Shown here: piece by piece, positions 1-64,000 of the stretch
Position numbering within the stretch: the stretch's first letter is position 1
Layout of the letters: every line of letters begins with the position of its first letter
DNA from: Mucilaginibacter psychrotolerans
GTDB lineage: Bacteria > Bacteroidota > Bacteroidia > Sphingobacteriales > Sphingobacteriaceae
NCBI RefSeq assembly: GCF_004519315.1
Contig: NZ_SOZE01000005.1
Span: forward strand, 173,190-237,189
Reading direction: 5' to 3'
DNA length: 64,000 nucleotides
Translations under genes and position numbers: made by a program
Notes under the pieces: generated by a model
Databases searched by the model: none
What the model was told of the DNA's origin: nothing
The model's input: the letters and a program-made list of their open reading frames with translations, nothing else

Positions 1-193
1 CCAGTATAGATGGGTACGAGGTAAGATCCTCAACGGCAATCACATCAACCCCAAGGTCGCGGATAAAAGTTTCGGTACCACCGGTTGAATATATGTTGAC
101 ACCAAGGCGGTTCAGCTCGTGAATGATCGGCTCGAGGTTGTCTTTGTAATAAACAGAAATAAGGGCGTTTTTTATTTGAACGGACTGGCTCAT
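1..193 (-). CDS. purH: PurH, N-terminal fragment (AICAR transformylase / IMP cyclohydrolase)
   Basis: The last two steps of IMP synthesis are carried out by this bifunctional cytosolic enzyme. Only the first 64 codons lie in the window; the gene runs off the left edge. The visible part starts MSQSVQIKNALISVYYKDNL and contains the STGGTETFIRDLGV signature of the MGS-like (IMP cyclohydrolase) domain. A TACCTTTG -7 element lies 23 nt upstream of the ATG, so the gene has its own promoter. purN, which acts earlier in the same pathway, lies 2 kb away but is not in the same operon. The assignment is firm for the domain; the C-terminal transformylase half is outside the window. Confidence 0.9.
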   Translation of the reverse strand, partial: MSQSVQIKNALISVYYKDNLEPIIHELNRLGVNIYSTGGTETFIRDLGVDVIAVEDLTSYPSIL

Positions 194-215
194 TTGCAGG
201 GCTTTTTTTGAGCCG

Positions 216-223
216 CAAAGGTA
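216..223 (-). promoter_or_regulatory. -7 element of purH promoter (TACCTTTG)
   Basis: On the minus strand the sequence reads TACCTTTG, a perfect match to the Bacteroidota -7 consensus TAnnTTTG, 23 nt before the purH ATG. The same TAnnTTTG-plus-GCGGC context recurs before panB and carA. Confidence 0.65.
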
Positions 224-379
224 TGAATTACAGATTAGAGATTAGAGACTTAGGGTTAGTTTTTTTTATTGCGTTTGTAATTGATGCTTAGGGATATAAA
301 AAGGATGTTTTGGCATAAAAATTCGCCTGGGTTTGTTGCACTTTGGGCACGCTATCCGTAAAGATAAAAAAACAATCTT

Positions 380-814
380 ATGAAGACTTTAGCTAAACTA
401 TCTGCGTGCATTATCATCCTGTTTGCTGCGGCCTGCACCAAAATGCAGGAAGTGGTACTCATTAACCAGCCGCTCACCGGCACCTGGAAATTAAATGCCA
501 CTTATATGGACCCGGGCGATGGCAGCGGTACTTACCACCCGGTTACCGCTGCCGGCAACAACAGCATCACCCTCAAAACCAACGGAGAATTAGAGATTAG
601 CGGGCTAGACGATACGGAGAACTTTTTACTACATTTTTCGCAATACAAAAGCTTTACCATACAGGATAGCGTAACCCTTGTATTTAAAGAACACGCTAAC
701 AATAACACCCAGAAATTCATTTATAAAATAGAGGGTGATAAGCTATCGCTAATACCCGCCGGCCCCGTTATGTGCATAGAAGGCTGTGGTGTACGGTTCG
801 TGAAAGTGAATTAG
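380..814 (+). CDS. Small lipocalin-like lipoprotein
   Basis: This 144-aa exported protein has a short lipoprotein signal (hydrophobic LSACIIILFAAAC, lipid-acceptor Cys at residue 19). The mature part has the pattern TGTWKLNATY... typical of Bacteroidota lipocalin-like/META-like lipoproteins, which form a small beta-barrel. Its C-terminus carries MCIEGCGVRFVKV, which closely resembles the C-terminus (MCDEGCAEVFTKV) of the 131-aa protein at 1866-2261, so the two look like diverged paralogues. Function unknown; probably anchored in the periplasm or outer membrane. It is monocistronic and is followed by a tandem repeat. Confidence 0.75.
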   Translation: MKTLAKLSACIIILFAAACTKMQEVVLINQPLTGTWKLNATYMDPGDGSGTYHPVTAAGNNSITLKTNGELEISGLDDTENFLLHFSQYKSFTIQDSVTLVFKEHANNNTQKFIYKIEGDKLSLIPAGPVMCIEGCGVRFVKVN

Positions 815-815
815 G

Positions 816-873
816 GGTTAGAGGTTAGAGGTTAGAGGTTAGAGGTTAGAGGTTAGAGGTTAGAGGTTAGAGG
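816..873. repeat. 7-bp tandem repeat (GTTAGAG)n, about 8 copies
   Basis: Eight near-perfect copies of a 7-bp unit begin directly after the stop codon of the upstream lipoprotein gene. Single or degenerate copies of similar sequence (gattagagattagag, agattagaggcaagaggttag) occur near 231-255 and 11220-11242. Confidence 0.95.
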
Positions 874-1014
874 GGCAATGCTCCGCAAAGCGTCTTGTTT
901 TAAATTCTGTCAATTATTTAAATTCCGTAAAATTCGAGTTCAGACACTTCTTATAATAATTCTATAAAAATTCGAGTTCAGGAATTATCTTTACCCTACC
1001 AAACCCAATCCATC

Positions 1015-1569
1015 ATGCCTGCAACCGCTACCACCAGTGCCCCATTAGAGATACCGCTTAATAAAAGTAAAATAGCGCTCATGAGTATCGGATCGCTTGC
1101 TTTTGTTGCTGCCGGGGTGTGGTTCATCATTCATCCGACTATAAGGCTTTTTGGCAACAAACCGAACCCAATACTGGGTTATGGATTAGGCATTGCCGCA
1201 ATAGCATTCTTCGGGTTTTGCGCCTTTTACCTTATAAAAAAATTATTCGATACCCGCCCCGGCCTTATCGTAAGCGAAGAAGGCATTACTGATAATTGCA
1301 GCAGCTATACTTTCGGCCTGATACCCTGGACAGATATAGCCGGTATAGACGTAATTGAAATAGGCCGGCAAAAGCTGATTATGATACCGGTGCATAACCC
1401 TGCCGAATACATGAACCGCCAAAGCAACGCCATCATGAAGAAAATGGCCGCCATTAACTATCGACAGTACCAAACACCGGTAAGCATTACGGCTAATACG
1501 TTGCAGTATGAATTGGAGGACTTGTATACTTTATTGAAAGGTAAGCTTGCTGAAAGTAAAAAGCTGTAG
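1015..1569 (+). CDS. STM3941-like membrane protein
   Basis: This 184-aa protein has two membrane segments (about residues 21-42 and 52-75) followed by a cytosolic PH-like region. The pattern PLNKSKIALMSIGSLAFVAAG, then GLIVSEEGITDNCSS and GLIPWTDIAGIDV, matches the STM3941 family common in Bacteroidota. No biochemical role is established for the family. The ATG is preceded by an AT-rich stretch without a clear Shine-Dalgarno site, normal for this phylum. It appears to be a single-gene unit. Confidence 0.7.
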   Translation: MPATATTSAPLEIPLNKSKIALMSIGSLAFVAAGVWFIIHPTIRLFGNKPNPILGYGLGIAAIAFFGFCAFYLIKKLFDTRPGLIVSEEGITDNCSSYTFGLIPWTDIAGIDVIEIGRQKLIMIPVHNPAEYMNRQSNAIMKKMAAINYRQYQTPVSITANTLQYELEDLYTLLKGKLAESKKL

Positions 1570-1629
1570 TTTCCCGGTAATGAGACTGGCGATATTTTGC
1601 GTATTCGCGCAAAACCCGTAAATTGATTT

Positions 1630-1824
1630 ATGACAACTGTAATCATCAAATCCGATTCTGATAAAAAGACGCTTTTGCTCATACAATTGGCTGAAAGGTT
1701 GGGCTTACCGGCAGAGGCACAACCATTCAGAGAATTAACTGTAGAGGACATGATACACGGCATGGGGAGGAAAGCAACCGATGAAGAACTAATTGCCTAC
1801 CTTGAGAAAGGAAAAGATGCGTAG
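1630..1824 (+). CDS. Small hypothetical protein (64 aa)
   Basis: A 64-aa acidic, helix-rich protein (MTTVIIKSDSDKKTLLLIQL..., ending ATDEELIAYLEKGKDA). Its size and layout resemble orphan antitoxin-type proteins of Bacteroidota, but no toxin gene is adjacent, so that remains a guess. It lies 60 bp after the STM3941-like gene. The protein at 6239-6457 is of the same size class and also ends in an acidic 'EEW/EEL...L' helix. Confidence 0.55.
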   Translation: MTTVIIKSDSDKKTLLLIQLAERLGLPAEAQPFRELTVEDMIHGMGRKATDEELIAYLEKGKDA

Positions 1825-1865
1825 CCTATAGACTTAGAAGTTGCGTTGGCTAAATGTGATAAGTT

Positions 1866-2261
1866 ATGACATTTATCAAAACAGTAACAGGTGTTACATT
1901 TCTTCTACTTTCGGCAATAGCTTTGGGCAATTCGGATTACCGCAATACAAAAATAATAGGTAAATGGCGATATTTTGGCTTTTCAGGGAATGATGGCGCA
2001 AAAAACTATATTAACAAGTCTCCCGATTCCATAAACCGATATTTGATTTTTTATAAAAATGGCATATTGGGAGGGAATTATTTTAAAAACGGGCCGCGCC
2101 ATTATCAATTGAAAAAACACACGTTAATCGTTAAATCAAATAACCAATACGTAATAAAATATCTTTACGGCATAGACAAAAAAACACTCTATTTAGGTTT
2201 TACTGAAAATATGTGCGACGAAGGCTGTGCAGAGGTATTTACCAAAGTAACCAATCCCTAA
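1866..2261 (+). CDS. Exported lipocalin-like protein (131 aa)
   Basis: The N-terminus (TFIKTVTGVTFLLLSAIALG) is a signal peptide without a clear lipobox. The mature part has IIGKWRYFGFSG and ends FTENMCDEGCAEVFTKVTNP, matching the C-terminal Cys pair motif of the lipoprotein at 380-814. It is probably a small periplasmic beta-barrel of the lipocalin-like class; ligand unknown. Its stop codon overlaps the stop of the convergent purN gene, so there is no room for a terminator between them. Confidence 0.65.
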   Translation: MTFIKTVTGVTFLLLSAIALGNSDYRNTKIIGKWRYFGFSGNDGAKNYINKSPDSINRYLIFYKNGILGGNYFKNGPRHYQLKKHTLIVKSNNQYVIKYLYGIDKKTLYLGFTENMCDEGCAEVFTKVTNP

Positions 2262-2836
2262 CTCCTCATCTTCTTCAGCAAATTCTCAATCACTTTGGGG
2301 AAGTGTAGGTGTTCCAGTTGCTGGCCTTTGAATTTTATTACCTCCAGCGTATCGCCGGGCTCTATTTTGAATTTAGATTGGTGGATGGGTTCGCCCTCGT
2401 CGAACTCGGCATTTACAAAGTGGATGGTAATACCCGATTCCTCTTCGCCCGCCGCCAATACCGCTTTGTGTACGTTATCGCCATACATGCCCTTGCCGCC
2501 AAATTTGGGCAACAGCGCCGGATGCAGATTAATGATTTTATTAGGGAATGCAGCTAACAAATTTTTGGGCACCAACCATAAGAAACCCGCCAACACAATA
2601 AGATCTACCTGCAGGTTTTTAAGCAGGGCAATCACTTCGTCGGTATCGTAAAACTCGGTGCGTGTAAAAACATGCGATGGTACTTCGAAATTATCGGCAC
2701 GCTGCAATACGTAGGCTTGCGGGTTATTGGTGAGTATCAAAACTACCTCAGCTTCGGCGTTGCGCTTAAAGTGCTCCATTATCTTCTGGGCGTTCGACCC
2801 CGAACCTGATGCAAAAATGGCTATTCTCTTTTTCAA
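2258..2836 (-). CDS. purN: Phosphoribosylglycinamide formyltransferase PurN
   Basis: Transfers a formyl group from 10-formyl-THF to GAR, the third step of purine synthesis, in the cytosol. The 192-aa length and the motifs are those of PurN: ASGSGSNAQ at the phosphate-binding loop (residues 9-17), INLHPALLPKFGG with the catalytic Asn103 and His105, and Asp146 in VNAEFDEG. The ATG is followed directly by the conserved KKRIAIFASGSGSN, which supports this start. It is monocistronic and overlaps the end of the convergent exported-protein gene by 4 bp. Confidence 0.95.
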   Translation of the reverse strand: MKKRIAIFASGSGSNAQKIMEHFKRNAEAEVVLILTNNPQAYVLQRADNFEVPSHVFTRTEFYDTDEVIALLKNLQVDLIVLAGFLWLVPKNLLAAFPNKIINLHPALLPKFGGKGMYGDNVHKAVLAAGEEESGITIHFVNAEFDEGEPIHQSKFKIEPGDTLEVIKFKGQQLEHLHFPKVIENLLKKMRS

Positions 2837-2881
2837 AATGGCTTTCAGCTTTATTACTGCAAAATATAAAAAATTAACCGG

Positions 2882-3385
2882 TTATCGTGTCAGAACTTCT
2901 TTTTGACGTATAAATCCCCAGCGGTAAATGGTACGAGGCTGTGTGGACGTATAATACGTTTGCGTATCGCCGGTTTGCAGCACCATAGAAAACTCGCCCA
3001 GGTTGTTTATCTGCGCATTGGCAAATGGCTTGGAGCTACCAGCGGTACTGCCGTCCTTGCATACCATATCTGCAAATAAGATGAGTTTAGTATCGCTGAG
3101 ACTGTAAGTCCCCTTGGCAATATCCTGCACGGTACAATCGAAATTGGTGTAAGTGCAACTGCCATCCTTGAAAAACTTAAATATTTGTGTGGTATCGCAG
3201 GTGATGGTATCGGTAGATTGCTGGGTATCGCCTATATAATGATACACCAGTACCGATGCCAGCTCCCACTGCCGGGTGGTAAGCAAATTGGGAATATTGC
3301 TTTTATCCTCTTTTTTGCAGGAATTAGCCACCAACCCAATCAGCAGCAATAACGCCACACACCAAAAACCAATATTTTTCTTCAT
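2882..3385 (-). CDS. Lipocalin-family lipoprotein (167 aa)
   Basis: A lipoprotein with a classical signal (lipobox VANSC, Cys23) followed by a charged linker. The mature domain, with LLTTRQWELASV, FKFFKDGSCTYTNFDC and GTYSLSDTKLIL, has the repeated strand pattern of Bacteroidota lipocalin-like proteins. Ligand and role are unknown. It lies upstream of purN (45 bp gap) on the same strand but has no functional link to it. Confidence 0.7.
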   Translation of the reverse strand: MKKNIGFWCVALLLLIGLVANSCKKEDKSNIPNLLTTRQWELASVLVYHYIGDTQQSTDTITCDTTQIFKFFKDGSCTYTNFDCTVQDIAKGTYSLSDTKLILFADMVCKDGSTAGSSKPFANAQINNLGEFSMVLQTGDTQTYYTSTQPRTIYRWGFIRQKEVLTR

Positions 3386-3557
3386 CCTTTAATCAGCCGC
3401 AAAAATAGGAATTACATTTATATACACTTGCCCGGCCAATCAATATAACTCTAATAAGGCCGCATTATTTTGTTTGTAGTTGATTAGGTTAAGTGGTGAG
3501 GGGGTGATTGGCTTGTAAAAATCTTAAATTGCGGCTATTAATCTTATTAGAAGAATT

Positions 3558-4589
3558 TTGATGCTCAATCAGCCCATTAGCCACTCGCCAAACCAACAGA
3601 GCCTGCGTGTGCCTTACCAGCAACTAAAAGCCGAATTTAAGCGTGTATTGCTTTCGCTTGGTTTTACCAACGACAAAGCCGATGACTGCGCCGGCATATT
3701 TGCCGATAACAGCCGCGACGGCGTGGCCTCGCACGGCCTAAACCGCTTCGGTGTTTTTATTGAATACTTGAAAGAAGGGCTGATTACCCCCAATGCCGAA
3801 CCATCCTTGGTGACTTCAATGGGCGCGATAGAGCAATGGGACGGCAACTTTGCCACCGGTATGCTCAATGCGCGATTCAGTATGGATAGGGCTATTGCGC
3901 TCGCCAAAGAGAACGGCATAGGCTGCGTGGCCATCAAAAACACCAACCATTGGATGCGTGGCGGCACCTATGGCTGGCAGGCCGCAGAAGCCGGCTGCGT
4001 GGGCATTTGCTTTACCAATACCATAGCTAACCTGCCGCCATGGGGTGGCACCCAACCCCGATTGGGCAATAACCCGCTCATCATCGCCGTACCAAAGAAA
4101 GGCGGCCATGTGGTATTGGATATGGCCATATCGCAATTCTCTTTCGGCAAGCTATGGCAATATGAAGCGCAAAACAAGCCCTTACCCCTACCAGGCGGCT
4201 ACGATAGCCAGGGCAAGTTAAGCACGGATGCCGCAGCCATACTCGCAACAAAGCGGGCATTGCCTATAGGCTTCTGGAAAGGCTCGGGTTTGTCGTTAGT
4301 GCTCGATCTGCTGGCTACCATTCTCAGTGGAGGCAGCTCTACCGCATCCATTACCCAAAGCGGCAGGAAAGAAACCGGCGTATCGCAGGTGTTCATAGCC
4401 ATAAAAGCTGATGCGGAGCAAAACGAGGCGCTGATAGCGCAAATTCTCGATTACACCAAAAGCAGTGCTACCGAAGGCGGAAGCGAAATTTTATACCCCG
4501 GCGAAAACATGCTGCGCACCAGGGAAAAAAGCCTGGCCGAAGGCGTGCTGGTGGATGAACGGATTTGGGAAGAGGTGAAAAAGTTATAG
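3558..4589 (+). CDS. dlgD: 2,3-diketo-L-gulonate reductase-type dehydrogenase (LDH2 family)
   Basis: A 343-aa NAD(P)H-dependent 2-oxoacid reductase of the malate/L-lactate dehydrogenase-2 family. It matches the E. coli DlgD/YiaK pattern along its length: VASHGLNRFGVFI, SMGAIEQWDGNFATG, KNTNHWMRGGTYGWQAAE, NTIANLPPWGG and GFWKGSGLSLVLDLLATILS. The family reduces 2,3-diketo-L-gulonate to 3-keto-L-gulonate in ascorbate/hexuronate degradation. No other genes of that pathway are adjacent, so the substrate is inferred only from the sequence match. The first in-frame ATG gives a slightly longer N-terminus (about 15 residues) than E. coli; an internal start is possible. Confidence 0.85.
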   Translation: MMLNQPISHSPNQQSLRVPYQQLKAEFKRVLLSLGFTNDKADDCAGIFADNSRDGVASHGLNRFGVFIEYLKEGLITPNAEPSLVTSMGAIEQWDGNFATGMLNARFSMDRAIALAKENGIGCVAIKNTNHWMRGGTYGWQAAEAGCVGICFTNTIANLPPWGGTQPRLGNNPLIIAVPKKGGHVVLDMAISQFSFGKLWQYEAQNKPLPLPGGYDSQGKLSTDAAAILATKRALPIGFWKGSGLSLVLDLLATILSGGSSTASITQSGRKETGVSQVFIAIKADAEQNEALIAQILDYTKSSATEGGSEILYPGENMLRTREKSLAEGVLVDERIWEEVKKL

Positions 4590-4593
4590 ACAA

Positions 4594-4623
4594 TCCCATA
4601 TTGGGAACTTTTCACTATATTTG
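4594..4623 (+). promoter_or_regulatory. higBA promoter and candidate operator
   Basis: TATATTTG at 4616-4623 matches the TAnnTTTG -7 consensus. It is preceded at 4594-4606 by the palindrome TCCCA-TAT-TGGGA, well placed for autorepression by the HigA antitoxin. The promoter begins 4 bp after the dlgD stop codon. Confidence 0.55.
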
Positions 4624-4636
4624 CTTAAAGCTTAAT

Positions 4637-4930
4637 GTGAGGGTTATATCTAAAAAAATATTACGGGACTTCTGGGAAAAGCACGCCGATTGTGAGCAAC
4701 AATTGAAAGCGTGGTATCAGGAAGCGGAAGAAAGTAATTGGAGAAGTCCTAATGATATCAAAAAGGAATTCCCAAGTGCGAGTATATTATCAGATAACAG
4801 GATAGTTTTCAATATAAAAGGCAATAGTTACAGGCTTATCGTTAAGATAACCTTTGAAGGCCAGATGGCATGGATAAGGTTTATTGGTACCCATGCCGAA
4901 TACGATAAAATCAATGCAAAAACGATTTAA
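4637..4930 (+). CDS. higB: HigB-type mRNA interferase toxin
   Basis: A 97-aa RelE/HigB-fold toxin that would cleave mRNA at the ribosome. The conserved core is present: ISKKILRDFWEKHADCEQQLKAWYQEA, SASILSDNRIVFNIKGNSYRLIVKI and the C-terminal FIGTHAEYDKI. I chose the GTG at 4637 because homologues begin right there (VRVISKKILRDFW) and the longer reading to 4565 would run through the dlgD stop region and the promoter. The antitoxin gene follows 5 bp after the stop. Confidence 0.85.
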   Translation: MRVISKKILRDFWEKHADCEQQLKAWYQEAEESNWRSPNDIKKEFPSASILSDNRIVFNIKGNSYRLIVKITFEGQMAWIRFIGTHAEYDKINAKTI

Positions 4931-4935
4931 AAGTT

Positions 4936-5292
4936 ATGACCATCAAACCAATTAAAGACGAGCGGGATTATCAACAAGCTTTAGAAAGACTTGAATTAAT
5001 CTTTGACGCGAAGAAAGGCACGGAAGATTTCGACGAACTTGAAATATTAGGAATACTTATTGATAATTACGAGAAAGAGCATTTTCCAATTGGATTGCCT
5101 GACCCAATAGAAGCTATAAAATTCCGTATGGAGCAAATGGGGTATAACCAAAACGACCTTGCAAATATGATGGGTTTAAAAAGCCGGGCCAGCGAAATTT
5201 TAAATAAGAAAAGGAAATTGTCGTTAAATATGATTCGTCTATTACATGAAAATCTAAAAATCCCGACTGAGGTTTTGATTCAGGCTTATTAA
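4936..5292 (+). CDS. higA: HigA-type antitoxin (XRE HTH)
   Basis: A 118-aa antitoxin and autorepressor. The N-terminal half (about 1-55) is acidic and helical, the C-terminal half holds an XRE helix-turn-helix (PDPIEAIKFRMEQMGYNQND, LKSRASEILNKKRKLS). It follows higB with a 5-bp gap, the usual HigBA order of toxin first. Its likely operator is the TCCCATATTGGGA palindrome upstream of higB. The toxin-antitoxin pair is flanked by a Fic gene on the opposite strand. Confidence 0.88.
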   Translation: MTIKPIKDERDYQQALERLELIFDAKKGTEDFDELEILGILIDNYEKEHFPIGLPDPIEAIKFRMEQMGYNQNDLANMMGLKSRASEILNKKRKLSLNMIRLLHENLKIPTEVLIQAY

Positions 5293-5314
5293 TCTCTTTT
5301 ATTTTATTACACTT

Positions 5315-6112
5315 CTAAAACAAAAAACTAAACCCACTCCCCTTACCCGGCTTTTGCATCTCTTTAAACTTTTCGATTTCCTGTTTCAGCATAGTGACGT
5401 ACTCACCAGCCATAAATTGCCTGAATATATTAATGTCCTTCTGCTGGCGAGTATCCACAAGCGCCTGTATGTAAGCAGCCTTGTTTTCGCTTCTAACTAT
5501 AGCCAATGGCAAGCTATACAAGGCTTGAATATAATTCATCAGCAACCTTGATGTACGGCCGTTGCCGTCGTAATATGGGTGGATACTCACCAGGTTGAAA
5601 TGCGCATCAAAAGAAAGATTCAATTGTTGTTCAACAGTGAGTGGTTTACCCATCGACTCATTAAGTTTTTTCACCAGCTCATTTGTAAGCCGTTCCACCT
5701 TATCAAAATTGGGGAAATAAGAAACGCCCGCTGTAACATTCCCTTTCCTGAACGCCCCCGTTGCCGAATCTACAGCGCCAAGCATGGTGTTATAAACCTT
5801 GCCCGTGCGCTTCATAACCAGGCTATTGATGTTTTGTAAAAGCGAAACGCTTAGGCTATTTTTGACTTTCGCGTTCTCTAACGTAAACAACAGCGCGGCA
5901 TGGTGGTCGGTCACCATAAGGCTTTCTTCCATAGGCTTGCCGTTGGGGGTGCGGCCCTCGTTTATCAAAACCTGCGTTTCAACCTCGGTAAGCGTAGAGC
6001 CTTCTATACGGGTGGAATGATGGTCGATAGCAATCAAATTAAACCGTTCGTGGTCTATCACATCGGCTATGCCAAGGCTGTTATATTCCGCTATGAGTTT
6101 AACCGCTTCCAT
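5315..6112 (-). CDS. Fic family protein with N-terminal inhibitory helix
   Basis: A 265-aa Fic-domain protein, which would transfer AMP (or another nucleotide moiety) onto a target protein. The complete catalytic motif HPYYDGNGRTSR is at residues 178-189 with catalytic His178. Near the N-terminus STRIEGS fits the inhibitory (S/T)xxxE(G/N) motif (Ser33, Glu37, Gly38), so this is a class II Fic protein that holds itself inactive. No separate antitoxin is needed or seen. It is convergent with higBA, 22 bp away. Target unknown. Confidence 0.88.
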   Translation of the reverse strand: MEAVKLIAEYNSLGIADVIDHERFNLIAIDHHSTRIEGSTLTEVETQVLINEGRTPNGKPMEESLMVTDHHAALLFTLENAKVKNSLSVSLLQNINSLVMKRTGKVYNTMLGAVDSATGAFRKGNVTAGVSYFPNFDKVERLTNELVKKLNESMGKPLTVEQQLNLSFDAHFNLVSIHPYYDGNGRTSRLLMNYIQALYSLPLAIVRSENKAAYIQALVDTRQQKDINIFRQFMAGEYVTMLKQEIEKFKEMQKPGKGSGFSFLF

Positions 6113-6192
6113 TGTTTGATGAAGCGAAAATACTTATAAAATGTTTGTTTACGGGGTTGCTACATTGGGAATTAACCGGCCATCTGCACTTT

Positions 6193-6220
6193 TTTGAATG
6201 CTTTATAAGTTTTATATTTG
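6193..6220 (+). promoter_or_regulatory. Promoter of the 72-aa ORF
   Basis: TTTG at 6193-6196 and TATATTTG at 6213-6220 are separated by 16 nt and match the Bacteroidota -33/-7 pattern. A strong Shine-Dalgarno (aggaggag) follows before the ATG at 6239, unusual for this window. Confidence 0.6.
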
Positions 6221-6238
6221 TTATGAGGAGGAGAAATA

Positions 6239-6457
6239 ATGAAATCAGATATAACAAAAAATGCAGAAACATTCAGGAGCCATGAGTCATACTCTCCGGA
6301 AGAGGTTTTAACTGCAGGCGGCACGACCGCATTTGGTTTAAAAGCCGGCAAAAATAACAGCACGCTGATTACGGCGCTTGAAGAGGCCCCACCCATAGAA
6401 CCATTCACAGAGGAAGAATGGACCGATTTATTAGATCAACTGGAAAGGGATAAATAA
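6239..6457 (+). CDS. Small acidic hypothetical protein (72 aa)
   Basis: A 72-aa protein with a threonine/glycine-rich middle (EVLTAGGTTAFGLKAG) and an acidic C-terminal helix (EPFTEEEWTDLLDQLERDK). The layout recalls orphan antitoxin-like proteins of Bacteroidota, but no toxin partner is adjacent; the divergent Fic gene is the nearest candidate. It has a good promoter and an unusually strong ribosome-binding site, so it is very likely expressed. Function unknown. Confidence 0.6.
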   Translation: MKSDITKNAETFRSHESYSPEEVLTAGGTTAFGLKAGKNNSTLITALEEAPPIEPFTEEEWTDLLDQLERDK

Positions 6458-6472
6458 TCTAACCAAATAAAT

Positions 6473-6507
6473 CATCTGCACATCTGAAATCTAAAATCTG
6501 CACATCT
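6473..6507. repeat. Dispersed intergenic repeat, TGCACATCTGAAATCT type
   Basis: Contains catctgcacatctgaaat, then ctaaaatctgcacatc. Related copies lie at 7318-7353, 10052-10087, 11421-11454 and, inverted, 16060-16095. Confidence 0.7.
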
Positions 6508-6510
6508 CCC

Positions 6511-7281
6511 CTACCTTAACAAGCCATCAAACTTATCCCAAAAGCCATCTTTTGGCAAGGGTGCCACAATCATAACCGGTTCGTGTTTTACGGGGTGCTC
6601 AAATTGCAGGCGGCGGGCATGCAGGCATATGCTTTTGCGCAGGCTGCCGCGGGGGTAGCCGTATTTGTTATCGCCTACTATGGGGCAGCCCAGGGTACTT
6701 AGCTGCACGCGTATCTGGTGCGGCCTCCCGGTGATAGGGTCAACTTCAATTACGTAGTAGCCATCCAGTTCACCAACCAGTTTATAGTTCAGTTCAGAGC
6801 GGAGACTGCCTTGCACTTCTTTATCATGTGCCTTGGTCACGTTCTTTTGCGGATTTTTCACCAGCCAGTGTACCAGGTTGCCTGCCTCGGGCTGGGGGCG
6901 CTTACGCGTGATGGCATAATAGGTTTTATGCATCTCGCGGCCTTTGAACAGCTTGTTTATCCTATCCAAAGCTTTGCTGGTTTTTGCGAAGAGGATAACG
7001 CCGCTCACGGGCCTGTCTAACCGGTGCACCACGCCAAGGAAAGCACCATTGGGCTTATTGTATTTGGCCGCAATGTATTTCTTTACCTTCTCGTCCAGCG
7101 GCTCGTCGTTGGTATCATCTACTTGTACAATATCGCCTGCGCGTTTGTTCACGGCAATCAGGTGGTTATCCTCGTATAGGATATCCTTATCAGTAACATC
7201 GAAGCTGGTATAATTATGTTCGGGGCGGGCCAATTTGATTTCGGATTTAAGATTTTCGATTTCGGATTTATTTATCCGCAA
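6511..7281 (-). CDS. RluA-family RNA pseudouridine synthase
   Basis: Converts specific uridines in rRNA or tRNA to pseudouridine. The catalytic motif HRLDRPVSG with its Asp is present, followed by KTYYAITRK and the PITGRPHQIRVQL and ARRLQFEHP motifs of the RluA family. No S4 domain is visible. The first ~16 residues (MRINKSEIENLKSEIK) are encoded by degenerate repeat sequence (AAATCCGAAATCGAAAATC on the coding strand) that is typical of the intergenic repeats in this window; no other ATG occurs before the catalytic core, so the true start may be a later TTG such as the one after this repeat. Which rRNA site is modified cannot be told. Confidence 0.85.
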   Translation of the reverse strand: MRINKSEIENLKSEIKLARPEHNYTSFDVTDKDILYEDNHLIAVNKRAGDIVQVDDTNDEPLDEKVKKYIAAKYNKPNGAFLGVVHRLDRPVSGVILFAKTSKALDRINKLFKGREMHKTYYAITRKRPQPEAGNLVHWLVKNPQKNVTKAHDKEVQGSLRSELNYKLVGELDGYYVIEVDPITGRPHQIRVQLSTLGCPIVGDNKYGYPRGSLRKSICLHARRLQFEHPVKHEPVMIVAPLPKDGFWDKFDGLLR

Positions 7282-7317
7282 AGGGCATCAATTTATCTAA
7301 TAGGTTTATTGAAGCTT

Positions 7318-7353
7318 CATCTGCACATCTGCACATTTGAAATCTGCACATCT
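7318..7353. repeat. Dispersed intergenic repeat, TGCACATCTG type
   Basis: Contains catctgcacatctgcacatt followed by tgaaatctgcacatct, between the rluA-type gene and the end of panB. Same family as the repeat at 6473-6507. Confidence 0.7.
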
Positions 7354-7355
7354 AC

Positions 7356-8171
7356 CTAATATTCTTCTTTTTCGTTCGGGAAATCACCTGCTCTTACATC
7401 ACTTACGTAATGTTTTATGGCGCCGTCCATTACGCTGTATAAATCAGCATATTGGCGTAAAAATCGGGGTTTAAAACCTTTGTTCAGGCCAAGCATATCA
7501 TGTATCACCAGCACCTGGCCACTGCAATGCTGCCCGGCACCTATGCCAATGGTGGGTATATTCAGGCTATCGCTTACTTCTTTTGCCAGTTTAGACGGGA
7601 TTTTTTCCAGTACGATACCAAAACAGCCCAGTTCCTGTAATTTTAAAGCATCTTCTTTCAACTTGGCAGCTTCGGCCTCTTCTTTGGCCCTTACGGTGTA
7701 AGTACCGAATTTATAGATCGATTGCGGCGTTAATCCAAGGTGCCCCATTACGGGTATGCCTGCGGTAAGTATGCGGCTAACAGATTCTGCAATCTCTACC
7801 CCACCCTCTAGTTTTATAGCGTGCGCACCGGCTTCTTTCATAATGCGTATAGCCGATGCAAGGGCTTCTTTAGAATTCCCCTGGTAGGAGCCAAAAGGAA
7901 GATCGACCACCACCAGCGCCCGTTTAGCAGCCCGCACTACCGATGCAGCGTGGTAGATCATTTGGTCGAGCGTGATGGGCAGGGTGGTTTCATGTCCGGC
8001 CATAACGTTGGAGGCAGAATCGCCAACCAGAATAATATCTGTGCCGGCATTATCCACAATCAGTGCCATCGAATAATCGTATGCCGTAAGCATGGCAATT
8101 TTTTCGCCCCGGTTCTTCATTTCCTGCAAGGTATGCACCGTAATGCGCTTTACTTCCTTATTTACCGACAT
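7356..8171 (-). CDS. panB: Ketopantoate hydroxymethyltransferase PanB
   Basis: Makes ketopantoate from 2-oxoisovalerate and 5,10-methylene-THF, the first committed step of pantothenate synthesis. The 271-aa protein shows the full family pattern: [36 protein letters not shown] (metal-ligand Asp), [26 protein letters not shown] and [20 protein letters not shown]. It is monocistronic with a TAACTTTG -7 element 24 nt before the ATG. Other pan genes are not in the window. Confidence 0.96.
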
Positions 8172-8194
8172 ACTGATGATGGTTTTGTGAGCCG

Positions 8195-8202
8195 CAAAGT
8201 TA
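8195..8202 (-). promoter_or_regulatory. -7 element of panB promoter (TAACTTTG)
   Basis: Minus-strand TAACTTTG followed by GCGGCTCAC matches TAnnTTTG and resembles the purH promoter (TACCTTTGCGGCTCA). Confidence 0.65.
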
Positions 8203-8318
8203 GGAACTCATCCGGTATTTTTCATGCTGAAAAATTGACGGGCTATTTTCCTCATATTTATATATTATTTTATATTTTAGTGCAACCCCAATTATAAATA
8301 TTATACTATTTGATTTTA

Positions 8319-8489
8319 ATGGACGAAAGAATTTACCCCTGCGTGTACTGCGGGAAACCCATGAACCATACCGACCGCAAACCGCGTAATTTTTACCTGA
8401 AAAAATTTCTGCCCTTTTTACCCATCAGGCCATTCTGGTGCACGCATTGCTTAAAAACAACTTTCTTTTGGGGCAATAAAGGCAAGTAG
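8319..8489 (+). CDS. Small CxxC...CxxC zinc-ribbon-like protein (56 aa)
   Basis: An ATG at 8319 opens a 56-codon ORF (MDERIYPCVYCGKPMNHTDR...). Two CxxC pairs, CVYC at residues 8-11 and CTHC at 41-44, are spaced as in a zinc ribbon, with a basic, aromatic linker between. It sits alone between panB and carA and is shorter than usual annotation cut-offs. Function unknown; nucleic-acid or protein binding is only a guess from the fold. Confidence 0.6.
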   Translation: MDERIYPCVYCGKPMNHTDRKPRNFYLKKFLPFLPIRPFWCTHCLKTTFFWGNKGK

Positions 8490-8537
8490 CTAAACCAACG
8501 CCTGTTTGTTGTGCATAAAAAACAAGTGGTAATAACT

Positions 8538-8567
8538 TTTGATTTAAAAAATTAAATCCTACTTTTG
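8538..8567 (+). promoter_or_regulatory. carA promoter
   Basis: TTTG at 8538-8541 and TACTTTTG at 8560-8567 are separated by 18 nt, a near-ideal Bacteroidota promoter. The expected start of transcription leaves a leader of roughly 95 nt before the carA ATG at 8670. Confidence 0.65.
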
Positions 8568-8669
8568 CGGCGTGAATAAAGAGGTGCTCTACTTCATTTT
8601 TCAGTGCTGTTCATACGGAGCTTCGTGCCAGGAAATCCGAACAAATTACCCTTTAATTTTTTTTGCAAC

Positions 8670-9770
8670 ATGAACCATTACACCAAGCTGCCCGCAGTAT
8701 TGTTATTGGCCGATGGCACCGTTTTTAACGGTAAAGCCGCAGGTAAAATAGGTACCACCACCGGTGAGATATGCTTTAACACCGGGATGACCGGCTACCA
8801 GGAAATTTTTACCGACCCATCGTACTTTGGGCAAATAATGGTGGCTACCAATGCGCACATTGGCAACTACGGCATTTCTGCCCAGGAGGTAGAATCGGGC
8901 CATATACAGATAGCCGGCCTGGTTTGCAAAAACTACAACATTGCCTACAGCCGCAAACAGGCCGACGAATCGATACAGGATTATTTCCAGGAACAAAATA
9001 TCGTGGGCATATCTGATATAGATACCCGCCAGCTGGTGCGCCACATACGCGATAAAGGTGCCATGAACGCCATTATCTCCTCTGAAATATTAGACCTTGA
9101 TGAGCTGAAAGCCAAACTGGCCGAAGCGCCGGATATGGATGGCCTGGAGCTTTCTTCGCAGGTATCTACCAAAGAAACCTACACCTTTGGCAACGAAGCA
9201 GCTGCCTATCGCGTGGCCGTTTTAGACCTGGGCGTAAAGAAAAACATCCTCCGCAATTTTGACGACCGCGACGTTTTCGCCAAAGTGTACCCCGCCAAAA
9301 CCACTTTTGCCGAAATGGAGAAGGATTTTGCGCCGGCAGGTTACTTTATCTCTAATGGCCCCGGCGACCCATCGGCTATGCCATACGCTATCGAAACCGT
9401 AAAAGAAATCTTAGCTGCTGATAAACCTTTGTTCGGTATATGCCTGGGTCACCAGTTGTTGGCTTTGGCCAACGATATCCCAACCAAAAAGATGCACAAC
9501 GGCCACCGCGGCCTTAACCACCCGGTGAAAAACGTAATCATCAACCATTGCGAAGTAACCTCGCAAAACCACGGTTTTGGCGTAGTGCCTGAGGCAGTAA
9601 GGGCATCTGAAAAGGTAGAAATAACTCACGTAAACCTCAACGACCAATCGATAGAAGGTATCCGCGTTAAAGGTAAAAAGGCATTTTCGGTACAGTACCA
9701 CCCGGAATCATCTCCAGGCCCGCACGATAGCAGGTATCTGTTCGATGACTTTATTAATTTGATGAAGTAA
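8670..9770 (+). CDS. carA: Carbamoyl-phosphate synthase small subunit CarA
   Basis: Glutaminase subunit that supplies ammonia to CarB for carbamoyl phosphate, used for arginine and pyrimidines. With the start at 8670 (MNHYTKLPAVLLLADGTVF) the protein is 366 aa. The N-terminal domain has FNTGMTGYQEIFTDPSY; the GATase-1 domain has nucleophile Cys258 in GICLGHQLL and His344/Glu346 in YHPESSPGPHDS. The reading frame extends upstream to 8604 but those 22 residues lack similarity and would overlap the leader. carB is not next to it; a strong hairpin follows. Confidence 0.95.
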   Translation: MNHYTKLPAVLLLADGTVFNGKAAGKIGTTTGEICFNTGMTGYQEIFTDPSYFGQIMVATNAHIGNYGISAQEVESGHIQIAGLVCKNYNIAYSRKQADESIQDYFQEQNIVGISDIDTRQLVRHIRDKGAMNAIISSEILDLDELKAKLAEAPDMDGLELSSQVSTKETYTFGNEAAAYRVAVLDLGVKKNILRNFDDRDVFAKVYPAKTTFAEMEKDFAPAGYFISNGPGDPSAMPYAIETVKEILAADKPLFGICLGHQLLALANDIPTKKMHNGHRGLNHPVKNVIINHCEVTSQNHGFGVVPEAVRASEKVEITHVNLNDQSIEGIRVKGKKAFSVQYHPESSPGPHDSRYLFDDFINLMK

Positions 9771-9860
9771 TTGTTTCGAACCATGATGCTCTTGATTAAA
9801 GGATTTTAAGATTCGCTCTGTCAGGAAATCCTTTAATCAGGCAGATCAAGGTTCAGAGAT

Positions 9861-9897
9861 GCCAAAGGCCCGTAAGCTCTGCTTACGGGCCTTTGGC
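9861..9897 (+). terminator. carA downstream hairpin
   Basis: A perfect 17-bp inverted repeat (GCCAAAGGCCCGTAAGC) with a 3-nt loop. It lacks a T-run, so it may act as an mRNA stabiliser as much as a terminator. Confidence 0.7.
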
Positions 9898-10051
9898 ATT
9901 ATATATCCACCAAGTCATTGCGAGTCGCGGCGCTTGGGAGGGCGTGGAGGGGCTACGTGGCAATCCTCGGCAAGCAGGTCAAACTTGAAAGCTATTTGTT
10001 AATTAACGACTATTGTCTTATAACTGCAAAGACAACGAGCGCTATAGCCCT

Positions 10052-10087
10052 TCATTTGCACATCTGTAATCTGTAATCTGCACATTT
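10052..10087. repeat. Dispersed intergenic repeat, TGCACATCTG type
   Basis: Contains tttgcacatctgtaatctg followed by taatctgcacattt, just after the 3' end of the NTF2-like lipoprotein gene. Confidence 0.65.
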
Positions 10088-10095
10088 AAAACTTA

Positions 10096-10629
10096 CTACT
10101 TCAAATAATACGCAGGCACCGGCAAATCCTTCCTTTCTACATCCCAAATAATACTGCTCACCTTCCAGCCTTTAGGCGTTTTTATCAGCTGAAAACTGTT
10201 TACGCCGCGCTCAGCTAGGCTGTCGCGGGTGTTGAGGTAGGTGTTATAGGTGCTGATGCGGTGCGCCACCTTGCCGAATTGCTCGTTGCGGCCAAAAGCT
10301 TCCTCTTCATAAAACATCTCGATATGTCCATCGGTAACAAAATGCTTATATAAATCGATAAACTGTGGCAAGGCGGTAATATCGGCGGTATCCGTACGGA
10401 AGTTGATGAGCTGTGCCTGCGGGATAAAGTAATTGCCGATTTCGTCAAACCGGGGCTTCTCCCCTTTCTTAAAGCTGATAGCGGCATAGGCATCATGCAC
10501 GGCTTTGGTAATGGCGCTATCGTCGGGAACGGTGTAAGTTATAGGGGTACTTATAGCAGACTTTTTGTCGGCAGTTTGGCAAGCCGACATGGCCAGCACA
10601 AAGGCAAGTATCACTAAAAGATTTTTCAT
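10096..10629 (-). CDS. NTF2/SnoaL-like lipoprotein
   Basis: A 177-aa lipoprotein starting MKNLLVILAFVLAMSAC, with the lipid Cys at residue 17; I prefer this ATG to one 12 codons upstream, which would spoil the signal peptide. The mature part (AITKAVHDAYAAISF, IEMFYEEEAFGRNEQFGKVAHRISTY, FQLIKTPKGWKVSSIIWDVER) follows the NTF2-like cone fold of SnoaL/DUF4440-type proteins. No catalytic role can be assigned. Monocistronic. Confidence 0.7.
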   Translation of the reverse strand: MKNLLVILAFVLAMSACQTADKKSAISTPITYTVPDDSAITKAVHDAYAAISFKKGEKPRFDEIGNYFIPQAQLINFRTDTADITALPQFIDLYKHFVTDGHIEMFYEEEAFGRNEQFGKVAHRISTYNTYLNTRDSLAERGVNSFQLIKTPKGWKVSSIIWDVERKDLPVPAYYLK

Positions 10630-10892
10630 TATGATAATTATTTGGTTTACAACGAAAATAGCCAATCGTGCGGAGTTTTCCTAAAGCCAGTGTAATAACC
10701 CTATCGCAATGGTGCTTAAAACGTCAAATTAAAATTCCTTATTTTTATTTGGATTTATTCTAAATAAGGTTTTACTTTGTTGGCGTGAGCAGTTAATATG
10801 CTCAGAAAAACTTAAGCCCTGCTTTTTCGGTAAGTAAAGTTCATGGGGGACTCCACCGTTTAAGCAGGCACAAATTTTAATATCACCTACCT

Positions 10893-11213
10893 ATGTGCGA
10901 CGCAAAAGTGCTCAGTCAGAAAGGGGCATCGGTTATCAGCCGGTGCTCCGAATGCCGCTGTGTTTTCATCTGGAACCACAACCTCATCCTCAGCTTTACG
11001 CCCGAACAGTTCGCGCAGTTCAGGGATTTTGCAGCCGACCTCGATTTCTACGGGCACTCCTTCCCCTTCCCCGATGGGCAGGAACGCATGGTAATGCGCA
11101 CCCCCGTAAGCGATATACAATTCACCTTCACCCCCCACGAGTGGGAGGACTTCCATGCCGCTATGGAGGAAGCCGCCTATATGCAGGAAGTTTACGGGCT
11201 GATGGAGGGCTAG
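10893..11213 (+). CDS. Small conserved Bacteroidota protein (DUF6686-like)
   Basis: A 106-aa cytosolic protein starting MCDAKVLSQKGASVISRCSE. A Cys cluster (CSECRC, residues 18-23) near the N-terminus is followed by LILSFTPEQFAQFRDF and FTFTPHEWEDFHAAMEEA. The overall pattern resembles the small Bacteroidota family I know as DUF6686, possibly a metal-binding protein; I recall the family only by pattern, so the name is tentative. Its neighbours give no functional hint. Confidence 0.55.
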   Translation: MCDAKVLSQKGASVISRCSECRCVFIWNHNLILSFTPEQFAQFRDFAADLDFYGHSFPFPDGQERMVMRTPVSDIQFTFTPHEWEDFHAAMEEAAYMQEVYGLMEG

Positions 11214-11684
11214 TAAAAAGAGATTAGAGGCAAGAGGTTAGCCTTACAGTCCTCGCGCTGTCATCCCGAAATCTTTCCGGGCCCCCACACGACAGGTCGA
11301 TGGCAAGCAGAGCGGTTTAACATGGTGGCCACTTTTATGATGGGGTGTTGAAAAAATTTCAACATGACGTAGGTCTTGTTCCTTCGTCATTCGATGTTCA
11401 GCATTCGGTGTTCGATATTAATTTGCACATCTGAAATCTGAAATCCGCACATCATCCCGCATTCGGTGTTCGACATTGAATCTGTGCGTGCAGTCATTAA
11501 TCCCCCCTTTCGCACACCAAATTCCGCCGCTTACCGATAGCCGGCGAATTCACCGATAAAGCTTCTCCCACTCAATCCCCCTACAAATCCGTTTACCGAC
11601 GATTTGCCGTGCTTCGCCTAATAACGTTAAACAAAATTTGTGTACTGATGCACCTTTGTAGTGTTAAAACAACGCAACAATATC
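11214..11684. other. Intergenic region rich in repeats
   Basis: No gene seen. Contains degenerate agattagagg-type repeat (11220-11242), MITE-like element copy A (11260-11369), a pair of gcattcggtgttcgata/cgcattcggtgttcgaca repeats (11401-11480) and a TGCACATCTG-type repeat (11421-11454). The last 200 bp are AT/C-rich and serve as upstream region of the 30-aa ORF. Confidence 0.7.
11260..11369 (+). repeat. MITE-like element, copy A (110 bp)
   Basis: Starts GTCATCCCGAA and ends TTTCAACATGACG, giving imperfect terminal inverted repeats GTCATnnnGAA / TTnnnATGAC. It is clearly homologous to the reverse complement of 22130-22241, sharing an exact ACTTTTATGATGGGGTGTTG core. No coding potential; two copies in opposite orientation 11 kb apart. 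Confidence 0.85.
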
Positions 11685-11777
11685 ATGACAACTCAACTTA
11701 CCATCCCATCACTTTACTCCATCATGGCACTTGTAGTAGCCGTGCTGATCATTGGTGTAGGCTGCCTCACCTGCTAA
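11685..11777 (+). CDS. 30-aa single-span membrane peptide
   Basis: The ATG at 11685 opens MTTQLTIPSLYSIMALVVAV, continuing through a hydrophobic stretch to end GCLTC. Residues 13-27 form one membrane span. A perfect 14-bp hairpin follows 20 nt after the stop, which supports a discrete transcript. No homologue comes to mind and the function is unknown. Confidence 0.5.
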   Translation: MTTQLTIPSLYSIMALVVAVLIIGVGCLTC

Positions 11778-11796
11778 TCATACCTCTATCATATAT

Positions 11797-11830
11797 CCGT
11801 ATGTTTTGGCCTGTAAGCCAAAACATACGG
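11797..11830 (+). terminator. Hairpin after the 30-aa ORF
   Basis: CCGTATGTTTTGGC and GCCAAAACATACGG form a perfect 14-bp stem with a 6-nt loop. There is no clear T-run. Confidence 0.6.
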
Positions 11831-11918
11831 TAGAATTTCCCACACAGCCTTATCTCATCACCACCAACCGTAGCAAAACTGGCAGGCATATTGCTTTCTC
11901 CAGCTAAACACATCGAGC

Positions 11919-12131
11919 ATGAAAAAGGGAGATACCGTACATAGGCAATGGGGCGCCTCAGAGGCCGAGGGAGAAATAGAAAAAAAGCATACCGAAACCG
12001 TTACAAAAACCATCAAAGGCACCAAGGTAAAACGCAAGGCAACCGCCGATAAGCCGGCCTACGAGATTAAGCAAGCTGATGGCAGCAAAGTGCTGAAATC
12101 TGAAAGCGAACTGAAGAAAGGCAGCAGGTAA
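11919..12131 (+). CDS. DUF2945 / hypervirulence-associated TUDOR-domain protein
   Basis: A 70-aa protein (MKKGDTVHRQWGASEAEGEI..., PAYEIKQADGSKVLKSESEL) matching the small DUF2945 family across its full length. The fold is a Tudor-like barrel; the cellular role is not established, though family members are common in soil bacteria. It lies alone upstream of the ABC transporter genes. Confidence 0.8.
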   Translation: MKKGDTVHRQWGASEAEGEIEKKHTETVTKTIKGTKVKRKATADKPAYEIKQADGSKVLKSESELKKGSR

Positions 12132-12206
12132 AAATCTAATGCTATTTTAATGTGCTAACTGCTTATATCGTATGGATATTCCACAAATCCATCGCATATT
12201 TACGCT

Positions 12207-12971
12207 ATGGAGAAACAACCTATTATCACGGTTAACAACCTTACCAAAAACTACGGCGATTTTGCCGCTGTAAAAGGCATTAGCTTTGAGGTTTATGAAG
12301 GCGAGATATTCGGCCTGCTAGGCCCCAACGGGGCGGGCAAAACCACTACGCTCGAAATTATTGAAACCCTGCGCGATAAAACCTCCGGCGAAGTTACCGT
12401 GGCCGGTTTCGACATTAGTAAGGATGCCGACAGCATCAAGAAAATAATAGGCGTGCAATTGCAGGCTGCGGGCTACTATCCAAACCTCAACTTGTCCGAA
12501 CTGATCGTCCTGTTCTCCGGCCTGTACGGCATCGACAAAACGCCTACGGAGATGCTGGAGAAAGTGGCCCTTACCGATAAGGCCAAAGCCAGGTACAAGG
12601 ACCTATCGGGCGGGCAAAAGCAACGCTTCTCTATAGCAACTACGCTGATAAACGACCCCAAGATCATTTTCCTGGACGAGCCAACTACCGGCCTTGATCC
12701 TCAGGCCCGCCGCAACCTGTGGGACCTGATACGCGAGATACGCGATAATGGGACCACTGTGGTGATCACCACGCATTATATGGATGAAGCAGAAGTACTG
12801 TGCGACCGCGTAGCCTTTGTAGACGGCGGCCACATCGTAGGCATCGACACCCCGGACCATTTCATAGACCAACTGGTGGCTACCGGTTTCGAACGCAAGA
12901 AACAAGTTAAAGAAGCCAACCTGGAAGATGTTTTCATCAACCTAACCGGCAAAGAATGGCGGGAAGGGTAA
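12207..12971 (+). CDS. ABC transporter ATP-binding protein
   Basis: A 254-aa ATPase of the ABC-2/DrrA-CcmA group. Walker A GPNGAGKTT is at residues 39-47, the signature LSGGQ at 133-137, Walker B IIFLDEPTTGLD at 153-164, and the H-loop in VVITTHYMDEAE. The ORF is followed 95 bp later by a matching ABC-2 permease on the same strand. It likely powers export of a small molecule; substrate unknown. Confidence 0.9.
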   Translation: MEKQPIITVNNLTKNYGDFAAVKGISFEVYEGEIFGLLGPNGAGKTTTLEIIETLRDKTSGEVTVAGFDISKDADSIKKIIGVQLQAAGYYPNLNLSELIVLFSGLYGIDKTPTEMLEKVALTDKAKARYKDLSGGQKQRFSIATTLINDPKIIFLDEPTTGLDPQARRNLWDLIREIRDNGTTVVITTHYMDEAEVLCDRVAFVDGGHIVGIDTPDHFIDQLVATGFERKKQVKEANLEDVFINLTGKEWREG

Positions 12972-13022
12972 TCAGTTTGCAGTGGGCGGTGTGCAGTTAG
13001 CTTTGCCAGTTTAACCCTCTCC

Positions 13023-13053
13023 CCAATTTACCAATGACCCAATGACCCAATGA
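13023..13053. repeat. Degenerate tandem repeat (CCAATGAC)n
   Basis: Three to four copies of an 8-9-bp unit (ccaatttaccaatgaccc, aatgacccaatgac) between the ABC ATPase and permease genes. Confidence 0.7.
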
Positions 13054-13066
13054 CTTTTTTGAACTA

Positions 13067-14260
13067 ATGAAAAAATACAGTAATACGCGCGCCACGCTGG
13101 CCATTGCCAAAGCAAGTTTCCGGTCGATACTCCGCAGCCCCTCGGCGGTAGTATTTAGTTTGGCCTTCCCCCTGATATTTATCGTGGTGTTTGCCAATAT
13201 CGGCGGCAGCGGGGTTAAGGTAGATGTGGGTGTGGCCAAAGGTACGGACACGCTGAGCCCAATATACCAGGCGCTCAAAAGATCGTCAGTTATTAATCTG
13301 GAGACCAATGTCTCGTCCGATGATATGAAGAAGGACTTGTCTAAAGGGAGTCTTGATGCCATTATCGAGATCAAGAAAAATGCTTCGTCTAGCCAGGGTA
13401 CAACATCGCCGAGCGAGGGCATAACGATTTACCCGCCGCTCTCAGCTCAGGGAAATACAAAATGGCCGGAGAAATTCGTGTCGCCTTATACGGTTACTGT
13501 ACAATATACCTCTTCATCGCAAAAAGGCGGCATCCTTAAATCGGTACTAAGCAGCAGCCTGATGCAGATAAATGCAGAATTCGCTAAGAAAATAGGCCTT
13601 CTTACCTTACCACAGGTAGCGGAACTAAATGAAACTACCGTAACAGGCCGCGAATACAAATACATCGATTTTATATTGCCGGGGCAATTGGGCTTCTCTT
13701 TATTAAGCAGCGGGGTCTTCGGTACGGCGTTCGTATTTCTTAGTCTTCGACTTACGCTGGTTATCAAACGCTTTTTTGCCACGCCGGTTAAACGTTATAG
13801 TATCGTATTGGGCGAGGCTTTGGCCAGGCTGACCTTCTCCCTGCTGGGCGCGCTGTTCATACTAATGGTGGGCCATTTCGCGTTCGGGTTTACGTTGATC
13901 CATGGCGTCGTCACGGTGCTGAATATGCTGGTGCTTTCTGCAATCGGACTGATTATATTTATGGGCTTTGGCTTCACCATATCGGGCATAGCTAAAAACG
14001 AAAGTACGGTGCCACCACTATCCAATATCATTACCTTACCGCAGTTCCTGCTATCAGGTACGTTCTTTTCGGTAACGGCGTTCCCAAAATGGCTGCAATA
14101 TGTAAGTAATGCGCTTCCCCTCACCCACCTCAATAACGCCATGCGTAAGGTAGCCTTCGAAGGCGCGGGCCTGGGCGATGTTTCGCACCAGTTATTCATC
14201 CTGCTGTTATGGGGTATAGGCGTTTACGCGGTAGCAGTAAAGACGTTTAAATGGGAGTAG
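13067..14260 (+). CDS. ABC-2 type transporter permease
   Basis: A 397-aa inner-membrane protein with one N-terminal span (about residues 23-43), a ~150-residue periplasmic domain and five or six C-terminal spans (from about residue 205 on). This matches the ABC-2 permease layout. It partners the ATPase encoded just upstream; together they would form an exporter. The gap between the two genes holds short tandem repeats. Substrate unknown. Confidence 0.85.
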   Translation: MKKYSNTRATLAIAKASFRSILRSPSAVVFSLAFPLIFIVVFANIGGSGVKVDVGVAKGTDTLSPIYQALKRSSVINLETNVSSDDMKKDLSKGSLDAIIEIKKNASSSQGTTSPSEGITIYPPLSAQGNTKWPEKFVSPYTVTVQYTSSSQKGGILKSVLSSSLMQINAEFAKKIGLLTLPQVAELNETTVTGREYKYIDFILPGQLGFSLLSSGVFGTAFVFLSLRLTLVIKRFFATPVKRYSIVLGEALARLTFSLLGALFILMVGHFAFGFTLIHGVVTVLNMLVLSAIGLIIFMGFGFTISGIAKNESTVPPLSNIITLPQFLLSGTFFSVTAFPKWLQYVSNALPLTHLNNAMRKVAFEGAGLGDVSHQLFILLLWGIGVYAVAVKTFKWE

Positions 14261-14326
14261 ATCGTGAGTAGTGAATAGTGAGTGGTTGACTAGTTTTCAA
14301 TTCGTTTCTTGCCGCTCGCATATTTG

Positions 14327-14486
14327 ACTCACCCCGACGGCCCGCAATACGCGGGCGTCGACCCTCTCTGCTTCGCAAAGAGGGTTTTAAAAAATAAAAG
14401 GATCCCAGGCCCTCTTTACGAAATAGAGAGGGTGGTCAAACGAAGCAAAGACCGGGCCGGCCTGCCGACAGGCAGGTGAGTCGACT
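14327..14486. repeat. Large imperfect palindrome (MITE/REP-like)
   Basis: The ends GACTCACC and GGTGAGTC are inverted; inside, ccctctctgcttcgcaaaga pairs with a ccctctttacgaaatagagagg-like arm. Size and structure are those of a non-coding palindromic mobile element common in Sphingobacteriaceae genomes. Confidence 0.6.
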
Positions 14487-14505
14487 CGCGACGCAGACAC
14501 GATAT

Positions 14506-14542
14506 AAACAGAAATGCCCGGTTTTGCCGGGCATTTCTGTTT
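14506..14542. terminator. Bidirectional terminator between ABC permease and helicase
   Basis: A perfect 16-bp stem (AAACAGAAATGCCCGG) with a TTTTG loop, ending in T-rich sequence in both directions, between two convergent genes. Confidence 0.8.
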
Positions 14543-14586
14543 ATGTTTTTCAATAAGTTCCCTCTTTAGGGGGTTAAGGGGGGCTT

Positions 14587-15939
14587 TTATCGCCTACCCA
14601 TCCTGCCGCCGGCACCGCTCATACCGCTGGCGCCGCCTGCTTTGCGGCTGCCATCGGCCCTGGTACCGCCGTTGCTACGGCCACCGCCGCCGCCGCCACC
14701 CGGGCGACCGCCACGTGAACCACCGCCGCCACCACCGCTTTTGCTTTTCGCGGGAGCGTTTTTGGCTTTGCTCATCATCTTCTCCGTCATGGCTTGGATG
14801 CTCAAGGGGTAAGGATGTCCCTCTTCTACCGGGATCTCTTTCGCAATCAGTTTATGGATGTCTTTCAGGTAATCTATTTCTTCCTCTCCATCGCAAAACG
14901 TAAGAGCTATGCCACTTGCACCTGCGCGGCCGGTACGGCCAATACGGTGTACGTAAGTTTCGGGGATATTAGGGATTTCGTAGTTGATCACGTGCGTCAA
15001 CTCGTCGATATCAATACCGCGGGCAGCAATATCTGTTGCGATAAGCACGCGCGTAGTACGGTTCTTAAAGTTGGTCAATGCACGCTGGCGGGCATTCTGC
15101 GATTTGTTACCGTGGATAGCTTCGGCAGTGATGCCGGCTTTTACCAGGTCTTTCACCACCTTATCGGCACCATGCTTGGTACGGGTAAATACCAGTGCCG
15201 TTTTAATGTTTTTATCTTTCAGGATGTGGTTAAGCAATAAACGCTTATCGTTCTTCTCCACAAAATATAGCGACTGCTGAATAGTATCAGCCGTAGACGA
15301 TACCGGTGCAACCTCTACTTTAGCAGGTTTCTGCAGGATAGAATCGGCCAGGCTTTGGATTTCGTTCGGCATGGTAGCGCTGAAGAACAGCGTCTGCCTG
15401 TTTTGCGGAACTTTGGCTATGATCTTTTTCACATCGTGTACAAAACCCATATCCAGCATACGGTCGGCCTCATCCAAAATCAGCATTTTTATCTGATCCA
15501 GGTGAACAAAACGCTGGTTCATCAGGTCCAAAAGGCGACCTGGGGTTGCGATCAGGATATCCACACCGCGGCGCAAAGCATCCGTTTGCGGGCCCTGTGA
15601 CACGCCACCGAAGATAACCAGGTTTTTCAAGCCGGTATGCTTACCGTAAGCGGTAAAGCTCTCGCTAATCTGGATAGCCAGTTCGCGGGTTGGGGTTAAA
15701 ATAAGTGCCTTAATGGCCTTTTGCTCCTTGTGTTTTTGCTTATCTAAAAACAATAACTGCAAAATCGGGATGGCAAAAGCTGCCGTTTTACCTGTACCCG
15801 TTTGGGCGCAACCAAGCAAATCGCGGTGTTGTAATATAAAAGGGATTGCTTGTTCTTGTATAGGGGTTGGCGTAGTATAACCCTCTGTTTTTAAAGCCTT
15901 TAAGATAGGCTCAATTAAATTTAAATTTTCGAATGACAT
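14587..15939 (-). CDS. DEAD-box RNA helicase, RhlE-like
   Basis: A 450-aa ATP-dependent RNA helicase. All core motifs are present: Q motif [11 protein letters not shown], Walker [55 protein letters not shown] and [10 protein letters not shown]. The last ~60 residues are a low-complexity Gly/Arg/Ser tail (runs of seven or more Gly), which in this family helps bind RNA. It is monocistronic; by analogy it acts in ribosome assembly or RNA decay, particularly at low temperature. Confidence 0.93.
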
Positions 15940-16307
15940 GTAATGTAATAAATGTATTGTATTGTGTGCTAACGCGAAGCATTAAGCGGATCTGAAGAGT
16001 GTCTATTGATCAAAACCGTAAATCAACGGGTAATTATTTCTGCAAAGATACGGTTTTTAAATCAGATGTGCAGGTGTCCAATTTCAGATGTGCAGTAGTA
16101 CAAATTTTGACGTACAGAGGGGGCAGAAAGAAGCAAGCCCAACGAGTTTGTATTAGTAAATTGCAAGGAAGCTGCTTACTGCCTTCTAAAAACTGCTTAC
16201 TAATTGTGGGCGTTGCCTGCGGCCCACGCTTTCCGCTCATACTGCACAAGCCTTAGCCACAAGGCCGGTATCCGCTGCAATCGTTAACGCGGGGTGTGGA
16301 AGAGGGA
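15940..16307. other. Intergenic region with REP-like repeats
   Basis: No gene seen. Contains an inverted TGCACATCTG-type repeat (16060-16095, cagatgtgcaggtgtccaat) and a GC-rich REP-like segment at 16208-16297 (gggcgttgcctgcggcccac ... tatccgctgcaatcgttaac gcgg) related to 20975-21100. Confidence 0.65.
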
Positions 16308-16859
16308 TTATTCTGCGTCTGTAGCCTCTATCGGCGGCTCGGTTTGTTGCTGTAGTTTCTTTTCCTCCATTTTCTTCACCAAAGCATCAAGCAAAATCAG
16401 GCCAATGCCTACCATAATCGATACATCAGCCACGTTGAAGATACCGGTTTGGAAGATGCCGAAACGGATGTGCATGAAATCGGTAACCGAACCATGGGCA
16501 ATACGGTCGTATATGTTGCCGATGCCCCCGCCTAATACGCATATCATGCCGGCCAGTATAAGCCTGCTGAAATTCTTTTGCACGATGAGGAAGATTACCC
16601 CCGCCAGCAGCGACAGCACTGGCAGCAGCGTAAGCAATATAAAGCGGTATGGGTTGCTTAGGGTTTCACCTACGCTTAAGAAGGCACCGGTATTTTCTAT
16701 TTTGATCAGCGTAAAATGGTCATGGATAAAGCTGATGGGTTGCTCGTAGCTCAGTTTTTGGCGCACGATAGATTTGGAAACCTGGTCGCAGCCGATATTG
16801 AGGGCCAATACCACTAAAATAACAATAGCCCTATACACTGTCTTCATCTTCATTACCAC
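16308..16859 (-). CDS. lspA: Lipoprotein signal peptidase LspA
   Basis: Aspartic protease of the inner membrane that cleaves prolipoprotein signal peptides, needed by the many lipoproteins in this window. Four membrane spans are visible. The catalytic pair is in GNIYDRIAHGSVTDF and FNVADVSI. A C-terminal extension of ~20 polar residues (MEEKKLQQQTEPPIEATDAE) follows the last span. The start may also be either of the ATGs at codons 3 or 5. A near-consensus TACTTTCG lies just upstream. Confidence 0.93.
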   Translation of the reverse strand: MVMKMKTVYRAIVILVVLALNIGCDQVSKSIVRQKLSYEQPISFIHDHFTLIKIENTGAFLSVGETLSNPYRFILLTLLPVLSLLAGVIFLIVQKNFSRLILAGMICVLGGGIGNIYDRIAHGSVTDFMHIRFGIFQTGIFNVADVSIMVGIGLILLDALVKKMEEKKLQQQTEPPIEATDAE

Positions 16860-16999
16860 GAAAGTAAAAAGAGAAAATGAGAAATGCTAATTATGTTGCG
16901 GGTGGGTATTCCTGGCAGGGTTACATCAATGAAACTTTTAGGAGTAGTTCCGTTATAATTTAAACTATAGTGTTACCTTTAAGCACCTAATATCACGTG

Positions 17000-17800
17000 A
17001 TGAAAGCTAAACCAATGTCATTTTTTTTCGTGCTGGCCGCGCTGATGATTGCGGGCTGTTGTTTTGGTAGCGTCGCCCCTGCAAGGCCCAATGGCTTATA
17101 TAAGTTTGAAGGGAAACTGAACGGCAAAATCCCCGTGTTTTTATGGTTTACGGTAAAAGACAGCGTTTTAAAAGGCGAAGTAACGTACACAAATACCGCT
17201 AAACGCATACCTATTATAGTTGCAGGTACACTGGAGAAAACCAGCGAGGCCATCAGCTATGACTTATCGGCAAAAACAAATTTCTTAAGAATTAGGGAAT
17301 TTGCCGGGGACGGAACTATCACAGGCGTATTTTTAGGCGAAATTACCGCAGGCACTTTTAAGGGCTTGTGGCAGGCCCCAAATACAGAGAAGCAATTACC
17401 CTTTATTTTAACGGCAAGCATTACAGCCCTACCAAAAGCCATAGATTTTACGCTAAAACCCATTAGTTTGAACGGGGCCTACACCTATCACTACGGCAAA
17501 AACGGGTACGTTGGCGGTGTAGATATCAACCAAACCAAATCGGGGATGGTAACGGTTGCCTTAAACAGCGTTACAGCAGGGCCGGCTTACAATATTGCCG
17601 AGGTAGCTGCACAGCCTGCCACAGTTAGGGGCAACATTATCAATGTCAAACTGCCGCATGTAAACTGCAAATTCCGCATACGGGTGTTTAAGGACTTTTT
17701 GGTCGTAAATTTACTAAACGACCTGGACAAATGCGAATGGGGCAATAATGCCACTGTAGAGGGTATATACCTCAAAACGAGCGCCGTTGGCAAATTCTAA
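17000..17800 (+). CDS. Hypothetical lipoprotein (266 aa)
   Basis: Starts MKAKPMSFFFVLAALMIAGC with a lipobox (MIAGC). A GTG lies directly before the ATG but the ATG is preferred. The mature protein has two beta-rich halves; residues ~30-140 (GLYKFEGKLNGKIPVFLWFT, GTFKGLWQAP) look like a secreted ligand-binding or DUF-type domain without a named match. It contains a Cys pair near the C-terminus. Function unknown. Confidence 0.65.
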   Translation: MKAKPMSFFFVLAALMIAGCCFGSVAPARPNGLYKFEGKLNGKIPVFLWFTVKDSVLKGEVTYTNTAKRIPIIVAGTLEKTSEAISYDLSAKTNFLRIREFAGDGTITGVFLGEITAGTFKGLWQAPNTEKQLPFILTASITALPKAIDFTLKPISLNGAYTYHYGKNGYVGGVDINQTKSGMVTVALNSVTAGPAYNIAEVAAQPATVRGNIINVKLPHVNCKFRIRVFKDFLVVNLLNDLDKCEWGNNATVEGIYLKTSAVGKF

Positions 17801-17801
17801 C

Positions 17802-17826
17802 AAAAAAAGCCCCGGCAACACCGAGG
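17802..17826 (-). terminator. hicAB terminator
   Basis: On the minus strand CCTCGG-tgttg-CCGGGG is followed by TTTTTTT, 25 nt after the hicB stop. Confidence 0.65.
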
Positions 17827-17852
17827 TTCAAATAAATGTTTAAACAAATCGA

Positions 17853-18221
17853 TTATTCATTATCCAAAGCAATATGCATTTCATCTTTCCTGTCCAGCGA
17901 AAAGGCAAGTGCTTTCTTCACGAACTCGTTCAGGGTGATGTTGTGTGCCGCGGCAAATATCGCGGCATTTTTATGCAGGGATGAAGGCACCCTTACGTTG
18001 AAGGTACCTTTGTAAGCCTTCTCAGGGGTTTTGCCAATTTCGGCACAGGTTTCCAGGTAATCTTCAACAGCTTCCTCAAATGCGGCTTTGAGTTCTTTCA
18101 CAGATTCGCCTTCAAAGTTTACCATGTCGCTTATGCTTAAAATTTTACCATGAAAAACTTCATCGGCTGCACTGAACTGCACCGATCCAAAATAGTTTTT
18201 ATATTGTAAGATGTCACTCAT
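17853..18221 (-). CDS. hicB: HicB-type antitoxin
   Basis: A 122-aa antitoxin with the partial RNase-H-like fold of HicB (YFGSVQFSAADEVFHGKILS, SVKELKAAFEEAVEDYLETC) and a C-terminal ribbon-helix-helix DNA-binding part (GTFNVRVPSSLHKNAAIFAA, LNEFVKKAL). It overlaps the upstream toxin gene by 8 bp, which ties their translation together. It probably represses its own operon. Confidence 0.88.
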   Translation of the reverse strand: MSDILQYKNYFGSVQFSAADEVFHGKILSISDMVNFEGESVKELKAAFEEAVEDYLETCAEIGKTPEKAYKGTFNVRVPSSLHKNAAIFAAAHNITLNEFVKKALAFSLDRKDEMHIALDNE

Positions 18222-18477
18222 CTTTTATGTGGCCGCTGGCCTTTAAATGTTCAATTGCATCGCGGAGCGAATATTCTTTAAGAATGCTGCCCGGGTGAGG
18301 TTTATGAAGCCTGAGCATATGATTATCCCCATCTACAAAGCGCCTTCGCGAACCGCCCGTTTTTCCGCCTGTTAATTCTTTATAGCCGTAAAAAGCTAAT
18401 ACTTTACATAATTCTTCCCAAGTAAAGTCCTTGGGGATAGATAACAGTCGTTTGATTAGTTTTTCGTGTTTTGACAT
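18214..18477 (-). CDS. hicA: HicA-type toxin
   Basis: An 87-aa dsRBD-fold mRNA interferase candidate, first gene of the hicAB pair. The family pattern KLIKRLLSIPKDFTWEELCK...GGKTGGSRRRFV...LHKPHPG is clear. In the best-studied HicA proteins the catalytic His follows Gly-Ser; here that position is Arg (GGSRRRF), as in a subgroup common in Bacteroidota, so the active residue may instead lie in HKPHP. A palindrome TTAAC-tgtc-GTTAA immediately precedes the start. Confidence 0.82.
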   Translation of the reverse strand: MSKHEKLIKRLLSIPKDFTWEELCKVLAFYGYKELTGGKTGGSRRRFVDGDNHMLRLHKPHPGSILKEYSLRDAIEHLKASGHIKDE

Positions 18478-18479
18478 AA

Positions 18480-18493
18480 TTAACTGTCGTTAA
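18480..18493 (-). promoter_or_regulatory. Candidate hicAB operator
   Basis: The perfect palindrome TTAAC-TGTC-GTTAA lies 3 bp before the hicA ATG, a suitable site for HicB repression. Confidence 0.45.
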
Positions 18494-18659
18494 TGTTTTT
18501 TCTATTCTATCCATAATACAGTAAAATTAAATAGCCTCGATTGGGCTATAATTAGTAATATTAATGAGTAACCACCTTGAATACTCATGGTATACAACAA
18601 AATTAGAAAAAGGAAATCGCATTTGCAACTAGAATTCAGTTACAAAAAGATTTTCCCAC

Positions 18660-18685
18660 AAAAAAGCCCCGGCAAAACCGGGGCT
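18660..18685 (-). terminator. Enolase terminator
   Basis: Minus-strand AGCCCCGG-ttttg-CCGGGGCT followed by TTTTTTG, 48 nt after the eno stop codon; a textbook intrinsic terminator. Confidence 0.85.
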
Positions 18686-18732
18686 CTAATAATTCGTGAA
18701 ATTAGACTGAATTCGAAAAAATTCGTGTCTAT

Positions 18733-20031
<1,299 letters not shown>

Positions 20032-20133
20032 TTATTTTTATTGTGTTTTTTGGGATTACTATACCGTTTTGGTCGGCTAAGTTAAGCGCAAAAACAGCAA
20101 ATCGCAACGTAAATTTTGCATTTGTGATGATTA

Positions 20134-20868
20134 TTAATCGGTTGTAGTAGGTAATTGCTCCCTTTGCTGGCTGTTTTTACGATTTATACGATACATTAAC
20201 ATCAGCATAACATTATTTTTACCACTGCTGGTGCGCTCCGTAAAGTTTGTTTGGTTTAACCACCCTGCCTGCGCTATCCATTTTTGATCAAACTGGTAAC
20301 CCAACGCTGCCGAAACCCGGTTACGCTCGAAATTAGGCGCCTTATTGTTGATGAATATTTCGTCGAAAACGGAGATGAACCAGGTTTTGGCGATAATCTT
20401 TTTGTTATTCAGCGGGATGAACATATTCAACCGGTAACGGAAACGGTTGCGGTAAACGTCGTTCACTATGCGTTGCTCGGCACGGTAACGGTGCTCAAAC
20501 TTAAGGCGACTCAGGTATTGGTTAATCGTCATCTGCTCCCAAAAACGGGTTTCGTTGGTAATGGCACCTTTACTTAAATCATTGTAATCAAAAGTGTGGT
20601 ATGTGCCTGTGCCCAGTAAAGCAATAAAGTTCTTATCTATATTGTAGCTAAGGCCCACCTTGGCTTCATAATATTGAAATTGACTCAGCGGACCGTTCAT
20701 ACGGACCTGAAACTCGGTATAACCTCCCCAATGGCGCACACTATCGCCCGGCATTACCACCGTGGCTATGGCCCAGGTGCCCAGTTTAGAATCCTGCGCT
20801 TTAGCGGTAAAAACAATTAGGGTTAGTACAATAAGTACAAAAGAGACTTGCTTCAAGGTTTTAAGCAT
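20134..20868 (-). CDS. DUF2490 outer-membrane-like protein
   Basis: A 244-aa exported protein with signal peptide (LIVLTLIVFTAKAQ). The pattern KFEHRYRAEQRIVNDVYRNR-FRYRL...P, FDEIFINN and FERNRVSAALGYQF matches DUF2490, a family predicted to form an outer-membrane beta-barrel of about ten strands. Function unknown. Monocistronic, 105 bp upstream of enolase. Confidence 0.8.
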   Translation of the reverse strand: MLKTLKQVSFVLIVLTLIVFTAKAQDSKLGTWAIATVVMPGDSVRHWGGYTEFQVRMNGPLSQFQYYEAKVGLSYNIDKNFIALLGTGTYHTFDYNDLSKGAITNETRFWEQMTINQYLSRLKFEHRYRAEQRIVNDVYRNRFRYRLNMFIPLNNKKIIAKTWFISVFDEIFINNKAPNFERNRVSAALGYQFDQKWIAQAGWLNQTNFTERTSSGKNNVMLMLMYRINRKNSQQREQLPTTTD

Positions 20869-21301
20869 CGATATTCATTTTTATAGCGCAAATATATAAC
20901 GCCGAACTTCAATGTTAAATTAATATTAAGTATTTTAATACTATTAACATACTTCATCGAAGAGAATGACTTGGGCGTTCCCCTGCGGGCCTGCCTCCAG
21001 GCGGGCAGGTCAGGCTATCCGCTGCAAATCCTCGCCCTTTTACCGCCCTCGTCTCCTCCGCTCGGGCTGCGGGTTTTCCGCTGCTATCCTTAACGCGGCA
21101 TCCTCTTCCGTAGAGACGCAATATTTTGCGTCTCGAACAAATATCAGACGCAAAATATTGCGTCTCTACCCCTTATTTAGACGCAAAACATAGCGTCTCT
21201 ACAGATATATGACCTGTTTCGCCCCGCAACCTGTCGCTTATGCACCTCACTCAATTCCAATAACTTGTGGTAGCTTTGATTAAATTAAATCAAAACAACC
21301 A
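20869..21301. other. Intergenic region with two REP families
   Basis: Contains a GC-rich repeat at 20975-21100 (gggcgttcccctgcgggcct ... ctgctatccttaacgcgg), related to 16208-16297, and a set of palindromic units at 21113-21201. The right end carries the promoter of the ABM-like gene (TAGCTTTG, 21271-21278). Confidence 0.65.
21113..21201. repeat. GTAGAGACGCAATATTTTGCGTCT-type palindromic repeats
   Basis: Three palindromic or half units: gtagagacgcaatattttgc, agacgcaaaatattgcgtct and agacgcaaaacatagcgtct. This REP-like element is recognisable as a widespread Bacteroidota intergenic repeat. Confidence 0.8.
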
Positions 21302-21304
21302 ATC

Positions 21305-21610
21305 ATCATACAACATTCCATTATCCAATACACCGTAAAAGAGGGCCGCGCAGCAGAAAATGAAGACCTGATTAAAGATGTATTTGCCCAATTGCAGACC
21401 GATAAGCCCGATGGCATCGAATACGTAGTATATAAAACCGGCGACAGCTCTTTTATGCACATGATATCTTTCGATAATGAAGGCGATAACGCCGCATTTA
21501 CCGAAATGCCCGCCTTTAAAGCCTTAAGGGCGGCATTAAAAGAGCGCATAGAAACCCCACCCGCGCGTACAGATGTAAGGCGGGTAGGGAATTATCAACC
21601 AAAAACCTGA
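21305..21610 (+). CDS. ABM-like small protein lacking a standard start codon
   Basis: The frame reads (I)IQHSIIQYTVKEGRAAENED... through YVVYKTGDSSFMHMISF to PAFKALRAALKERIETPP, matching ferredoxin-like antibiotic-biosynthesis-monooxygenase-type proteins of ~100 aa. Conserved sequence clearly extends upstream of the first ATG (21392), but the frame from the preceding stop (21281) contains no ATG, GTG or TTG before 21392; only ATT, ATC and ATA codons are available near 21284-21310. Either a rare ATC/ATA/ATT start is used or the start was lost by mutation. A TAGCTTTG promoter element at 21271 suggests transcription. Reaction unknown. Confidence 0.55.
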   Translation: MIQHSIIQYTVKEGRAAENEDLIKDVFAQLQTDKPDGIEYVVYKTGDSSFMHMISFDNEGDNAAFTEMPAFKALRAALKERIETPPARTDVRRVGNYQPKT

Positions 21611-21786
21611 AACTGAAACCAACATTTTCCGCACCATTTATATAGGGGGAACGGCTAAGGTTTCCCCTGTTAATCTGCATTTTAGCCACAGCCACAGGCA
21701 TAGCAGTGTTAATAAGTTGATAAAGCGGCTTGCAACGTTCGAATAAATTAAATAGCTTTATAATTAAATTCAGTCGGCAGCACTAT

Positions 21787-22083
21787 ATGAAACGTTTCAT
21801 CAACCTTATCAAGAACAAATATTTCCTGATAACCGTAATATTTGTGGTATGGATGATCTTCTTCGATAACAACGATATCTTTTCACAATACCAATACCGC
21901 CAGCAACTGGCAAAACTGGAGCAGGAGCGCGATTTCTACAAAGCCGAAACGGCCCGCATAAACAAGGATTTTGCCGAACTCTCCACCGACAAAACCAAAC
22001 TGGAAAAATTCGGTCGCGAAAAATACTTCATGAAGAAAGACAATGAGGATGTTTTCGTGATAGAGCATCCGAAGAAGGATTAG
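21787..22083 (+). CDS. DivIC/FtsB-like septum formation initiator
   Basis: A 98-aa bitopic membrane protein: short cytosolic N-terminus, one span (residues ~13-30, FLITVIFVVWMIFF), then a coiled coil (YRQQLAKLEQERDFYKAETA...) and a conserved end (KLEKFGREKYFMKKDNEDVFVIE). This is the FtsB/DivIC pattern; such proteins bridge divisome parts at the septum. The ATG at 21787 is preferred over one 19 codons upstream because it gives the usual short N-terminus. Enolase lies nearby, as in many genomes where eno and ftsB are neighbours. Confidence 0.88.
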   Translation: MKRFINLIKNKYFLITVIFVVWMIFFDNNDIFSQYQYRQQLAKLEQERDFYKAETARINKDFAELSTDKTKLEKFGREKYFMKKDNEDVFVIEHPKKD

Positions 22084-22129
22084 GTTGCCCACCTGGCCCT
22101 TTAGCGATAGCGCGTACTAAAAAACATGT

Positions 22130-22241
22130 CGTCATGTTGGAACTTGTTTCAACACCCCATCATAAAAGTAGCCACTGTGCTTAATCGCTTTGCATATCGT
22201 AGACCTGCCGCGTGGGGTACCGAAATAAATTCGGTATGACG
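22130..22241 (-). repeat. MITE-like element, copy B (112 bp)
   Basis: Its reverse complement starts CGTCATACCGAA and ends CAACATGACG, aligns over the full length with 11260-11369 and shares the exact core ACTTTTATGATGGGGTGTTG. No coding potential. Confidence 0.85.
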
Positions 22242-22345
22242 GTAACCCCGATCTAAGCGTCCAGGCTTACAGCCTTGTTAAATAATGTTAATCTTTTCAT
22301 TTATGGCATGTTAGCTGCGTAATTTAGGTGCATAAACCCACACCT

Positions 22346-24754
22346 ATGCTGCACAACTACTTCATCATTGCCTGGCGCAACATTATCAAGCATAAGCTTT
22401 TCTCGCTCATCAACATATTCGGGCTATCCGTCGGCATTGCATTTACCATGCTTATCGCCGCTTACGTATGGCATGAGGCGGAAGTTAATGCCGACCTGAA
22501 GAACGCCGAAAACCAGTACATCATCCAAAGCAAATGGAAAGACCCTAATATGGGTTACCCGCTCACCGCGCTGGCACCAATGCCCAAAGCCCTTAAAGAC
22601 GAATACCCCGGGCTTGTAGCTAATTACTACCATTGGGATGGCGTAAGCTCCAACGTATCTAAAGGCGATATGCACTTTAGGGAAAGCCTGCAGGTAGGCG
22701 ATAGCACCTTTTTAACCACCTATGGCTTTAAGCTTTTGCACGGCAATGCGGCCACCGCGCTCAACGACCCATTTTCGGTAGTGATTACCGAAGATCGGGC
22801 CGTCAAATATTTTGGCAAAACCGATGTGGTAGGCGAAACCCTCAGCATCGAAAACTTCAAGGGCGAGCGCCACGATTTCGTGATACGGGGCGTGTTGGAT
22901 AAATTGAGCAAAAACTCGGTAACCAACGTAATCGAACAAAGCAACAGCACCTTCTTTTTGCCCGGTGCTGCTGCGAAATTCATGGGCAGAAATTTAGAGG
23001 GCTGGAACAATACCGTAATAGTTGGCTTGGTAGAACTACGCCGCGGCGTAAACCCCGAAGCATTGACCGCGCCGATGCTTAGCCTTATTAAAAAGAATGC
23101 GCCACCCCAAATCAGCGCCAATCTTACCCCCTACCTCGTGCCCCTATCAAAATATTACCTGGAGGGCAATAACGGGCTGGTAAAAAAGATGCTTTACACG
23201 CTATCGTCCATCGCCTTGTTCATCTTGCTGATGGCGGTAATCAATTTCGTCAACATTTGTATAAGCCGCTCCTCACAGCGCATGAAAGAGATGGGCATCC
23301 GCAAGGTTTTGGGCGGCTTGCGAAAACAACTCATCTGGCAGTTTTTGACCGAATCAGTATTGATGGTGCTTATCGCCACGCTTGTTGCCCTTGGTATCTA
23401 TGGCCTGGCCCGCCCCTACTTCGCCTCGCTGCTGGCTACAGATATCGGCGGGCTATTCTCCTTTCCACTTTATTTTTACCTGATGCCTTTTGCATTGGCG
23501 CTGGTCATTGGCCTCATCGCCGGACTGTACCCTGCTTTGGTGCTATCGGCTTTAAAATCGGTCGATTCGCTAAAAGGCAAGCTGAATCAGGTGAAAGATA
23601 ACGTGCTGTTCCGCAAGGGGCTCATCGCCTTCCAGTTTGCCACGGCGGCGGTGGTGCTGATAGGCGCGATAGTGGTGTCGAAACAAATCAACCTGTTCTT
23701 CGGTAAAAGCCTGGGCTACGATAAAGATTATGTAGTTTATGCCCAACTACCGCGCGACTGGAGCAAACCCGGCGTGCAAAAAATGGAAGGCATTCGTTAC
23801 CGACTGGCTCAACTGCCGCAGGTAAGCGCAGTTAGCCTTTCGTGGGAAATCCCCGATGGCAACAACGGCGGCAGCTTCCAGGCAACAAAAATGAATGCCG
23901 ACTCTGCATCGGGTTTCACGTCGCAAGTACTGGCGGCCGATAACCAATACGCAGCAACCTACGGGTTGAAGCTAAAGGCCGGCCAGTTCTTTATGCCGCA
24001 ATACGTGCAGGCCGATTCGGCCAAGGTGGTCATCAACGAAATGCAGGCCAGGATGCTCGGCTTTGCCAACGCAAAGGATGCCATCGGCCAGCAATTCAGG
24101 GCGCTGGGCAGCCGCGACCCGTTATTCATCTGCGGCGTAGTAGCCGATTTTCAGTTTGGATCTATGCAAGCGAAGATGCAGCCGGTAACGTTTTACAACG
24201 TAAATCAAACAACGCTTTACCGCTATTTCTCCATAAAGCTAAGGCAGGGCAACATCCAAGGCAGCCTGGAGGCCCTGCAACGCAAATGGGCCGAAGTAAT
24301 GCCCGGCGCACCGTTTGAGTATAACTTTATGGACGATGCCATCGCCAAAATGTACAAAACCGAACTGCAATTGAAACAGGCTGCCTACCTGGCAACGGGT
24401 TTGGCCATCATCATCGTACTACTGGGCGTATTGGGGCTTATATCGCTAAGCGTACAAAAACGCACCAAAGAGATAGGCATTCGCAAGGTGTTGGGCTCTT
24501 CGGTAAGCCATGTGATGATGCTGTTTATGAAAGAATTTTTAGGTATAGTATTGATTGCCGGTTTGGTTGCTTGTCCGCTGGCCTGGTATATGACGCAGCA
24601 CTGGCTGGATAATTATGCTACCCGCATCAGCCTTGGCCCGGCACCATTTGTGCTGGCCGTACTGGCATTGACTGCTGTTACTGCGGTGCTCATCAGCCTG
24701 CAAACCCTGAAAGCCGCATTGGCCAACCCGGTGAAGAGTTTGAGGAGCGAGTAG
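22346..24754 (+). CDS. MacB/FtsX-type ABC transporter permease
   Basis: An 802-aa inner-membrane protein built of two repeats, each with MacB-like periplasmic domain and FtsX domain. Spans are visible near residues 15-40, 285-310, 335-360, 380-400, 430-450 and three more near the C-terminus. The duplicated motif KEMGIRKVLGG (about residue 320) and KEIGIRKVLGSS (about 715) is diagnostic of the Bacteroidota duplicated-FtsX permeases. I start at ATG 22346; a GTG six codons upstream is possible. No ATPase is adjacent, so the partner is elsewhere. Confidence 0.88.
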   Translation: MLHNYFIIAWRNIIKHKLFSLINIFGLSVGIAFTMLIAAYVWHEAEVNADLKNAENQYIIQSKWKDPNMGYPLTALAPMPKALKDEYPGLVANYYHWDGVSSNVSKGDMHFRESLQVGDSTFLTTYGFKLLHGNAATALNDPFSVVITEDRAVKYFGKTDVVGETLSIENFKGERHDFVIRGVLDKLSKNSVTNVIEQSNSTFFLPGAAAKFMGRNLEGWNNTVIVGLVELRRGVNPEALTAPMLSLIKKNAPPQISANLTPYLVPLSKYYLEGNNGLVKKMLYTLSSIALFILLMAVINFVNICISRSSQRMKEMGIRKVLGGLRKQLIWQFLTESVLMVLIATLVALGIYGLARPYFASLLATDIGGLFSFPLYFYLMPFALALVIGLIAGLYPALVLSALKSVDSLKGKLNQVKDNVLFRKGLIAFQFATAAVVLIGAIVVSKQINLFFGKSLGYDKDYVVYAQLPRDWSKPGVQKMEGIRYRLAQLPQVSAVSLSWEIPDGNNGGSFQATKMNADSASGFTSQVLAADNQYAATYGLKLKAGQFFMPQYVQADSAKVVINEMQARMLGFANAKDAIGQQFRALGSRDPLFICGVVADFQFGSMQAKMQPVTFYNVNQTTLYRYFSIKLRQGNIQGSLEALQRKWAEVMPGAPFEYNFMDDAIAKMYKTELQLKQAAYLATGLAIIIVLLGVLGLISLSVQKRTKEIGIRKVLGSSVSHVMMLFMKEFLGIVLIAGLVACPLAWYMTQHWLDNYATRISLGPAPFVLAVLALTAVTAVLISLQTLKAALANPVKSLRSE

Positions 24755-25076
24755 CGGCTGTAGAAAGAATCAAGTGGCAAGAATCAAGAGACAAGAATTA
24801 AGAGCCAATAAGAAAAAACAAGCAAAACGCCAAAACATTACCACATCGTCATTGCGAGTATCCATCAGGGTGTGCCCTGAAAAAAAAGGTTATGACGTGT
24901 AAAAAAAAACATACTGATAATCAACAACTTAATGCCACGTCATTATAAGGCACGAAGCAATCTCTACGCAGGACAATCGGCTATGCAAATTCGCCGTGCT
25001 TATCGGCGCAAACTTCCGGCTTTCGTCAGCTGAAAGCTGACATATGTACGCTATGGAGCATAGACGCACGCCAATA
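24755..25076. other. Intergenic region with degenerate repeats and a split REP-like unit
   Basis: 24764-24806 holds the degenerate repeat agaatcaagtggcaagaatc, then aagagacaagaattaagagc. 24848-24985 has cgtcattgcgag ... ggcacgaagcaatctct, the two halves of a common Bacteroidota REP unit separated by about 100 bp. No gene seen. Confidence 0.6.
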
Positions 25077-25295
25077 TTAATTAATGAAGTTTAAACCGAG
25101 AGCGACGGTTAAAACACAGATAAAAACCATGGCGAAAAAGATGAGTATGAAGGTTAGCACACTCCAAAACTTTGCTAGCTTGTTACCAGCGTTTTTGGGG
25201 TTATATAGCAAACCTCTGGATGCAAAATAGGCAACGACAGCAGAGACGACTAAAATTAAAATGAAAATTACGATACCATACAAGTCGATTCCCAT
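25077..25295 (-). CDS. Small two-span membrane protein (72 aa)
   Basis: A 72-aa hydrophobic protein with spans at about residues 5-25 (YGIVIFILILVVSAVVAYFA) and 45-68 (VLTFILIFFAMVFICVLTVA), joined by a short polar loop (SRGLLYNPKNAGNKLAKF). Function unknown. It lies alone with a hairpin repeat on its upstream side. Confidence 0.6.
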   Translation of the reverse strand: MGIDLYGIVIFILILVVSAVVAYFASRGLLYNPKNAGNKLAKFWSVLTFILIFFAMVFICVLTVALGLNFIN

Positions 25296-25370
25296 GGTTG
25301 GTTTGAAGATAAAATTATGTTAGAACTAAGTTAGTAATCTTCATTTATTTCACACCCGTACACTTAATCC

Positions 25371-25410
25371 GCTACCGCGAGTTTAGCGCAGCGTATCTCG
25401 TGGTAGCAGG
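25371..25410. repeat. Inverted repeat GCTACCGCGAG ... CTCGTGGTAGC
   Basis: Two 11-nt arms (one G-T pair) flank tttagcgcagcgtat. REP-like hairpin; it could also end transcription of the gene at 25414-25971. Confidence 0.6.
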
Positions 25411-25413
25411 AGA

Positions 25414-25971
25414 TTATTTTTCAAATACAACTGCAACTTGGTTTTCTGGTTCCCACTCCTGCAACTCATTAATTTCAAATTCATTTCTACACTCGATTAA
25501 CAGGCCTGTGTTTATCTTACTGGCAGATGGATCCAATAGACCTTCCACTCCACAGATTTTTCTATGCCATATATAAAATGGCGTAACAAACTCAATGGTA
25601 TTCCCTGAGGACAACGAGCCATCTTCTATATACCCGGCAAAAACAATACCCCGGCCAGTAACCTTAAACGTTTTAGTTATCACAAACTTCCCGGCTATTT
25701 TCCCGGATATCGTATTGATATATTGTTTTGCAACGCTCTCCGCTCTTGCTCTCGAGACCTCACCGTCAATGAAACGCTCATCTGTACTATTAGCGTCGTC
25801 TATAATAACATCGGCTCTTTTCGTATCACAAACACGCCACCACCAATAATCTTCTTCCATCCATTCGGCACGTAGCATTAACCCGCACCAAAGGGCTGTA
25901 CAGTCGTCCTCGAGGTTACCTGTCCAAACAATTGGATCATTAACATTAAAGCTGCGAATTGGTGCATCCAT
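25414..25971 (-). CDS. Hypothetical protein with EF-Tu domain-2-like barrel
   Basis: A 185-aa cytosolic protein. Residues ~88-125 (GKFVITKTFKVTGRGIVFAG, YIEDGSLSSGNTIEF) follow the pattern of domain 2 of translation GTPases (F.I...F.VTGRGTV..G.IE.G....G). No G-domain motifs are present, so this is a stand-alone barrel, not a GTPase. The N-terminal part (ALWCGLMLRAEWMEEDYWWW) is Trp-rich. It lies 4 bp downstream of marC on the same strand, so the two may be cotranscribed. Function unknown. Confidence 0.6.
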   Translation of the reverse strand: MDAPIRSFNVNDPIVWTGNLEDDCTALWCGLMLRAEWMEEDYWWWRVCDTKRADVIIDDANSTDERFIDGEVSRARAESVAKQYINTISGKIAGKFVITKTFKVTGRGIVFAGYIEDGSLSSGNTIEFVTPFYIWHRKICGVEGLLDPSASKINTGLLIECRNEFEINELQEWEPENQVAVVFEK

Positions 25972-25975
25972 ACCC

Positions 25976-26551
25976 CTACAACCCGCTATTACTCCTAAAC
26001 AGTTTAATCGCTATAGCCAGCAATATCACCCCGAAAGCTTTACGGAGGATATGCAGCCCGGTTTTACCTAAAAGCTTCTCCAGCCATTGCACGTTCTTGA
26101 GCACCATGTAAACAAATATGGTATTGATAATGATGCCTACTACGATATTCTGGGTTTGATATTGCGATTTGAGGGAGAGCAGCGTGGTCATGGTGCCTGC
26201 CCCGGCTATGAGCGGGAAGGCCAGCGGAACGATGGACACCGAATCTGGCGCCTCCTCTTTAAAAAAATCCACACCTAAAATCATCTCCAGCGCAATAATG
26301 AATATTACGATGGAGCCCGCAATGGCGAAGGATGAGATATCCAGCCCGATGACCGCAAGCAGTTCATCGCCCAGAAATAAGAATGCGATCATGAGCACCA
26401 ACACCGCTATGGTTGCCTTTTCTGATTGGATATGCCCAGCGCGCGGCCGAAGCTGTATAATTACGGGTATGGCGCCCAGAATATCAATGATGGCGAAGAG
26501 GATCATCGTAACCGATAATATCTCTTTAAAAATAAAGTGTGGCATAGGCAT
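25976..26551 (-). CDS. MarC family integral membrane protein
   Basis: A 191-aa protein with six predicted spans and the MarC/UPF0056 pattern (LFAIIDILGAIPVII, VPLAFPLIAGAGTMTTLLSL). The family is of unknown transport role; despite its name it is not a proven drug-resistance factor. The MFS gene lies 7 bp upstream on the same strand and the EF-Tu-domain-like gene 4 bp downstream, so all three probably form one operon. Confidence 0.85.
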   Translation of the reverse strand: MPMPHFIFKEILSVTMILFAIIDILGAIPVIIQLRPRAGHIQSEKATIAVLVLMIAFLFLGDELLAVIGLDISSFAIAGSIVIFIIALEMILGVDFFKEEAPDSVSIVPLAFPLIAGAGTMTTLLSLKSQYQTQNIVVGIIINTIFVYMVLKNVQWLEKLLGKTGLHILRKAFGVILLAIAIKLFRSNSGL

Positions 26552-26558
26552 CAGGGTT

Positions 26559-27719
26559 TTAATCTCTCGACTTTAAGCGAATACTGAACAAAAGTGCGAT
26601 TAAAATATATAAAGACGATAAAAAGAAAACACTATGTACCGAAATAACCGTAACCAGCCCTGCGCTTATCGGCCCCAGCGTTTGCCCGATGGAGGCGTAC
26701 GACTGGTTAACGCCCATCACCTCCCCTTGCCCGGCATCGGTATTATGGTCGGCTATGATGGCGTTAAGCATAGGATTGCGCAAACCGTTGAACAGGCCGT
26801 AAACAGCTATGGCAGCCGCAAACAACACTATGCCCGATGCGAAGCCGGTGAGTATCATCATGCCCAAGCACACCAGGGTAGAGAGCAAAAGTATAAGTGC
26901 CTGCGAGGGGATGGCCTTTTTGATGAGCGGCACGGCCAACTGCATCAATATGCCCGTTATGCCGAAACCTGCATACAGCAGCCCGATTTGGGTGGGGCTG
27001 ATCTTCAGCACATCTACCGTAAAGGTTTGGAAACCGATAATCATGGTGAACTGTGCCATTGTCAGCAAAAAACCTACCAATATTGCTGTGCCGATAACTG
27101 GCTTCTTCACCGTAGTGACCAGCAACATAAAGCTGAATTTGTGCGCTTTATCCGCGCCACTCTTTTTGATATCGTTGGTTTCTTTCAACAGAAAAACAGA
27201 GAGCAAAGCCCCGATCATGGCAACGACAGCAGCAAAAAAGAAGGGCACCCCCTCGCCCAGCCTGCTCAGCAAGCCGCCTATCGCCGGACCAATAACAAAG
27301 CCAAACCCAAACGCCGAACCCAGTATCCCGAAGTTTTTGGCGCGTTCTTTAGGCGAGGAAATATCCGACACCATGGCTTGCGCAACCGAGATATTACCGC
27401 CAGTGATGCCATCCAGTATCCGCGCGGCAAAAAGCATCCAGATGCTACCCGCCAAGCCAAACAAAATGAACGATGCACAGGTGCCCACCAGGCTGATGGC
27501 CAACAAGGGCTTACGGCCAAACCGGTCTGACAGGGATCCCAGCACCGGCGTGGCAAAAAACTGTGCTACAGAAAATGCTGCGGTAAGCAAGCCGATGGTT
27601 TGTTCGGTAACGCCGAACTTTTTGCCATAGGAATACAAGAGCGGCACAATAATGCCAAAGCCCATGGAGTTGATTACCGCAATAAAAACAAGCATCCATA
27701 GGGTTTTGTTGGTTTTCAT
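26559..27719 (-). CDS. MFS transporter (TetA-like exporter)
   Basis: A 386-aa major facilitator with 12 spans. The loop-2-3 motif GSLSDRFGRKPLL and motif C-like GSAFGFGFVIGPAIGGLLS in span 5 mark the drug:H+ antiporter-1 group, closest in feel to TetA-type exporters. Substrate unknown. First gene of the likely operon MFS-marC-hypothetical; a bidirectional terminator separates it from the amino-acid permease. Confidence 0.87.
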   Translation of the reverse strand: MKTNKTLWMLVFIAVINSMGFGIIVPLLYSYGKKFGVTEQTIGLLTAAFSVAQFFATPVLGSLSDRFGRKPLLAISLVGTCASFILFGLAGSIWMLFAARILDGITGGNISVAQAMVSDISSPKERAKNFGILGSAFGFGFVIGPAIGGLLSRLGEGVPFFFAAVVAMIGALLSVFLLKETNDIKKSGADKAHKFSFMLLVTTVKKPVIGTAILVGFLLTMAQFTMIIGFQTFTVDVLKISPTQIGLLYAGFGITGILMQLAVPLIKKAIPSQALILLLSTLVCLGMMILTGFASGIVLFAAAIAVYGLFNGLRNPMLNAIIADHNTDAGQGEVMGVNQSYASIGQTLGPISAGLVTVISVHSVFFLSSLYILIALLFSIRLKSRD

Positions 27720-27741
27720 TAGCTACAAAAGAGATTAAAGC

Positions 27742-27773
27742 AAAAAAGGTTCTGTTTGCACAGAACCTTTTTT
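27742..27773 (-). terminator. Terminator after the amino-acid permease
   Basis: AAAAAAGGTTCTGT-ttgc-ACAGAACCTTTTTT: 14-bp perfect stem with T-run on both strands. Confidence 0.85.
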
Positions 27774-27794
27774 GTTTATAAGGATTGACCCCTA

Positions 27795-29351
27795 CTATTC
27801 AACATACTTAGGGTTGATAGGGTCGTTAGCCGGTTCTACAACACCCCTGCGCACGTGAGAACGTTTGATACTGTAAGTAAAGTAAATTACAAAGCCAATC
27901 AGCAACCAAACAATTAAACGCGCCCAGTTCTCCCAGCCTTCGCTTGCAATCATACATAAGCAGATCGCAGCACCCAGCGGACAAACTACCATATACCATG
28001 GCGTTTTAAACGGACGAACCAAATTAGGATCGGTACGGCGCAGGATGAAGATACCCAAACATACCAGTACGAACGCAAATAAGGTACCGATACTAACCAT
28101 GTCGCCTACATATTTATCAGGGATGAAACCTGCAAAAAGCGATACGAACACGAAGAACAACCATTGAGATTTGTATGGTGTACGATGTTTAGGGTGTAAT
28201 TTAGAAAATACTTTAGGGATAAGGCCATCAACGCTCATGGTGTAGAACACACGGGTTTGGCCCATTAGCATCACCAGGATAACCGAAGAGAAACCAGCTA
28301 AAATAGACACGGTAACAAAAGATGCTAACCAGCCGTAACCAGGCATTGCCGCTTTGATAGCATAGCTAACAGATGCTTCTTTACCCTGGATAAGGAACTC
28401 TTTGTAAGAAACCAAACCGGTTAGTACGTGAGAGAACAGAATATATAAACCAGTACAGATAGCCAACGATATCAAAATACCTTTTGGCATATCGCGTTGC
28501 GGATTTTTAGCCTCCTGCGCAGCGGTAGATACCGCATCAAAACCGATGAATGCAAAGAACACCACGCTTGCACCGCGCAATACGCCCAGCCAGCCGTGGT
28601 TAAAGGTATCGGCGTAATCAACAGTGCCTGCGCTTACTTTGATAGTACCTGCATCAGCAGGGATCATGTAAGGTGTGTGCAATGCGGGGTTGATAAAGTG
28701 CCAGCCAAAACCGATGATCATTAACACGATAGCCACTTTTACAACAACGATAACGTTGTTTACAATTGCCGATTCTGCAGTACCACGGATAAGCAACAAG
28801 GTAAGCATCAGCAGGATAAAGATAGCCGGGAGGTTAACAAAGCCATGCTGCCCGAATTCCGCAGCGTACATGCCTGTTGTGGTATTAGAAATCTCGAGCG
28901 GAGAGTGCGACCATACAAACGGTATATGCACATTAAAGAAGGTATGCAAAAACTCGTTAAAATACTGCGACCAGCCAATAGAAACGGTTGCGGCACCCAG
29001 CGCGTACTCCAGCACCAAATCCCAACCGATGATCCAGGCGATAAACTCGCCCATGGTAGCATAAGAGTAAGTGTAAGCAGAGCCGGCAATGGGTATCATA
29101 CTCGCAAATTCTGCATAGCATAAACCAGCCAGCGCACAACCTGCCGCTGCAATTAAAAAGGAAATAGTTACGGCGGGCCCGGCATGTTCACCTGCTGCTG
29201 CAGCTGTACGCACAAATATACCCGCGCCTATGATGGCACCAATTCCCAGCGCGATAAGCGACCCTACGCCTAACGTTCGTTTTAATGTTTTTTCCGATTC
29301 CGCCGACGCAGCCATTAATTGCGCTATCGGCTTCTTTATGAATAACTTCAT
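27795..29351 (-). CDS. APC-family amino acid permease
   Basis: A 518-aa inner-membrane protein with about 12-14 spans. SLIALGIGAIIGAGIFVRT in the first span, GLCYAEFASMIPIAGSAYTY and FFAFIGFDAVSTAAQEAKNPQRDMP are characteristic of the cationic amino-acid transporter branch of the APC superfamily. The substrate cannot be told from sequence. Monocistronic. Confidence 0.9.
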   Translation of the reverse strand: MKLFIKKPIAQLMAASAESEKTLKRTLGVGSLIALGIGAIIGAGIFVRTAAAAGEHAGPAVTISFLIAAAGCALAGLCYAEFASMIPIAGSAYTYSYATMGEFIAWIIGWDLVLEYALGAATVSIGWSQYFNEFLHTFFNVHIPFVWSHSPLEISNTTTGMYAAEFGQHGFVNLPAIFILLMLTLLLIRGTAESAIVNNVIVVVKVAIVLMIIGFGWHFINPALHTPYMIPADAGTIKVSAGTVDYADTFNHGWLGVLRGASVVFFAFIGFDAVSTAAQEAKNPQRDMPKGILISLAICTGLYILFSHVLTGLVSYKEFLIQGKEASVSYAIKAAMPGYGWLASFVTVSILAGFSSVILVMLMGQTRVFYTMSVDGLIPKVFSKLHPKHRTPYKSQWLFFVFVSLFAGFIPDKYVGDMVSIGTLFAFVLVCLGIFILRRTDPNLVRPFKTPWYMVVCPLGAAICLCMIASEGWENWARLIVWLLIGFVIYFTYSIKRSHVRRGVVEPANDPINPKYVE

Positions 29352-29730
29352 TTTAATTTTTAGTATGATCAGTAATAGTTTAAATCGTATAGCCCAAACG
29401 TACTTAAATTTATTGAAAAGTTAAAGCGCAGAATGTAACAACAATATGTTTGTAATAAACCGAATATAAAATTGAAGGACTGGTGGGTTCGGCGGGCAGT
29501 TTGCAGTGGGTATTTTGCAACTATCCGGAATTGGAAATTCATCAGTCTCCCACGCGATTATAGGTTGCCAATACCCCCACCCTGCGGTTTTTCTCCTATT
29601 TTTTGCTCGTTAAAAAACCAGCTCGAAAAAAGACGCGAATTGCGCGAAAAATGCACCTAAATATTGTGCATTTGAGCAAAAACGCGGAAAAATCCGAAGG
29701 TTTTTTTCCGCGTTTTTGAGATGCATGATG
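29352..29730. other. Intergenic region with hairpins
   Basis: Contains a gcagtttgcagtgggtattt repeat-like stretch (29490-29520), similar to tttgcagtgggcggtgtgca at 12977, a small hairpin aatgcac...gtgcatt (29650-29672) and a strong terminator-like hairpin at 29677-29718. No gene. Confidence 0.65.
29677..29718 (-). terminator. Terminator of YncE-like gene
   Basis: CAAAAACGCGGAAAAA pairs with TTTTTTCCGCGTTTTTG across an 8-10 nt loop, 13 nt after the stop codon on the minus strand. Confidence 0.75.
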
Positions 29731-30759
29731 CTATTTACCCACCTCAATTACATGGAATGTTCCGGGCACCATCTTTGGCCTTGGGTTGGCATTAGTGGCC
29801 GTTGGGGCTACTGCTTCCAATTTGGCAGTTGGTAAAAACAGGTGATGAGTAAGCACATCTATGCCGATGGTGCGCGCCCCTTTTTCGGTGTTGATGTTTT
29901 CTACGAACGCGAATTTATTCGCATTGATTTCTTTGATTACGGATATAGTCCCCTCGTTATTAGAGGTGTATGCCAGCTTCAATTCCGGGTCGAAAGCCAC
30001 ACCATCGCAATCGCCAATGTGAAATTTGGCCAGGTTCTTGCCATTGCCCGCATCTATCACCACCAGGGTTTGGTTACCGCCGCAACCCACGAAGAGGCGA
30101 TTGGTTGCCCTATCTATAGCCAAGCCGCTCGGCTCGTCGCCATCGGTTATCTTATAACGGGCAATTACTTTGTAAGTAGCTGCATCTATGGCAATTACCT
30201 CGTTTGTGGTTTCAGAATTTACAAATATTTTGCCTTTGCCATCAGAAACGCCAGTCTCCGGTTTGCCGCCTAAGGGTACGGTAGCCAACACTTTATCGGT
30301 AGCCGGGTCTATCACCGAGGCATCACTGCTGCGACCGTTAAAGGCATACACTTTTTTCGAAAAATCGTCGTAAAAGATAGCGTCGGGGTTAGTCCCCACC
30401 GGGATAGTCGCTATTAAAGCATTGGTTTTTAAGTCGAAAGCTGAGCATGTATTGTCCCGCCCGTTGCTGGTATACCCCTTATTCAGGGCAGGCACAAGGG
30501 CAATGCCGTGTACCCCGTTGGTATTGGGTATCACGCCGATAGAATCGCCCGTGGCGGTGCTCAAGATGTTTACCTGCGTGCCGTGCGATACATATATTTT
30601 CTGGTTCGGGGCATCTACAGTTACATAATCCCAGCCGCCGGGGCTATTGATAATGTGACTTTTAAGGATGTGCAGGCCTGTTTTATTTTGTGCAGAAGCA
30701 GTATAAGAGGCCAGCGCGAATAGCGCAATGGCAATTGCCTTTTTGTTTTTAATCTTCAT
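29731..30759 (-). CDS. YncE/YVTN-type beta-propeller protein
   Basis: A 342-aa exported protein with signal peptide (AIAIALFALASYTASAQ). Repeats of the form V.VIDPATDKVLATVPLGGKP, VIAIDAATYKVIARYKITDG and LVVIDAGNGKNLAKFHIG mark a seven-bladed YVTN/YncE propeller. Such proteins bind or sense ligands in the periplasm; the E. coli relative binds DNA, but no role can be assigned here. Monocistronic. Confidence 0.83.
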   Translation of the reverse strand: MKIKNKKAIAIALFALASYTASAQNKTGLHILKSHIINSPGGWDYVTVDAPNQKIYVSHGTQVNILSTATGDSIGVIPNTNGVHGIALVPALNKGYTSNGRDNTCSAFDLKTNALIATIPVGTNPDAIFYDDFSKKVYAFNGRSSDASVIDPATDKVLATVPLGGKPETGVSDGKGKIFVNSETTNEVIAIDAATYKVIARYKITDGDEPSGLAIDRATNRLFVGCGGNQTLVVIDAGNGKNLAKFHIGDCDGVAFDPELKLAYTSNNEGTISVIKEINANKFAFVENINTEKGARTIGIDVLTHHLFLPTAKLEAVAPTATNANPRPKMVPGTFHVIEVGK

Positions 30760-30851
30760 GGAGGGCTGTTAAACTTTCAGCCATAGTACAGAGATATTCT
30801 GTAGGAATGTTGGATGATGAGCAAGAGGCAAAAACAGAAAAGTGGCAGCAA

Positions 30852-31172
30852 TTATCTCAATTGCTTATCCAGCTTCTCGGCAAGCAGCCGTTTGGGCACG
30901 GCACCTATCTGCTTATCTACAATCTCGCCCCCCTTAAAAAATAGCAGTGCGGGTATATTGCGTATGCCGTAGCGCCTGACCGCTTCGGGATTGGTGTCTA
31001 CATCTATCTTACCCACTATGGCCTTACCTGCATATTCGCGGAATATCGCCTCCACAACCGGGCCTACCATATTGCTGGATCCGCACCAATCAGCCTCGAA
31101 ATCAACCAGTACCGGTTTATCAGCACTCAGTACCAGTTCGTTAAAGTTATCATCAGTAATAATAAGCGACAT
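30852..31172 (-). CDS. Thioredoxin-like protein with CGSS active site
   Basis: A 106-aa single-domain thioredoxin fold. The active site reads ADWCGSSNM instead of WCGPCK: Cys30 is kept and the resolving Cys is Ser33. The cis-Pro loop NIPALLFF (Pro74) is intact. It therefore cannot form the usual intramolecular disulfide; it may act as a monothiol, glutathionylation-type or chaperone-like thioredoxin. It is the last gene of a three-gene unit (dioxygenase, 32-aa membrane peptide, thioredoxin) preceded by a poly-Cys leader. Cys30 is the only Cys in the protein. Confidence 0.88.
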   Translation of the reverse strand: MSLIITDDNFNELVLSADKPVLVDFEADWCGSSNMVGPVVEAIFREYAGKAIVGKIDVDTNPEAVRRYGIRNIPALLFFKGGEIVDKQIGAVPKRLLAEKLDKQLR

Positions 31173-31176
31173 AACT

Positions 31177-31275
31177 TTACGGATTAAGTGTTTGTATGGT
31201 AGGCTGCAACTGTTGCCTCGCCGCTGCCAGCTTACGGCGACGGATAAAGTACCCTATTATCAATGCTATCAACAT
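31177..31275 (-). CDS. 32-aa membrane peptide between dioxygenase and thioredoxin
   Basis: An ATG at 31275, 5 nt after the dioxygenase stop, opens a 32-codon ORF ending 4 nt before the thioredoxin ATG. It starts MLIALIIGYFIRRRKLAAAR: a short membrane span, then a basic stretch, then a polar Gln-rich tail. The tight spacing on both sides, with no slack left in the operon, argues that it is a real gene. It has no Cys. Function unknown. Confidence 0.6.
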   Translation of the reverse strand: MLIALIIGYFIRRRKLAAARQQLQPTIQTLNP

Positions 31276-31280
31276 ATTAC

Positions 31281-32087
31281 TTATTTTACTAAACCTGCAA
31301 ATTTCTGGTAAAAAGCGGTAGGGCTGTTCTCGTTCTTAGGCTGATATTTACCTGCAATAATAGGGATATAAATAACCCTGCGGCGGCTTGGCTCGCCAAC
31401 CACGGTAGATTGCGCTACGCGGTGCCAAAGGCGACCATCGTGTATGGTAAGGTCGCCTGCGGCGGGCGCTATGGCAATTTCGGCGGCATCGGCATCATTA
31501 TCCAGGAAGTATCGCTTTTTGAACAGCATACTGTAGATACCCTGCTTATGCGTACCGGGCAATATGCGCAGCCCGCCGTTATCGGCGTGCAGGTTATCCA
31601 GATGGATGCCCACATTGAGCATCGGGTTAAGTTTGCCGCCCAGGAAAATATCGCGCAGTCCATCGGTATGCCAGCCCATTTTGGTAAAGCCGCTCTCAGG
31701 ACCATTTACGTAGTGGTTAAATACCATACCGTCCTTTTCGTCCGTACCCAGCCTGGCACCGGGGCCTATGATATCCAGCAACACATCAAAACGCGGGTCC
31801 TGCGCAAACTCGCCCAGCAGGCTGTGGTGCTGGTTGACAAAGGCAAAGCGCTGCACTATCTTACTGCCGTTAAGATCTTTACCGTATTTTATGGGCACGC
31901 CGTTCACTTTCTCTGTATTGTTGCTGATCCACTTTTGCTGCACCTCTTCCGAGGCACGCAGTATATCGGCCACTGTTTCGGGCTTAATGAAATTACGAAA
32001 ATGGATAAACCCGTGCTCGTTAAAAAAGGCTTTTTGTTCCTGGGTAATCTGGCTGCCCAGCGTAAATTTTTGGTATATGGCCGACAT
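31281..32087 (-). CDS. Phytanoyl-CoA dioxygenase (PhyH) family protein
   Basis: A 268-aa Fe(II)/2-oxoglutarate-dependent oxygenase. The metal ligands are visible as His140-x-Asp142 in MGWHTDGL and His222 in DGRLWHRV, with the 2OG-binding Arg in PSRRRVIY. PhyH relatives hydroxylate many small substrates; some related 2OG enzymes (TauD type) release sulfite from sulfonates. The protein contains no Cys at all, and it lies behind a 27-codon leader ORF that ends in five Cys codons, so a role in sulfur limitation is a reasonable inference, not shown. Downstream are a membrane peptide and a thioredoxin. Confidence 0.85.
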   Translation of the reverse strand: MSAIYQKFTLGSQITQEQKAFFNEHGFIHFRNFIKPETVADILRASEEVQQKWISNNTEKVNGVPIKYGKDLNGSKIVQRFAFVNQHHSLLGEFAQDPRFDVLLDIIGPGARLGTDEKDGMVFNHYVNGPESGFTKMGWHTDGLRDIFLGGKLNPMLNVGIHLDNLHADNGGLRILPGTHKQGIYSMLFKKRYFLDNDADAAEIAIAPAAGDLTIHDGRLWHRVAQSTVVGEPSRRRVIYIPIIAGKYQPKNENSPTAFYQKFAGLVK

Positions 32088-32169
32088 GAAAAGAAATGTT
32101 AAAATTGATGGAATAGTATAGTTCTTTAAAAGAATCTATAACCTGCAGAACTAAATGGGCTGGCGGAAA

Positions 32170-32253
32170 TCAACAACAACAGCAACACATTGCCGCGGTT
32201 GGCAATTGCATTCGCATGGGGCATGCGATGATATTTTGGCTGTTGAAGGTCAT
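32170..32253 (-). CDS. Leader peptide ending in five Cys codons
   Basis: A 27-codon ORF 82 nt upstream of the dioxygenase ATG. It starts MTFNSQNIIACPMRMQ and ends LPTAAM followed by CCCCC and TGA, coded TGT TGC TGT TGT TGT. Just after the stop, TAGTTCT can pair with AGAACTA 20 nt further on, while the same AAAGAA can pair instead with a nearer TTCTTT, so two mutually exclusive hairpins are possible. The design is that of a leader whose translation reports charged tRNA-Cys supply. A second leader of the same kind lies at 33320-33394. Confidence 0.72.
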   Translation of the reverse strand: MTFNSQNIIACPMRMQLPTAAMCCCCC

Positions 32254-32260
32254 CTGTTTT

Positions 32261-32325
32261 ATAGACTATAATGTCTATGTATTTTATATACATTACAAAT
32301 ATAAGGAGTTAAACCAATCCTGCAA
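32261..32325 (-). promoter_or_regulatory. Promoter and ATAGAC operator of the PhyH unit
   Basis: Minus strand: TTG at 32325-32323, 19-nt spacer, TATATTTG at 32303-32296, then 17 nt, then the palindrome ATAGAC-ATTATA-GTCTAT (32278-32261). The -7 box and ATAGACATTATA recur with almost identical spacing before the second poly-Cys leader. Confidence 0.65.
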
Positions 32326-32344
32326 CAGTTTCTTAAAATAATTT

Positions 32345-33121
32345 TTACTTTTTGTATAAGCTCGCTGTAATACGCTCAACCAAGCTCTTATTCAAGTGCC
32401 TGGCAGCAATGGCCGATACCCTGTTCAGAAACCCCGGCACTATTTCTGCTTTTTTGCGGAACATGGCTTTTAATCCCACACGAGCAACCTCGGCGGGCGA
32501 CATATTGAATTTTTCGGCAAGTTCCTGTAGCGCATCCATGCCTGCGCGTTGGGCAAAGCCGGTTGCCGTTGGGCCGGGGCAAAGGCAGGTTACGCTTACT
32601 TTACCCTGTTTCTGCTCGTATCGTAAAGCGCGACTAAACGACAAAACGAAGGCTTTGCTTGCAGAATACAATGCCAGCGACGGCACAGCCTGGTAGGCCG
32701 CAACGCTGGATACATTGAGCACAAACGCCTTACTCTGCTTTTTTAACAAAGGCAACGTATAATAAGTAAGTTCTACCAGGGCACTGATATTCAGTTTAAG
32801 CATATTCATTTGAGCAGCTAAATCAAGCTCATCAAAATTGCCCCAGAGCCCATAGCCGGCATTGTTCACCAGGATACTCACCGGCACACCCAAAGTTTTG
32901 CACCAATCCGCAACGGCCAGTGCAGCGCCGTCTGCAGAAAGGTCGGCGCTGAGACATAGTGCCTTCACCTGATAATTTGTTGCCACCGTTTGGGCAAGCG
33001 CGTCCAAATCGCCTTTAGAACGGGCTACCAACAATAAATTATAGCCACGTTCGGCCAGTTGTAAAGCCAACTCTTTACCTATCCCCCGGCCCGCCCCGGT
33101 AATTAATGCGTACTCATTCAT
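32345..33121 (-). CDS. Short-chain dehydrogenase/reductase (SDR)
   Basis: A 258-aa classical SDR: NAD(P)-binding TGAGRGIG near the start, NNAGYG, catalytic Ser in NVSSVAAYQ and YSASK with catalytic Tyr/Lys. I start at ATG 33121 (MNEYALITGAGRGIGKELAL), since the longer frame to 33169 adds an unrelated N-terminus. Substrate unknown. It lies between the two poly-Cys-leader units but has a normal Cys content (four), so it is probably not part of the same response. Confidence 0.88.
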   Translation of the reverse strand: MNEYALITGAGRGIGKELALQLAERGYNLLLVARSKGDLDALAQTVATNYQVKALCLSADLSADGAALAVADWCKTLGVPVSILVNNAGYGLWGNFDELDLAAQMNMLKLNISALVELTYYTLPLLKKQSKAFVLNVSSVAAYQAVPSLALYSASKAFVLSFSRALRYEQKQGKVSVTCLCPGPTATGFAQRAGMDALQELAEKFNMSPAEVARVGLKAMFRKKAEIVPGFLNRVSAIAARHLNKSLVERITASLYKK

Positions 33122-33252
33122 TGTTAAGCCTCGTTTGTTGGCGTCAAAATAACGAAAACGGATCGGCAAGGTTTCAGTGTGGGCAGTATATTGTTTTGCA
33201 AGGATACCATTTGCCTCGTGTCATAACATCCGATCATTTTTTTAAAATAAAA

Positions 33253-33315
33253 TTTGCATGCAATTGGGTAATCTTCCTACTTTTGATAATATCTATTAAA
33301 TCTATAGACATTATA
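33253..33315 (+). promoter_or_regulatory. Promoter and ATAGAC operator of the H1/peroxiredoxin-like unit
   Basis: TTTG at 33253-33256, 21-nt spacer, TACTTTTG at 33278-33285, then 18 nt, then ATAGACATTATA at 33304-33315 within the perfect 8-bp palindrome TCTATAGA (33301-33308). Same layout as at 32261-32325 on the other strand. Confidence 0.65.
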
Positions 33316-33319
33316 TATA

Positions 33320-33394
33320 ATGAATAAGCAAATACATTCATCACACACTATGTACCGCTTCCCCAAAGGTGTACAGTATTGTTGTTGCTGTTAA
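33320..33394 (+). CDS. Leader peptide ending in four Cys codons
   Basis: A 24-codon ORF starting MNKQIHSSHTMYRFPKGVQ, then Y-C-C-C-C and TAA, coded TGT TGT TGC TGT. It begins 34 nt after the -7 box and ends 108 nt before the histone-H1-like gene. The gap holds a CGGCC...GGCCG hairpin (about 33408-33426) and a TGTTA...TAACA stem (about 33456-33482), and ends with TTTAAAGAACT, a motif also present in the gap after the other leader. Apart from the Cys run and position the two leader sequences are unrelated, as expected for leaders selected for the Cys run itself. Confidence 0.72.
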   Translation: MNKQIHSSHTMYRFPKGVQYCCCC

Positions 33395-33502
33395 ACTCTT
33401 CTCCTTTAACGGCCTAAAAGCGGCCGGAACATCATAAATAATTTCACAACTCTATCTGTTATACAGCTGATATACAGTAACAATTTAAAGAACTCAGCCC
33501 AA

Positions 33503-33688
33503 ATGAGCAAATACACCGATCTGAAAAACCTCATTGCTGCCATTGAGCCCGATGCAGAAAGGTTTTACAAAAAAGGCAACCATGCAGCGGGTACCCGTTT
33601 GCGCACCGGCTTGCAGCACGTAAAAGCATTGGCGCAGGTGATAAGGCTGGAAGTACAAACATTAAAAACCCAAACCGAAAAACAATAA
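33503..33688 (+). CDS. Histone H1-like (Hc1 family) small protein
   Basis: A 61-aa basic, helical protein: MSKYTDLKNLIAAIEPDAER, then FYKKGNHAAGTRLRTGLQ and VIRLEVQTLKTQ. This is the pattern of the small Bacteroidota histone-H1-like proteins that bind DNA. It has no Cys. It is the first gene after the poly-Cys leader and is followed 6 bp later by the peroxiredoxin-like gene, so the two are cotranscribed. It may be a chromatin-protecting factor in the same stress response. Confidence 0.75.
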   Translation: MSKYTDLKNLIAAIEPDAERFYKKGNHAAGTRLRTGLQHVKALAQVIRLEVQTLKTQTEKQ

Positions 33689-33694
33689 TACGCC

Positions 33695-34339
33695 ATGGCA
33701 TCAACCTACTACACCCAGCATAGCTTCGATTTTTTAGAAATTATTAGCGAACTCGAACTTCCATACAAAAAATATCAACCGCTAAAACCGTTGAAAACCG
33801 GCCAAAGCATACCCGGCTTTGCCCTTAAAAAAGAATTCAACAACTGGCGACAGTTTTTCAATGGCTCGCAGGTACATGGGCCTGTTGTATTGCGCCAGCT
33901 ACTCAACAAACCGCTGGTCATCAGCTTTTACTCGGCCCATTGGGGCGAAAGCGGCACCGTCCGTCTAAAGCAACTGAATGCCATACAGCACGAAATAAGG
34001 GCCGCAGGCGCAAACCTGCTGATTATTACGCCAGACGAGGACAGCAAAGCTTTCGAAAATATGATATGGGATAACAGCCTCTCGCTCAGTTTCTATTATG
34101 ATGAGGAAAACGTCATCGCACAAAAGCTGAAGCTGTTTTCAGAGGCATCACCGGTGTGGAACACCTATTCGGGCATTGATGTAAATGTGCCATTGCTGGC
34201 CACCTATGTACTGGATACCAACAACCAGATTTTGTACGATGAGGTGGACAATGAGTTGAACGGCACCATCCCTTCTCCCCAAATACTGGATGCACTGCAC
34301 AGCTCGTCGTTATATCAAACTACCCGCAAATCGGCATAA
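33695..34339 (+). CDS. Peroxiredoxin-like protein without catalytic cysteines
   Basis: A 214-aa thioredoxin-fold protein of the AhpC/TSA 'peroxiredoxin-like' group (G-Q-S-I-P-G-F at 36-42, VHGPVVLRQLLNKPLVISFY, then ANLLIITPDEDSKAFENM). In active relatives the strand is followed by WCPxC; here it reads FYSAHWGESG, so both Cys positions are Gly (Gly84, Gly87). The entire protein has no Cys. It therefore cannot work as a thiol peroxidase and may be a scaffold or sensor. It ends the H1-like unit; a strong terminator follows. Confidence 0.8.
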   Translation: MASTYYTQHSFDFLEIISELELPYKKYQPLKPLKTGQSIPGFALKKEFNNWRQFFNGSQVHGPVVLRQLLNKPLVISFYSAHWGESGTVRLKQLNAIQHEIRAAGANLLIITPDEDSKAFENMIWDNSLSLSFYYDEENVIAQKLKLFSEASPVWNTYSGIDVNVPLLATYVLDTNNQILYDEVDNELNGTIPSPQILDALHSSSLYQTTRKSA

Positions 34340-34371
34340 AGAAGAAACAAACTGAACTGATATGATAAAGC

Positions 34372-34404
34372 GCAAAAGGCCGGTTGTGGATACCGGCCTT
34401 TTGC
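34372..34404. terminator. Bidirectional terminator between peroxiredoxin-like gene and GH92
   Basis: GCAAAAGGCCGGT-tgtggat-ACCGGCCTTTTGC: 13-bp perfect stem between convergent genes. Confidence 0.85.
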
Positions 34405-34425
34405 TTTATTGGTGATCTTATGCTC

Positions 34426-36702
34426 CTAATAAACCGACTTCGGCCTTGCCGATGGGGCAACGCCGAACACTGCCGATGGCTTGCTGCCCATGGTAACAGT
34501 GAGGTTTCCGCCTTTAGCTATCTCGCTATGCAGCAGATACGCCTTCGGATACCGCTTCCCGTTGAGCGTGACGCTTTGGATATATTTATTCGCACCGGTG
34601 TTATTTTTGATGCTGATGTGGAACGATTTTCCACCAGCCAGCTTCAGTACCGCATCATTAATTACCGGGCTACCGAAAACGTATGCGCCATTTGCCGGGT
34701 TCAAGGGGTAAAAACCCATTGCCGATAACACATACCAGGCTGACATTTGACCAACATCCTCATTGCCTATGATGCCATCTTTTTTGTTAGTGTAAAAGCT
34801 ATCCAATATAAAGCGCACCTTCTCGGCAGTTTTGTATTGTTGCCCTGCATAGGCATACATATAGGTGATATGATGGCTCGGCTCGTTGCCGTGCGCGTAC
34901 TGGCCTATCAGGCCGGTTATATCGTTAGAAGCCTCGTTGCCCATATCGCCTTTTGCGATAAACAGCGAATCGAGCTTCTTGATAAAGGCATCACGCCCAC
35001 CTAATAGTTGCATCAGCCCTTCTACATCCTGCGGTACCAGCCAGGTATATTGCCAGGCATTGCCCTCGGTGAAATCATCCTTCATATGCCTTGAAACAAA
35101 GGGACTAAACGGACTGCGCCATTCATTTGCACCCAGCCTACCGCGCATAAAGTGGGTTTCGCTGTTATAATAGTTAGCATAATTACGGCCACGCTTACTA
35201 AAGTATTCGTAGTCATCCATCTTGCCAAGCTTTTTCGCCATTTGGGCTATACACCAATCATCTATGGCATATTCCATACCGGTAGCCACGCTCTCCGTTT
35301 GGGTGTCTGCAGGGATATAGCCCAGTTCCTTCACAAATTTAAGCCCGCGGCGATCGCCCATGGCCGTAGTTTTTACGGCCTCGTAAGCCAAATCGCGGTC
35401 GAAGCCGGTGTAGCCTTTCAAAAAGGCGTCGGCAATTACAGGGATAGCGCTGTTACCTACCATGCAGTCGGTTTCGCTGCCCATCAATGGCCAAACGGGC
35501 AGCCTGCCCTGCTGCTGGTATATGGCCAGCATCGAACTGATCTGGTCGTTAACACGCTGTGGCTGGGTAATGGTCATCAATGGATTTTCGGCCCGGTAGG
35601 TATCCCACAAACTCATGGTAGTAACGTTGGTAAAGCCCGGCTTGTGGTACACCTTTTTATCGGTGCCTAAATAATCGCCGTTGTAATCGTTATACACCGA
35701 TGGCGCTATCATGGTATGATAAAATGCGGTATAAAAAGTACGCATACGCGCCGGGGTAGCCTTAATGGCAATTTTGCTCAGTTCGTTATTCCACAAAGTG
35801 TTCGCATCGTTCTTTACTTTGTCGAAATCCCAGTTGCATGCTTCGGCATTGATATTGGCCAGGGCATTCTCCATGCTTACGGGCGAAATGCCTACTTTGA
35901 TTTTCACCTTTTCACCGGCAGCAGTAGCAAAATTCAGCACGCCCTTTACGTTACGGCCCTTCAATTCGGTACCGCCTGCTTTGGCAAGGCTATCGTACAC
36001 CGCGAAATTGCTGATCCGTTTAGAGAAAATGGCTGCAAAGTAAATACGGTCGTCTACCGACCAGCCCGAGGAATGGCGGTAACCAATTACCGTAGTATCA
36101 TTAACCTGCTTGATGTAGGTTTCCACAGGATGATCCCAGCCGATGCCTTTTTGCAGGTCGATAACAATATGCGCGTTATCCGATTTTGGAAAGGTATATT
36201 CGTGAAACCCTACCCTTGTGGTGGTAGTTAACCGAACGCCGATGTTGTAGCGTTTGAGTTTTACCGAATAAAAGCCCGGCCTGGCCATTTCTTCTTTATG
36301 ACTGAAGAGCGAGTAATAGCCGCTGTTATAGCCACTGAGATCGCCGCTTAATACTTTTACATCGCCGGTGGTAGGCATAAACTGGATATCACCCAAATCG
36401 CCAATACCGGTACCGCTAAGGTGGGTATGCGCAAAGCCGGCAATGGTACTGTCGGAATAGTTATAACCTGAGCACCAATCCCAGTCGACCGCTTTGATGT
36501 TGACAGGGCCCAACTGCACCGCACCAAAAGGCACATTGGCCCCCACAAACACGTGGCCGTGCAATGCAGAACCGATAAAGGGATCGACAAAGCTGGTGTA
36601 ACCGGTAGTTTTAACTGCTTTCTTTTTTGTTTGTGCCGATATGCTAAGGCTTAAACTGCATACAGCTATAGAGACGAGGAAATATATCGAGTACTTTTTC
36701 AT
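34426..36702 (-). CDS. GH92 alpha-mannosidase
   Basis: A 758-aa exported Ca-dependent exo-alpha-mannosidase. Signal peptide (FLVSIAVCSLSLSISAQ), N-terminal beta-sandwich starting VDPFIGSALHGHVFVGANVP, then GTGIGDLGDIQFMPTTG and a catalytic (alpha/alpha)6 part with SLWDTYRAENPL and GSETDCMVGNSAIPVIADAF. GH92 enzymes trim alpha-1,2/1,3/1,6-mannose from N-glycans or yeast mannan. It is the last gene of a four-GH operon (GH29, GH20, GH29, GH92) and starts 3 bp after the upstream stop. Confidence 0.93.
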   Translation of the reverse strand: MKKYSIYFLVSIAVCSLSLSISAQTKKKAVKTTGYTSFVDPFIGSALHGHVFVGANVPFGAVQLGPVNIKAVDWDWCSGYNYSDSTIAGFAHTHLSGTGIGDLGDIQFMPTTGDVKVLSGDLSGYNSGYYSLFSHKEEMARPGFYSVKLKRYNIGVRLTTTTRVGFHEYTFPKSDNAHIVIDLQKGIGWDHPVETYIKQVNDTTVIGYRHSSGWSVDDRIYFAAIFSKRISNFAVYDSLAKAGGTELKGRNVKGVLNFATAAGEKVKIKVGISPVSMENALANINAEACNWDFDKVKNDANTLWNNELSKIAIKATPARMRTFYTAFYHTMIAPSVYNDYNGDYLGTDKKVYHKPGFTNVTTMSLWDTYRAENPLMTITQPQRVNDQISSMLAIYQQQGRLPVWPLMGSETDCMVGNSAIPVIADAFLKGYTGFDRDLAYEAVKTTAMGDRRGLKFVKELGYIPADTQTESVATGMEYAIDDWCIAQMAKKLGKMDDYEYFSKRGRNYANYYNSETHFMRGRLGANEWRSPFSPFVSRHMKDDFTEGNAWQYTWLVPQDVEGLMQLLGGRDAFIKKLDSLFIAKGDMGNEASNDITGLIGQYAHGNEPSHHITYMYAYAGQQYKTAEKVRFILDSFYTNKKDGIIGNEDVGQMSAWYVLSAMGFYPLNPANGAYVFGSPVINDAVLKLAGGKSFHISIKNNTGANKYIQSVTLNGKRYPKAYLLHSEIAKGGNLTVTMGSKPSAVFGVAPSARPKSVY

Positions 36703-36705
36703 GAT

Positions 36706-38826
36706 TTATTTTACTTTGATACCCAATTCGGCCACTGCAACGCCGTTCCCTTTGGTTACGTGCAATACCGAAAATTTAAAATACCGGGCCTTTATGGGCT
36801 GTGTCAGCGTAACTACTTGTTCTATCGGGTTCGATTGAATATTGGCGAACTCGCCCTTGGCAATCGGGTCCCATATTTGCCCGTTACTGCTGGTGTATAA
36901 TGCGTAGCGGTCCACAATACCGGGCGTTTGCTTATCCTGCCGCGGCAGGTAAGTGAAGGCAGCAATATTTTGCTCTTTGCCCAGGTCTATTGTAATTTCC
37001 AGCGGAAACTGCGGTTTGGCCAGGGTATCTTTCGGCAGGGTGTTCCAGTTAGTGTTGATGTCCTCATCGATGACATACTCCGGCTTGCCATCAGCAGGGG
37101 GCCATACTTTCACAACTTTCCAACCCGTTTTAGAGAGTCCAAATTCTTTTGCACTTGCCTCGCCTGCTTTGCCTGCATCAAAGCTAATAGCTTTTACTAT
37201 ACCGCCATCTGCCAACAGAAAGGGCTTTTGATAGCCCGGCGAAGCAAGCGTTGGTACCGTGCCATCTACGGTGTAATGAATACTACTTACAGGAGCATCG
37301 GTAGCGATATTGACCATACCCGCCTTATCGCGGGCAATAATGGGTGCGCTAAGATGTGCAGGTTCTTTAAACAGAGCGAAATCGCTTAAGGCAACGCAGG
37401 CAGCCGAACTGGTTACGCGTAGCCGCACCTTGCTCGCCGTAACATTCTGCGGCAGGCGAATGAGCCTGTTGGCGCCGATGCTGGTAGCCGTCGCTATTTC
37501 CTTCCATCCTCCATTGACAAAGGCATCTACGGCCACTGCGTTGATGCGCTGCCCAAGTTTAATGTTCTCGCGCAGGCGTATTACGTTAAAAGTTTTGGCC
37601 GAATGCATATCTGCAACCAGCTGCGGGGTGGTGATATTATCGTTAGTTGCCCAATAGCTGTAGCGGTCAGCGTCAGTCAAAAACGCCGGACCAAACTTTT
37701 GCTTATTGCCACCACGCACATTACTTGCCGTAAAGGCCGCGCCCTTAAGCATATTTACCGCGAAAGTTTGTTGCAGCAACTCGCCAAAGGTTTTCAGCGA
37801 TGCCACATCCCTGTCATCAAGCAGGCCTTGCGGGTTGGGTGAGAGGCCGAGGTCCAAATCGGCACCGCGACCTACGCTTTTGTAGTAAAGTTCTAATAAT
37901 TGATAGGGCGTTTTCACCTGCTCGTTTTGCGCGGCATGGTAAAACCATCCTGGTCGCAGCGGCACATCACATTCGGCCGGCATCCAGTTGCCCTGGCGGG
38001 TACCTTCTGTTGCTTCCCAATATTTGCTATATCCGTTTGAGGGCTTTTTACCTGCATCGGGTGCCTGTGGCGAATAAGTGGCCCAACTGGTTATGCCCGC
38101 TTCGCCTTCCTCGTTACCTACCCAGCGCACATCGGCACCAATATCGCCAAATATGGCGGCGTTGGGCTGCCATTTGCGTATCATCGCCCAAGTGTTATCC
38201 CAATCGTAGTAGCTGGTACGGTCTATCTTGCGCTCTTCGCGTTTGCCACCGTAGTAGCCATCGCCGCCGTTCGCGCCATCGTGCCAGGAAATAAACAGCG
38301 GACCGTAATTGGTGTACAATTCTTTCAACTGTGCGCGATATATCTCCAGATACTCAGGCGTACCATATTGCGGGTTGTTCCTGTCCCATGGCGAGCAGTA
38401 CAGCCCCAATTGCATACCCAATTTCTGGCAGGCTAACTGATACTCGCGTACCATATCGCCTTGTCCGTTCTTCCAGGTGGCCTTGGTGATGTTATGCTCT
38501 GTGGTTTTGGTTGGCCAAATGCAAAGCCCATCGTGGTGCTTGGCTACAACCACCACGCCCTTAAAGCCACCGGCCTTGGCCGCGCCTACAATCTGCATGG
38601 CATCAAATTTCGTCGGATTTACTATCGCGGGGTCCTCATCGCCAAAGCCCCACTCTTTGTTGGTATAAGTATCTACCCCAAAATGGATAATGCAGTACAT
38701 CCCCATTTCGTGCCAGTTTAGCTGTGCCTTACTGGGTAGTGCACCATAAGGTTTCGGCGGGGCCTGCGCAAATGCGGCAGGCGTTCCACCCATCAAAAAA
38801 CCAAAAAGCAATAATTTCTTTAGCAT
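36706..38826 (-). CDS. GH29 alpha-L-fucosidase with F5/8-type domain
   Basis: A 706-aa exported alpha-L-fucosidase. Signal peptide (MLKKLLLFGFLMGGTPAAFA), catalytic barrel with HFGVDTYTNKEWGFGDEDP, VVVAKHHDGLCIWPT and a nucleophile region FISWHDGANGGDG, then a C-terminal discoidin-like carbohydrate-binding region (YVIDEDINTNWNTL, ITIDLGKEQNIAAFTYLPR). The layout fits the GH29-B-like, alpha-1,3/1,4-selective enzymes. I start at ATG 38826 because it begins 5 bp after the GH20 stop; the ATG at 38847 would overlap it. Confidence 0.9.
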   Translation of the reverse strand: MLKKLLLFGFLMGGTPAAFAQAPPKPYGALPSKAQLNWHEMGMYCIIHFGVDTYTNKEWGFGDEDPAIVNPTKFDAMQIVGAAKAGGFKGVVVVAKHHDGLCIWPTKTTEHNITKATWKNGQGDMVREYQLACQKLGMQLGLYCSPWDRNNPQYGTPEYLEIYRAQLKELYTNYGPLFISWHDGANGGDGYYGGKREERKIDRTSYYDWDNTWAMIRKWQPNAAIFGDIGADVRWVGNEEGEAGITSWATYSPQAPDAGKKPSNGYSKYWEATEGTRQGNWMPAECDVPLRPGWFYHAAQNEQVKTPYQLLELYYKSVGRGADLDLGLSPNPQGLLDDRDVASLKTFGELLQQTFAVNMLKGAAFTASNVRGGNKQKFGPAFLTDADRYSYWATNDNITTPQLVADMHSAKTFNVIRLRENIKLGQRINAVAVDAFVNGGWKEIATATSIGANRLIRLPQNVTASKVRLRVTSSAACVALSDFALFKEPAHLSAPIIARDKAGMVNIATDAPVSSIHYTVDGTVPTLASPGYQKPFLLADGGIVKAISFDAGKAGEASAKEFGLSKTGWKVVKVWPPADGKPEYVIDEDINTNWNTLPKDTLAKPQFPLEITIDLGKEQNIAAFTYLPRQDKQTPGIVDRYALYTSSNGQIWDPIAKGEFANIQSNPIEQVVTLTQPIKARYFKFSVLHVTKGNGVAVAELGIKVK

Positions 38827-38831
38827 AACGC

Positions 38832-41129
38832 TTAATTTTTTAACCATTCCGCCGGTATATCTTTCGGTTCGGAACCGTTTAGGCTATATTTCAATTTCAG
38901 GGTGTATCCGCCGCCACCTTCTATAAAATCAAGGGCGATGGGTTGCAAGCCTTTTTTCAGGGCCACCTGCCCGTTCTTTTCTATCGCAGCGTGGAGGCCA
39001 TCGTTGTTCACTACATCCCGCCCGGCTATCTTCAGGGTTCCGCCATCGTCGCAAGTTAAATAAAAACTGTAGATGCCATCCGTCGGGATCTCTAAATAGC
39101 CGCGGTATTTTATAGCGAAGCTTGGTGCTTCAGCCTCTTTAGGCACGGTGATGCTTTGTACGGTAAAGGTAGTATCCGGCTTGGTATTGGGGATAAGCGT
39201 GGTGTTTTTATACAACTGCCTGTATTCGCTGCAAAGCAATCCTTTGGCGGGGCTGGCTATGGCCACCGGTTCGGCGAGCGTTTGTTTTTGGTATTGCAGG
39301 TCATACACATCGCCCATCGCACCATCGGCTTTAAAGGCTGCCAGGCGTATGTGCTGAGAGGTTTTGATGACCAATGGCTCGCTCAGTTTGGGTGATAACA
39401 TATCGGGCAGTGTACCGTCGGTGGTGTAGTGCACGGTCAGTCCCGGCAAGGGTATTTGGACATCCAGTTTGGTCACATCCGTAAAAACATTCGAGGATAA
39501 AAACCCACCCAAATCAGGTAAGCGGTAGTGTACTTTCATTAAATCCAAACGCGGATATTGCGCTAACAGACGCTGTTGATAAGAGGCAAAATCCTGCTTG
39601 TGTGTCCACAGCACCTCCGCAAGGGCCGTCATACGGGGCATGATCATGTAGTCGGCGCGGTTTTCGGTGGGTACGTATTCCGACCAGAGGTTAGCCTGCG
39701 CGCCGATGATGTTCTTTGCTTCATCCGCCGTTAAACCGTTCGGGATGATCTGGAAGTTATAAACGTTAGGTATTGAATTCTTATCGGGCGGCGAATCGAA
39801 ATACAGCGGGTTACCCGGGGTCATGATTACTTTGTTACCCAGCTTGGCCGCTTCTACAGGTGCTTTGGGCACCCAGCTACGCCAATACATAATTACGGCG
39901 GTATTGGTTACGCCGCCCTCCAGCACTTCGTCCCACCCTATGAGCTTGCGGCCTCTGGAGTTGAAGAATTTCTCCATATTGTTGATGAAGTAGCTTTGTA
40001 GTTCCGCCGTGTTCTTCAGGCCTTCCCTTTTCATCAATGCTTTGCAATCTTCAGATGTGGCCCAGGTAGAGCGGTCTACCTCATCGCCGCCGATGTGCAT
40101 GTATTTAGATGGGAATATATCCATTATCTCACTATAAACATCCTGCGCAAAGGTAAAGGTTGATGGCAGGCATGGGCAGATTGGTTTAGTGAACAACTCT
40201 CCGAATTCGCTCTTTTTGCCATCGCTGCTGAGGTAAGGGTATTCGTTTATGGCAGCCATCATGTGGCCGGGCATATCAATCTCGGGGATGATATCTATTT
40301 TGCGTGCTGCCGCATAAGCCACCAGTTCTTTCAGTTGCGCCTGGGTATAAAAGCCGCCATACAGGGTTTTGCCATCTTTATGGATGATGTGCGCTTTATC
40401 TATCTCGAAATCCGGGTTATCAACGGCTTTTTTCATGCAGGCCGTATCCTGATTATTGAAGGTGCGCCATGCGCCGTTTTCAGTAAGCTTGGGGTATTTT
40501 TTTATCTCTACGCGCCAGCCCTGGTCGTCGGTTAAATGCAGGTGCAACTTATTGAACTTGTAAAGCGCCAGCATATCCACATACTTATGCAGGTAGCCTA
40601 TAGAGAAAAAGTGCCTTGATACATCCAGATGCATGCCGCGGTAAGCGTAAGCCGGCTGATCATGTATAGTTACGGCAGGCAGGGCAATGCTTTTCAATTT
40701 GCCTCCCTTAAGCTCTGCTGATGCAGGCATTAGCTGTCGTAAGGTTTGCACACCCATAAATATCCCCTTAGCCGTTTTGGCCGAGATGGTTGCACCATTT
40801 GCATTGATGATAAGGCTATACCCCTCTTCGGCTTGTAAGCTTCCGTCGTAGGTAAGCCTGATGACTTTACCTGCACCCGACTGGCTCTGCTTTAGCTTGG
40901 TGCCGAAGCTATTACCAAAAAATGTATTCAGCATGGCCGCTTCGTTGGCAAATGCCGCAGGGGCAACTATAGTTGTGTTTGGCGTAACAACAAAAGTTCC
41001 TGTTGCACGCACTAACTGTGTAGGATACGGAATAATTGGGTAACGCGCATCCTTTTGTTGCGCGGTAGCGGTAAGGGTGGCAGTTGCTGTAATGATAACA
41101 GCCAAAGCCACGGCTTTATATAATCTCAT
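38832..41129 (-). CDS. GH20 beta-N-acetylhexosaminidase
   Basis: A 765-aa exported exo-hexosaminidase removing terminal GlcNAc or GalNAc. Signal peptide to about residue 23; GH20b domain; catalytic barrel with HLHLTDDQGWRVEIKKYP and the catalytic pair Asp349-Glu350 in HIGGDEVD. After the barrel come a chitobiase-like region (VHYTTDGTLPDMLSP) and a PA14-like domain (YSFYLTCDDGGTLKIAGRDV, GLQPIALDFIEGGGG). Second gene of the four-GH operon, 12 bp after the first GH29. Confidence 0.94.
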   Translation of the reverse strand: MRLYKAVALAVIITATATLTATAQQKDARYPIIPYPTQLVRATGTFVVTPNTTIVAPAAFANEAAMLNTFFGNSFGTKLKQSQSGAGKVIRLTYDGSLQAEEGYSLIINANGATISAKTAKGIFMGVQTLRQLMPASAELKGGKLKSIALPAVTIHDQPAYAYRGMHLDVSRHFFSIGYLHKYVDMLALYKFNKLHLHLTDDQGWRVEIKKYPKLTENGAWRTFNNQDTACMKKAVDNPDFEIDKAHIIHKDGKTLYGGFYTQAQLKELVAYAAARKIDIIPEIDMPGHMMAAINEYPYLSSDGKKSEFGELFTKPICPCLPSTFTFAQDVYSEIMDIFPSKYMHIGGDEVDRSTWATSEDCKALMKREGLKNTAELQSYFINNMEKFFNSRGRKLIGWDEVLEGGVTNTAVIMYWRSWVPKAPVEAAKLGNKVIMTPGNPLYFDSPPDKNSIPNVYNFQIIPNGLTADEAKNIIGAQANLWSEYVPTENRADYMIMPRMTALAEVLWTHKQDFASYQQRLLAQYPRLDLMKVHYRLPDLGGFLSSNVFTDVTKLDVQIPLPGLTVHYTTDGTLPDMLSPKLSEPLVIKTSQHIRLAAFKADGAMGDVYDLQYQKQTLAEPVAIASPAKGLLCSEYRQLYKNTTLIPNTKPDTTFTVQSITVPKEAEAPSFAIKYRGYLEIPTDGIYSFYLTCDDGGTLKIAGRDVVNNDGLHAAIEKNGQVALKKGLQPIALDFIEGGGGYTLKLKYSLNGSEPKDIPAEWLKN

Positions 41130-41141
41130 TTAAGCTTTTGG

Positions 41142-42587
41142 TTAGTACGTTATTTTAAAGGTTGCTGCATATTGGTAGCCTGTATTATGCTGTATAGGGG
41201 CAGGCAGGCTCACGATCAGTTCATCGCCCTTCAGTTTATATTTAAGTTTTTGCTTTTGGCCTAACAGGCTTACGCCTTTAACAGCCTTTATATTATTAAG
41301 CTTAATGGTAACCGTTGGCTCAAACTTAACCGTACTATCCTTGCCCGCCATTAAAAAGGCATATAAGGTATTGCTGTTTTTGGCCTTGGTATAAAAAATA
41401 TCGCCGGTAGAATACGGCGCTACCGATTGCGAGCCGTAAATACCCTCGCCGTTGGTTTCCATCCAGCCACTTACCTGTGCCAGGCGCGAGTACGCTACCG
41501 GGTCCCAGTCGCCATCGGGGCCGGGGCCAATGTTGAGCAGTAGGTTGCCGCCGCGCGATACGATCTTTACCAGCAACTGCACTATTTGCTGTGCCGATTT
41601 ATAATGGTCGTTCGGCACGTAGCTCCACGAATCACCCATGGTGATACAGGTTTCCCAGGGATGATCAAGCGGCACGCCGGGTACCTGCTGCTCGGGCGTA
41701 GTGTAGTTTTCAAATTCGCCTGCTACGGTGCGGTCTACTACGATTAGGCCCGGCTGCTTAGCGCGGCCCATGGCGGCAATCCTGGGCATATCTATGTCCT
41801 GGTTGAATTTAATGCCGCGCTGCCAATCCACCGCGGTATCAATGGTGCTTTTGGGGCGAACCCATCCGCCATCGAGCCATAAAATATCCACCTTGCCATA
41901 ATCGGTCATCAATTCGCTGATTTGGTTATAGGTGAAATCCTTGAATTTTTGCCATTTATCAGGATGCATGGCCGGGTCGTAGTTTACGTTACGATCTTTA
42001 GGCGGAAAGTATGGCCACCAATAATCGGGCGAATGCCAATCGGGCTTGGAAAAGTAAGCACCTATCATAAAATTCTCCTTGCGGAAAGCATTAAATATCT
42101 CTTTAGTAACATTGCTGCGCGGATTAGCAGAGAAAGGCGTTTTTGCCGATGTTATCTTATAATCGGTTTGCTTGGTATCGAACATGCTGAAACCATCGTG
42201 ATGCTTGGTGGTAAATACCACGTATTTCATGCCCGCACGTTTGGCGGCAGCCACCCATTTCTCGGGGTTAAAGCGCGTAGGGTTAAAGGTAGTCTGCAAA
42301 TTTTCGTAAGCTTTTACGTAGCCGTTATAGGTTTCGCCGTAAGGGCCTTTGCGTTGCGTCCAACCTTCGTCTTCGGGGCAAATACTCCAGCTTTCTACCA
42401 CCCCCCATTGGCTGTAGGTACCCCAGTGCATAAAAAGCCCGAATTTAAGGTCCTGCCATTGGCTGAGTTTCTGCTGCACCAGGGGATCGGCAGGTGCCTG
42501 GTAATTTTTAGACATCTGGTGCTCCTGCGCCAGCAAAACGCCGGCATTTAGGGCCAACAGGCAAAGTACCGCTAACTTCTTCATCAT
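41142..42587 (-). CDS. GH29 alpha-L-fucosidase
   Basis: A 481-aa exported fucosidase starting MMKKLAVLCLLALNAGVLLA. The barrel holds FGLFMHWGTYSQWGVVESWS, VVFTTKHHDGFSMFDT and the nucleophile Asp239 in VDILWLDGGW. It lacks the extra domain of the second GH29 and resembles the broader GH29-A group. It leads the four-gene operon and has the promoter element GTGTAGGCAA-N9-TAATTTTG. Two fucosidases of different types suggest a substrate with more than one fucose linkage. Confidence 0.93.
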   Translation of the reverse strand: MMKKLAVLCLLALNAGVLLAQEHQMSKNYQAPADPLVQQKLSQWQDLKFGLFMHWGTYSQWGVVESWSICPEDEGWTQRKGPYGETYNGYVKAYENLQTTFNPTRFNPEKWVAAAKRAGMKYVVFTTKHHDGFSMFDTKQTDYKITSAKTPFSANPRSNVTKEIFNAFRKENFMIGAYFSKPDWHSPDYWWPYFPPKDRNVNYDPAMHPDKWQKFKDFTYNQISELMTDYGKVDILWLDGGWVRPKSTIDTAVDWQRGIKFNQDIDMPRIAAMGRAKQPGLIVVDRTVAGEFENYTTPEQQVPGVPLDHPWETCITMGDSWSYVPNDHYKSAQQIVQLLVKIVSRGGNLLLNIGPGPDGDWDPVAYSRLAQVSGWMETNGEGIYGSQSVAPYSTGDIFYTKAKNSNTLYAFLMAGKDSTVKFEPTVTIKLNNIKAVKGVSLLGQKQKLKYKLKGDELIVSLPAPIQHNTGYQYAATFKITY

Positions 42588-42639
42588 CTTACAATTAGGT
42601 TTTGCAAACAATATTAAACTATTTATATATAGTGTAAGA

Positions 42640-42666
42640 CAAAATTAAATACTGTATTGCCTACAC
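42640..42666 (-). promoter_or_regulatory. PUL promoter of the GH29-GH20-GH29-GH92 operon
   Basis: Minus strand: GTGTAGGCAA (42666-42657), nine nt, then TAATTTTG (42647-42640) followed by TCT. The same block with the same 27-nt span occurs before SusC (43669-43695) and GH2 (58150-58176). Confidence 0.7.
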
Positions 42667-42789
42667 TAAGTTCCCATTCTTTTTAAAATTTTTTAAAAAT
42701 TCACTCCAGCTTATTTGATTATTATACTAAATGTACTATTATTGTTACGTAAATGTTAAAGTTTACTGCGTACTATAATTAAGGATACT

Positions 42790-43425
42790 TTGAGAAACAA
42801 AAATACCAATATCGCTGAATTATGGAGCCGTACCTGCCACCAGGACGATATGAAAGCCTTTGAGCAGCTTTTCTATGCATTAAACAAACCCCTCATTAAA
42901 TTCTGCGTGCTTTACGTAAAGCAAAACGAGGTGGCCGAGGATATCGTGTCGGAATTATTCGTAAAATGTTGGGAGAGCCGCAAAAAACTTACCGGCATAC
43001 TTAACCCTGCCACCTACCTTTATATAGCTGTAAAAAACCAAAGCCTCAACTACGTAAAAAAGTATTCTAACATACACATGGTGCAAATTGAAGACACCGA
43101 CGAGTTTGCCCTGGTAAACACCTATAACCCGCAAAAGGAGCTCGAAAAAAAAGAGCTGGTGTTTAAGCTTGATAAAGCCATAGCCTCGCTGCCACAGCAG
43201 TGCCGCATTATTTTCAGGCTGATAAAAGAAGACGGCATGCGCTATAAAGAAGTGGCTGAGGTTTTGGATATTTCGCCCCGCACGGTGCAAACGCAACTCT
43301 TCAGAGCCCTTAAAAAACTTACCGCCGTGCTTGATCCTGATCAACGCCGCATACCACAGTCCGCTACCGACAAAACCATTTTCGGTATCATATCCATACT
43401 GTTATCCCTCCCATTGTTCTTCTAA
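42790..43425 (+). CDS. ECF RNA polymerase sigma factor
   Basis: A 211-aa sigma-70-like ECF factor with sigma-2 (MKAFEQLFYALNKPLIKFC, EDIVSELFVKCWESRKKL) and sigma-4 (LPQQCRIIFRLIKEDGMRYKEVAEVLDISPRTVQ) regions. The reading starts at a TTG; the next ATG (codon 21) would remove conserved N-terminal sequence, so the TTG is likely real. The C-terminus ends in a hydrophobic tail (IFGIISILLSLPLFF) of the kind seen in some Bacteroidota PUL sigmas. Its expected FecR partner is not adjacent but lies 15 kb away at 58476. Confidence 0.88.
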   Translation: MRNKNTNIAELWSRTCHQDDMKAFEQLFYALNKPLIKFCVLYVKQNEVAEDIVSELFVKCWESRKKLTGILNPATYLYIAVKNQSLNYVKKYSNIHMVQIEDTDEFALVNTYNPQKELEKKELVFKLDKAIASLPQQCRIIFRLIKEDGMRYKEVAEVLDISPRTVQTQLFRALKKLTAVLDPDQRRIPQSATDKTIFGIISILLSLPLFF

Positions 43426-43668
43426 TCAATTTCTGTTCCTCATCCCCCGCTAAAAAGCAATCTTTCATTTGCCCCGGTACACTAAGCCGTTGCTTTTCTC
43501 ATTAACAATGCGTCGCTGAATACCTTATTCGTGCATTTCGCCGGTATCGTTATTATTTCCTTTTAAGCAACAAACAGCGAACAATAATCTAAAAACAGCA
43601 CCCAGGCTTCTTAATAATTTTTAATAAGTGGGATTTCTTTTTAAAAAAATAAAAAATATTTTGATAAC

Positions 43669-43695
43669 GTGTAGGCAACATCCAGTTTTTATTTG
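43669..43695 (+). promoter_or_regulatory. PUL promoter of SusC operon
   Basis: GTGTAGGCAA, nine nt, then TTTATTTG followed by TCT. Same spacing and core as before the GH29 operon. Confidence 0.65.
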
Positions 43696-43765
43696 TCTAT
43701 ACCATCAGAACACATCATGCGCGGTTATATAACCGCATATGCTTAATAACCAAACTCAAAAAAGT

Positions 43766-43804
43766 ATGATCACTAAATTAAAACTCAGCAACTTGCCTAT
43801 GTAA
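43766..43804 (+). CDS. 12-codon ORF in SusC leader
   Basis: Encodes MITKLKLSNLPM and is followed by a hairpin (43811-43849) before the SusC gene. It may be a leader peptide or chance; no direct evidence decides. Confidence 0.3.
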   Translation: MITKLKLSNLPM

Positions 43805-43934
43805 GAAAAACCTACCTCCACTCCCCAAAAAGCATGGTTACCTGGTAGGGACTACTGCTGATAAAAACTAAAACTGTTTAAGCAATCCCCGCAATCGGGG
43901 CGTTGAATTTAACCCCTTTTTAAACTAATTAAAT

Positions 43935-46900
43935 ATGGAATTTTTTAAACATCCAATGGGTGTAAGAAATAGGTACCGGATGTCGCCTGCGATACCGGTA
44001 TGTAAAGTTGCCCTGGCATTTTTAATAATTGCCGGCACACAGCTACCTGCGGTTGCAGCCACTGCAAAAACGGTAAGCGTAAAAACCAAAAGCGGTGCGT
44101 TTGTACCTGCTACGGGTTTAGTTACCGACGAAAACGGCGAACCCCTTATAGGTGTTAGCGTTACTGTTAAAGGCACTTCAAACGGTGGCCAAACCGATGT
44201 AAACGGTAAGTTTGCATTTGATGCCCCTGTAAATTCAACATTAGTATTCAGCTACGTTGGCTTCACTACCCAGGAAGTAGCATTTACCGGCAAAGCCCTG
44301 AAGGTTACCCTGGTATCAAACACCAAACTGAACGAAGTTGTAGTAACAGCCCTCGGTATCAAAAAAGACGAGCGCAAATTAGGTTACTCTGTAACAACCG
44401 TAAAAGGCGACCTTTTAAACACAGCTAAAGAAACCAACGTGGCGTTGTCATTGCAAGGCCGCGTAGCGGGCTTAAGCATTAGCGGTACCAATGGCGGCCC
44501 TGGTTCATCGGCACGTATATTACTGCGTGGTGTAACCAGTTTAACTGCAGGCGGCCCGTTATTTGTTATTAACGGCGTACCAATGGACAACACCCAAAGA
44601 GGCCAATCGGGCGAATGGGGTGGTGCAGACTACGGTGACGGTATCAGCAACATCAACCCTGATGATATCGAAACAATGACTGTATTGAAAGGTCAGTCGG
44701 CTTCGGCATTGTACGGTACACGTGCTGTAAACGGTGTTATTTTGATCACTACCAAATCAGGCAAGAAAAATTCTGGTTTTGGCGTTGAGTACAATAGCAA
44801 CTACCAGGCAGATAAGGTTTATGACAACACTGATTTCCAAACAACCTACGGACAGGGTGTTAACGGTGCAAAACCTACTACTGCTGCAGGCGCATTAGCA
44901 TCAGGTAACCTGGCATGGGGCGCTAAATTAGATGGCTCATCTGTAATACAGTTCGATGGCAACAGTTATGCTTACTCAAAAACCAACGACGATTACACCA
45001 AATTCTACAAAACAGGCAATACCTTTACCAATACGGTTTCATTAACCGGCGGTAACGAAACCGGCGCGTTCAGGTTATCAGCATCTAACTTAACCAACCA
45101 CGCAATTACACCAAATAGCGGTTTAACCAGAAAGACTTTTAACTTCAACGGGTCGCAAACTGTTATCAAAAACCTGGATATCAATCTTGTAGCCAACTAC
45201 ATTTTAGATAATTCGAAAAACCGTTCAGGCTTGAGCGATGGCCCGGGTAACCCTAACAACGTTCAGTTCCTGGCACCAAACGAAGGACAAAGTATCCTTG
45301 CGCCCGGCACTAAAGCCGATGGTTCCGAGCAATCTTTTACTGATGATATCTATGTAACCAACCCTTATTTTGCTGCTTACAACTTTGTAACCAACACTAC
45401 CAGGGAGCGTTTGATCTCTTCTATATCGGCTAAGTATGCCATAACCCCATGGGCTTACATCCAGGGCCGTGTAGGTTATGATAAAATAAACGATAAGCGT
45501 TTAGGTATAACCCCAACAGGTACTGCTTACACCGGCAACAATGGCAGTATGTCTACTCAAACTACTCAGATCACAGAATTAAACTCCGACGTTTTGATCG
45601 GGGCAAAACATGACCTGATCAAGGATTTGTTAAACCTGGATGTATCTGTGGGTGGTAACATCCGCAAAAGCGATGCATCGGGTACATACATTAATGCAAA
45701 CCAATTCATCATCCCTTACTTCTACGATCTGTCTAACGGTAAAACCCGCGATTCAGGTAACCAGGGAATCAGCAAGCAACAAGTAAACTCTGCTTACTAC
45801 ACTGCTGATTTTGGTATTAAAAACTACCTGGTGTTAAGTACAACAGGTCGTTATGATGCTTACTCAAGTATTGGCAGCGACGTTGGTTACGGTATATTTA
45901 CACCTTCAGTTTCCGGTAGTTTCATCTTTTCTGAGCTTACTCATATTAACGGACTGGATTTTGGTAAATTGCGTATTTCTTATGCTAAAACCAGTGCCGG
46001 TGCAGATCCTTATGCTAACAGAGTTTATTACAATGTAAACAATTCAATAAATGGCATAAGTGCGGGTAGCTTTGATACATCGTTGCCAAACCTTTTCTTA
46101 AAACCTTATACATTAGGGGAGTTGGAAATTGGTACTGCGTTGAAATTTTTTAATGACCGCGTAGGCTTAGATGTAACTTACTTCTCTAAAAAAACCAAGA
46201 ACGAAATCCTAAGAGGATCGCTTGATATCTCCAGCGGCTACACCAGCTATTATGTTCCAACTGGTTCTACCCAAAATAAAGGTTTAGAGGTTGAATTACA
46301 CGGTTCCCCATTAAGAAGCAAGGACTTTAACTGGACCTCGTCATTCAATTTTACTTATGTTCAAAACAAGGTATTATCAACAGATGCCAATAATAGTAAT
46401 ATTGGTTTAGGTACATATCGCCCATTGAATGCTACAACAGCCTTTATTGTTGGTATGTCGGGTCCGCAAATTTTGGCTAACGATTACCTGCGCGATGCAA
46501 ACGGCAACATCATCTTTGATGCACAGGGTATCCCTAAAGCTACAGGCCGTAAAGCCATGGGTAGCGTTATGCCTAAATTCTACGGTGGTTTTAACAACGA
46601 TTTCAGCTACAAAAACTTTAACTTCTCGTTCCTTATCGATTACCGTTTTGGCAACAAGGTGTTATCGGCTACAAACTACTACAGCATCTACCGCGGTTTA
46701 AACAAAATGACCTTAGTTGGTCGTGAAGGCGGTGTTGTTGGCCAGGGTGTAAACGAAGCAGGCCAGCCAAATACAGTGAACGTATCTGCCCAAACTTACT
46801 ACCAGAACTTAGCGCGTAACATTTCTGCACTAAACGTTTTGGATGGCAGCTTTATTAAACTGCGCCAGGTTACTTTAGGCTATTCTGTACCAAAAACTTC

Positions 46901-47096
46901 TATAGCCAACACGCCATTTAGTTCCATAACATTATCATTAGTTGCACGTAACTTGTGGACTATCATGAAACATACCGATAACATTGATCCGGAATCAAAC
47001 TTTGCTTCGGGCATCAACTATGCTGGTATTGAAGGTACAAGTGTACCCGCTGTTAGAACTTACGGGTTGAATGTAAACTTTAAATTTAAAAAATAA
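43935..47096 (+). CDS. SusC/RagA TonB-dependent outer-membrane transporter
   Basis: A 1053-aa outer-membrane importer for oligosaccharides, partner of the SusD downstream. After a signal region (VALAFLIIAGTQLPAVAATA) comes a carboxypeptidase-D-like regulatory domain (GLVTDENGEPLIGVSVTVKG, SNGGQTDVNGKFAF), then the plug (ALSLQGRVAGLSISGTNGGP, IRLRG-like ILLRGVTSL, VLKGQSASALYGTRAVNGVI) and a long beta-barrel ending in LNVNFKFKK. There is no STN domain, so it does not signal through a FecR/sigma pair. SusD starts 5 bp after the stop. Confidence 0.95.
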   Translation: MEFFKHPMGVRNRYRMSPAIPVCKVALAFLIIAGTQLPAVAATAKTVSVKTKSGAFVPATGLVTDENGEPLIGVSVTVKGTSNGGQTDVNGKFAFDAPVNSTLVFSYVGFTTQEVAFTGKALKVTLVSNTKLNEVVVTALGIKKDERKLGYSVTTVKGDLLNTAKETNVALSLQGRVAGLSISGTNGGPGSSARILLRGVTSLTAGGPLFVINGVPMDNTQRGQSGEWGGADYGDGISNINPDDIETMTVLKGQSASALYGTRAVNGVILITTKSGKKNSGFGVEYNSNYQADKVYDNTDFQTTYGQGVNGAKPTTAAGALASGNLAWGAKLDGSSVIQFDGNSYAYSKTNDDYTKFYKTGNTFTNTVSLTGGNETGAFRLSASNLTNHAITPNSGLTRKTFNFNGSQTVIKNLDINLVANYILDNSKNRSGLSDGPGNPNNVQFLAPNEGQSILAPGTKADGSEQSFTDDIYVTNPYFAAYNFVTNTTRERLISSISAKYAITPWAYIQGRVGYDKINDKRLGITPTGTAYTGNNGSMSTQTTQITELNSDVLIGAKHDLIKDLLNLDVSVGGNIRKSDASGTYINANQFIIPYFYDLSNGKTRDSGNQGISKQQVNSAYYTADFGIKNYLVLSTTGRYDAYSSIGSDVGYGIFTPSVSGSFIFSELTHINGLDFGKLRISYAKTSAGADPYANRVYYNVNNSINGISAGSFDTSLPNLFLKPYTLGELEIGTALKFFNDRVGLDVTYFSKKTKNEILRGSLDISSGYTSYYVPTGSTQNKGLEVELHGSPLRSKDFNWTSSFNFTYVQNKVLSTDANNSNIGLGTYRPLNATTAFIVGMSGPQILANDYLRDANGNIIFDAQGIPKATGRKAMGSVMPKFYGGFNNDFSYKNFNFSFLIDYRFGNKVLSATNYYSIYRGLNKMTLVGREGGVVGQGVNEAGQPNTVNVSAQTYYQNLARNISALNVLDGSFIKLRQVTLGYSVPKTSIANTPFSSITLSLVARNLWTIMKHTDNIDPESNFASGINYAGIEGTSVPAVRTYGLNVNFKFKK

Positions 47097-47101
47097 CAAA
47101 G

Positions 47102-48697
47102 ATGAAAAAACGACTTATATATAGTTGCCTTGCTGTAGGTGCCACCTTTATAATGGGTTGTACTAAAAACTTTGAGGAAATCAACACCAACCCAACCAAA
47201 GTAGACGCGGCTACATTTCCACCAAACTTTTTGTTGGCTCAAGCTCAGATAAAGTTTTCAAACAGCGGTTACGACCAATTACTTTTTCAGAGTATGTGGT
47301 CGCAATCATTAGCAGGAACGTATTCATACTACAGCAATGGCGACAAGTATGTTTACGGAGGTAGCGGACGGGGTTACCTGGAGCGTACCTGGAACACCAG
47401 CTATGGCGCGTCGACCCTGGTTGATGAAATGAAAAACCTGATAGCAGGCAAACCAGAGTATGCTAACCTTGATGCCGTTGGCACCATTATGCGCGTATTG
47501 ATTTTGCAACGTGTTACTGACGCTTACGGCGATATCCCTTTCTCTCAGGAAGGCCAGGCAAAATCGGGCGTTATTACCCCGGTTTTTGATACGCAGCAAA
47601 GTATTTACACCTCAATGCTTTCTCAGTTAGAAACCGCTACAGCTGCTTTAGATGTAACTAAAGACAAACCATCTTCCGATTTAATGTATGGTGGCAACAT
47701 TGCGCAGTGGAAAAAACTGGGTTACTCTTTAATGTTGAAAGTTGCTATGCGCTTAACCAAAGTTGATGCGGCTACTGCACAGAAATATGCAGAGAAAGCA
47801 TACGCAGGCGGCACTATGGCATCTATTGATGATAACGCCAAAGTAAAAGCCGACGAAGCTAACGGTAATAGCAACAGCGATGTTAACGCTCTATTGGTAA
47901 AAGACGATTTCAGGGAAGTTAGATGGTCAAAAACTTTGATCAGCTACATGCAGTCAACCACAGACCCACGCGTCAGTGCCGTTGCAGAGATTTCAGCAGG
48001 TACCGGTAAAGCGGCCAACGAAACTTACGCAGCAGGTGATAATACCGCTTCTTTACAAATTGGTATGCCAAACGGTTATGACCTAAACGGTGGCACTACC
48101 GACATTGCAAATGCACCAGGCTACCCGGGCACCTCGCCTGCTGACCCTGCCGTAACAGGCGACGTTGCAGCACCAGATGGCAAATACTCACGCCCAAGGT
48201 TTGAAGTTTATGACGACCGTAGCCGTATTAACATGCTGTACACCTATGGCGAAAGCGAATTGCTATTGGCCGAAGCTGCAAGCAGAGGCTGGAACACCGG
48301 CGTTGCCGCTACCCACTATGCCAATGCACTTGCTGCCGATATGGCAAGTATTGCACAGTTCAATGCCGCAGGTACTGTACCAACAGCAAGTATTACAGCT
48401 TATGTAGCAGCACACCCATTGGTGCCTGCAACTGCATTGCAGCAAATTAACATGGAGTACTTCGTAGTAACCTCTACTACGTTCAACTTCAACGAAACAT
48501 GGGCTAACTGGAGAAGATCTGGTTTCCCTGTGTTAACTCCGGTTACTTACATCGGCCAGTTTACCGATGGTTCTATCCCTCGTCGGATACCTTATCCACT
48601 GGGCGTGCCATCTACCAATACAGCAAACTACAACGATGCTGTAGCAAGGTTAACCGGCGGCGACGTATTCACCGCCAGGGTATGGTGGGATAAATAA
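47102..48697 (+). CDS. SusD/RagB-like surface lipoprotein
   Basis: A 531-aa surface glycan-binding lipoprotein that caps the SusC channel. Lipobox TFIMGC (Cys20), then the SusD-like-2 pattern (NFEEINTNPTKVDAATFPPN, MWSQSLAG), TPR-type helices and the C-terminal FNETWANWRRSGFPVLTPV. A strong terminator follows, so later genes may partly rely on read-through or another promoter. Confidence 0.94.
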   Translation: MKKRLIYSCLAVGATFIMGCTKNFEEINTNPTKVDAATFPPNFLLAQAQIKFSNSGYDQLLFQSMWSQSLAGTYSYYSNGDKYVYGGSGRGYLERTWNTSYGASTLVDEMKNLIAGKPEYANLDAVGTIMRVLILQRVTDAYGDIPFSQEGQAKSGVITPVFDTQQSIYTSMLSQLETATAALDVTKDKPSSDLMYGGNIAQWKKLGYSLMLKVAMRLTKVDAATAQKYAEKAYAGGTMASIDDNAKVKADEANGNSNSDVNALLVKDDFREVRWSKTLISYMQSTTDPRVSAVAEISAGTGKAANETYAAGDNTASLQIGMPNGYDLNGGTTDIANAPGYPGTSPADPAVTGDVAAPDGKYSRPRFEVYDDRSRINMLYTYGESELLLAEAASRGWNTGVAATHYANALAADMASIAQFNAAGTVPTASITAYVAAHPLVPATALQQINMEYFVVTSTTFNFNETWANWRRSGFPVLTPVTYIGQFTDGSIPRRIPYPLGVPSTNTANYNDAVARLTGGDVFTARVWWDK

Positions 48698-48720
48698 TCT
48701 CCCCGACTCCCCTTTATAAA

Positions 48721-48752
48721 AAACAAGGCTGTGCAAGCAGCCTTGTTTTTTT
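48721..48752 (+). terminator. SusCD terminator
   Basis: AAACAAGGCTG-tgcaag-CAGCCTTGTTT followed by TTTT; 24 nt after the SusD stop. Confidence 0.8.
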
Positions 48753-48818
48753 GTTTAAAGTAGAAAGCAATTGCTATTTTTAAAGTTTACGTTATTGATA
48801 TATAATCCCCCTAATTAC

Positions 48819-51800
48819 ATGCGTTACCGCTGCTGCAATTTATTAGAGTCCACCAAAAAAAGCCTCCGGATATCTATACTGGCATTATCTGCAACAGGTA
48901 TTGCCCAAAAAAGCCTTGCACAGCAACCGCTGTTTAACCTTCTCCCTGCCGAACAAACCGGCATTACTTTCCGTAACGACCTCAAAGAAGACGAAAAACT
49001 CAACGTACTCTCATACGAGTATCTATACAATGGTGGAAGCGTTGCCGTTGGCGATATTAACAACGATGGCCTGCAGGACCTCTTCTTCACCGGCAACATG
49101 GGGCAAAACAAGTTGTACCTTAACCTGGGAGGCTTAAAATTTAAAGATATTACCAACGATGCTGCTCCGGGCCTGGCTGGCCGCAACGGCACCTGGAAAA
49201 CAGGTGCAACCATGGCCGATGTAAACGGCGATGGTCTGCTGGATATCTACGTATGCTACTCGGGCACGGGCGACCCCGCCCTACGCCGAAACCAACTCTA
49301 CATCAACAAGGGCAAAAATAAATTCGTAGAAAAAGCAAAAGAATACGGGCTGGACGACCCGGGTTACAGCACCCAGGCTGTCTTTTTTGATTACAACAAC
49401 GATGGCAAGCCGGATATGTTTCTGCTTAACCATAACGTCAAAAAAATAAACAACATCGAACTGGCCCAGGTTAAAGGCCAAACCGACGAACTGGCCAGTA
49501 ACAAGCTCTTCGAAAACCAGGGCGGCCATTTCACAGATGTATCTAAAAAAGCAGGCATCATACAAAACCCGCTCACCTTTGGGCTTGGCGTTGCCATAGC
49601 CGACATTAACAAAGATGGCCTGCCTGATATTTACGTAACCAACGACTATAACGAACCCGATTATATATACATCAACAAAGGCGACGGCACCTTTAGCGAA
49701 GATTCGAAAAAAATGCTGCGACATATGTCGCAATTTTCGATGGGAGTTGATATTGCCGATATCAACAATGATGGCCTGCCCGATATCCTGACGCTGGATA
49801 TGCTGCCGCCAGATAACCGCAGGCAAAAGCTGCTGCAATTGCAGGAGAACTATGAAACCTTCGAACTGATGCTGGGACAGGGCCTGTACAAACAGTATAT
49901 GCGCAACATGCTACAGTTGAATAACGGCGACGGCACCTTTAGCGAGATTGGCCAACTGGCGGGCCTCTCTAATACCGATTGGAGTTGGTGCCCCCTTATT
50001 GCCGATTTTGATAACGACGGCTACAAGGATATTTTTATATCCAACGGCTACCTGCGCGATTATACCAACAAAGATTTCCTGCGCTACTGGGGCGATTATA
50101 AAATGAAAAAAGCGATGGACCGCGAACCGGCCCTGCTGATGGATTTGGTGCAGGCCATGCCTTCCACAGCCCTATCCAACTACATCTTCAAAAACAATGG
50201 CAACCTTACTTTTACCGACAAGAAACAGGATTGGGGCATCAATAACCCCGGCATATCCAGCGGCGCGGTATATGCCGATCTGGATAACGATGGCGACCTG
50301 GACATCATTACCAACAATATCAACAATGTTGCTTCGGTTTTTAAAAATACCAGCCGCGAGGCGGCTAACACCAATTACCTGGCAGTTAGCCTAAACACAC
50401 AATCGGGCAAAATGACTACCACCGGGGCTAAAGTATATTTGTACACCGGCAAAAGCACCCAATACCAAGAGCTTAACCCCAACCGTGGCTACCTTTCCTG
50501 TGTATCCACGGTGTTGAATTTCGGGCTTGGCGATGCGCAGACGGTAGATTCAGTAAAGGTTATTTGGCCCGATAAAAGCGTGCAGTTGCTCCATAATATT
50601 AAGGCCAACCAAAGGCTTAATCTATCCTATGCCGATGCCAAAAAGCAGGGCAATGATGCTGCAGCAACGGTACCCAAACAGGTATTTAGCAAGGTAAAAT
50701 CGCCGGTAGATTATACCCATACCGAAAACACCATCAACGATTTTAAGCGTCAGCCACTGATGCTATTCATGGCCTCTAAAACAGGGCCGGTAATAGCGCG
50801 TGCCGATGTGAATAAAGACGGGCTGGAAGATATGTTCATCGCCGGTGACCAGGCCAACACCGGCAAATTATACCTGCAAACCAAAGCCGGTAGCTGGACG
50901 GTAAAAGAAATTGCCGATTTAAACGCCGAAAACACCTCTGCCGCCGCCTTTTTTGATGCTAACGGCGATGGCTTCCCCGATTTGTACCTGGCAAAAGGCG
51001 GCTACGCCCTGCTGGAGCCCAACACCAATCAACTACAGGATAAACTGTACCTTAACGATGGAAAAGGTAACTTTACCTTTAATAGTGCAGCCTTGCCCCT
51101 GCTTATTGCCAGCAGTAAAAGTTGTGTGCGCCCCTGCGATTATAACAACGATGGCAAAACCGACCTGTTTGTGGGCGGTCGCATAATACCAGGCCAATAC
51201 CCGGTTGCACCGCAGAGCTACCTGCTTACCAATAACGGCGATGGCACCTTCGCCAACACGCCTGCTCCCTTTGGTACTGTAGGTATGGTTACCGATGCGC
51301 AATGGGCAGATTTGAACGGCGATGGCCGCAAGGATTTGGTTACTTGTGGCGAATTTATGCCGATAACCGTTTACATCAATGCCAAAACCGGCTTCGTTGA
51401 TAAAACGGCAGATTACTTTGATAAACCCCAGGCAGGTTTTTGGAACAGCATTACTATCGCTGATGTGGATAGCGATGGCAAACCCGATATAATTGCAGGT
51501 AACCTGGGCAACAACACCCAGATACACGCCAACAGCAACCAGCCCGCTGAAATGTACTACGCCGATTTCGACAACAACGGCTCGATAGACCCCTTCCTGA
51601 ATTTTTACGTACAGGGCATAAGCTACCCATTTGTAAGCCGCGATGAACTGAACGACCAGATATTCCCCATGCGCCGCCGGTTCAGCTCCTACAAAGCCTA
51701 TTGCGATGCTACAATGAAGGAGGTGTTCACACCCGACGAACTGGCAAAAGCCACAAAGCTGAGTGCAACTAACGTAAATACAACTTGCTACTTAAACCGT

Positions 51801-52136
51801 AATGGCAAATTCGGGGCTGTGGAACTACCCATACAGGCGCAATTCTCTTCGGTATCGCAAATACTCAGCGGCGACTTTAACCACGACGGCAAAGCCGACT
51901 TGCTATTATTTGGCAACCATACCGATAACCGCCTTAAACTAGGCAGCTTTGATGCTAACTACGGCGTGGTACTCACCGGCGATGGCAAAGGCGGCTTTAC
52001 CTACCAAATGCAAACGGTTTCGGGCCTGAGCGTTGATGGCGATGTAAAATCGGCCACCGAGATATCCATCAGCGGCCTGAAATACCTGATGCTTGGGGTA
52101 TCGGGCCAACCTTTACAATTTTACAAGGAAAACTAA
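48819..52136 (+). CDS. VCBS/FG-GAP protein with ASPIC/UnbV domain
   Basis: A 1105-aa exported protein. After a signal region (SILALSATGIAQKSLAQ) it holds many FG-GAP/VCBS repeats with Ca-binding DxNxDG loops (VGDINNDGLQDLF, ADVNGDGLLDIYV, FDYNNDGKPDMFL, ADINKDGLPDIYV and more), an ASPIC/UnbV segment (ELNPNRGYLSCVSTVLNFGL) and a second propeller. I start at ATG 48819; the frame extends to 48771 but there it overlaps promoter-like sequence. Its stop overlaps the ATG of the haloperoxidase gene by one base. Often found beside SusCD in this phylum; likely a surface or periplasmic binding protein. Confidence 0.88.
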   Translation: MRYRCCNLLESTKKSLRISILALSATGIAQKSLAQQPLFNLLPAEQTGITFRNDLKEDEKLNVLSYEYLYNGGSVAVGDINNDGLQDLFFTGNMGQNKLYLNLGGLKFKDITNDAAPGLAGRNGTWKTGATMADVNGDGLLDIYVCYSGTGDPALRRNQLYINKGKNKFVEKAKEYGLDDPGYSTQAVFFDYNNDGKPDMFLLNHNVKKINNIELAQVKGQTDELASNKLFENQGGHFTDVSKKAGIIQNPLTFGLGVAIADINKDGLPDIYVTNDYNEPDYIYINKGDGTFSEDSKKMLRHMSQFSMGVDIADINNDGLPDILTLDMLPPDNRRQKLLQLQENYETFELMLGQGLYKQYMRNMLQLNNGDGTFSEIGQLAGLSNTDWSWCPLIADFDNDGYKDIFISNGYLRDYTNKDFLRYWGDYKMKKAMDREPALLMDLVQAMPSTALSNYIFKNNGNLTFTDKKQDWGINNPGISSGAVYADLDNDGDLDIITNNINNVASVFKNTSREAANTNYLAVSLNTQSGKMTTTGAKVYLYTGKSTQYQELNPNRGYLSCVSTVLNFGLGDAQTVDSVKVIWPDKSVQLLHNIKANQRLNLSYADAKKQGNDAAATVPKQVFSKVKSPVDYTHTENTINDFKRQPLMLFMASKTGPVIARADVNKDGLEDMFIAGDQANTGKLYLQTKAGSWTVKEIADLNAENTSAAAFFDANGDGFPDLYLAKGGYALLEPNTNQLQDKLYLNDGKGNFTFNSAALPLLIASSKSCVRPCDYNNDGKTDLFVGGRIIPGQYPVAPQSYLLTNNGDGTFANTPAPFGTVGMVTDAQWADLNGDGRKDLVTCGEFMPITVYINAKTGFVDKTADYFDKPQAGFWNSITIADVDSDGKPDIIAGNLGNNTQIHANSNQPAEMYYADFDNNGSIDPFLNFYVQGISYPFVSRDELNDQIFPMRRRFSSYKAYCDATMKEVFTPDELAKATKLSATNVNTTCYLNRNGKFGAVELPIQAQFSSVSQILSGDFNHDGKADLLLFGNHTDNRLKLGSFDANYGVVLTGDGKGGFTYQMQTVSGLSVDGDVKSATEISISGLKYLMLGVSGQPLQFYKEN

Positions 52137-53479
52137 TGATTAAAAGAATACTTATACTGGCTTCGGCCATCATCATCGGTCAGTTTAGCCACGCACAACA
52201 GGCCAAAACGCCCCAACCCGATTACCTTGCACTGGATAAAGCCATCAATTCGGTATCGGCAGTAATGATCCATGATGTGGTGAATCCGCCTGCTGCGGCC
52301 CGTTATTACAACTATTTTATGATGGGTGCCTATAACCTGGTTACCCTGCATAATAAAGATATCGTGCCTATTGGCAACTTCATCAAAAGCTACAAGATAG
52401 ATAATACCATCAGCCTGCCTGCCAACAGCTACGATTACCGCATTGCCGCTGTGTACAGTATTTTAGAACTGGGCAAGCAAATGCTGCCATCGGGCTTTAT
52501 GCTGCAGGACGATGAGGACAAATACATCGAACTGTTGAAGAAAAACAATATAGCCGAGGCTGTGATCAAATCATCGGTTGCCGTAGCCGTAGAGATGAGC
52601 AACAAAGTAATTGCCTTTAGCCGCAGCGATAACTACAACCGCTTAAGCGGAAAGTTGCGCTACACGCCTGTAAAAGGCGGCAAAAACTGGTACCCTACGC
52701 CGCCCATGTATATGGAAGCGGTAGAGCCCAACTGGAAAACCGTTAGGCCCATGATGATTGATTCGGCTCAACAGTTTATACCGGTACGCCCAACGCCTTT
52801 CAGTACCGATAGCACCAGCGAGTTTTACCGACAGGCTTACGAGGTGTACAAAATATCACAACACCCCAGCACCGAGCAACTCAACATCGCGTCGTTTTGG
52901 GATTGTAACCCCTTTGCGGTGACCACATCAGGCCACATGATGATTGGCTTTAAAAAGATTAGCCCCGGGGGCCACTGGATGAATATAGCAGGCATAGCCG
53001 TGAAAAAAGCCAACCTTAGCTTTGATGCTTCGGTGCAGGTGCTGGCATTGGAAGGCATAACCCTGATGGATGCGTTCATCAGCTGCTGGGACGAGAAATA
53101 CCGCAGCAACGGCATCCGCCCCGAAACCTACATCAACCGCTATATCGATGTAAAATGGATGCCTTTTTTGCAAACACCGCCATTCCCCGAATATCCTAGT
53201 GGGCATGCCGTATTGTCTAACGCATCGGCAACGGTATTATCTTATTTGCTGGGCGATCATTTTGCGTATGCAGACGATTCGGAAATACCCTACGGGGTTG
53301 GCCCGCGCAGCTTTAAATCGTTCATGCAAGCCGCCGAGGAAGCATCTGTTTCCCGATTTTACGGCGGCATCCATTTTAAAGATGCCATAGAGAACGGTAA
53401 CAGCCAGGGCAGGCAGGTAGGTGCAGATATTGTAAAGAAGTTAAAAGCTGCACAGCTAAAACCATTGATGAGCAACTAG
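52136..53479 (+). CDS. Vanadium-dependent haloperoxidase / PAP2 family protein
   Basis: A 447-aa exported protein (signal ILILASAIIIGQFSHAQ). The vanadate/phosphate-binding triad is complete: K-x6-RP in EKYRSNGIRPE, PSGHA in YPSGHAVLSNASA and SRFYGGIHF. The family contains both haloperoxidases and phosphatases; sequence alone does not decide, though the spacing matches the vanadium chloroperoxidase-like group. It is translationally coupled to the VCBS gene (overlap TAATG), so the two products probably act together outside the inner membrane. Confidence 0.88.
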   Translation: MIKRILILASAIIIGQFSHAQQAKTPQPDYLALDKAINSVSAVMIHDVVNPPAAARYYNYFMMGAYNLVTLHNKDIVPIGNFIKSYKIDNTISLPANSYDYRIAAVYSILELGKQMLPSGFMLQDDEDKYIELLKKNNIAEAVIKSSVAVAVEMSNKVIAFSRSDNYNRLSGKLRYTPVKGGKNWYPTPPMYMEAVEPNWKTVRPMMIDSAQQFIPVRPTPFSTDSTSEFYRQAYEVYKISQHPSTEQLNIASFWDCNPFAVTTSGHMMIGFKKISPGGHWMNIAGIAVKKANLSFDASVQVLALEGITLMDAFISCWDEKYRSNGIRPETYINRYIDVKWMPFLQTPPFPEYPSGHAVLSNASATVLSYLLGDHFAYADDSEIPYGVGPRSFKSFMQAAEEASVSRFYGGIHFKDAIENGNSQGRQVGADIVKKLKAAQLKPLMSN

Positions 53480-53555
53480 TGCGATAGCCTGTTTTGTAAG
53501 AAAGTTCGGCCTCCTGGCATCCATTGCGCTTCTCAAACGCCGCGACAAGCGTCTA

Positions 53556-53641
53556 CGCTTGTCTCAATCGCGGTGGTGAGCGTCCACGCTCGCGAGACGG
53601 CAAAGGTTGTTGGTGTTGTCACCAACAACTTTTGCCGTCTC
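53556..53641. repeat. REP-like palindromes (GACGGCAAAGGTTGTTGGTG hairpin)
   Basis: At 53594-53641, two 22-nt arms (starting gagacggcaaaggttgttgg) match in 21 of 22 positions with a 4-nt loop. Before it stand smaller palindromes (caagcgtctacgcttg; gagcgtccacgctc). Confidence 0.8.
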
Positions 53642-53754
53642 GGATTCGGTTTATTGGTCACAAGACCAACAAAGGCGCAAATAATTGGTAATTTATTTAT
53701 TACAAGGCATCCATAAACCTTATAAACGCGTTTTTGTTGTTTATAGACGCGCTT

Positions 53755-55311
53755 ATGGGATGGAGAGGATTTGTGTTAGCCGTATGTTTTTCAGTCACCT
53801 TGTTCATCAGCCTTAACTCGTTCACCAACAAGCGGTATATAGCCGCCACCAAAGCTACCGGGCCCGAACTGTTTGCACGCTACTGCAACCTTTGCCACAT
53901 GCAACCCGATGTACAGAGTCTCACCAAAGAAATTTGGAAGAACCATGTGCTGCCCATTATGGCCAGCCGCATGGGTATCATCTACCCCAATTACGACCCC
54001 TTGCGCGGCCTTAGCGACGAAGAAAAGGACATCATAGCCAAACACGACATTATCCCCGCAACGCCCATCATCAGCAAAGCCGATTGGGACAAACTGGAAA
54101 ACTATATCGTAAGCAATGCCCCGGACTCTATCCTCTACGATGAAAAACGCCTTACAAGAAACATCCCGCTTACTCAGTTTACCCGCAAAAATATCCAGAT
54201 AGACGAGGAAGGGGCATCACTGATCACCGGGCTAAAATATAACATCGATACCAAAACGCTTTGGATAGGCAATGCGCATAATAAAGTTATCAACTGGCAA
54301 TACCAGGCAGGCATTACCAAAAACTACGATGTTGCCAGCACCGGGGTCGATTTTAACTTTTACCAAAACCACACCTATCTTACCGAAATTGGCAAGCTTT
54401 ACCCTACGGAACTAAGTACAGGCAGTTATGCGCAATTAGTTAGCGATGCCGAAACGCCCCTCCTTACCAACCTGCACCGCCCCGTACATTCCGCAATGGA
54501 AGACCTGAACGGCGACGGCATACCCGAGATTGTGGTGTGTAACTTCGGCAATAAGACGGGTTCGCTATCGCTATTTAAAAAGAATAAAGCCGACGGCACA
54601 TATAAGGAAGATATTTTGTTACCGATGCCCGGCGCCATTATGTGTTATGTTAAGGACATGGACAGCGACGGTAAAAAGGACATCGTGGCCATGTTTTCGC
54701 AGGGCGATGAGAGCGTTTACATCTTTTACCAGCAGGATAATCTTAAATTCAAGCCACAGCGGGTACTGCGTTTCCCGCCCAATTACGGCACTACCGATAT
54801 GGTACTGACCGATTATAACCACGATGGGCTGACAGACATTGTTACGGTGCATGGCGACAATGCCGATTACTCCAATATCCTGAAACCTTACCACGGCATC
54901 AGGTTGAACATCAACAAAGGAAACGATGTGTTTGAAGAGGCGTTCTTTTATCCCATTTACGGCGTTACCAAAGTACTTGCCGAAGATTTCGACAACGATG
55001 GCGACATAGATTTGGCGGCCTCGGCCTTCTTCCCAGATTTTGGCAGGCTGCTCAACGAATCGTTTGTTTACCTGGAAAACACCGACAGCAAAGCCTACCG
55101 CTTTAAATCCTATACGCTGAGCGGTGGCTTGCCCATCAAATCGCTCACCATAGAAAAAGCAGATGTAGATGGCGACGGCGATATAGACATCATCCTGGGT
55201 AACTTTGCGCAAACGCCTGGTGCCGTACCCCCAACATTAGATAAACGCTGGAAGAGCGCACAGTACGGGCTTATCCTGTTAGAAAATCAATTGCTGCAAC
55301 CCAAAATATAA
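53755..55311 (+). CDS. Haem-c / FG-GAP repeat exported protein
   Basis: A 518-aa protein with an N-terminal anchor (VLAVCFSVTLFISLNSF) and a haem-c motif CNLCH (ARYCNLCHMQPD, about residues 43-47) with candidate axial Met in PIMASRMG. After a linker follow FG-GAP repeats (DLNGDGIPEIVVCNFG, DMDSDGKKDIVAMF, DYNHDGLTDIVTVHG, DFDNDGDIDLAASAF, DVDGDGDIDIILGNFA). Start at 53755 is preferred to the longer frame from 53734. Fusion of a mono-haem domain to a Ca-binding propeller beside a haloperoxidase suggests a redox role, but this is inference. Confidence 0.83.
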   Translation: MGWRGFVLAVCFSVTLFISLNSFTNKRYIAATKATGPELFARYCNLCHMQPDVQSLTKEIWKNHVLPIMASRMGIIYPNYDPLRGLSDEEKDIIAKHDIIPATPIISKADWDKLENYIVSNAPDSILYDEKRLTRNIPLTQFTRKNIQIDEEGASLITGLKYNIDTKTLWIGNAHNKVINWQYQAGITKNYDVASTGVDFNFYQNHTYLTEIGKLYPTELSTGSYAQLVSDAETPLLTNLHRPVHSAMEDLNGDGIPEIVVCNFGNKTGSLSLFKKNKADGTYKEDILLPMPGAIMCYVKDMDSDGKKDIVAMFSQGDESVYIFYQQDNLKFKPQRVLRFPPNYGTTDMVLTDYNHDGLTDIVTVHGDNADYSNILKPYHGIRLNINKGNDVFEEAFFYPIYGVTKVLAEDFDNDGDIDLAASAFFPDFGRLLNESFVYLENTDSKAYRFKSYTLSGGLPIKSLTIEKADVDGDGDIDIILGNFAQTPGAVPPTLDKRWKSAQYGLILLENQLLQPKI

Positions 55312-55330
55312 AATGCACCATAAAACGAAA

Positions 55331-55365
55331 CAGGCGTTACGCCCTCAAATTAAGGGTAACGCCTG
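55331..55365. terminator. Bidirectional terminator between FG-GAP gene and GH2
   Basis: CAGGCGTTACGCCCT-caaatta-AGGGTAACGCCTG with a 2-nt bulge, between convergent genes. Confidence 0.75.
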
Positions 55366-55388
55366 CTAAGCATATAAGGATCTTTGTT

Positions 55389-58055
55389 TTATTGTCCGAT
55401 AGCGATAAACCGCTCAGGCCCGTTCCATCCGCTTACGCTTATCAGCGGTTTAGGCGCATCTTTTACCGGCGTGTATTCAACCATCACCTTTTTGGTTTCG
55501 CCCGGCAACACCGTAACGTAGTTATCGCTGTAGAACGCAGGCAACAGCCTTGCCTTGGTTGTTGCATCCACTACAGATAGCCTGTTGAAGAAAGCAAGCG
55601 GGCCTTTAGCGGCATTGGTAAGTGTTACCTCTATTTTACCATTTGATAGATTGGTGGCTGTTACCTGCAGGTTGGCCTTGTCCATCTTTTGTAGGCCGGT
55701 GTAATCGCCTTTTTCGTTAGCTACCCAGTAAATATTTTGGCTCAGCAAGGTTTTATCCTGCGCCAAAAGCTCCAGCACCACAAATGCGCCATCTTCCTTG
55801 GCAGCCGCATCAATATTTGGTTTGATGGATAGGTACCGCTTGGTAGTAGCCGCCGTAACATCGGCAAACACTTGCGTTATCAGGGTTTCTTTGCCGGCCA
55901 TATCGTATATTTTAGCCACCAGCATCAGGTTGGTCAAGGGTTTGAAAGTATTGTTGGCTACCATTACCATGCCATCCGTTGGGTTGTACATAATGTGGAG
56001 CGGTGCGCTGCCGTTGTGCAGGCCGTAGAGGCAGGCATTGGGGTCAAGGTAGTAATCGTACATCTGCCCGCGCATGGCCGTCCATGGGTTTTGCGTTTTC
56101 CAGATGATGGTGCCCGTGTACCAATCCCACATATGCGAACTGAAGCCTTCCATCAGCGCACGGTACTGGTCGTAATTTACCAATTGCGCCTTATTGGCAA
56201 AATCCTCCGCATCCTTTGGTTTGCCGTATTTATTGATGAAGCCATCATAACCGATGTATTTATGGTAATCCCAAACCGGGTCGGTTTTGGTTTTATGGGT
56301 ATTTTCGTCATAAACGGGCGGCACTAGGTTCTCCGCCGGTATAAACCTTTTCAGTGATTCGTAATCGCTCACCCCTACCGAACCTACTTCCGAGTTGAAC
56401 GGGAAAGTACGGTCGTTCCAGAACACTGATAAGGGTTGGATCCCGTAAGGCCCATCGCCATTGCCGCCCGCCACATTACGCGACATGTTTTCTGAGTTGG
56501 AGTATTCTATAAACCAGCGTGTGTTATCCAAAGCGGGCATAATCGTGTCTTTCAATGCTTTCAGGATATCCTCGGGCGGGGTAATTTCGTTGCCACCGCA
56601 CCATATGGCCAAAGATGCATAGTTGCGTATCATCTTCACCTGATCTTTGATAGATGCGAGGTACAGGTCGTGGTCATCAGGATATTTGCGGCGAGTCCAT
56701 TGATCTTCCAGCTTCATCGGGTCTATCCAGCGGCCGTTACAATCGCCGGAGCCCCACATATCCTGGAAAACCAGCATACCATATTTATCGCATGCCTCGT
56801 AAAACTCGGGGCGTTCTATCAATGCGCCGCCCCAAACCCTTATCAGGTTCAGGTTCATATCGCGGTGAAAGCGCACTTCGGCATCGTAGCGGGCATCGCT
56901 AAAGCGTAGCATCTCATCAGAAACTATCCAGTTGCCGCCTTTGATAAAAACACGCTGACCGTTTACATTTATCTGGCGGCTCTCGGTGCGGGCGTTCCAT
57001 TCGGTAGTAAGTTGCCTCACGCCAACCGAAATATCCTGCTGGTCAGACACCTTGTTATCCGCTACAAATTGCAGCCTAAGGTTATACAAATTCTGAGGGC
57101 CATAGCCGTTTGGCCACCATAGCTTAGGATTCGCAAGGCTATAGTCGTCCAACTTTATCTCCTGCGTTGCATTTGCTTTGAGCGTGACTTTCTTCGATAT
57201 CGTTTTACCATCTAATATATACTGCAGCGTGCCGCTCACTGGCGCATTGCCGGCGTTTTCCAGTTCGGTGCTTACTTTAATGATGGCCGGTTGCTGAGCG
57301 CCATCAGGCTGGCGGATGCCGGGGACCAGTGTTACCACGTGCGGGTTGTTTATTTTTACAGCACCGGTAGTCTGTATGGTTACCTTATCCCAAATTCCGG
57401 TGTTGCGGTCGCGGATGGGCTGTATCCAGTCCCAGCCTGCGGTGTATTGTATGCCTACGTTTTTGGCAATGGTACCATCGCCGCCCTGGCCGCCATTGGC
57501 ATTACCCACCACATCAGGCGGGTAAACAATCACCGCCAGCCTGTTGTTGCCTGCCGCTGTAAGCCATTTGGTAATATTAAAACTGCGGCGCATAAACATG
57601 CCGTTATTCAACTGGCTATTTAATTTATGCCCGTTCAGGAACACATCGAAGCTGTAATTTACTCCCCTAAAGTTAAGGTACACCTGGTTGCCTTTTGTCG
57701 CGGCAGCCTGCTTAAAATCTTTCACGAACCAATAGGTATAATAATCGCGCCCGGTTTTGTAGATATCGGGTATCTGCTCGTTGTTCATCCCGTAAAAAGG
57801 GTCGGGCATTTGCTTGTTGGCTACCAGGGTGGTAAGCACGGTACCGGGTACGGTGGCGGGCATCCAGTCATTGATATTATAGTTGATGGAGGATATAGCT
57901 GTTCCCGGGTCTTTTGTATTGGCAATGGGTGCGCAACGCCAGCCGGTGTTCAATTCGTAACTGTTTTGCGCTTTTACAGATTTTGTAGGGGCAACTAAAG
58001 TAATTACCAGCGCAGAGATGAATAGCGCCTTGGCAATGGTAAGGGATTTAATCAT
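55389..58055 (-). CDS. GH2 family beta-mannosidase / exo-glucosaminidase-like
   Basis: An 888-aa exported GH2 enzyme. Signal peptide (LFISALVITLVAPTKSVKA), sugar-binding and immunoglobulin-like domains, catalytic barrel with acid/base Glu in AIWCGGNEITPPEDIL and nucleophile Glu in FNSEVGSVG, then C-terminal Ig-like domains. The pattern is nearest the endo-beta-mannosidase / exo-beta-D-glucosaminidase branch of GH2; given the neighbouring GH92 and GH20, core beta-mannose of N-glycans is the likely target. Promoter block at 58150-58176. Confidence 0.87.
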   Translation of the reverse strand: MIKSLTIAKALFISALVITLVAPTKSVKAQNSYELNTGWRCAPIANTKDPGTAISSINYNINDWMPATVPGTVLTTLVANKQMPDPFYGMNNEQIPDIYKTGRDYYTYWFVKDFKQAAATKGNQVYLNFRGVNYSFDVFLNGHKLNSQLNNGMFMRRSFNITKWLTAAGNNRLAVIVYPPDVVGNANGGQGGDGTIAKNVGIQYTAGWDWIQPIRDRNTGIWDKVTIQTTGAVKINNPHVVTLVPGIRQPDGAQQPAIIKVSTELENAGNAPVSGTLQYILDGKTISKKVTLKANATQEIKLDDYSLANPKLWWPNGYGPQNLYNLRLQFVADNKVSDQQDISVGVRQLTTEWNARTESRQINVNGQRVFIKGGNWIVSDEMLRFSDARYDAEVRFHRDMNLNLIRVWGGALIERPEFYEACDKYGMLVFQDMWGSGDCNGRWIDPMKLEDQWTRRKYPDDHDLYLASIKDQVKMIRNYASLAIWCGGNEITPPEDILKALKDTIMPALDNTRWFIEYSNSENMSRNVAGGNGDGPYGIQPLSVFWNDRTFPFNSEVGSVGVSDYESLKRFIPAENLVPPVYDENTHKTKTDPVWDYHKYIGYDGFINKYGKPKDAEDFANKAQLVNYDQYRALMEGFSSHMWDWYTGTIIWKTQNPWTAMRGQMYDYYLDPNACLYGLHNGSAPLHIMYNPTDGMVMVANNTFKPLTNLMLVAKIYDMAGKETLITQVFADVTAATTKRYLSIKPNIDAAAKEDGAFVVLELLAQDKTLLSQNIYWVANEKGDYTGLQKMDKANLQVTATNLSNGKIEVTLTNAAKGPLAFFNRLSVVDATTKARLLPAFYSDNYVTVLPGETKKVMVEYTPVKDAPKPLISVSGWNGPERFIAIGQ

Positions 58056-58149
58056 GTTTTTTTATGTGATGTGGGGATTTCAAAAGCGTCGCGCTTTTTG
58101 CAGGCTGTTATGCCAAGGATGCAGCAATAAACGCCGTTTGCTTAAATGA

Positions 58150-58180
58150 CAACGAATAGCACCCTATTGCCTACAGGCAA
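58150..58180 (-). promoter_or_regulatory. PUL promoter of GH2 gene
   Basis: Minus strand: CTGTAGGCAA (58176-58167), nine nt, then ATTCGTTG (58157-58150) followed by TC; the element is half of the perfect palindrome TTGCCTGTAGGCAA. Confidence 0.6.
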
Positions 58181-58356
58181 ATTGAAATACTTTTTTAACA
58201 TTTTACAGTACAGAATGCTATTTAATGTAACCGGATGCTAAAAATCAGCGTCTTATATGTAAATTAGCGTTTAAAATGCCGCTTTTTCAATGTCTTAATC
58301 GGAAGAATACAAAAAAGCCTGCAATTTAAACCTGAAGAAAATATTTTCTTAATTTA

Positions 58357-58470
58357 ATGGCAATAACGGTGATGGTTAAAAGCATGATTATAGTTTTACT
58401 ATATTTTTTTTTCATGCTTGTAAGTAATTCCGTTAAAAAGTTGTCCATATTAAAAAGTGCGGGTTACTAA
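58357..58470 (+). CDS. 37-aa hydrophobic ORF before FecR
   Basis: MAITVMVKSMIIVLLYFFFM then a basic tail ending LKSAGY; the stop is 5 nt before the FecR ATG. The close spacing is suggestive, but the sequence is very AT-rich and may be chance. Confidence 0.3.
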   Translation: MAITVMVKSMIIVLLYFFFMLVSNSVKKLSILKSAGY

Positions 58471-58475
58471 TAACG

Positions 58476-59597
58476 ATGGGCAACGATAAATTTATTGAAC
58501 TGGTTTCAAAACAACTTACAGACGATATAAGTCCGGCGGAAAGCGCCGAGCTGAAGCACCTCATCAGTACCTATCCTGCCTATAAAAAGCAATACGACGA
58601 ACTTTCTACCTATTGGGAGCACACCGATACCGAATATACCGACGATGCTACCGCTTTCCAGAAAATACAGGATAAAATAAGTAAGCGAGAAACTGCCGGC
58701 GAAAACAAAGCCGAAGACGAAGACGAGATAGCGCAAATCGTGCCCCTGCCCCTTGTAAAAAAAAACAATAGCATAACGCGTTTTTGGCCAGCAGCAGCTG
58801 CCGCAGTAATTTTATTGGCGGGGGGGGCGTACTTCTTCAAAGAACGCGCTCCGCAGTACAAGACGGACGCATCCACCTTGGGCTGGCAGCAAAAAACCAC
58901 AAACAAGGGCGCAAAATCAATCATCACCCTGTGCGATGGAACCCGCGTTACGCTCAATTCAGAAAGCACGCTCAAATATCCGGCAGCCTTTAACGGCCAA
59001 ACCCGCGAAGTTACGCTAACCGGCGAAGCTTTCTTTGATGTTACCAAGGACCATCAACACCCATTTATCATTCATACCAATAAGATGAACGTAAAGGTTT
59101 TGGGTACCGCATTCGATGTAAAATCGTACCCCAACGATGATGTTAGCGAAACTACCCTAATACGCGGAGCCATAGAAGTTACACTGAAAGACCGCCCGTC
59201 AGACCGTATCATCCTGAAACCAAAGGAAAAACTGATTGTGACGAATGCTGCGGCAACCATTAAGAAATCTCCGGGCAAAGGAGCGGCTAATGATACCACT
59301 CCTGCTGCTCAGTATGTGCTCACCTCGCTTAGCTATATCCGCCAGAATGATAGCACCGTATCCGAAACCTCCTGGATAAACAATCGATTCGCGTTCGATA
59401 ATGACAACTTTGCTACACTCGGCAAAAAAATGGAACGTTGGTATGGCGTCGACATTGTTTTTAACAACGAAGCAGCCAAGGAATACCACTTCAGCGGCGT
59501 TTTTGAGAACGATACCGTTGCCGATGCCCTTAAGGCCCTGCAAAGGATTGAGAAATTCCGCTACAAAATAGAAGGTAGCACCATTTATATCAACTAA
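58476..59597 (+). CDS. FecR-family anti-sigma factor
   Basis: A 373-aa single-span protein: cytosolic N-terminal anti-sigma region (about 1-95), membrane span 103-121 (FWPAAAAAVILLAGGAYFF), periplasmic FecR domain (GTRVTLNSESTLKYPAAFNG, REVTLTGEAFFDVTKDHQHP) and a C-terminal DUF4974/STN-like domain (VDIVFNNEAAKEYHFSGVFE). It relays the signal from an STN-bearing SusC to an ECF sigma factor. The second SusC (63440) has STN and lies 4 kb downstream; the nearest sigma factor is 15 kb upstream. Confidence 0.92.
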   Translation: MGNDKFIELVSKQLTDDISPAESAELKHLISTYPAYKKQYDELSTYWEHTDTEYTDDATAFQKIQDKISKRETAGENKAEDEDEIAQIVPLPLVKKNNSITRFWPAAAAAVILLAGGAYFFKERAPQYKTDASTLGWQQKTTNKGAKSIITLCDGTRVTLNSESTLKYPAAFNGQTREVTLTGEAFFDVTKDHQHPFIIHTNKMNVKVLGTAFDVKSYPNDDVSETTLIRGAIEVTLKDRPSDRIILKPKEKLIVTNAAATIKKSPGKGAANDTTPAAQYVLTSLSYIRQNDSTVSETSWINNRFAFDNDNFATLGKKMERWYGVDIVFNNEAAKEYHFSGVFENDTVADALKALQRIEKFRYKIEGSTIYIN

Positions 59598-59599
59598 AG

Positions 59600-59711
59600 G
59601 GTTGAGTAGTGCGTGGTGAATAGCGAGTGGTTGCTTATCCTTTTAATTACTGCTGCTTGTTTACTGCCGTTTATCAAACTATTCACTACTCACACCTCAC
59701 TACTCACCAAT
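59600..59711. repeat. Degenerate GTGAGTAGTGAATAG-type repeats
   Basis: gttgagtagtgcgtggtgaa at 59601 and, inverted, actattcactactcacacct at 59679; same type as 14262-14292. Confidence 0.65.
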
Positions 59712-60580
59712 TAATAATTCTTAAACGTTTTTTGATAAGTTAACGGGCTTTTTCCGGTTATCTGCTTAAAGTATTTATGAAAACTGGCGAAGTTGTAAAA
59801 GCCGCTTTGGTAGCATATCTCTTTCACGTGCAGTTTGTCTTCTATCAGCAATTTGCAGGCGTGGCCAATTCTTATCTCATTGATAAAGCGCGAATAAGTT
59901 TTTCGGCTCCTGAGCTTAAAGTACTTACAGAACGATTTGGGACTGATATTGGCAATGGCGGCTATTTCCTCTAAACTTATCTTTTTGCGGAAGTTGGCTA
60001 TAGAGTAGTTGTAGATATCGTGTATCCTGTCTTTCTCCGGCTCCTGAAAGTTATGACTGAAACCAAGCGAAGCCAGTTGCACTACATCTTTGCAATCGCC
60101 AATGGCCAGTAACGCTTCCATCAACAGGATAATTTTGCGTGCGCCATCTGCAGAAAGTATTTTTTCCACCAATTCGCCAATGGCTTGCTGGTTTGCCCCG
60201 GTTATTTTTATGCCGCGCTGGGCCAGTTCTATTATGGTACGTATACCGATGTTTTCGGGAAGACTCATGAAAGCTTCGCCCCAAAAATTTTGGTCGAAAT
60301 GCACCACGCTAATATCCGCAGCAGCGGGTTGTTCCTTGTTGAAATACTTATCGTCGAACTTCCAATAATGAGGCAGGTTTGCACCCAGCAACACCACGTC
60401 GCCACTGCTAAAGCTGCTTATATTGTCGCCAACGAACTGCGTACCGTCGCCATTTTTAAAATACACCAACTCCACTTCAGTATGGTAATGCCATCGGCTG
60501 TTCACGTTGGGCATGGTATCCCGGCGGGCGCTGAACGAATGGATGGCGTTCTGAGATAATTTCAGGAGCTGTGGTTTCAT
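59711..60580 (-). CDS. AraC-family transcriptional regulator
   Basis: A 289-aa regulator with N-terminal cupin sensor (RWHYHTEVELVYFKNGDGTQ, DVVLLGANLPHYW) and C-terminal double HTH (ISLEEIAAIANISPKSFCKYFK, LLIEDKLHVKEICYQSGFYN, FHKYFKQITGKSPLTYQKTF). It sits inside the PUL between FecR and GH3 and is a candidate activator of it; the palindromic TTGCCTACAGGCAA is one possible binding site. Confidence 0.9.
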   Translation of the reverse strand: MKPQLLKLSQNAIHSFSARRDTMPNVNSRWHYHTEVELVYFKNGDGTQFVGDNISSFSSGDVVLLGANLPHYWKFDDKYFNKEQPAAADISVVHFDQNFWGEAFMSLPENIGIRTIIELAQRGIKITGANQQAIGELVEKILSADGARKIILLMEALLAIGDCKDVVQLASLGFSHNFQEPEKDRIHDIYNYSIANFRKKISLEEIAAIANISPKSFCKYFKLRSRKTYSRFINEIRIGHACKLLIEDKLHVKEICYQSGFYNFASFHKYFKQITGKSPLTYQKTFKNY

Positions 60581-60919
60581 TTATCTGATGAAGGCTTACA
60601 AAAAGTATGTAAAATAAGTGGCTCTCTAAAGTAAGCTAATTATACTTTAAACCGTGCTGTTTTTTGCATTTTTTTCCAATATCGCTTAATAATATGATAA
60701 AAACGTTAATTTTTTAGCACATGGTTATGCCTTTATTTGTAACGCTTATACATACGCCAAAGTAAAAAAAGCCGTGCAAACAGAACACCCGTCCTGTAAA
60801 ATCGGTACCTTCAGACGGCATAGCAACAACAAGTTTTTTACGGTAAAGATGGATTTGTCCCCTCCGGAAATACTGCTTAATTATTAAATAATTTTTAAAG
60901 GAAATTTACTTAACGCTTC
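60581..60919. other. Divergent control region between araC-type gene and GH3
   Basis: AT-rich, no gene seen. TTTATTTG at about 60732-60739 resembles the -7 box of the SusC promoter, but the TGTAGGCAA block is absent. Confidence 0.5.
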
Positions 60920-63079
60920 ATGAAAATCCTCTTATCTGCATTACTTTCGGTAACCATGGCCCTTAGTTTTGCTGCCGATTGCAATGCGCAGCAGGCCCCT
61001 TATTTAAACAGTAATCTTAAGGACGAAGACCGGGTGAAGGACCTACTGAGCAGGCTCACCTTAACGGAAAAAGCCATGCTGCTGGGTTACCGCAACCAAC
61101 CTGTGGAACGGCTAAACATCCCCGCCTACAACTGGTGGAACGAGGGCCTGCATGGCGTGGCCCGTGCCGGCGAGGCAACGGTTTTTCCGCAGGCGATTGC
61201 TATGGGGGCAACCTTTAACCCTGCGCTGATCAAACAGGTGGGCAACGCTATATCCACCGAAGCGCGGTCTAAATACAACCTGGCTATTGCTAAAAATAAC
61301 CACGGCCAGTATGTGGGGCTTACCTACTGGTCGCCCAATATCAATATCTTCCGCGATCCACGTTGGGGCCGCGGGCAGGAAACCTACGGCGAAGATCCAT
61401 TCCTTACCAGCCAAATAGGCATGGCGTATGTAGATGGTATGCAGGGCAACATACCCGGCCAGTTTAAAATTGCAGCCACCGCCAAGCACTTTGTAGCCCA
61501 CAGTGGCCCCGAAGCCACCCGCGACTACTTCGATGCGCTGGTAAGCGAACAAGATTTGCACAACACCTACCTGTATGCTTTCAATAAATTGGTAAAAGGT
61601 GGCGTATCCAGCGTAATGACGGCCTACAACAGCGTAAACGGTACGCCCAACTCCGTAAATAATACACTACTACAAAGCATCCTGCGCAAAGAATGGGGCT
61701 TTAAAGGCTATATCGTTACCGATTGTGGTGCATTAGATGATGTATATACCACCCACAAATATTTAAAAACCCGCGTAGAAGCCGCTGCAGCGGCCATCAA
61801 AGCCGGCATCAACCTCGATTGCTCCAGCGTACTGCAGACGGATGTGGCCGAAGCCGTAAAACAGAAACTAATAACCGATAAAGATGTGGATGCCGCGTTG
61901 GCTCCCATGCTGCTCACCCAGTTCAAGCTCGGCTTTTATAACGACCCAAAGCAATCGCCGTATTATAGTTTTGGTGCCGATAGCATACACAATGTCGGCC
62001 ATATTAGCCTGGCCAGGTTAGCTGCGCAACAAAGTATGGTATTGCTAGAGAATAAAAATAACCTGCTGCCTTTAAAAAGCAACTTGTACAGCAGCATTAT
62101 GGTGGTTGGCCCCAATGCGGCATCGCTTGATGCGCTGGTGGGTAGCTACCACGGTTTAAATGCCAATATGGTAAACTTTGTTGAAGGCATATCAGGCGCG
62201 GTAGATAAAGGCGTAAGAGTAGAGTATGACCTCGGCGTTGGCGAAAGCGATACTACCCACTTCGGCGGGATATGGGCTGCGGGCAATGCCGATATTACCA
62301 TTGCCGTGCTTGGCCTTTTGCCGGTAAACGAGGGCGAAGCAGGCGATGCCTTCCTTTCACCATCGGGCGGCGATAAAAAAACATTAAGCCTGCCTGCGAG
62401 CCAGATTGCCTTTATGAAAGCCCTGCGTAAGGATGTTAAAAAGCCGATTATTGCGGTGATTACCGCAGGCAGCGATGTAGATATTGCAGCAATAGCCCAG
62501 TATGCCGATGCTGTTGTGTTAGCCTGGTACCCTGGTGAGCAAGGCGGTAATGCTTTGGCAGATATTCTTTTTGGGAAGGTGCCCCCGTCGGGCAGGCTAC
62601 CGCTTACTTTTTATAACACGATCAACGATTTACCCGCTTTCGATAACTACGGCATGGCTGGCCGCACCTACAGGTACCATACCGGCAAGGTGCAATATCC
62701 TTTCGGCTACGGGTTGGGTTATACCACTTTTAGTTACCAGGCCGCCAGTACTATTAAAAAAGAATATAAGCTAAAGGACACCATAACTATAAGCTGCAAC
62801 GTAGCCAATACCGGCAAGGCAGCAGGCATAGAAACCGCGCAGGCCTACGTTGTTTATCCGCAAATCGCTAATCTGCCCTTACAGGAACTTAAGGATTTTA
62901 CGAAGGTAGAAATAAACGCCGGCGACACGAAGTTGGTGCAATTGAAGATACCCGTAGCCGAATTGCAAAAATGGGATGCGGTACAGCATAAGTTTAGATT
63001 GTTTCCGGGGAGCTATGCCATAAATGTGGGCAGCAACTCGGCAGACGAGGCCATCGTACAGCGTTTTATTATCAAATAA
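60920..63079 (+). CDS. GH3 family beta-xylosidase/beta-glucosidase-like
   Basis: A 719-aa exported exo-glycosidase. Signal peptide (LLSALLSVTMALSFAADCNA), GH3 N-terminal barrel (NWWNEGLHGVARAGEATVFP, SPNINIFRDPRWGRGQETYG, KHFVAHSGPEATRDYFDA), nucleophile Asp in YIVTDCGALDDVY, GH3 C-terminal domain (AVLGLLPVNEGEAGD) and fibronectin-III-like end. Motifs resemble the xylan-1,4-beta-xylosidase subgroup, so removal of beta-xylose from plant-type N-glycans is conceivable; the substrate is unproven. Confidence 0.92.
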   Translation: MKILLSALLSVTMALSFAADCNAQQAPYLNSNLKDEDRVKDLLSRLTLTEKAMLLGYRNQPVERLNIPAYNWWNEGLHGVARAGEATVFPQAIAMGATFNPALIKQVGNAISTEARSKYNLAIAKNNHGQYVGLTYWSPNINIFRDPRWGRGQETYGEDPFLTSQIGMAYVDGMQGNIPGQFKIAATAKHFVAHSGPEATRDYFDALVSEQDLHNTYLYAFNKLVKGGVSSVMTAYNSVNGTPNSVNNTLLQSILRKEWGFKGYIVTDCGALDDVYTTHKYLKTRVEAAAAAIKAGINLDCSSVLQTDVAEAVKQKLITDKDVDAALAPMLLTQFKLGFYNDPKQSPYYSFGADSIHNVGHISLARLAAQQSMVLLENKNNLLPLKSNLYSSIMVVGPNAASLDALVGSYHGLNANMVNFVEGISGAVDKGVRVEYDLGVGESDTTHFGGIWAAGNADITIAVLGLLPVNEGEAGDAFLSPSGGDKKTLSLPASQIAFMKALRKDVKKPIIAVITAGSDVDIAAIAQYADAVVLAWYPGEQGGNALADILFGKVPPSGRLPLTFYNTINDLPAFDNYGMAGRTYRYHTGKVQYPFGYGLGYTTFSYQAASTIKKEYKLKDTITISCNVANTGKAAGIETAQAYVVYPQIANLPLQELKDFTKVEINAGDTKLVQLKIPVAELQKWDAVQHKFRLFPGSYAINVGSNSADEAIVQRFIIK

Positions 63080-63225
63080 ACGCTGCACATTCAATGTTTT
63101 TCGCAAAAAAATATGTTAATTTAAACATTAATTTTTTAATAAAGAACACACATGCTGGTGAAGCAATTAAGCTTTGGCTTAGGTGCATTACCGCAGATAT
63201 TATTGTTATAATAAGGACAAAAAAT

Positions 63226-63250
63226 AAGCCGGGGACTCCTCCCCGGCTTT
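63226..63250 (+). terminator. Terminator after GH3
   Basis: AAGCCGGGG-actcct-CCCCGGCTT, 9-bp perfect stem ending in TTT. Confidence 0.75.
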
Positions 63251-63344
63251 CAACTAAATCTCTGATGGAGTAAAGCGCCTAATTAAACCAATTTTTATGA
63301 TCAAAACACATCAGTATATAGCAAGAACAATTTATTTAACAACA

Positions 63345-63358
63345 TTGCCTACAGGCAT
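63345..63358. promoter_or_regulatory. PUL palindrome before second SusC
   Basis: TTGCCTACAGGCAT, nearly identical to the GH2 palindrome (58167-58180). On the minus strand it again shows CTGTAGGCAA-N9-ATAAATTG (63354-63328). Confidence 0.55.
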
Positions 63359-63439
63359 TTAAAAAAAATCGCAATAAAATTCATACCATCTATCTCCTAT
63401 ACAAAAAAACTACTGCAGCTTAATAAGTAGCTATTGATA

Positions 63440-64000
63440 ATGAAGTTGAAGTTTATATTAACCGTATTCTTGAATATCACTGCAATTGCCACAGTATGCG
63501 CACAAAGTAAAATAACGCTTAACTTGAAATCGATGGATTTCAAGAAAACATTATCAGCCATAGAAAAGCAAAGTAGTTACCACTTTGTTTACAGCGAGCG
63601 TAAGATACCTGCCGATAAAAAAGTAACTATAAACGTACAAAACCAGGAAGTAGTAAAGGTTTTAGACCAGATATTAGCAGGATCGGGCTTTACTTATAAC
63701 GAACTCCCAAACAACCTCATTGTAATTTTGCCGCTGGGCGAGCAAATGAACACCGGCAATGTTACCGGCCGTGTAATTAACGAAAACAACCAGCCGCTGC
63801 CCGGTGCCACTATCCAAATCAAAAAAACTTCCTTCGCCACCCTTACGGATGCCGACGGCTATTTCGCGGTAGATGCGCCGGATAATGCCGTATTGTTAAT
63901 CACCTACATTGGCTATGCTCCGCAGGAAGTTACCGTGGATGGCGCAACCAACCTGGATGTAAAGATGGCACCATTGGATAAAGCGTTGGTAGAAGTTGTA
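63440..64000 (+). CDS. SusC-like TonB-dependent transducer with STN domain, N-terminal fragment
   Basis: Starts MKLKFILTVFLNITAIATVC with signal peptide to AQ. Residues ~25-95 are an STN domain (MDFKKTLSAIEKQSSYHFVY, VVKVLDQILAGSGFTYNELP), followed by a carboxypeptidase-D-like domain (NVTGRVINENNQPLPGATIQ, LTDADGYFAVDAPDNAVLLI). The gene runs off the right edge at about codon 187. The STN domain marks it as the signal-transducing partner of FecR at 58476, so FecR-(AraC, GH3)-SusC is the control arm. Confidence 0.92.
   Translation, partial: MKLKFILTVFLNITAIATVCAQSKITLNLKSMDFKKTLSAIEKQSSYHFVYSERKIPADKKVTINVQNQEVVKVLDQILAGSGFTYNELPNNLIVILPLGEQMNTGNVTGRVINENNQPLPGATIQIKKTSFATLTDADGYFAVDAPDNAVLLITYIGYAPQEVTVDGATNLDVKMAPLDKALVEVV

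What the first reader, a model, noticed from the sequence alone, without database searches (positions are those of the whole stretch)
32170..33394. Two leader ORFs ending in runs of Cys codons, one on each strand
Upstream of two neighbouring redox-type transcription units I find short ORFs of 27 and 24 codons that end in five and four consecutive Cys codons directly before the stop. Their other sequence is unrelated, so the Cys run and position are what is conserved. By chance, two such runs in short ORFs at equivalent positions within 1.2 kb are very unlikely. Leader ORFs with consecutive Cys codons are known in mycobacteria, where they report cysteine supply; I know of no described Bacteroidota case. 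The inferred function is Cys-dependent attenuation or translational coupling.
Basis: partly seen in the sequence, partly recalled or inferred. Interest (0 to 1): 0.95.

Follow-up and report, generated by a model that had tools for sequence, protein, structure and literature searches.

The report
Cysteine-run leader peptides in Bacteroidota
Two tiny genes ending in a row of cysteine codons belong to a conserved family that sits in front of sulfur-related and redox-related genes in bacteria that are likely Mucilaginibacter and in some of their relatives, where they are likely to act as gauges of cysteine supply, in the methionine operon directly behind a predicted RNA sensor of S-adenosylmethionine.

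Summary
Both Cys-run ORFs exist and belong to a leader family conserved in the genus, Mucilaginibacter by inference. In loci picked by the downstream protein, not by the leader, a Cys-tailed leader precedes metY in 30 of 30, the window's PhyH gene in 30 of 30 and its Cys-less AhpC-like gene in 22 of 30. Cys codons swap TGT/TGC while the residue is kept. The start shared by all PhyH leaders gives 15 codons here (MRMQLPTAAMCCCCC, 32217-32170), not 27. Before metY the first ATG, the leader's, lies 6-15 nt behind a SAM riboswitch in 40 of 44 aptamers, 16 of 20 outside the genus. PhyH and AhpC units share an operator-like site. RNA behind the leader stop is C-rich and G-poor; the window spacers hold no terminator-like site, and modelled ribosomes do not consistently change gene-start accessibility. 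I infer Cys-dependent stalling read out by Rho, TnaC-like. Cys-run leaders are known in Actinobacteria; ten paper searches showed none in Bacteroidota and no SAM riboswitch feeding one.

The parts
32170..32217 (-). Leader ORF 1, 15 codons, MRMQLPTAAMCCCCC* (start shared by all PhyH loci); longer in-frame reading 32253..32170 has 27 codons
   Evidence: MRM...Cys-tail leader in 30 of 30 PhyH loci
32173..32187 (-). run of five Cys codons directly before TGA
33320..33394 (+). Leader ORF 2, 24 codons, MNKQIHSSHTMYRFPKGVQYCCCC*
   Evidence: Cys-tailed ORF on the gene strand within 500 nt upstream in 22 of 30 AhpC-like loci
33380..33391 (+). run of four Cys codons directly before TAA
32272..32292 (-). 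operator-like inverted repeat TGTATATAAAATACATAGACA
   Evidence: function inferred
32296..32303 (-). Bacteroidota-type -7 box TATATTTG (motif recalled)
   Evidence: TAnnTTTG in 30 of 30 PhyH upstream regions
33290..33310 (+). operator-like inverted repeat TATCTATTAAATCTATAGACA
33278..33285 (+). -7 box TACTTTTG (motif recalled)
32140..32169 (-). stretch behind leader 1 stop, candidate Rho loading site
   Evidence: C count peaks right after the stop over 80 leader-like ORFs; function inferred
33395..33424 (+). stretch behind leader 2 stop: pyrimidine-rich start, then a GGCC hairpin
   Evidence: function inferred
31281..32087 (-). PhyH-family dioxygenase-like gene, 268 aa, no Cys; first gene behind leader 1
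30852..31172 (-). thioredoxin-family gene, motif WCGSS with a single Cys; next gene on the strand (co-transcription not shown)
33503..33688 (+). Hc1 histone-H1-like small protein, 61 aa, no Cys, first gene behind leader 2
33695..34339 (+). AhpC/TSA-family protein, 214 aa, no Cys
32345..33121 (-). short-chain dehydrogenase gene between the two leaders (not part of a leader unit as far as seen)

Best explanation
The two ORFs belong to a conserved set of short leader ORFs ending in Cys codons that stand before sulfur-related and redox-related genes across what is likely the genus Mucilaginibacter, and they likely gauge cysteine: a ribosome short of Cys-tRNA would stall on the run and is predicted to keep the operon switched on. 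Shown by calls: presence, conservation at orthologous genes, purifying selection on the Cys residues, shared operator-like site and -7 box, C-rich G-poor RNA behind the stop, no terminator-like site in the two window spacers, and in metY operons a SAM riboswitch match that ends 6-15 nt before the leader start. Inferred: (1) the ORFs are translated; (2) scarce Cys-tRNA stalls ribosomes at the very end of the leader; (3) the stalled ribosome masks the C-rich stretch from Rho, so that transcription goes on, whereas with enough Cys the ribosome leaves and Rho ends transcription, in the geometry of TnaC but triggered by lack rather than by plenty of the amino acid (my estimate for step 3 alone: 0.4); (4) before metY, bound SAM blocks initiation of the leader, so that metY-metX runs only when both SAM and Cys are low.
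For: Loci chosen by protein, not by leader: metY in the genus 30 of 30 (27, the other 3), with no other Cys-tailed ORF in the 27 loci scanned; PhyH 30 of 30, 25 of 30 at four or more Cys in the last ten (23, 2); AhpC-like 22 of 30, no other such ORF in 107 kb on both strands; metY in 36 named Bacteroidota loci 11, against 0 on the reverse strand and 0 in 40 resampled sets; other phyla 0 of 44. Selection: PhyH codons 11-15 pN 0.037, pS 0.439; metY last four codons pN 0.109, pS 1.091, uncorrected. Target genes: O-acetylhomoserine sulfhydrylase and MetX, TonB receptors and a sulfatase-modifying-factor-like protein, and in one genome a gene followed by an encapsulin shell and its cysteine desulfurase. 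C count 6.17 in +1..+20 against 3.85 in +61..+80, n = 80, p = 5e-11. A Rho gene is present. SAM aptamer to first ATG 6-15 nt in 40 of 44.
Against: No expression, ribosome-profiling or cysteine-response data. The metY leaders of the genus carry two hairpins after the stop (mean z -2.50 over 27, mononucleotide shuffles), which the Rho model does not need. Terminator-like sites lie within 110 nt of the stop in 7 of 80 leaders against 1 to 4 in five shuffles; two, L232 and L135, look strong, so some units may use an intrinsic terminator. Loci are related, so counts are not independent. C-rich, G-poor RNA may be partly a general feature of untranslated mRNA; the decline away from the stop is the only control. 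A ribosome stalled at the first Cys codon would barely cover the stretch. PhyH and AhpC-like proteins have no shown role in sulfur supply. 8 of 30 AhpC-like loci lack the leader at the threshold used, and 25 of 36 named Bacteroidota metY loci do too.
Confidence: 0.72

Rival explanations
1. Classical attenuation or start-site sequestration: the stalled ribosome changes RNA folding, either preventing an intrinsic terminator or freeing the start of the next gene, the latter as I recall it for mycobacterial polycysteine leaders.
For: Two hairpins follow the metY leaders in the genus, the second with quite different sequences but a kept stem by eye. Terminator-like sites in 7 of 80 post-leader stretches against 1 to 4 in five shuffles, strong in L232 and L135.
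Against: No terminator-like site in the two window spacers; they fold little better than shuffles (z -0.79 and -1.06). Opening energy of the gene start does not fall consistently with a ribosome at Cys or stop codons in 18 modelled leaders. Most metY hairpins have no clear U tract behind them (by eye).
Confidence: 0.25
2. The Cys/Met-rich peptide itself is the sensor, for example of copper or another thiophilic metal, or of thiol redox state, arresting the ribosome from the tunnel.
For: Tails are often Met-Cys mixtures such as CICMCCCC, MMCMCCCC or MCYCCC; AhpC and thioredoxin neighbours are redox-type.
Against: metY-metX and the SAM riboswitch point to sulfur amino acids; the run sits at the extreme C-terminus, inside the ribosome when the last codons are read (inference).
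Confidence: 0.1
3. The ORFs are not translated and the run is a nucleotide element or a chance repeat.
For: ATGCGAATG is invariant in the 21 aligned 15-codon PhyH leaders, including the third base of the Arg codon.
Against: TGT and TGC interchange while Cys is kept; over the 15 codons pN is 0.170 and pS 0.343, against 0.198 and 0.289, and 0.200 and 0.211, in the two other frames; the reversed pattern has 0 hits against 10 in the genome; the ORFs are tied to orthologous genes on the right strand.
Confidence: 0.05

Closest known systems
Polycysteine leader ORFs of mycobacteria (Canestrari et al. 2020; seen only as a reference-list entry, content recalled) and the Cys-run leader peptides predicted in Actinobacteria (PMC1262725; passages and section 6 read)
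   Same: Short ORF with a run of Cys codons near the stop, upstream of sulfur genes, no conserved terminator hairpins; Rho was suggested there too.
   Different: Different phylum and target genes; not leaderless as predicted here; placed behind a SAM riboswitch at metY; shared operator-like site; Met mixed into many tails.
TnaC leader of the E. coli tna operon (recalled; tna is named as comparison in PMC1262725)
   Same: Ribosome stop at the end of the leader would protect a Rho site next to the stop codon.
   Different: TnaC responds to free tryptophan through the nascent peptide; here the trigger would be lack of Cys-tRNA.
SAM riboswitch RF00162
   Same: Aptamer present before metY.
   Different: The first start codon behind it is that of a short, mostly Cys/Met-tailed leader ORF, not that of metY.
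Mycobacterial Mbox and B12 riboswitches that act on small upstream ORFs (PMC12810186 and PMC11260477; abstract and outline read)
   Same: Riboswitch controls or interacts with a short upstream ORF; the Mbox case adds Rho-dependent termination.
   Different: Those uORFs are not described, in what I read, as amino-acid sensors; here the uORF ends in Cys codons and could be a second input.
SAM-I / T-box(Met) tandems before metX/metY (PMC9481103; passages read)
   Same: Two inputs, SAM and amino-acid supply, before the same genes.
   Different: Second sensor is a tRNA-binding RNA there, a translated leader here.

Membership tests
Cys-run leader peptide (Actinobacteria type) | short ORF with a run of Cys codons at its end | tested here: met
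Cys-run leader peptide (Actinobacteria type) | upstream of sulfur-metabolism genes in orthologous positions | tested here: met
   met for metY-metX; for the two window units a sulfur function of the genes is not shown
Cys-run leader peptide (Actinobacteria type) | expression responds to cysteine through the Cys codons | not testable with these tools
   needs reporter assays
Mycobacterial leaderless polycysteine attenuator | mRNA starts at the leader ATG (leaderless) | tested here: not met
   from sequence only: 34 nt (plus) and 78 nt (minus, 15-codon start) lie between the -7 box and the leader ATG in the window; metY leaders lie behind an aptamer of about 110 nt. Transcript starts are not mapped
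Mycobacterial leaderless polycysteine attenuator | stalled ribosome frees a sequestered start of the next gene (recalled) | tested here: not met
   energy modelling of 18 leaders only
Classical trp-type attenuator | intrinsic terminator with competing antiterminator | tested here: inconclusive
   none in window spacers; terminator-like in 7 of 80 leaders against 1-4 in shuffles; two hairpins behind metY leaders
TnaC-type Rho attenuation | C-rich G-poor stretch directly behind the leader stop | tested here: met
TnaC-type Rho attenuation | Rho-dependent termination relieved by the stalled ribosome | not testable with these tools
   Rho gene present, no expression data
SAM riboswitch RF00162 (metY units only) | aptamer above the gathering score | tested here: met
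   no Rfam match in the window

The most novel reading that the evidence does not exclude
In Bacteroidota a SAM riboswitch gates translation of a Cys/Met-tailed leader ORF, making one two-input sensor in which a small-molecule RNA sensor decides whether a ribosome-based amino-acid sensor may work at all; metY-metX would run only when SAM and charged Cys-tRNA are both low. In Mucilaginibacter the leader half has spread, joined to a palindromic operator, over a whole sulfur-starvation regulon including TonB receptors, a Cys-free AhpC-like protein and a cysteine-desulfurase encapsulin.
Probability: 0.45. Interest if true: 0.9.

Novelty: new variant of a known kind. Interest (0 to 1): 0.8.

Why it matters
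A Cys-leader regulon in Bacteroidota, which mostly start translation without Shine-Dalgarno pairing (recalled), would give a sulfur-starvation signal that can be read from sequence alone. It would predict sulfur-related roles for genes without one, such as the Cys-free AhpC-like and PhyH-like proteins here. The arrangement of SAM riboswitch, leader ORF and metY gives a directly testable two-input gate, and suggests that in many Bacteroidota the immediate target of this riboswitch is a short ORF rather than metY itself.

Tried and rejected
Gene-start sequestration: modelled for 18 leaders, no consistent effect. Intrinsic terminators: none in the window spacers; in 7 of 80 post-leader stretches against 4, 1, 3, 3, 3 in five shuffles. 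Operator searches of the whole genome: a 15-mer with two mismatches gave 30 hits against 114 for the reversed control, useless; a 21-mer with three mismatches gave 6 against 4, only the window's plus-strand site being close; a hit at window 1826 I take as chance. AhpC-like protein alone in genome contigs found nothing. RNAalifold on the post-leader region found only the outer stem of the first hairpin, so covariation is described by eye and not scored. Sulfur sparing (no Cys in PhyH, AhpC-like, Hc1) is suggestive only: 7 of 38 window ORFs of 150 aa or more also lack Cys. The first script for AhpC-like loci failed to find the gene in 8 of 30 and was replaced by whole-locus scans.

Full report
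OBSERVATION. Both ORFs are as described. TGYx4+stop has two matches in the window against 0.01 expected; the genome has 10 TGYx4-TRA sites against 0 for the reversed pattern. Four of the ten end an ATG ORF followed by a gene: the two here, L004 before metY and L005 before a TonB receptor; the other six have no in-frame ATG. A looser scan, TGYx3-TAA, gave 31 sites (reversed control 7), 30 of them fetched, and added no further convincing leader.

CONSERVATION. Sites found by the Cys pattern are biased (22 of 60 fetched same-genus sites are free-standing ATG leaders), so I tested loci picked by protein. (a) AhpC-like: in 80 of 120 genus genomes; 22 of the 30 loci fetched have, on the gene strand within 500 nt upstream, an ATG ORF of 10-60 codons with at least four Cys in the last ten; none elsewhere in 107 kb on both strands. 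One of the 22 (L231) may be the wrong ORF, since a second, three-Cys candidate precedes it. (b) PhyH: in 42 of 120 genomes; a leader starting MRM with at least three Cys in its last six residues is in 30 of 30 loci, and 25 of 30 pass the stricter threshold (23 of 28 located, both of the others). Ten other Cys-tailed ORFs lie in the 28 loci outside the tested place: one is the window's own plus leader, and six of the seven that I examined belong to a second leader unit (below). (c) metY in the genus: in 91 of 100 genomes; 27 of 27 starts located by the script have the leader, with no other Cys-tailed ORF in those loci, and the three loci whose start the script missed have it too: 30 of 30. (d) metY in 80 named loci of many phyla: 11 of the 36 that I put in Bacteroidota by record title, 0 on the reverse strand, 0 in 40 first-order Markov resamplings; other phyla 0 of 44; four or more Met in 3 of 36 against 0 resampled. 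Over all 80 loci there were 11 hits in the tested place and 2 elsewhere in 479 kb. The loci are related, so these counts show tight association and not independent events. Cys codons change by synonymous codons: PhyH codons 11-15 pN 0.037 and pS 0.439, whole leader 0.170 and 0.343, other frames 0.198/0.289 and 0.200/0.211; metY last four codons 0.109 and 1.091, uncorrected.

START OF LEADER 1. MRM is the one start present in all 30 PhyH loci. In the window and in L260, L265 and L267 an in-frame ATG lies 12 codons earlier; in the other 24 of the 28 listed it does not. I take 15 codons as the core leader and leave the longer start open.

WHERE IT IS. A same-genus genome (G043, locus L288) encodes the same 36-residue metY leader as Mucilaginibacter oryzae (L100), so I take the genus to be Mucilaginibacter in the sense of that collection.

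GENES BEHIND CYS LEADERS. metY-metX, PhyH and AhpC-like, TonB receptors, a fatty-acid-hydroxylase-like protein (leader 509-544 nt away) followed in L071 by a sulfatase-modifying-factor-like protein, and in L090 a beta-carbonic-anhydrase-like protein behind AhpC. In six PhyH loci (L243, L244, L249, L251, L258, L269) a second, divergent Cys leader lies about 1 kb from the PhyH leader, behind an inverted repeat of the same kind; the divergent pair recalls this window. All six were fetched further. In five (L300-L303, L305) the gene behind it is a protein of 384-398 aa, and in L304 a similar one (417 aa by the first start) that is followed by a type 2A encapsulin shell gene and its cysteine desulfurase cargo. 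L300's protein matched no Pfam or NCBIfam family, L304's only a sub-threshold Pfam hit. That such encapsulins respond to sulfur starvation in cyanobacteria is recalled. An operator-like site [TA]CTA-N5-9-TAGA is in 27 of 30 PhyH and 19 of 30 AhpC-set upstream stretches (mononucleotide-shuffle means 2.26 and 2.12) and TAnnTTTG in 30 and 25 (means 2.71 and 3.59); the AhpC set contains a few spurious Cys ORFs, so 19 is a low figure. The regulator is unknown.

SAM RIBOSWITCH. RF00162 lies before the leader in L004, in 16 of 20 named loci chosen because they showed Cys/Met-type ORFs, in 7 of 19 further named loci, and in 5 of 5 and 20 of 20 genus metY loci tested. In 44 of these aptamers (the five left out, seen) the first ATG lies 6-15 nt behind the aptamer in 40: 24 of 24 in the genus and 16 of 20 outside. 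Exceptions are L118 (+63), L115 (+3), L127 (+18) and L148 (+109), where it is metY itself. Four named loci without a Cys run (L108, L112, L116, L121) still have an ORF of 33-46 codons there. The window itself has no Rfam match.

MECHANISM. Behind the stop the RNA is C-rich and G-poor: C count 6.17 in +1..+20 against 3.85 in +61..+80 over 80 leader-like ORFs, related and a few of them doubtful, p = 5e-11. No terminator-like site lies in either window spacer and their folds are near ordinary (z -0.79, -1.06). Over the 80, 7 have a terminator-like site within 110 nt against 1 to 4 in five shuffles; L232 and L135 look strong, so intrinsic termination may serve some units. Modelled ribosomes at Cys or stop codons do not consistently alter gene-start accessibility. 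A Rho gene is present. The Cys codons stand directly before the stop in most leaders, so a stalled ribosome would sit beside the C-rich stretch. I therefore prefer a TnaC-like Rho readout, already suggested for actinobacterial Cys leaders, where Rho-site motifs were not conserved (PMC1262725). Against it, the metY leaders of the genus have two hairpins that the model leaves unexplained, and a ribosome stalled on the first Cys codon covers little of the stretch.

LITERATURE. Ten searches led to: Cys leaders in Actinobacteria (passages, section 6); a remark on leader-peptide attenuation before amino-acid operons in Flavobacterium psychrophilum (PMC9723704, passages) and on possible leader ORFs in Bacteroides (PMC7366714, passages); leader-gene spacing statistics that include Bacteroidetes (PMC4833913, passages); SAM-I in Bacteroidetes without mention of leader ORFs in the passages seen (PMC2258182); riboswitch-uORF pairs in mycobacteria (abstract and outline). 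I found no Cys leader in Bacteroidota and no SAM riboswitch feeding one; the library lacks most subscription journals.

Noticed in passing
L304:3-3969 (-): A type 2A encapsulin shell gene and its cysteine desulfurase cargo gene follow a gene with a Cys leader, in one same-genus genome.
   Followed up: partly
window 32217-32209 and the 21 aligned 15-codon PhyH leaders: The start ATGCGAATG (MRM) is invariant down to the third base of the Arg codon; GCGAATG also recurs, by eye, in metY leaders of other families (L107, L109, L110, L135). No explanation.
   Followed up: partly
window 33695-34339: AhpC/TSA-family protein without a single Cys; relatives in 80 of 120 genus genomes. This copy cannot be a thiol peroxidase of the usual kind.
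   Followed up: no
window 30852-31172: Thioredoxin-family protein with WCGSS in place of WCGPC, the second Cys absent.
   Followed up: no
L270-L298, first 75 nt behind the metY leader stop: Two consecutive hairpins, the first with an ACACGT/ACGTG base, the second with very different sequences but a kept stem by eye; mean z -2.50.
   Followed up: partly
L140 and L120 metY upstream: Met-Cys-rich ORFs (FMCMCMC; MMQMCMMMCCC) in a Gemmatimonadetes and a Kapaibacterium record, below the threshold used.
   Followed up: no
L301:2479 and L303:2652 (+): A further ORF pair ending LFCCYCHC, about 500-600 nt before a gene whose relative in L302 has a sub-threshold redoxin match.
   Followed up: no
L232, about 30-60 nt behind a Cys-rich ORF: Strong intrinsic-terminator-like hairpin with T run between a Cys-rich ORF and the AhpC-like gene.
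   Followed up: no
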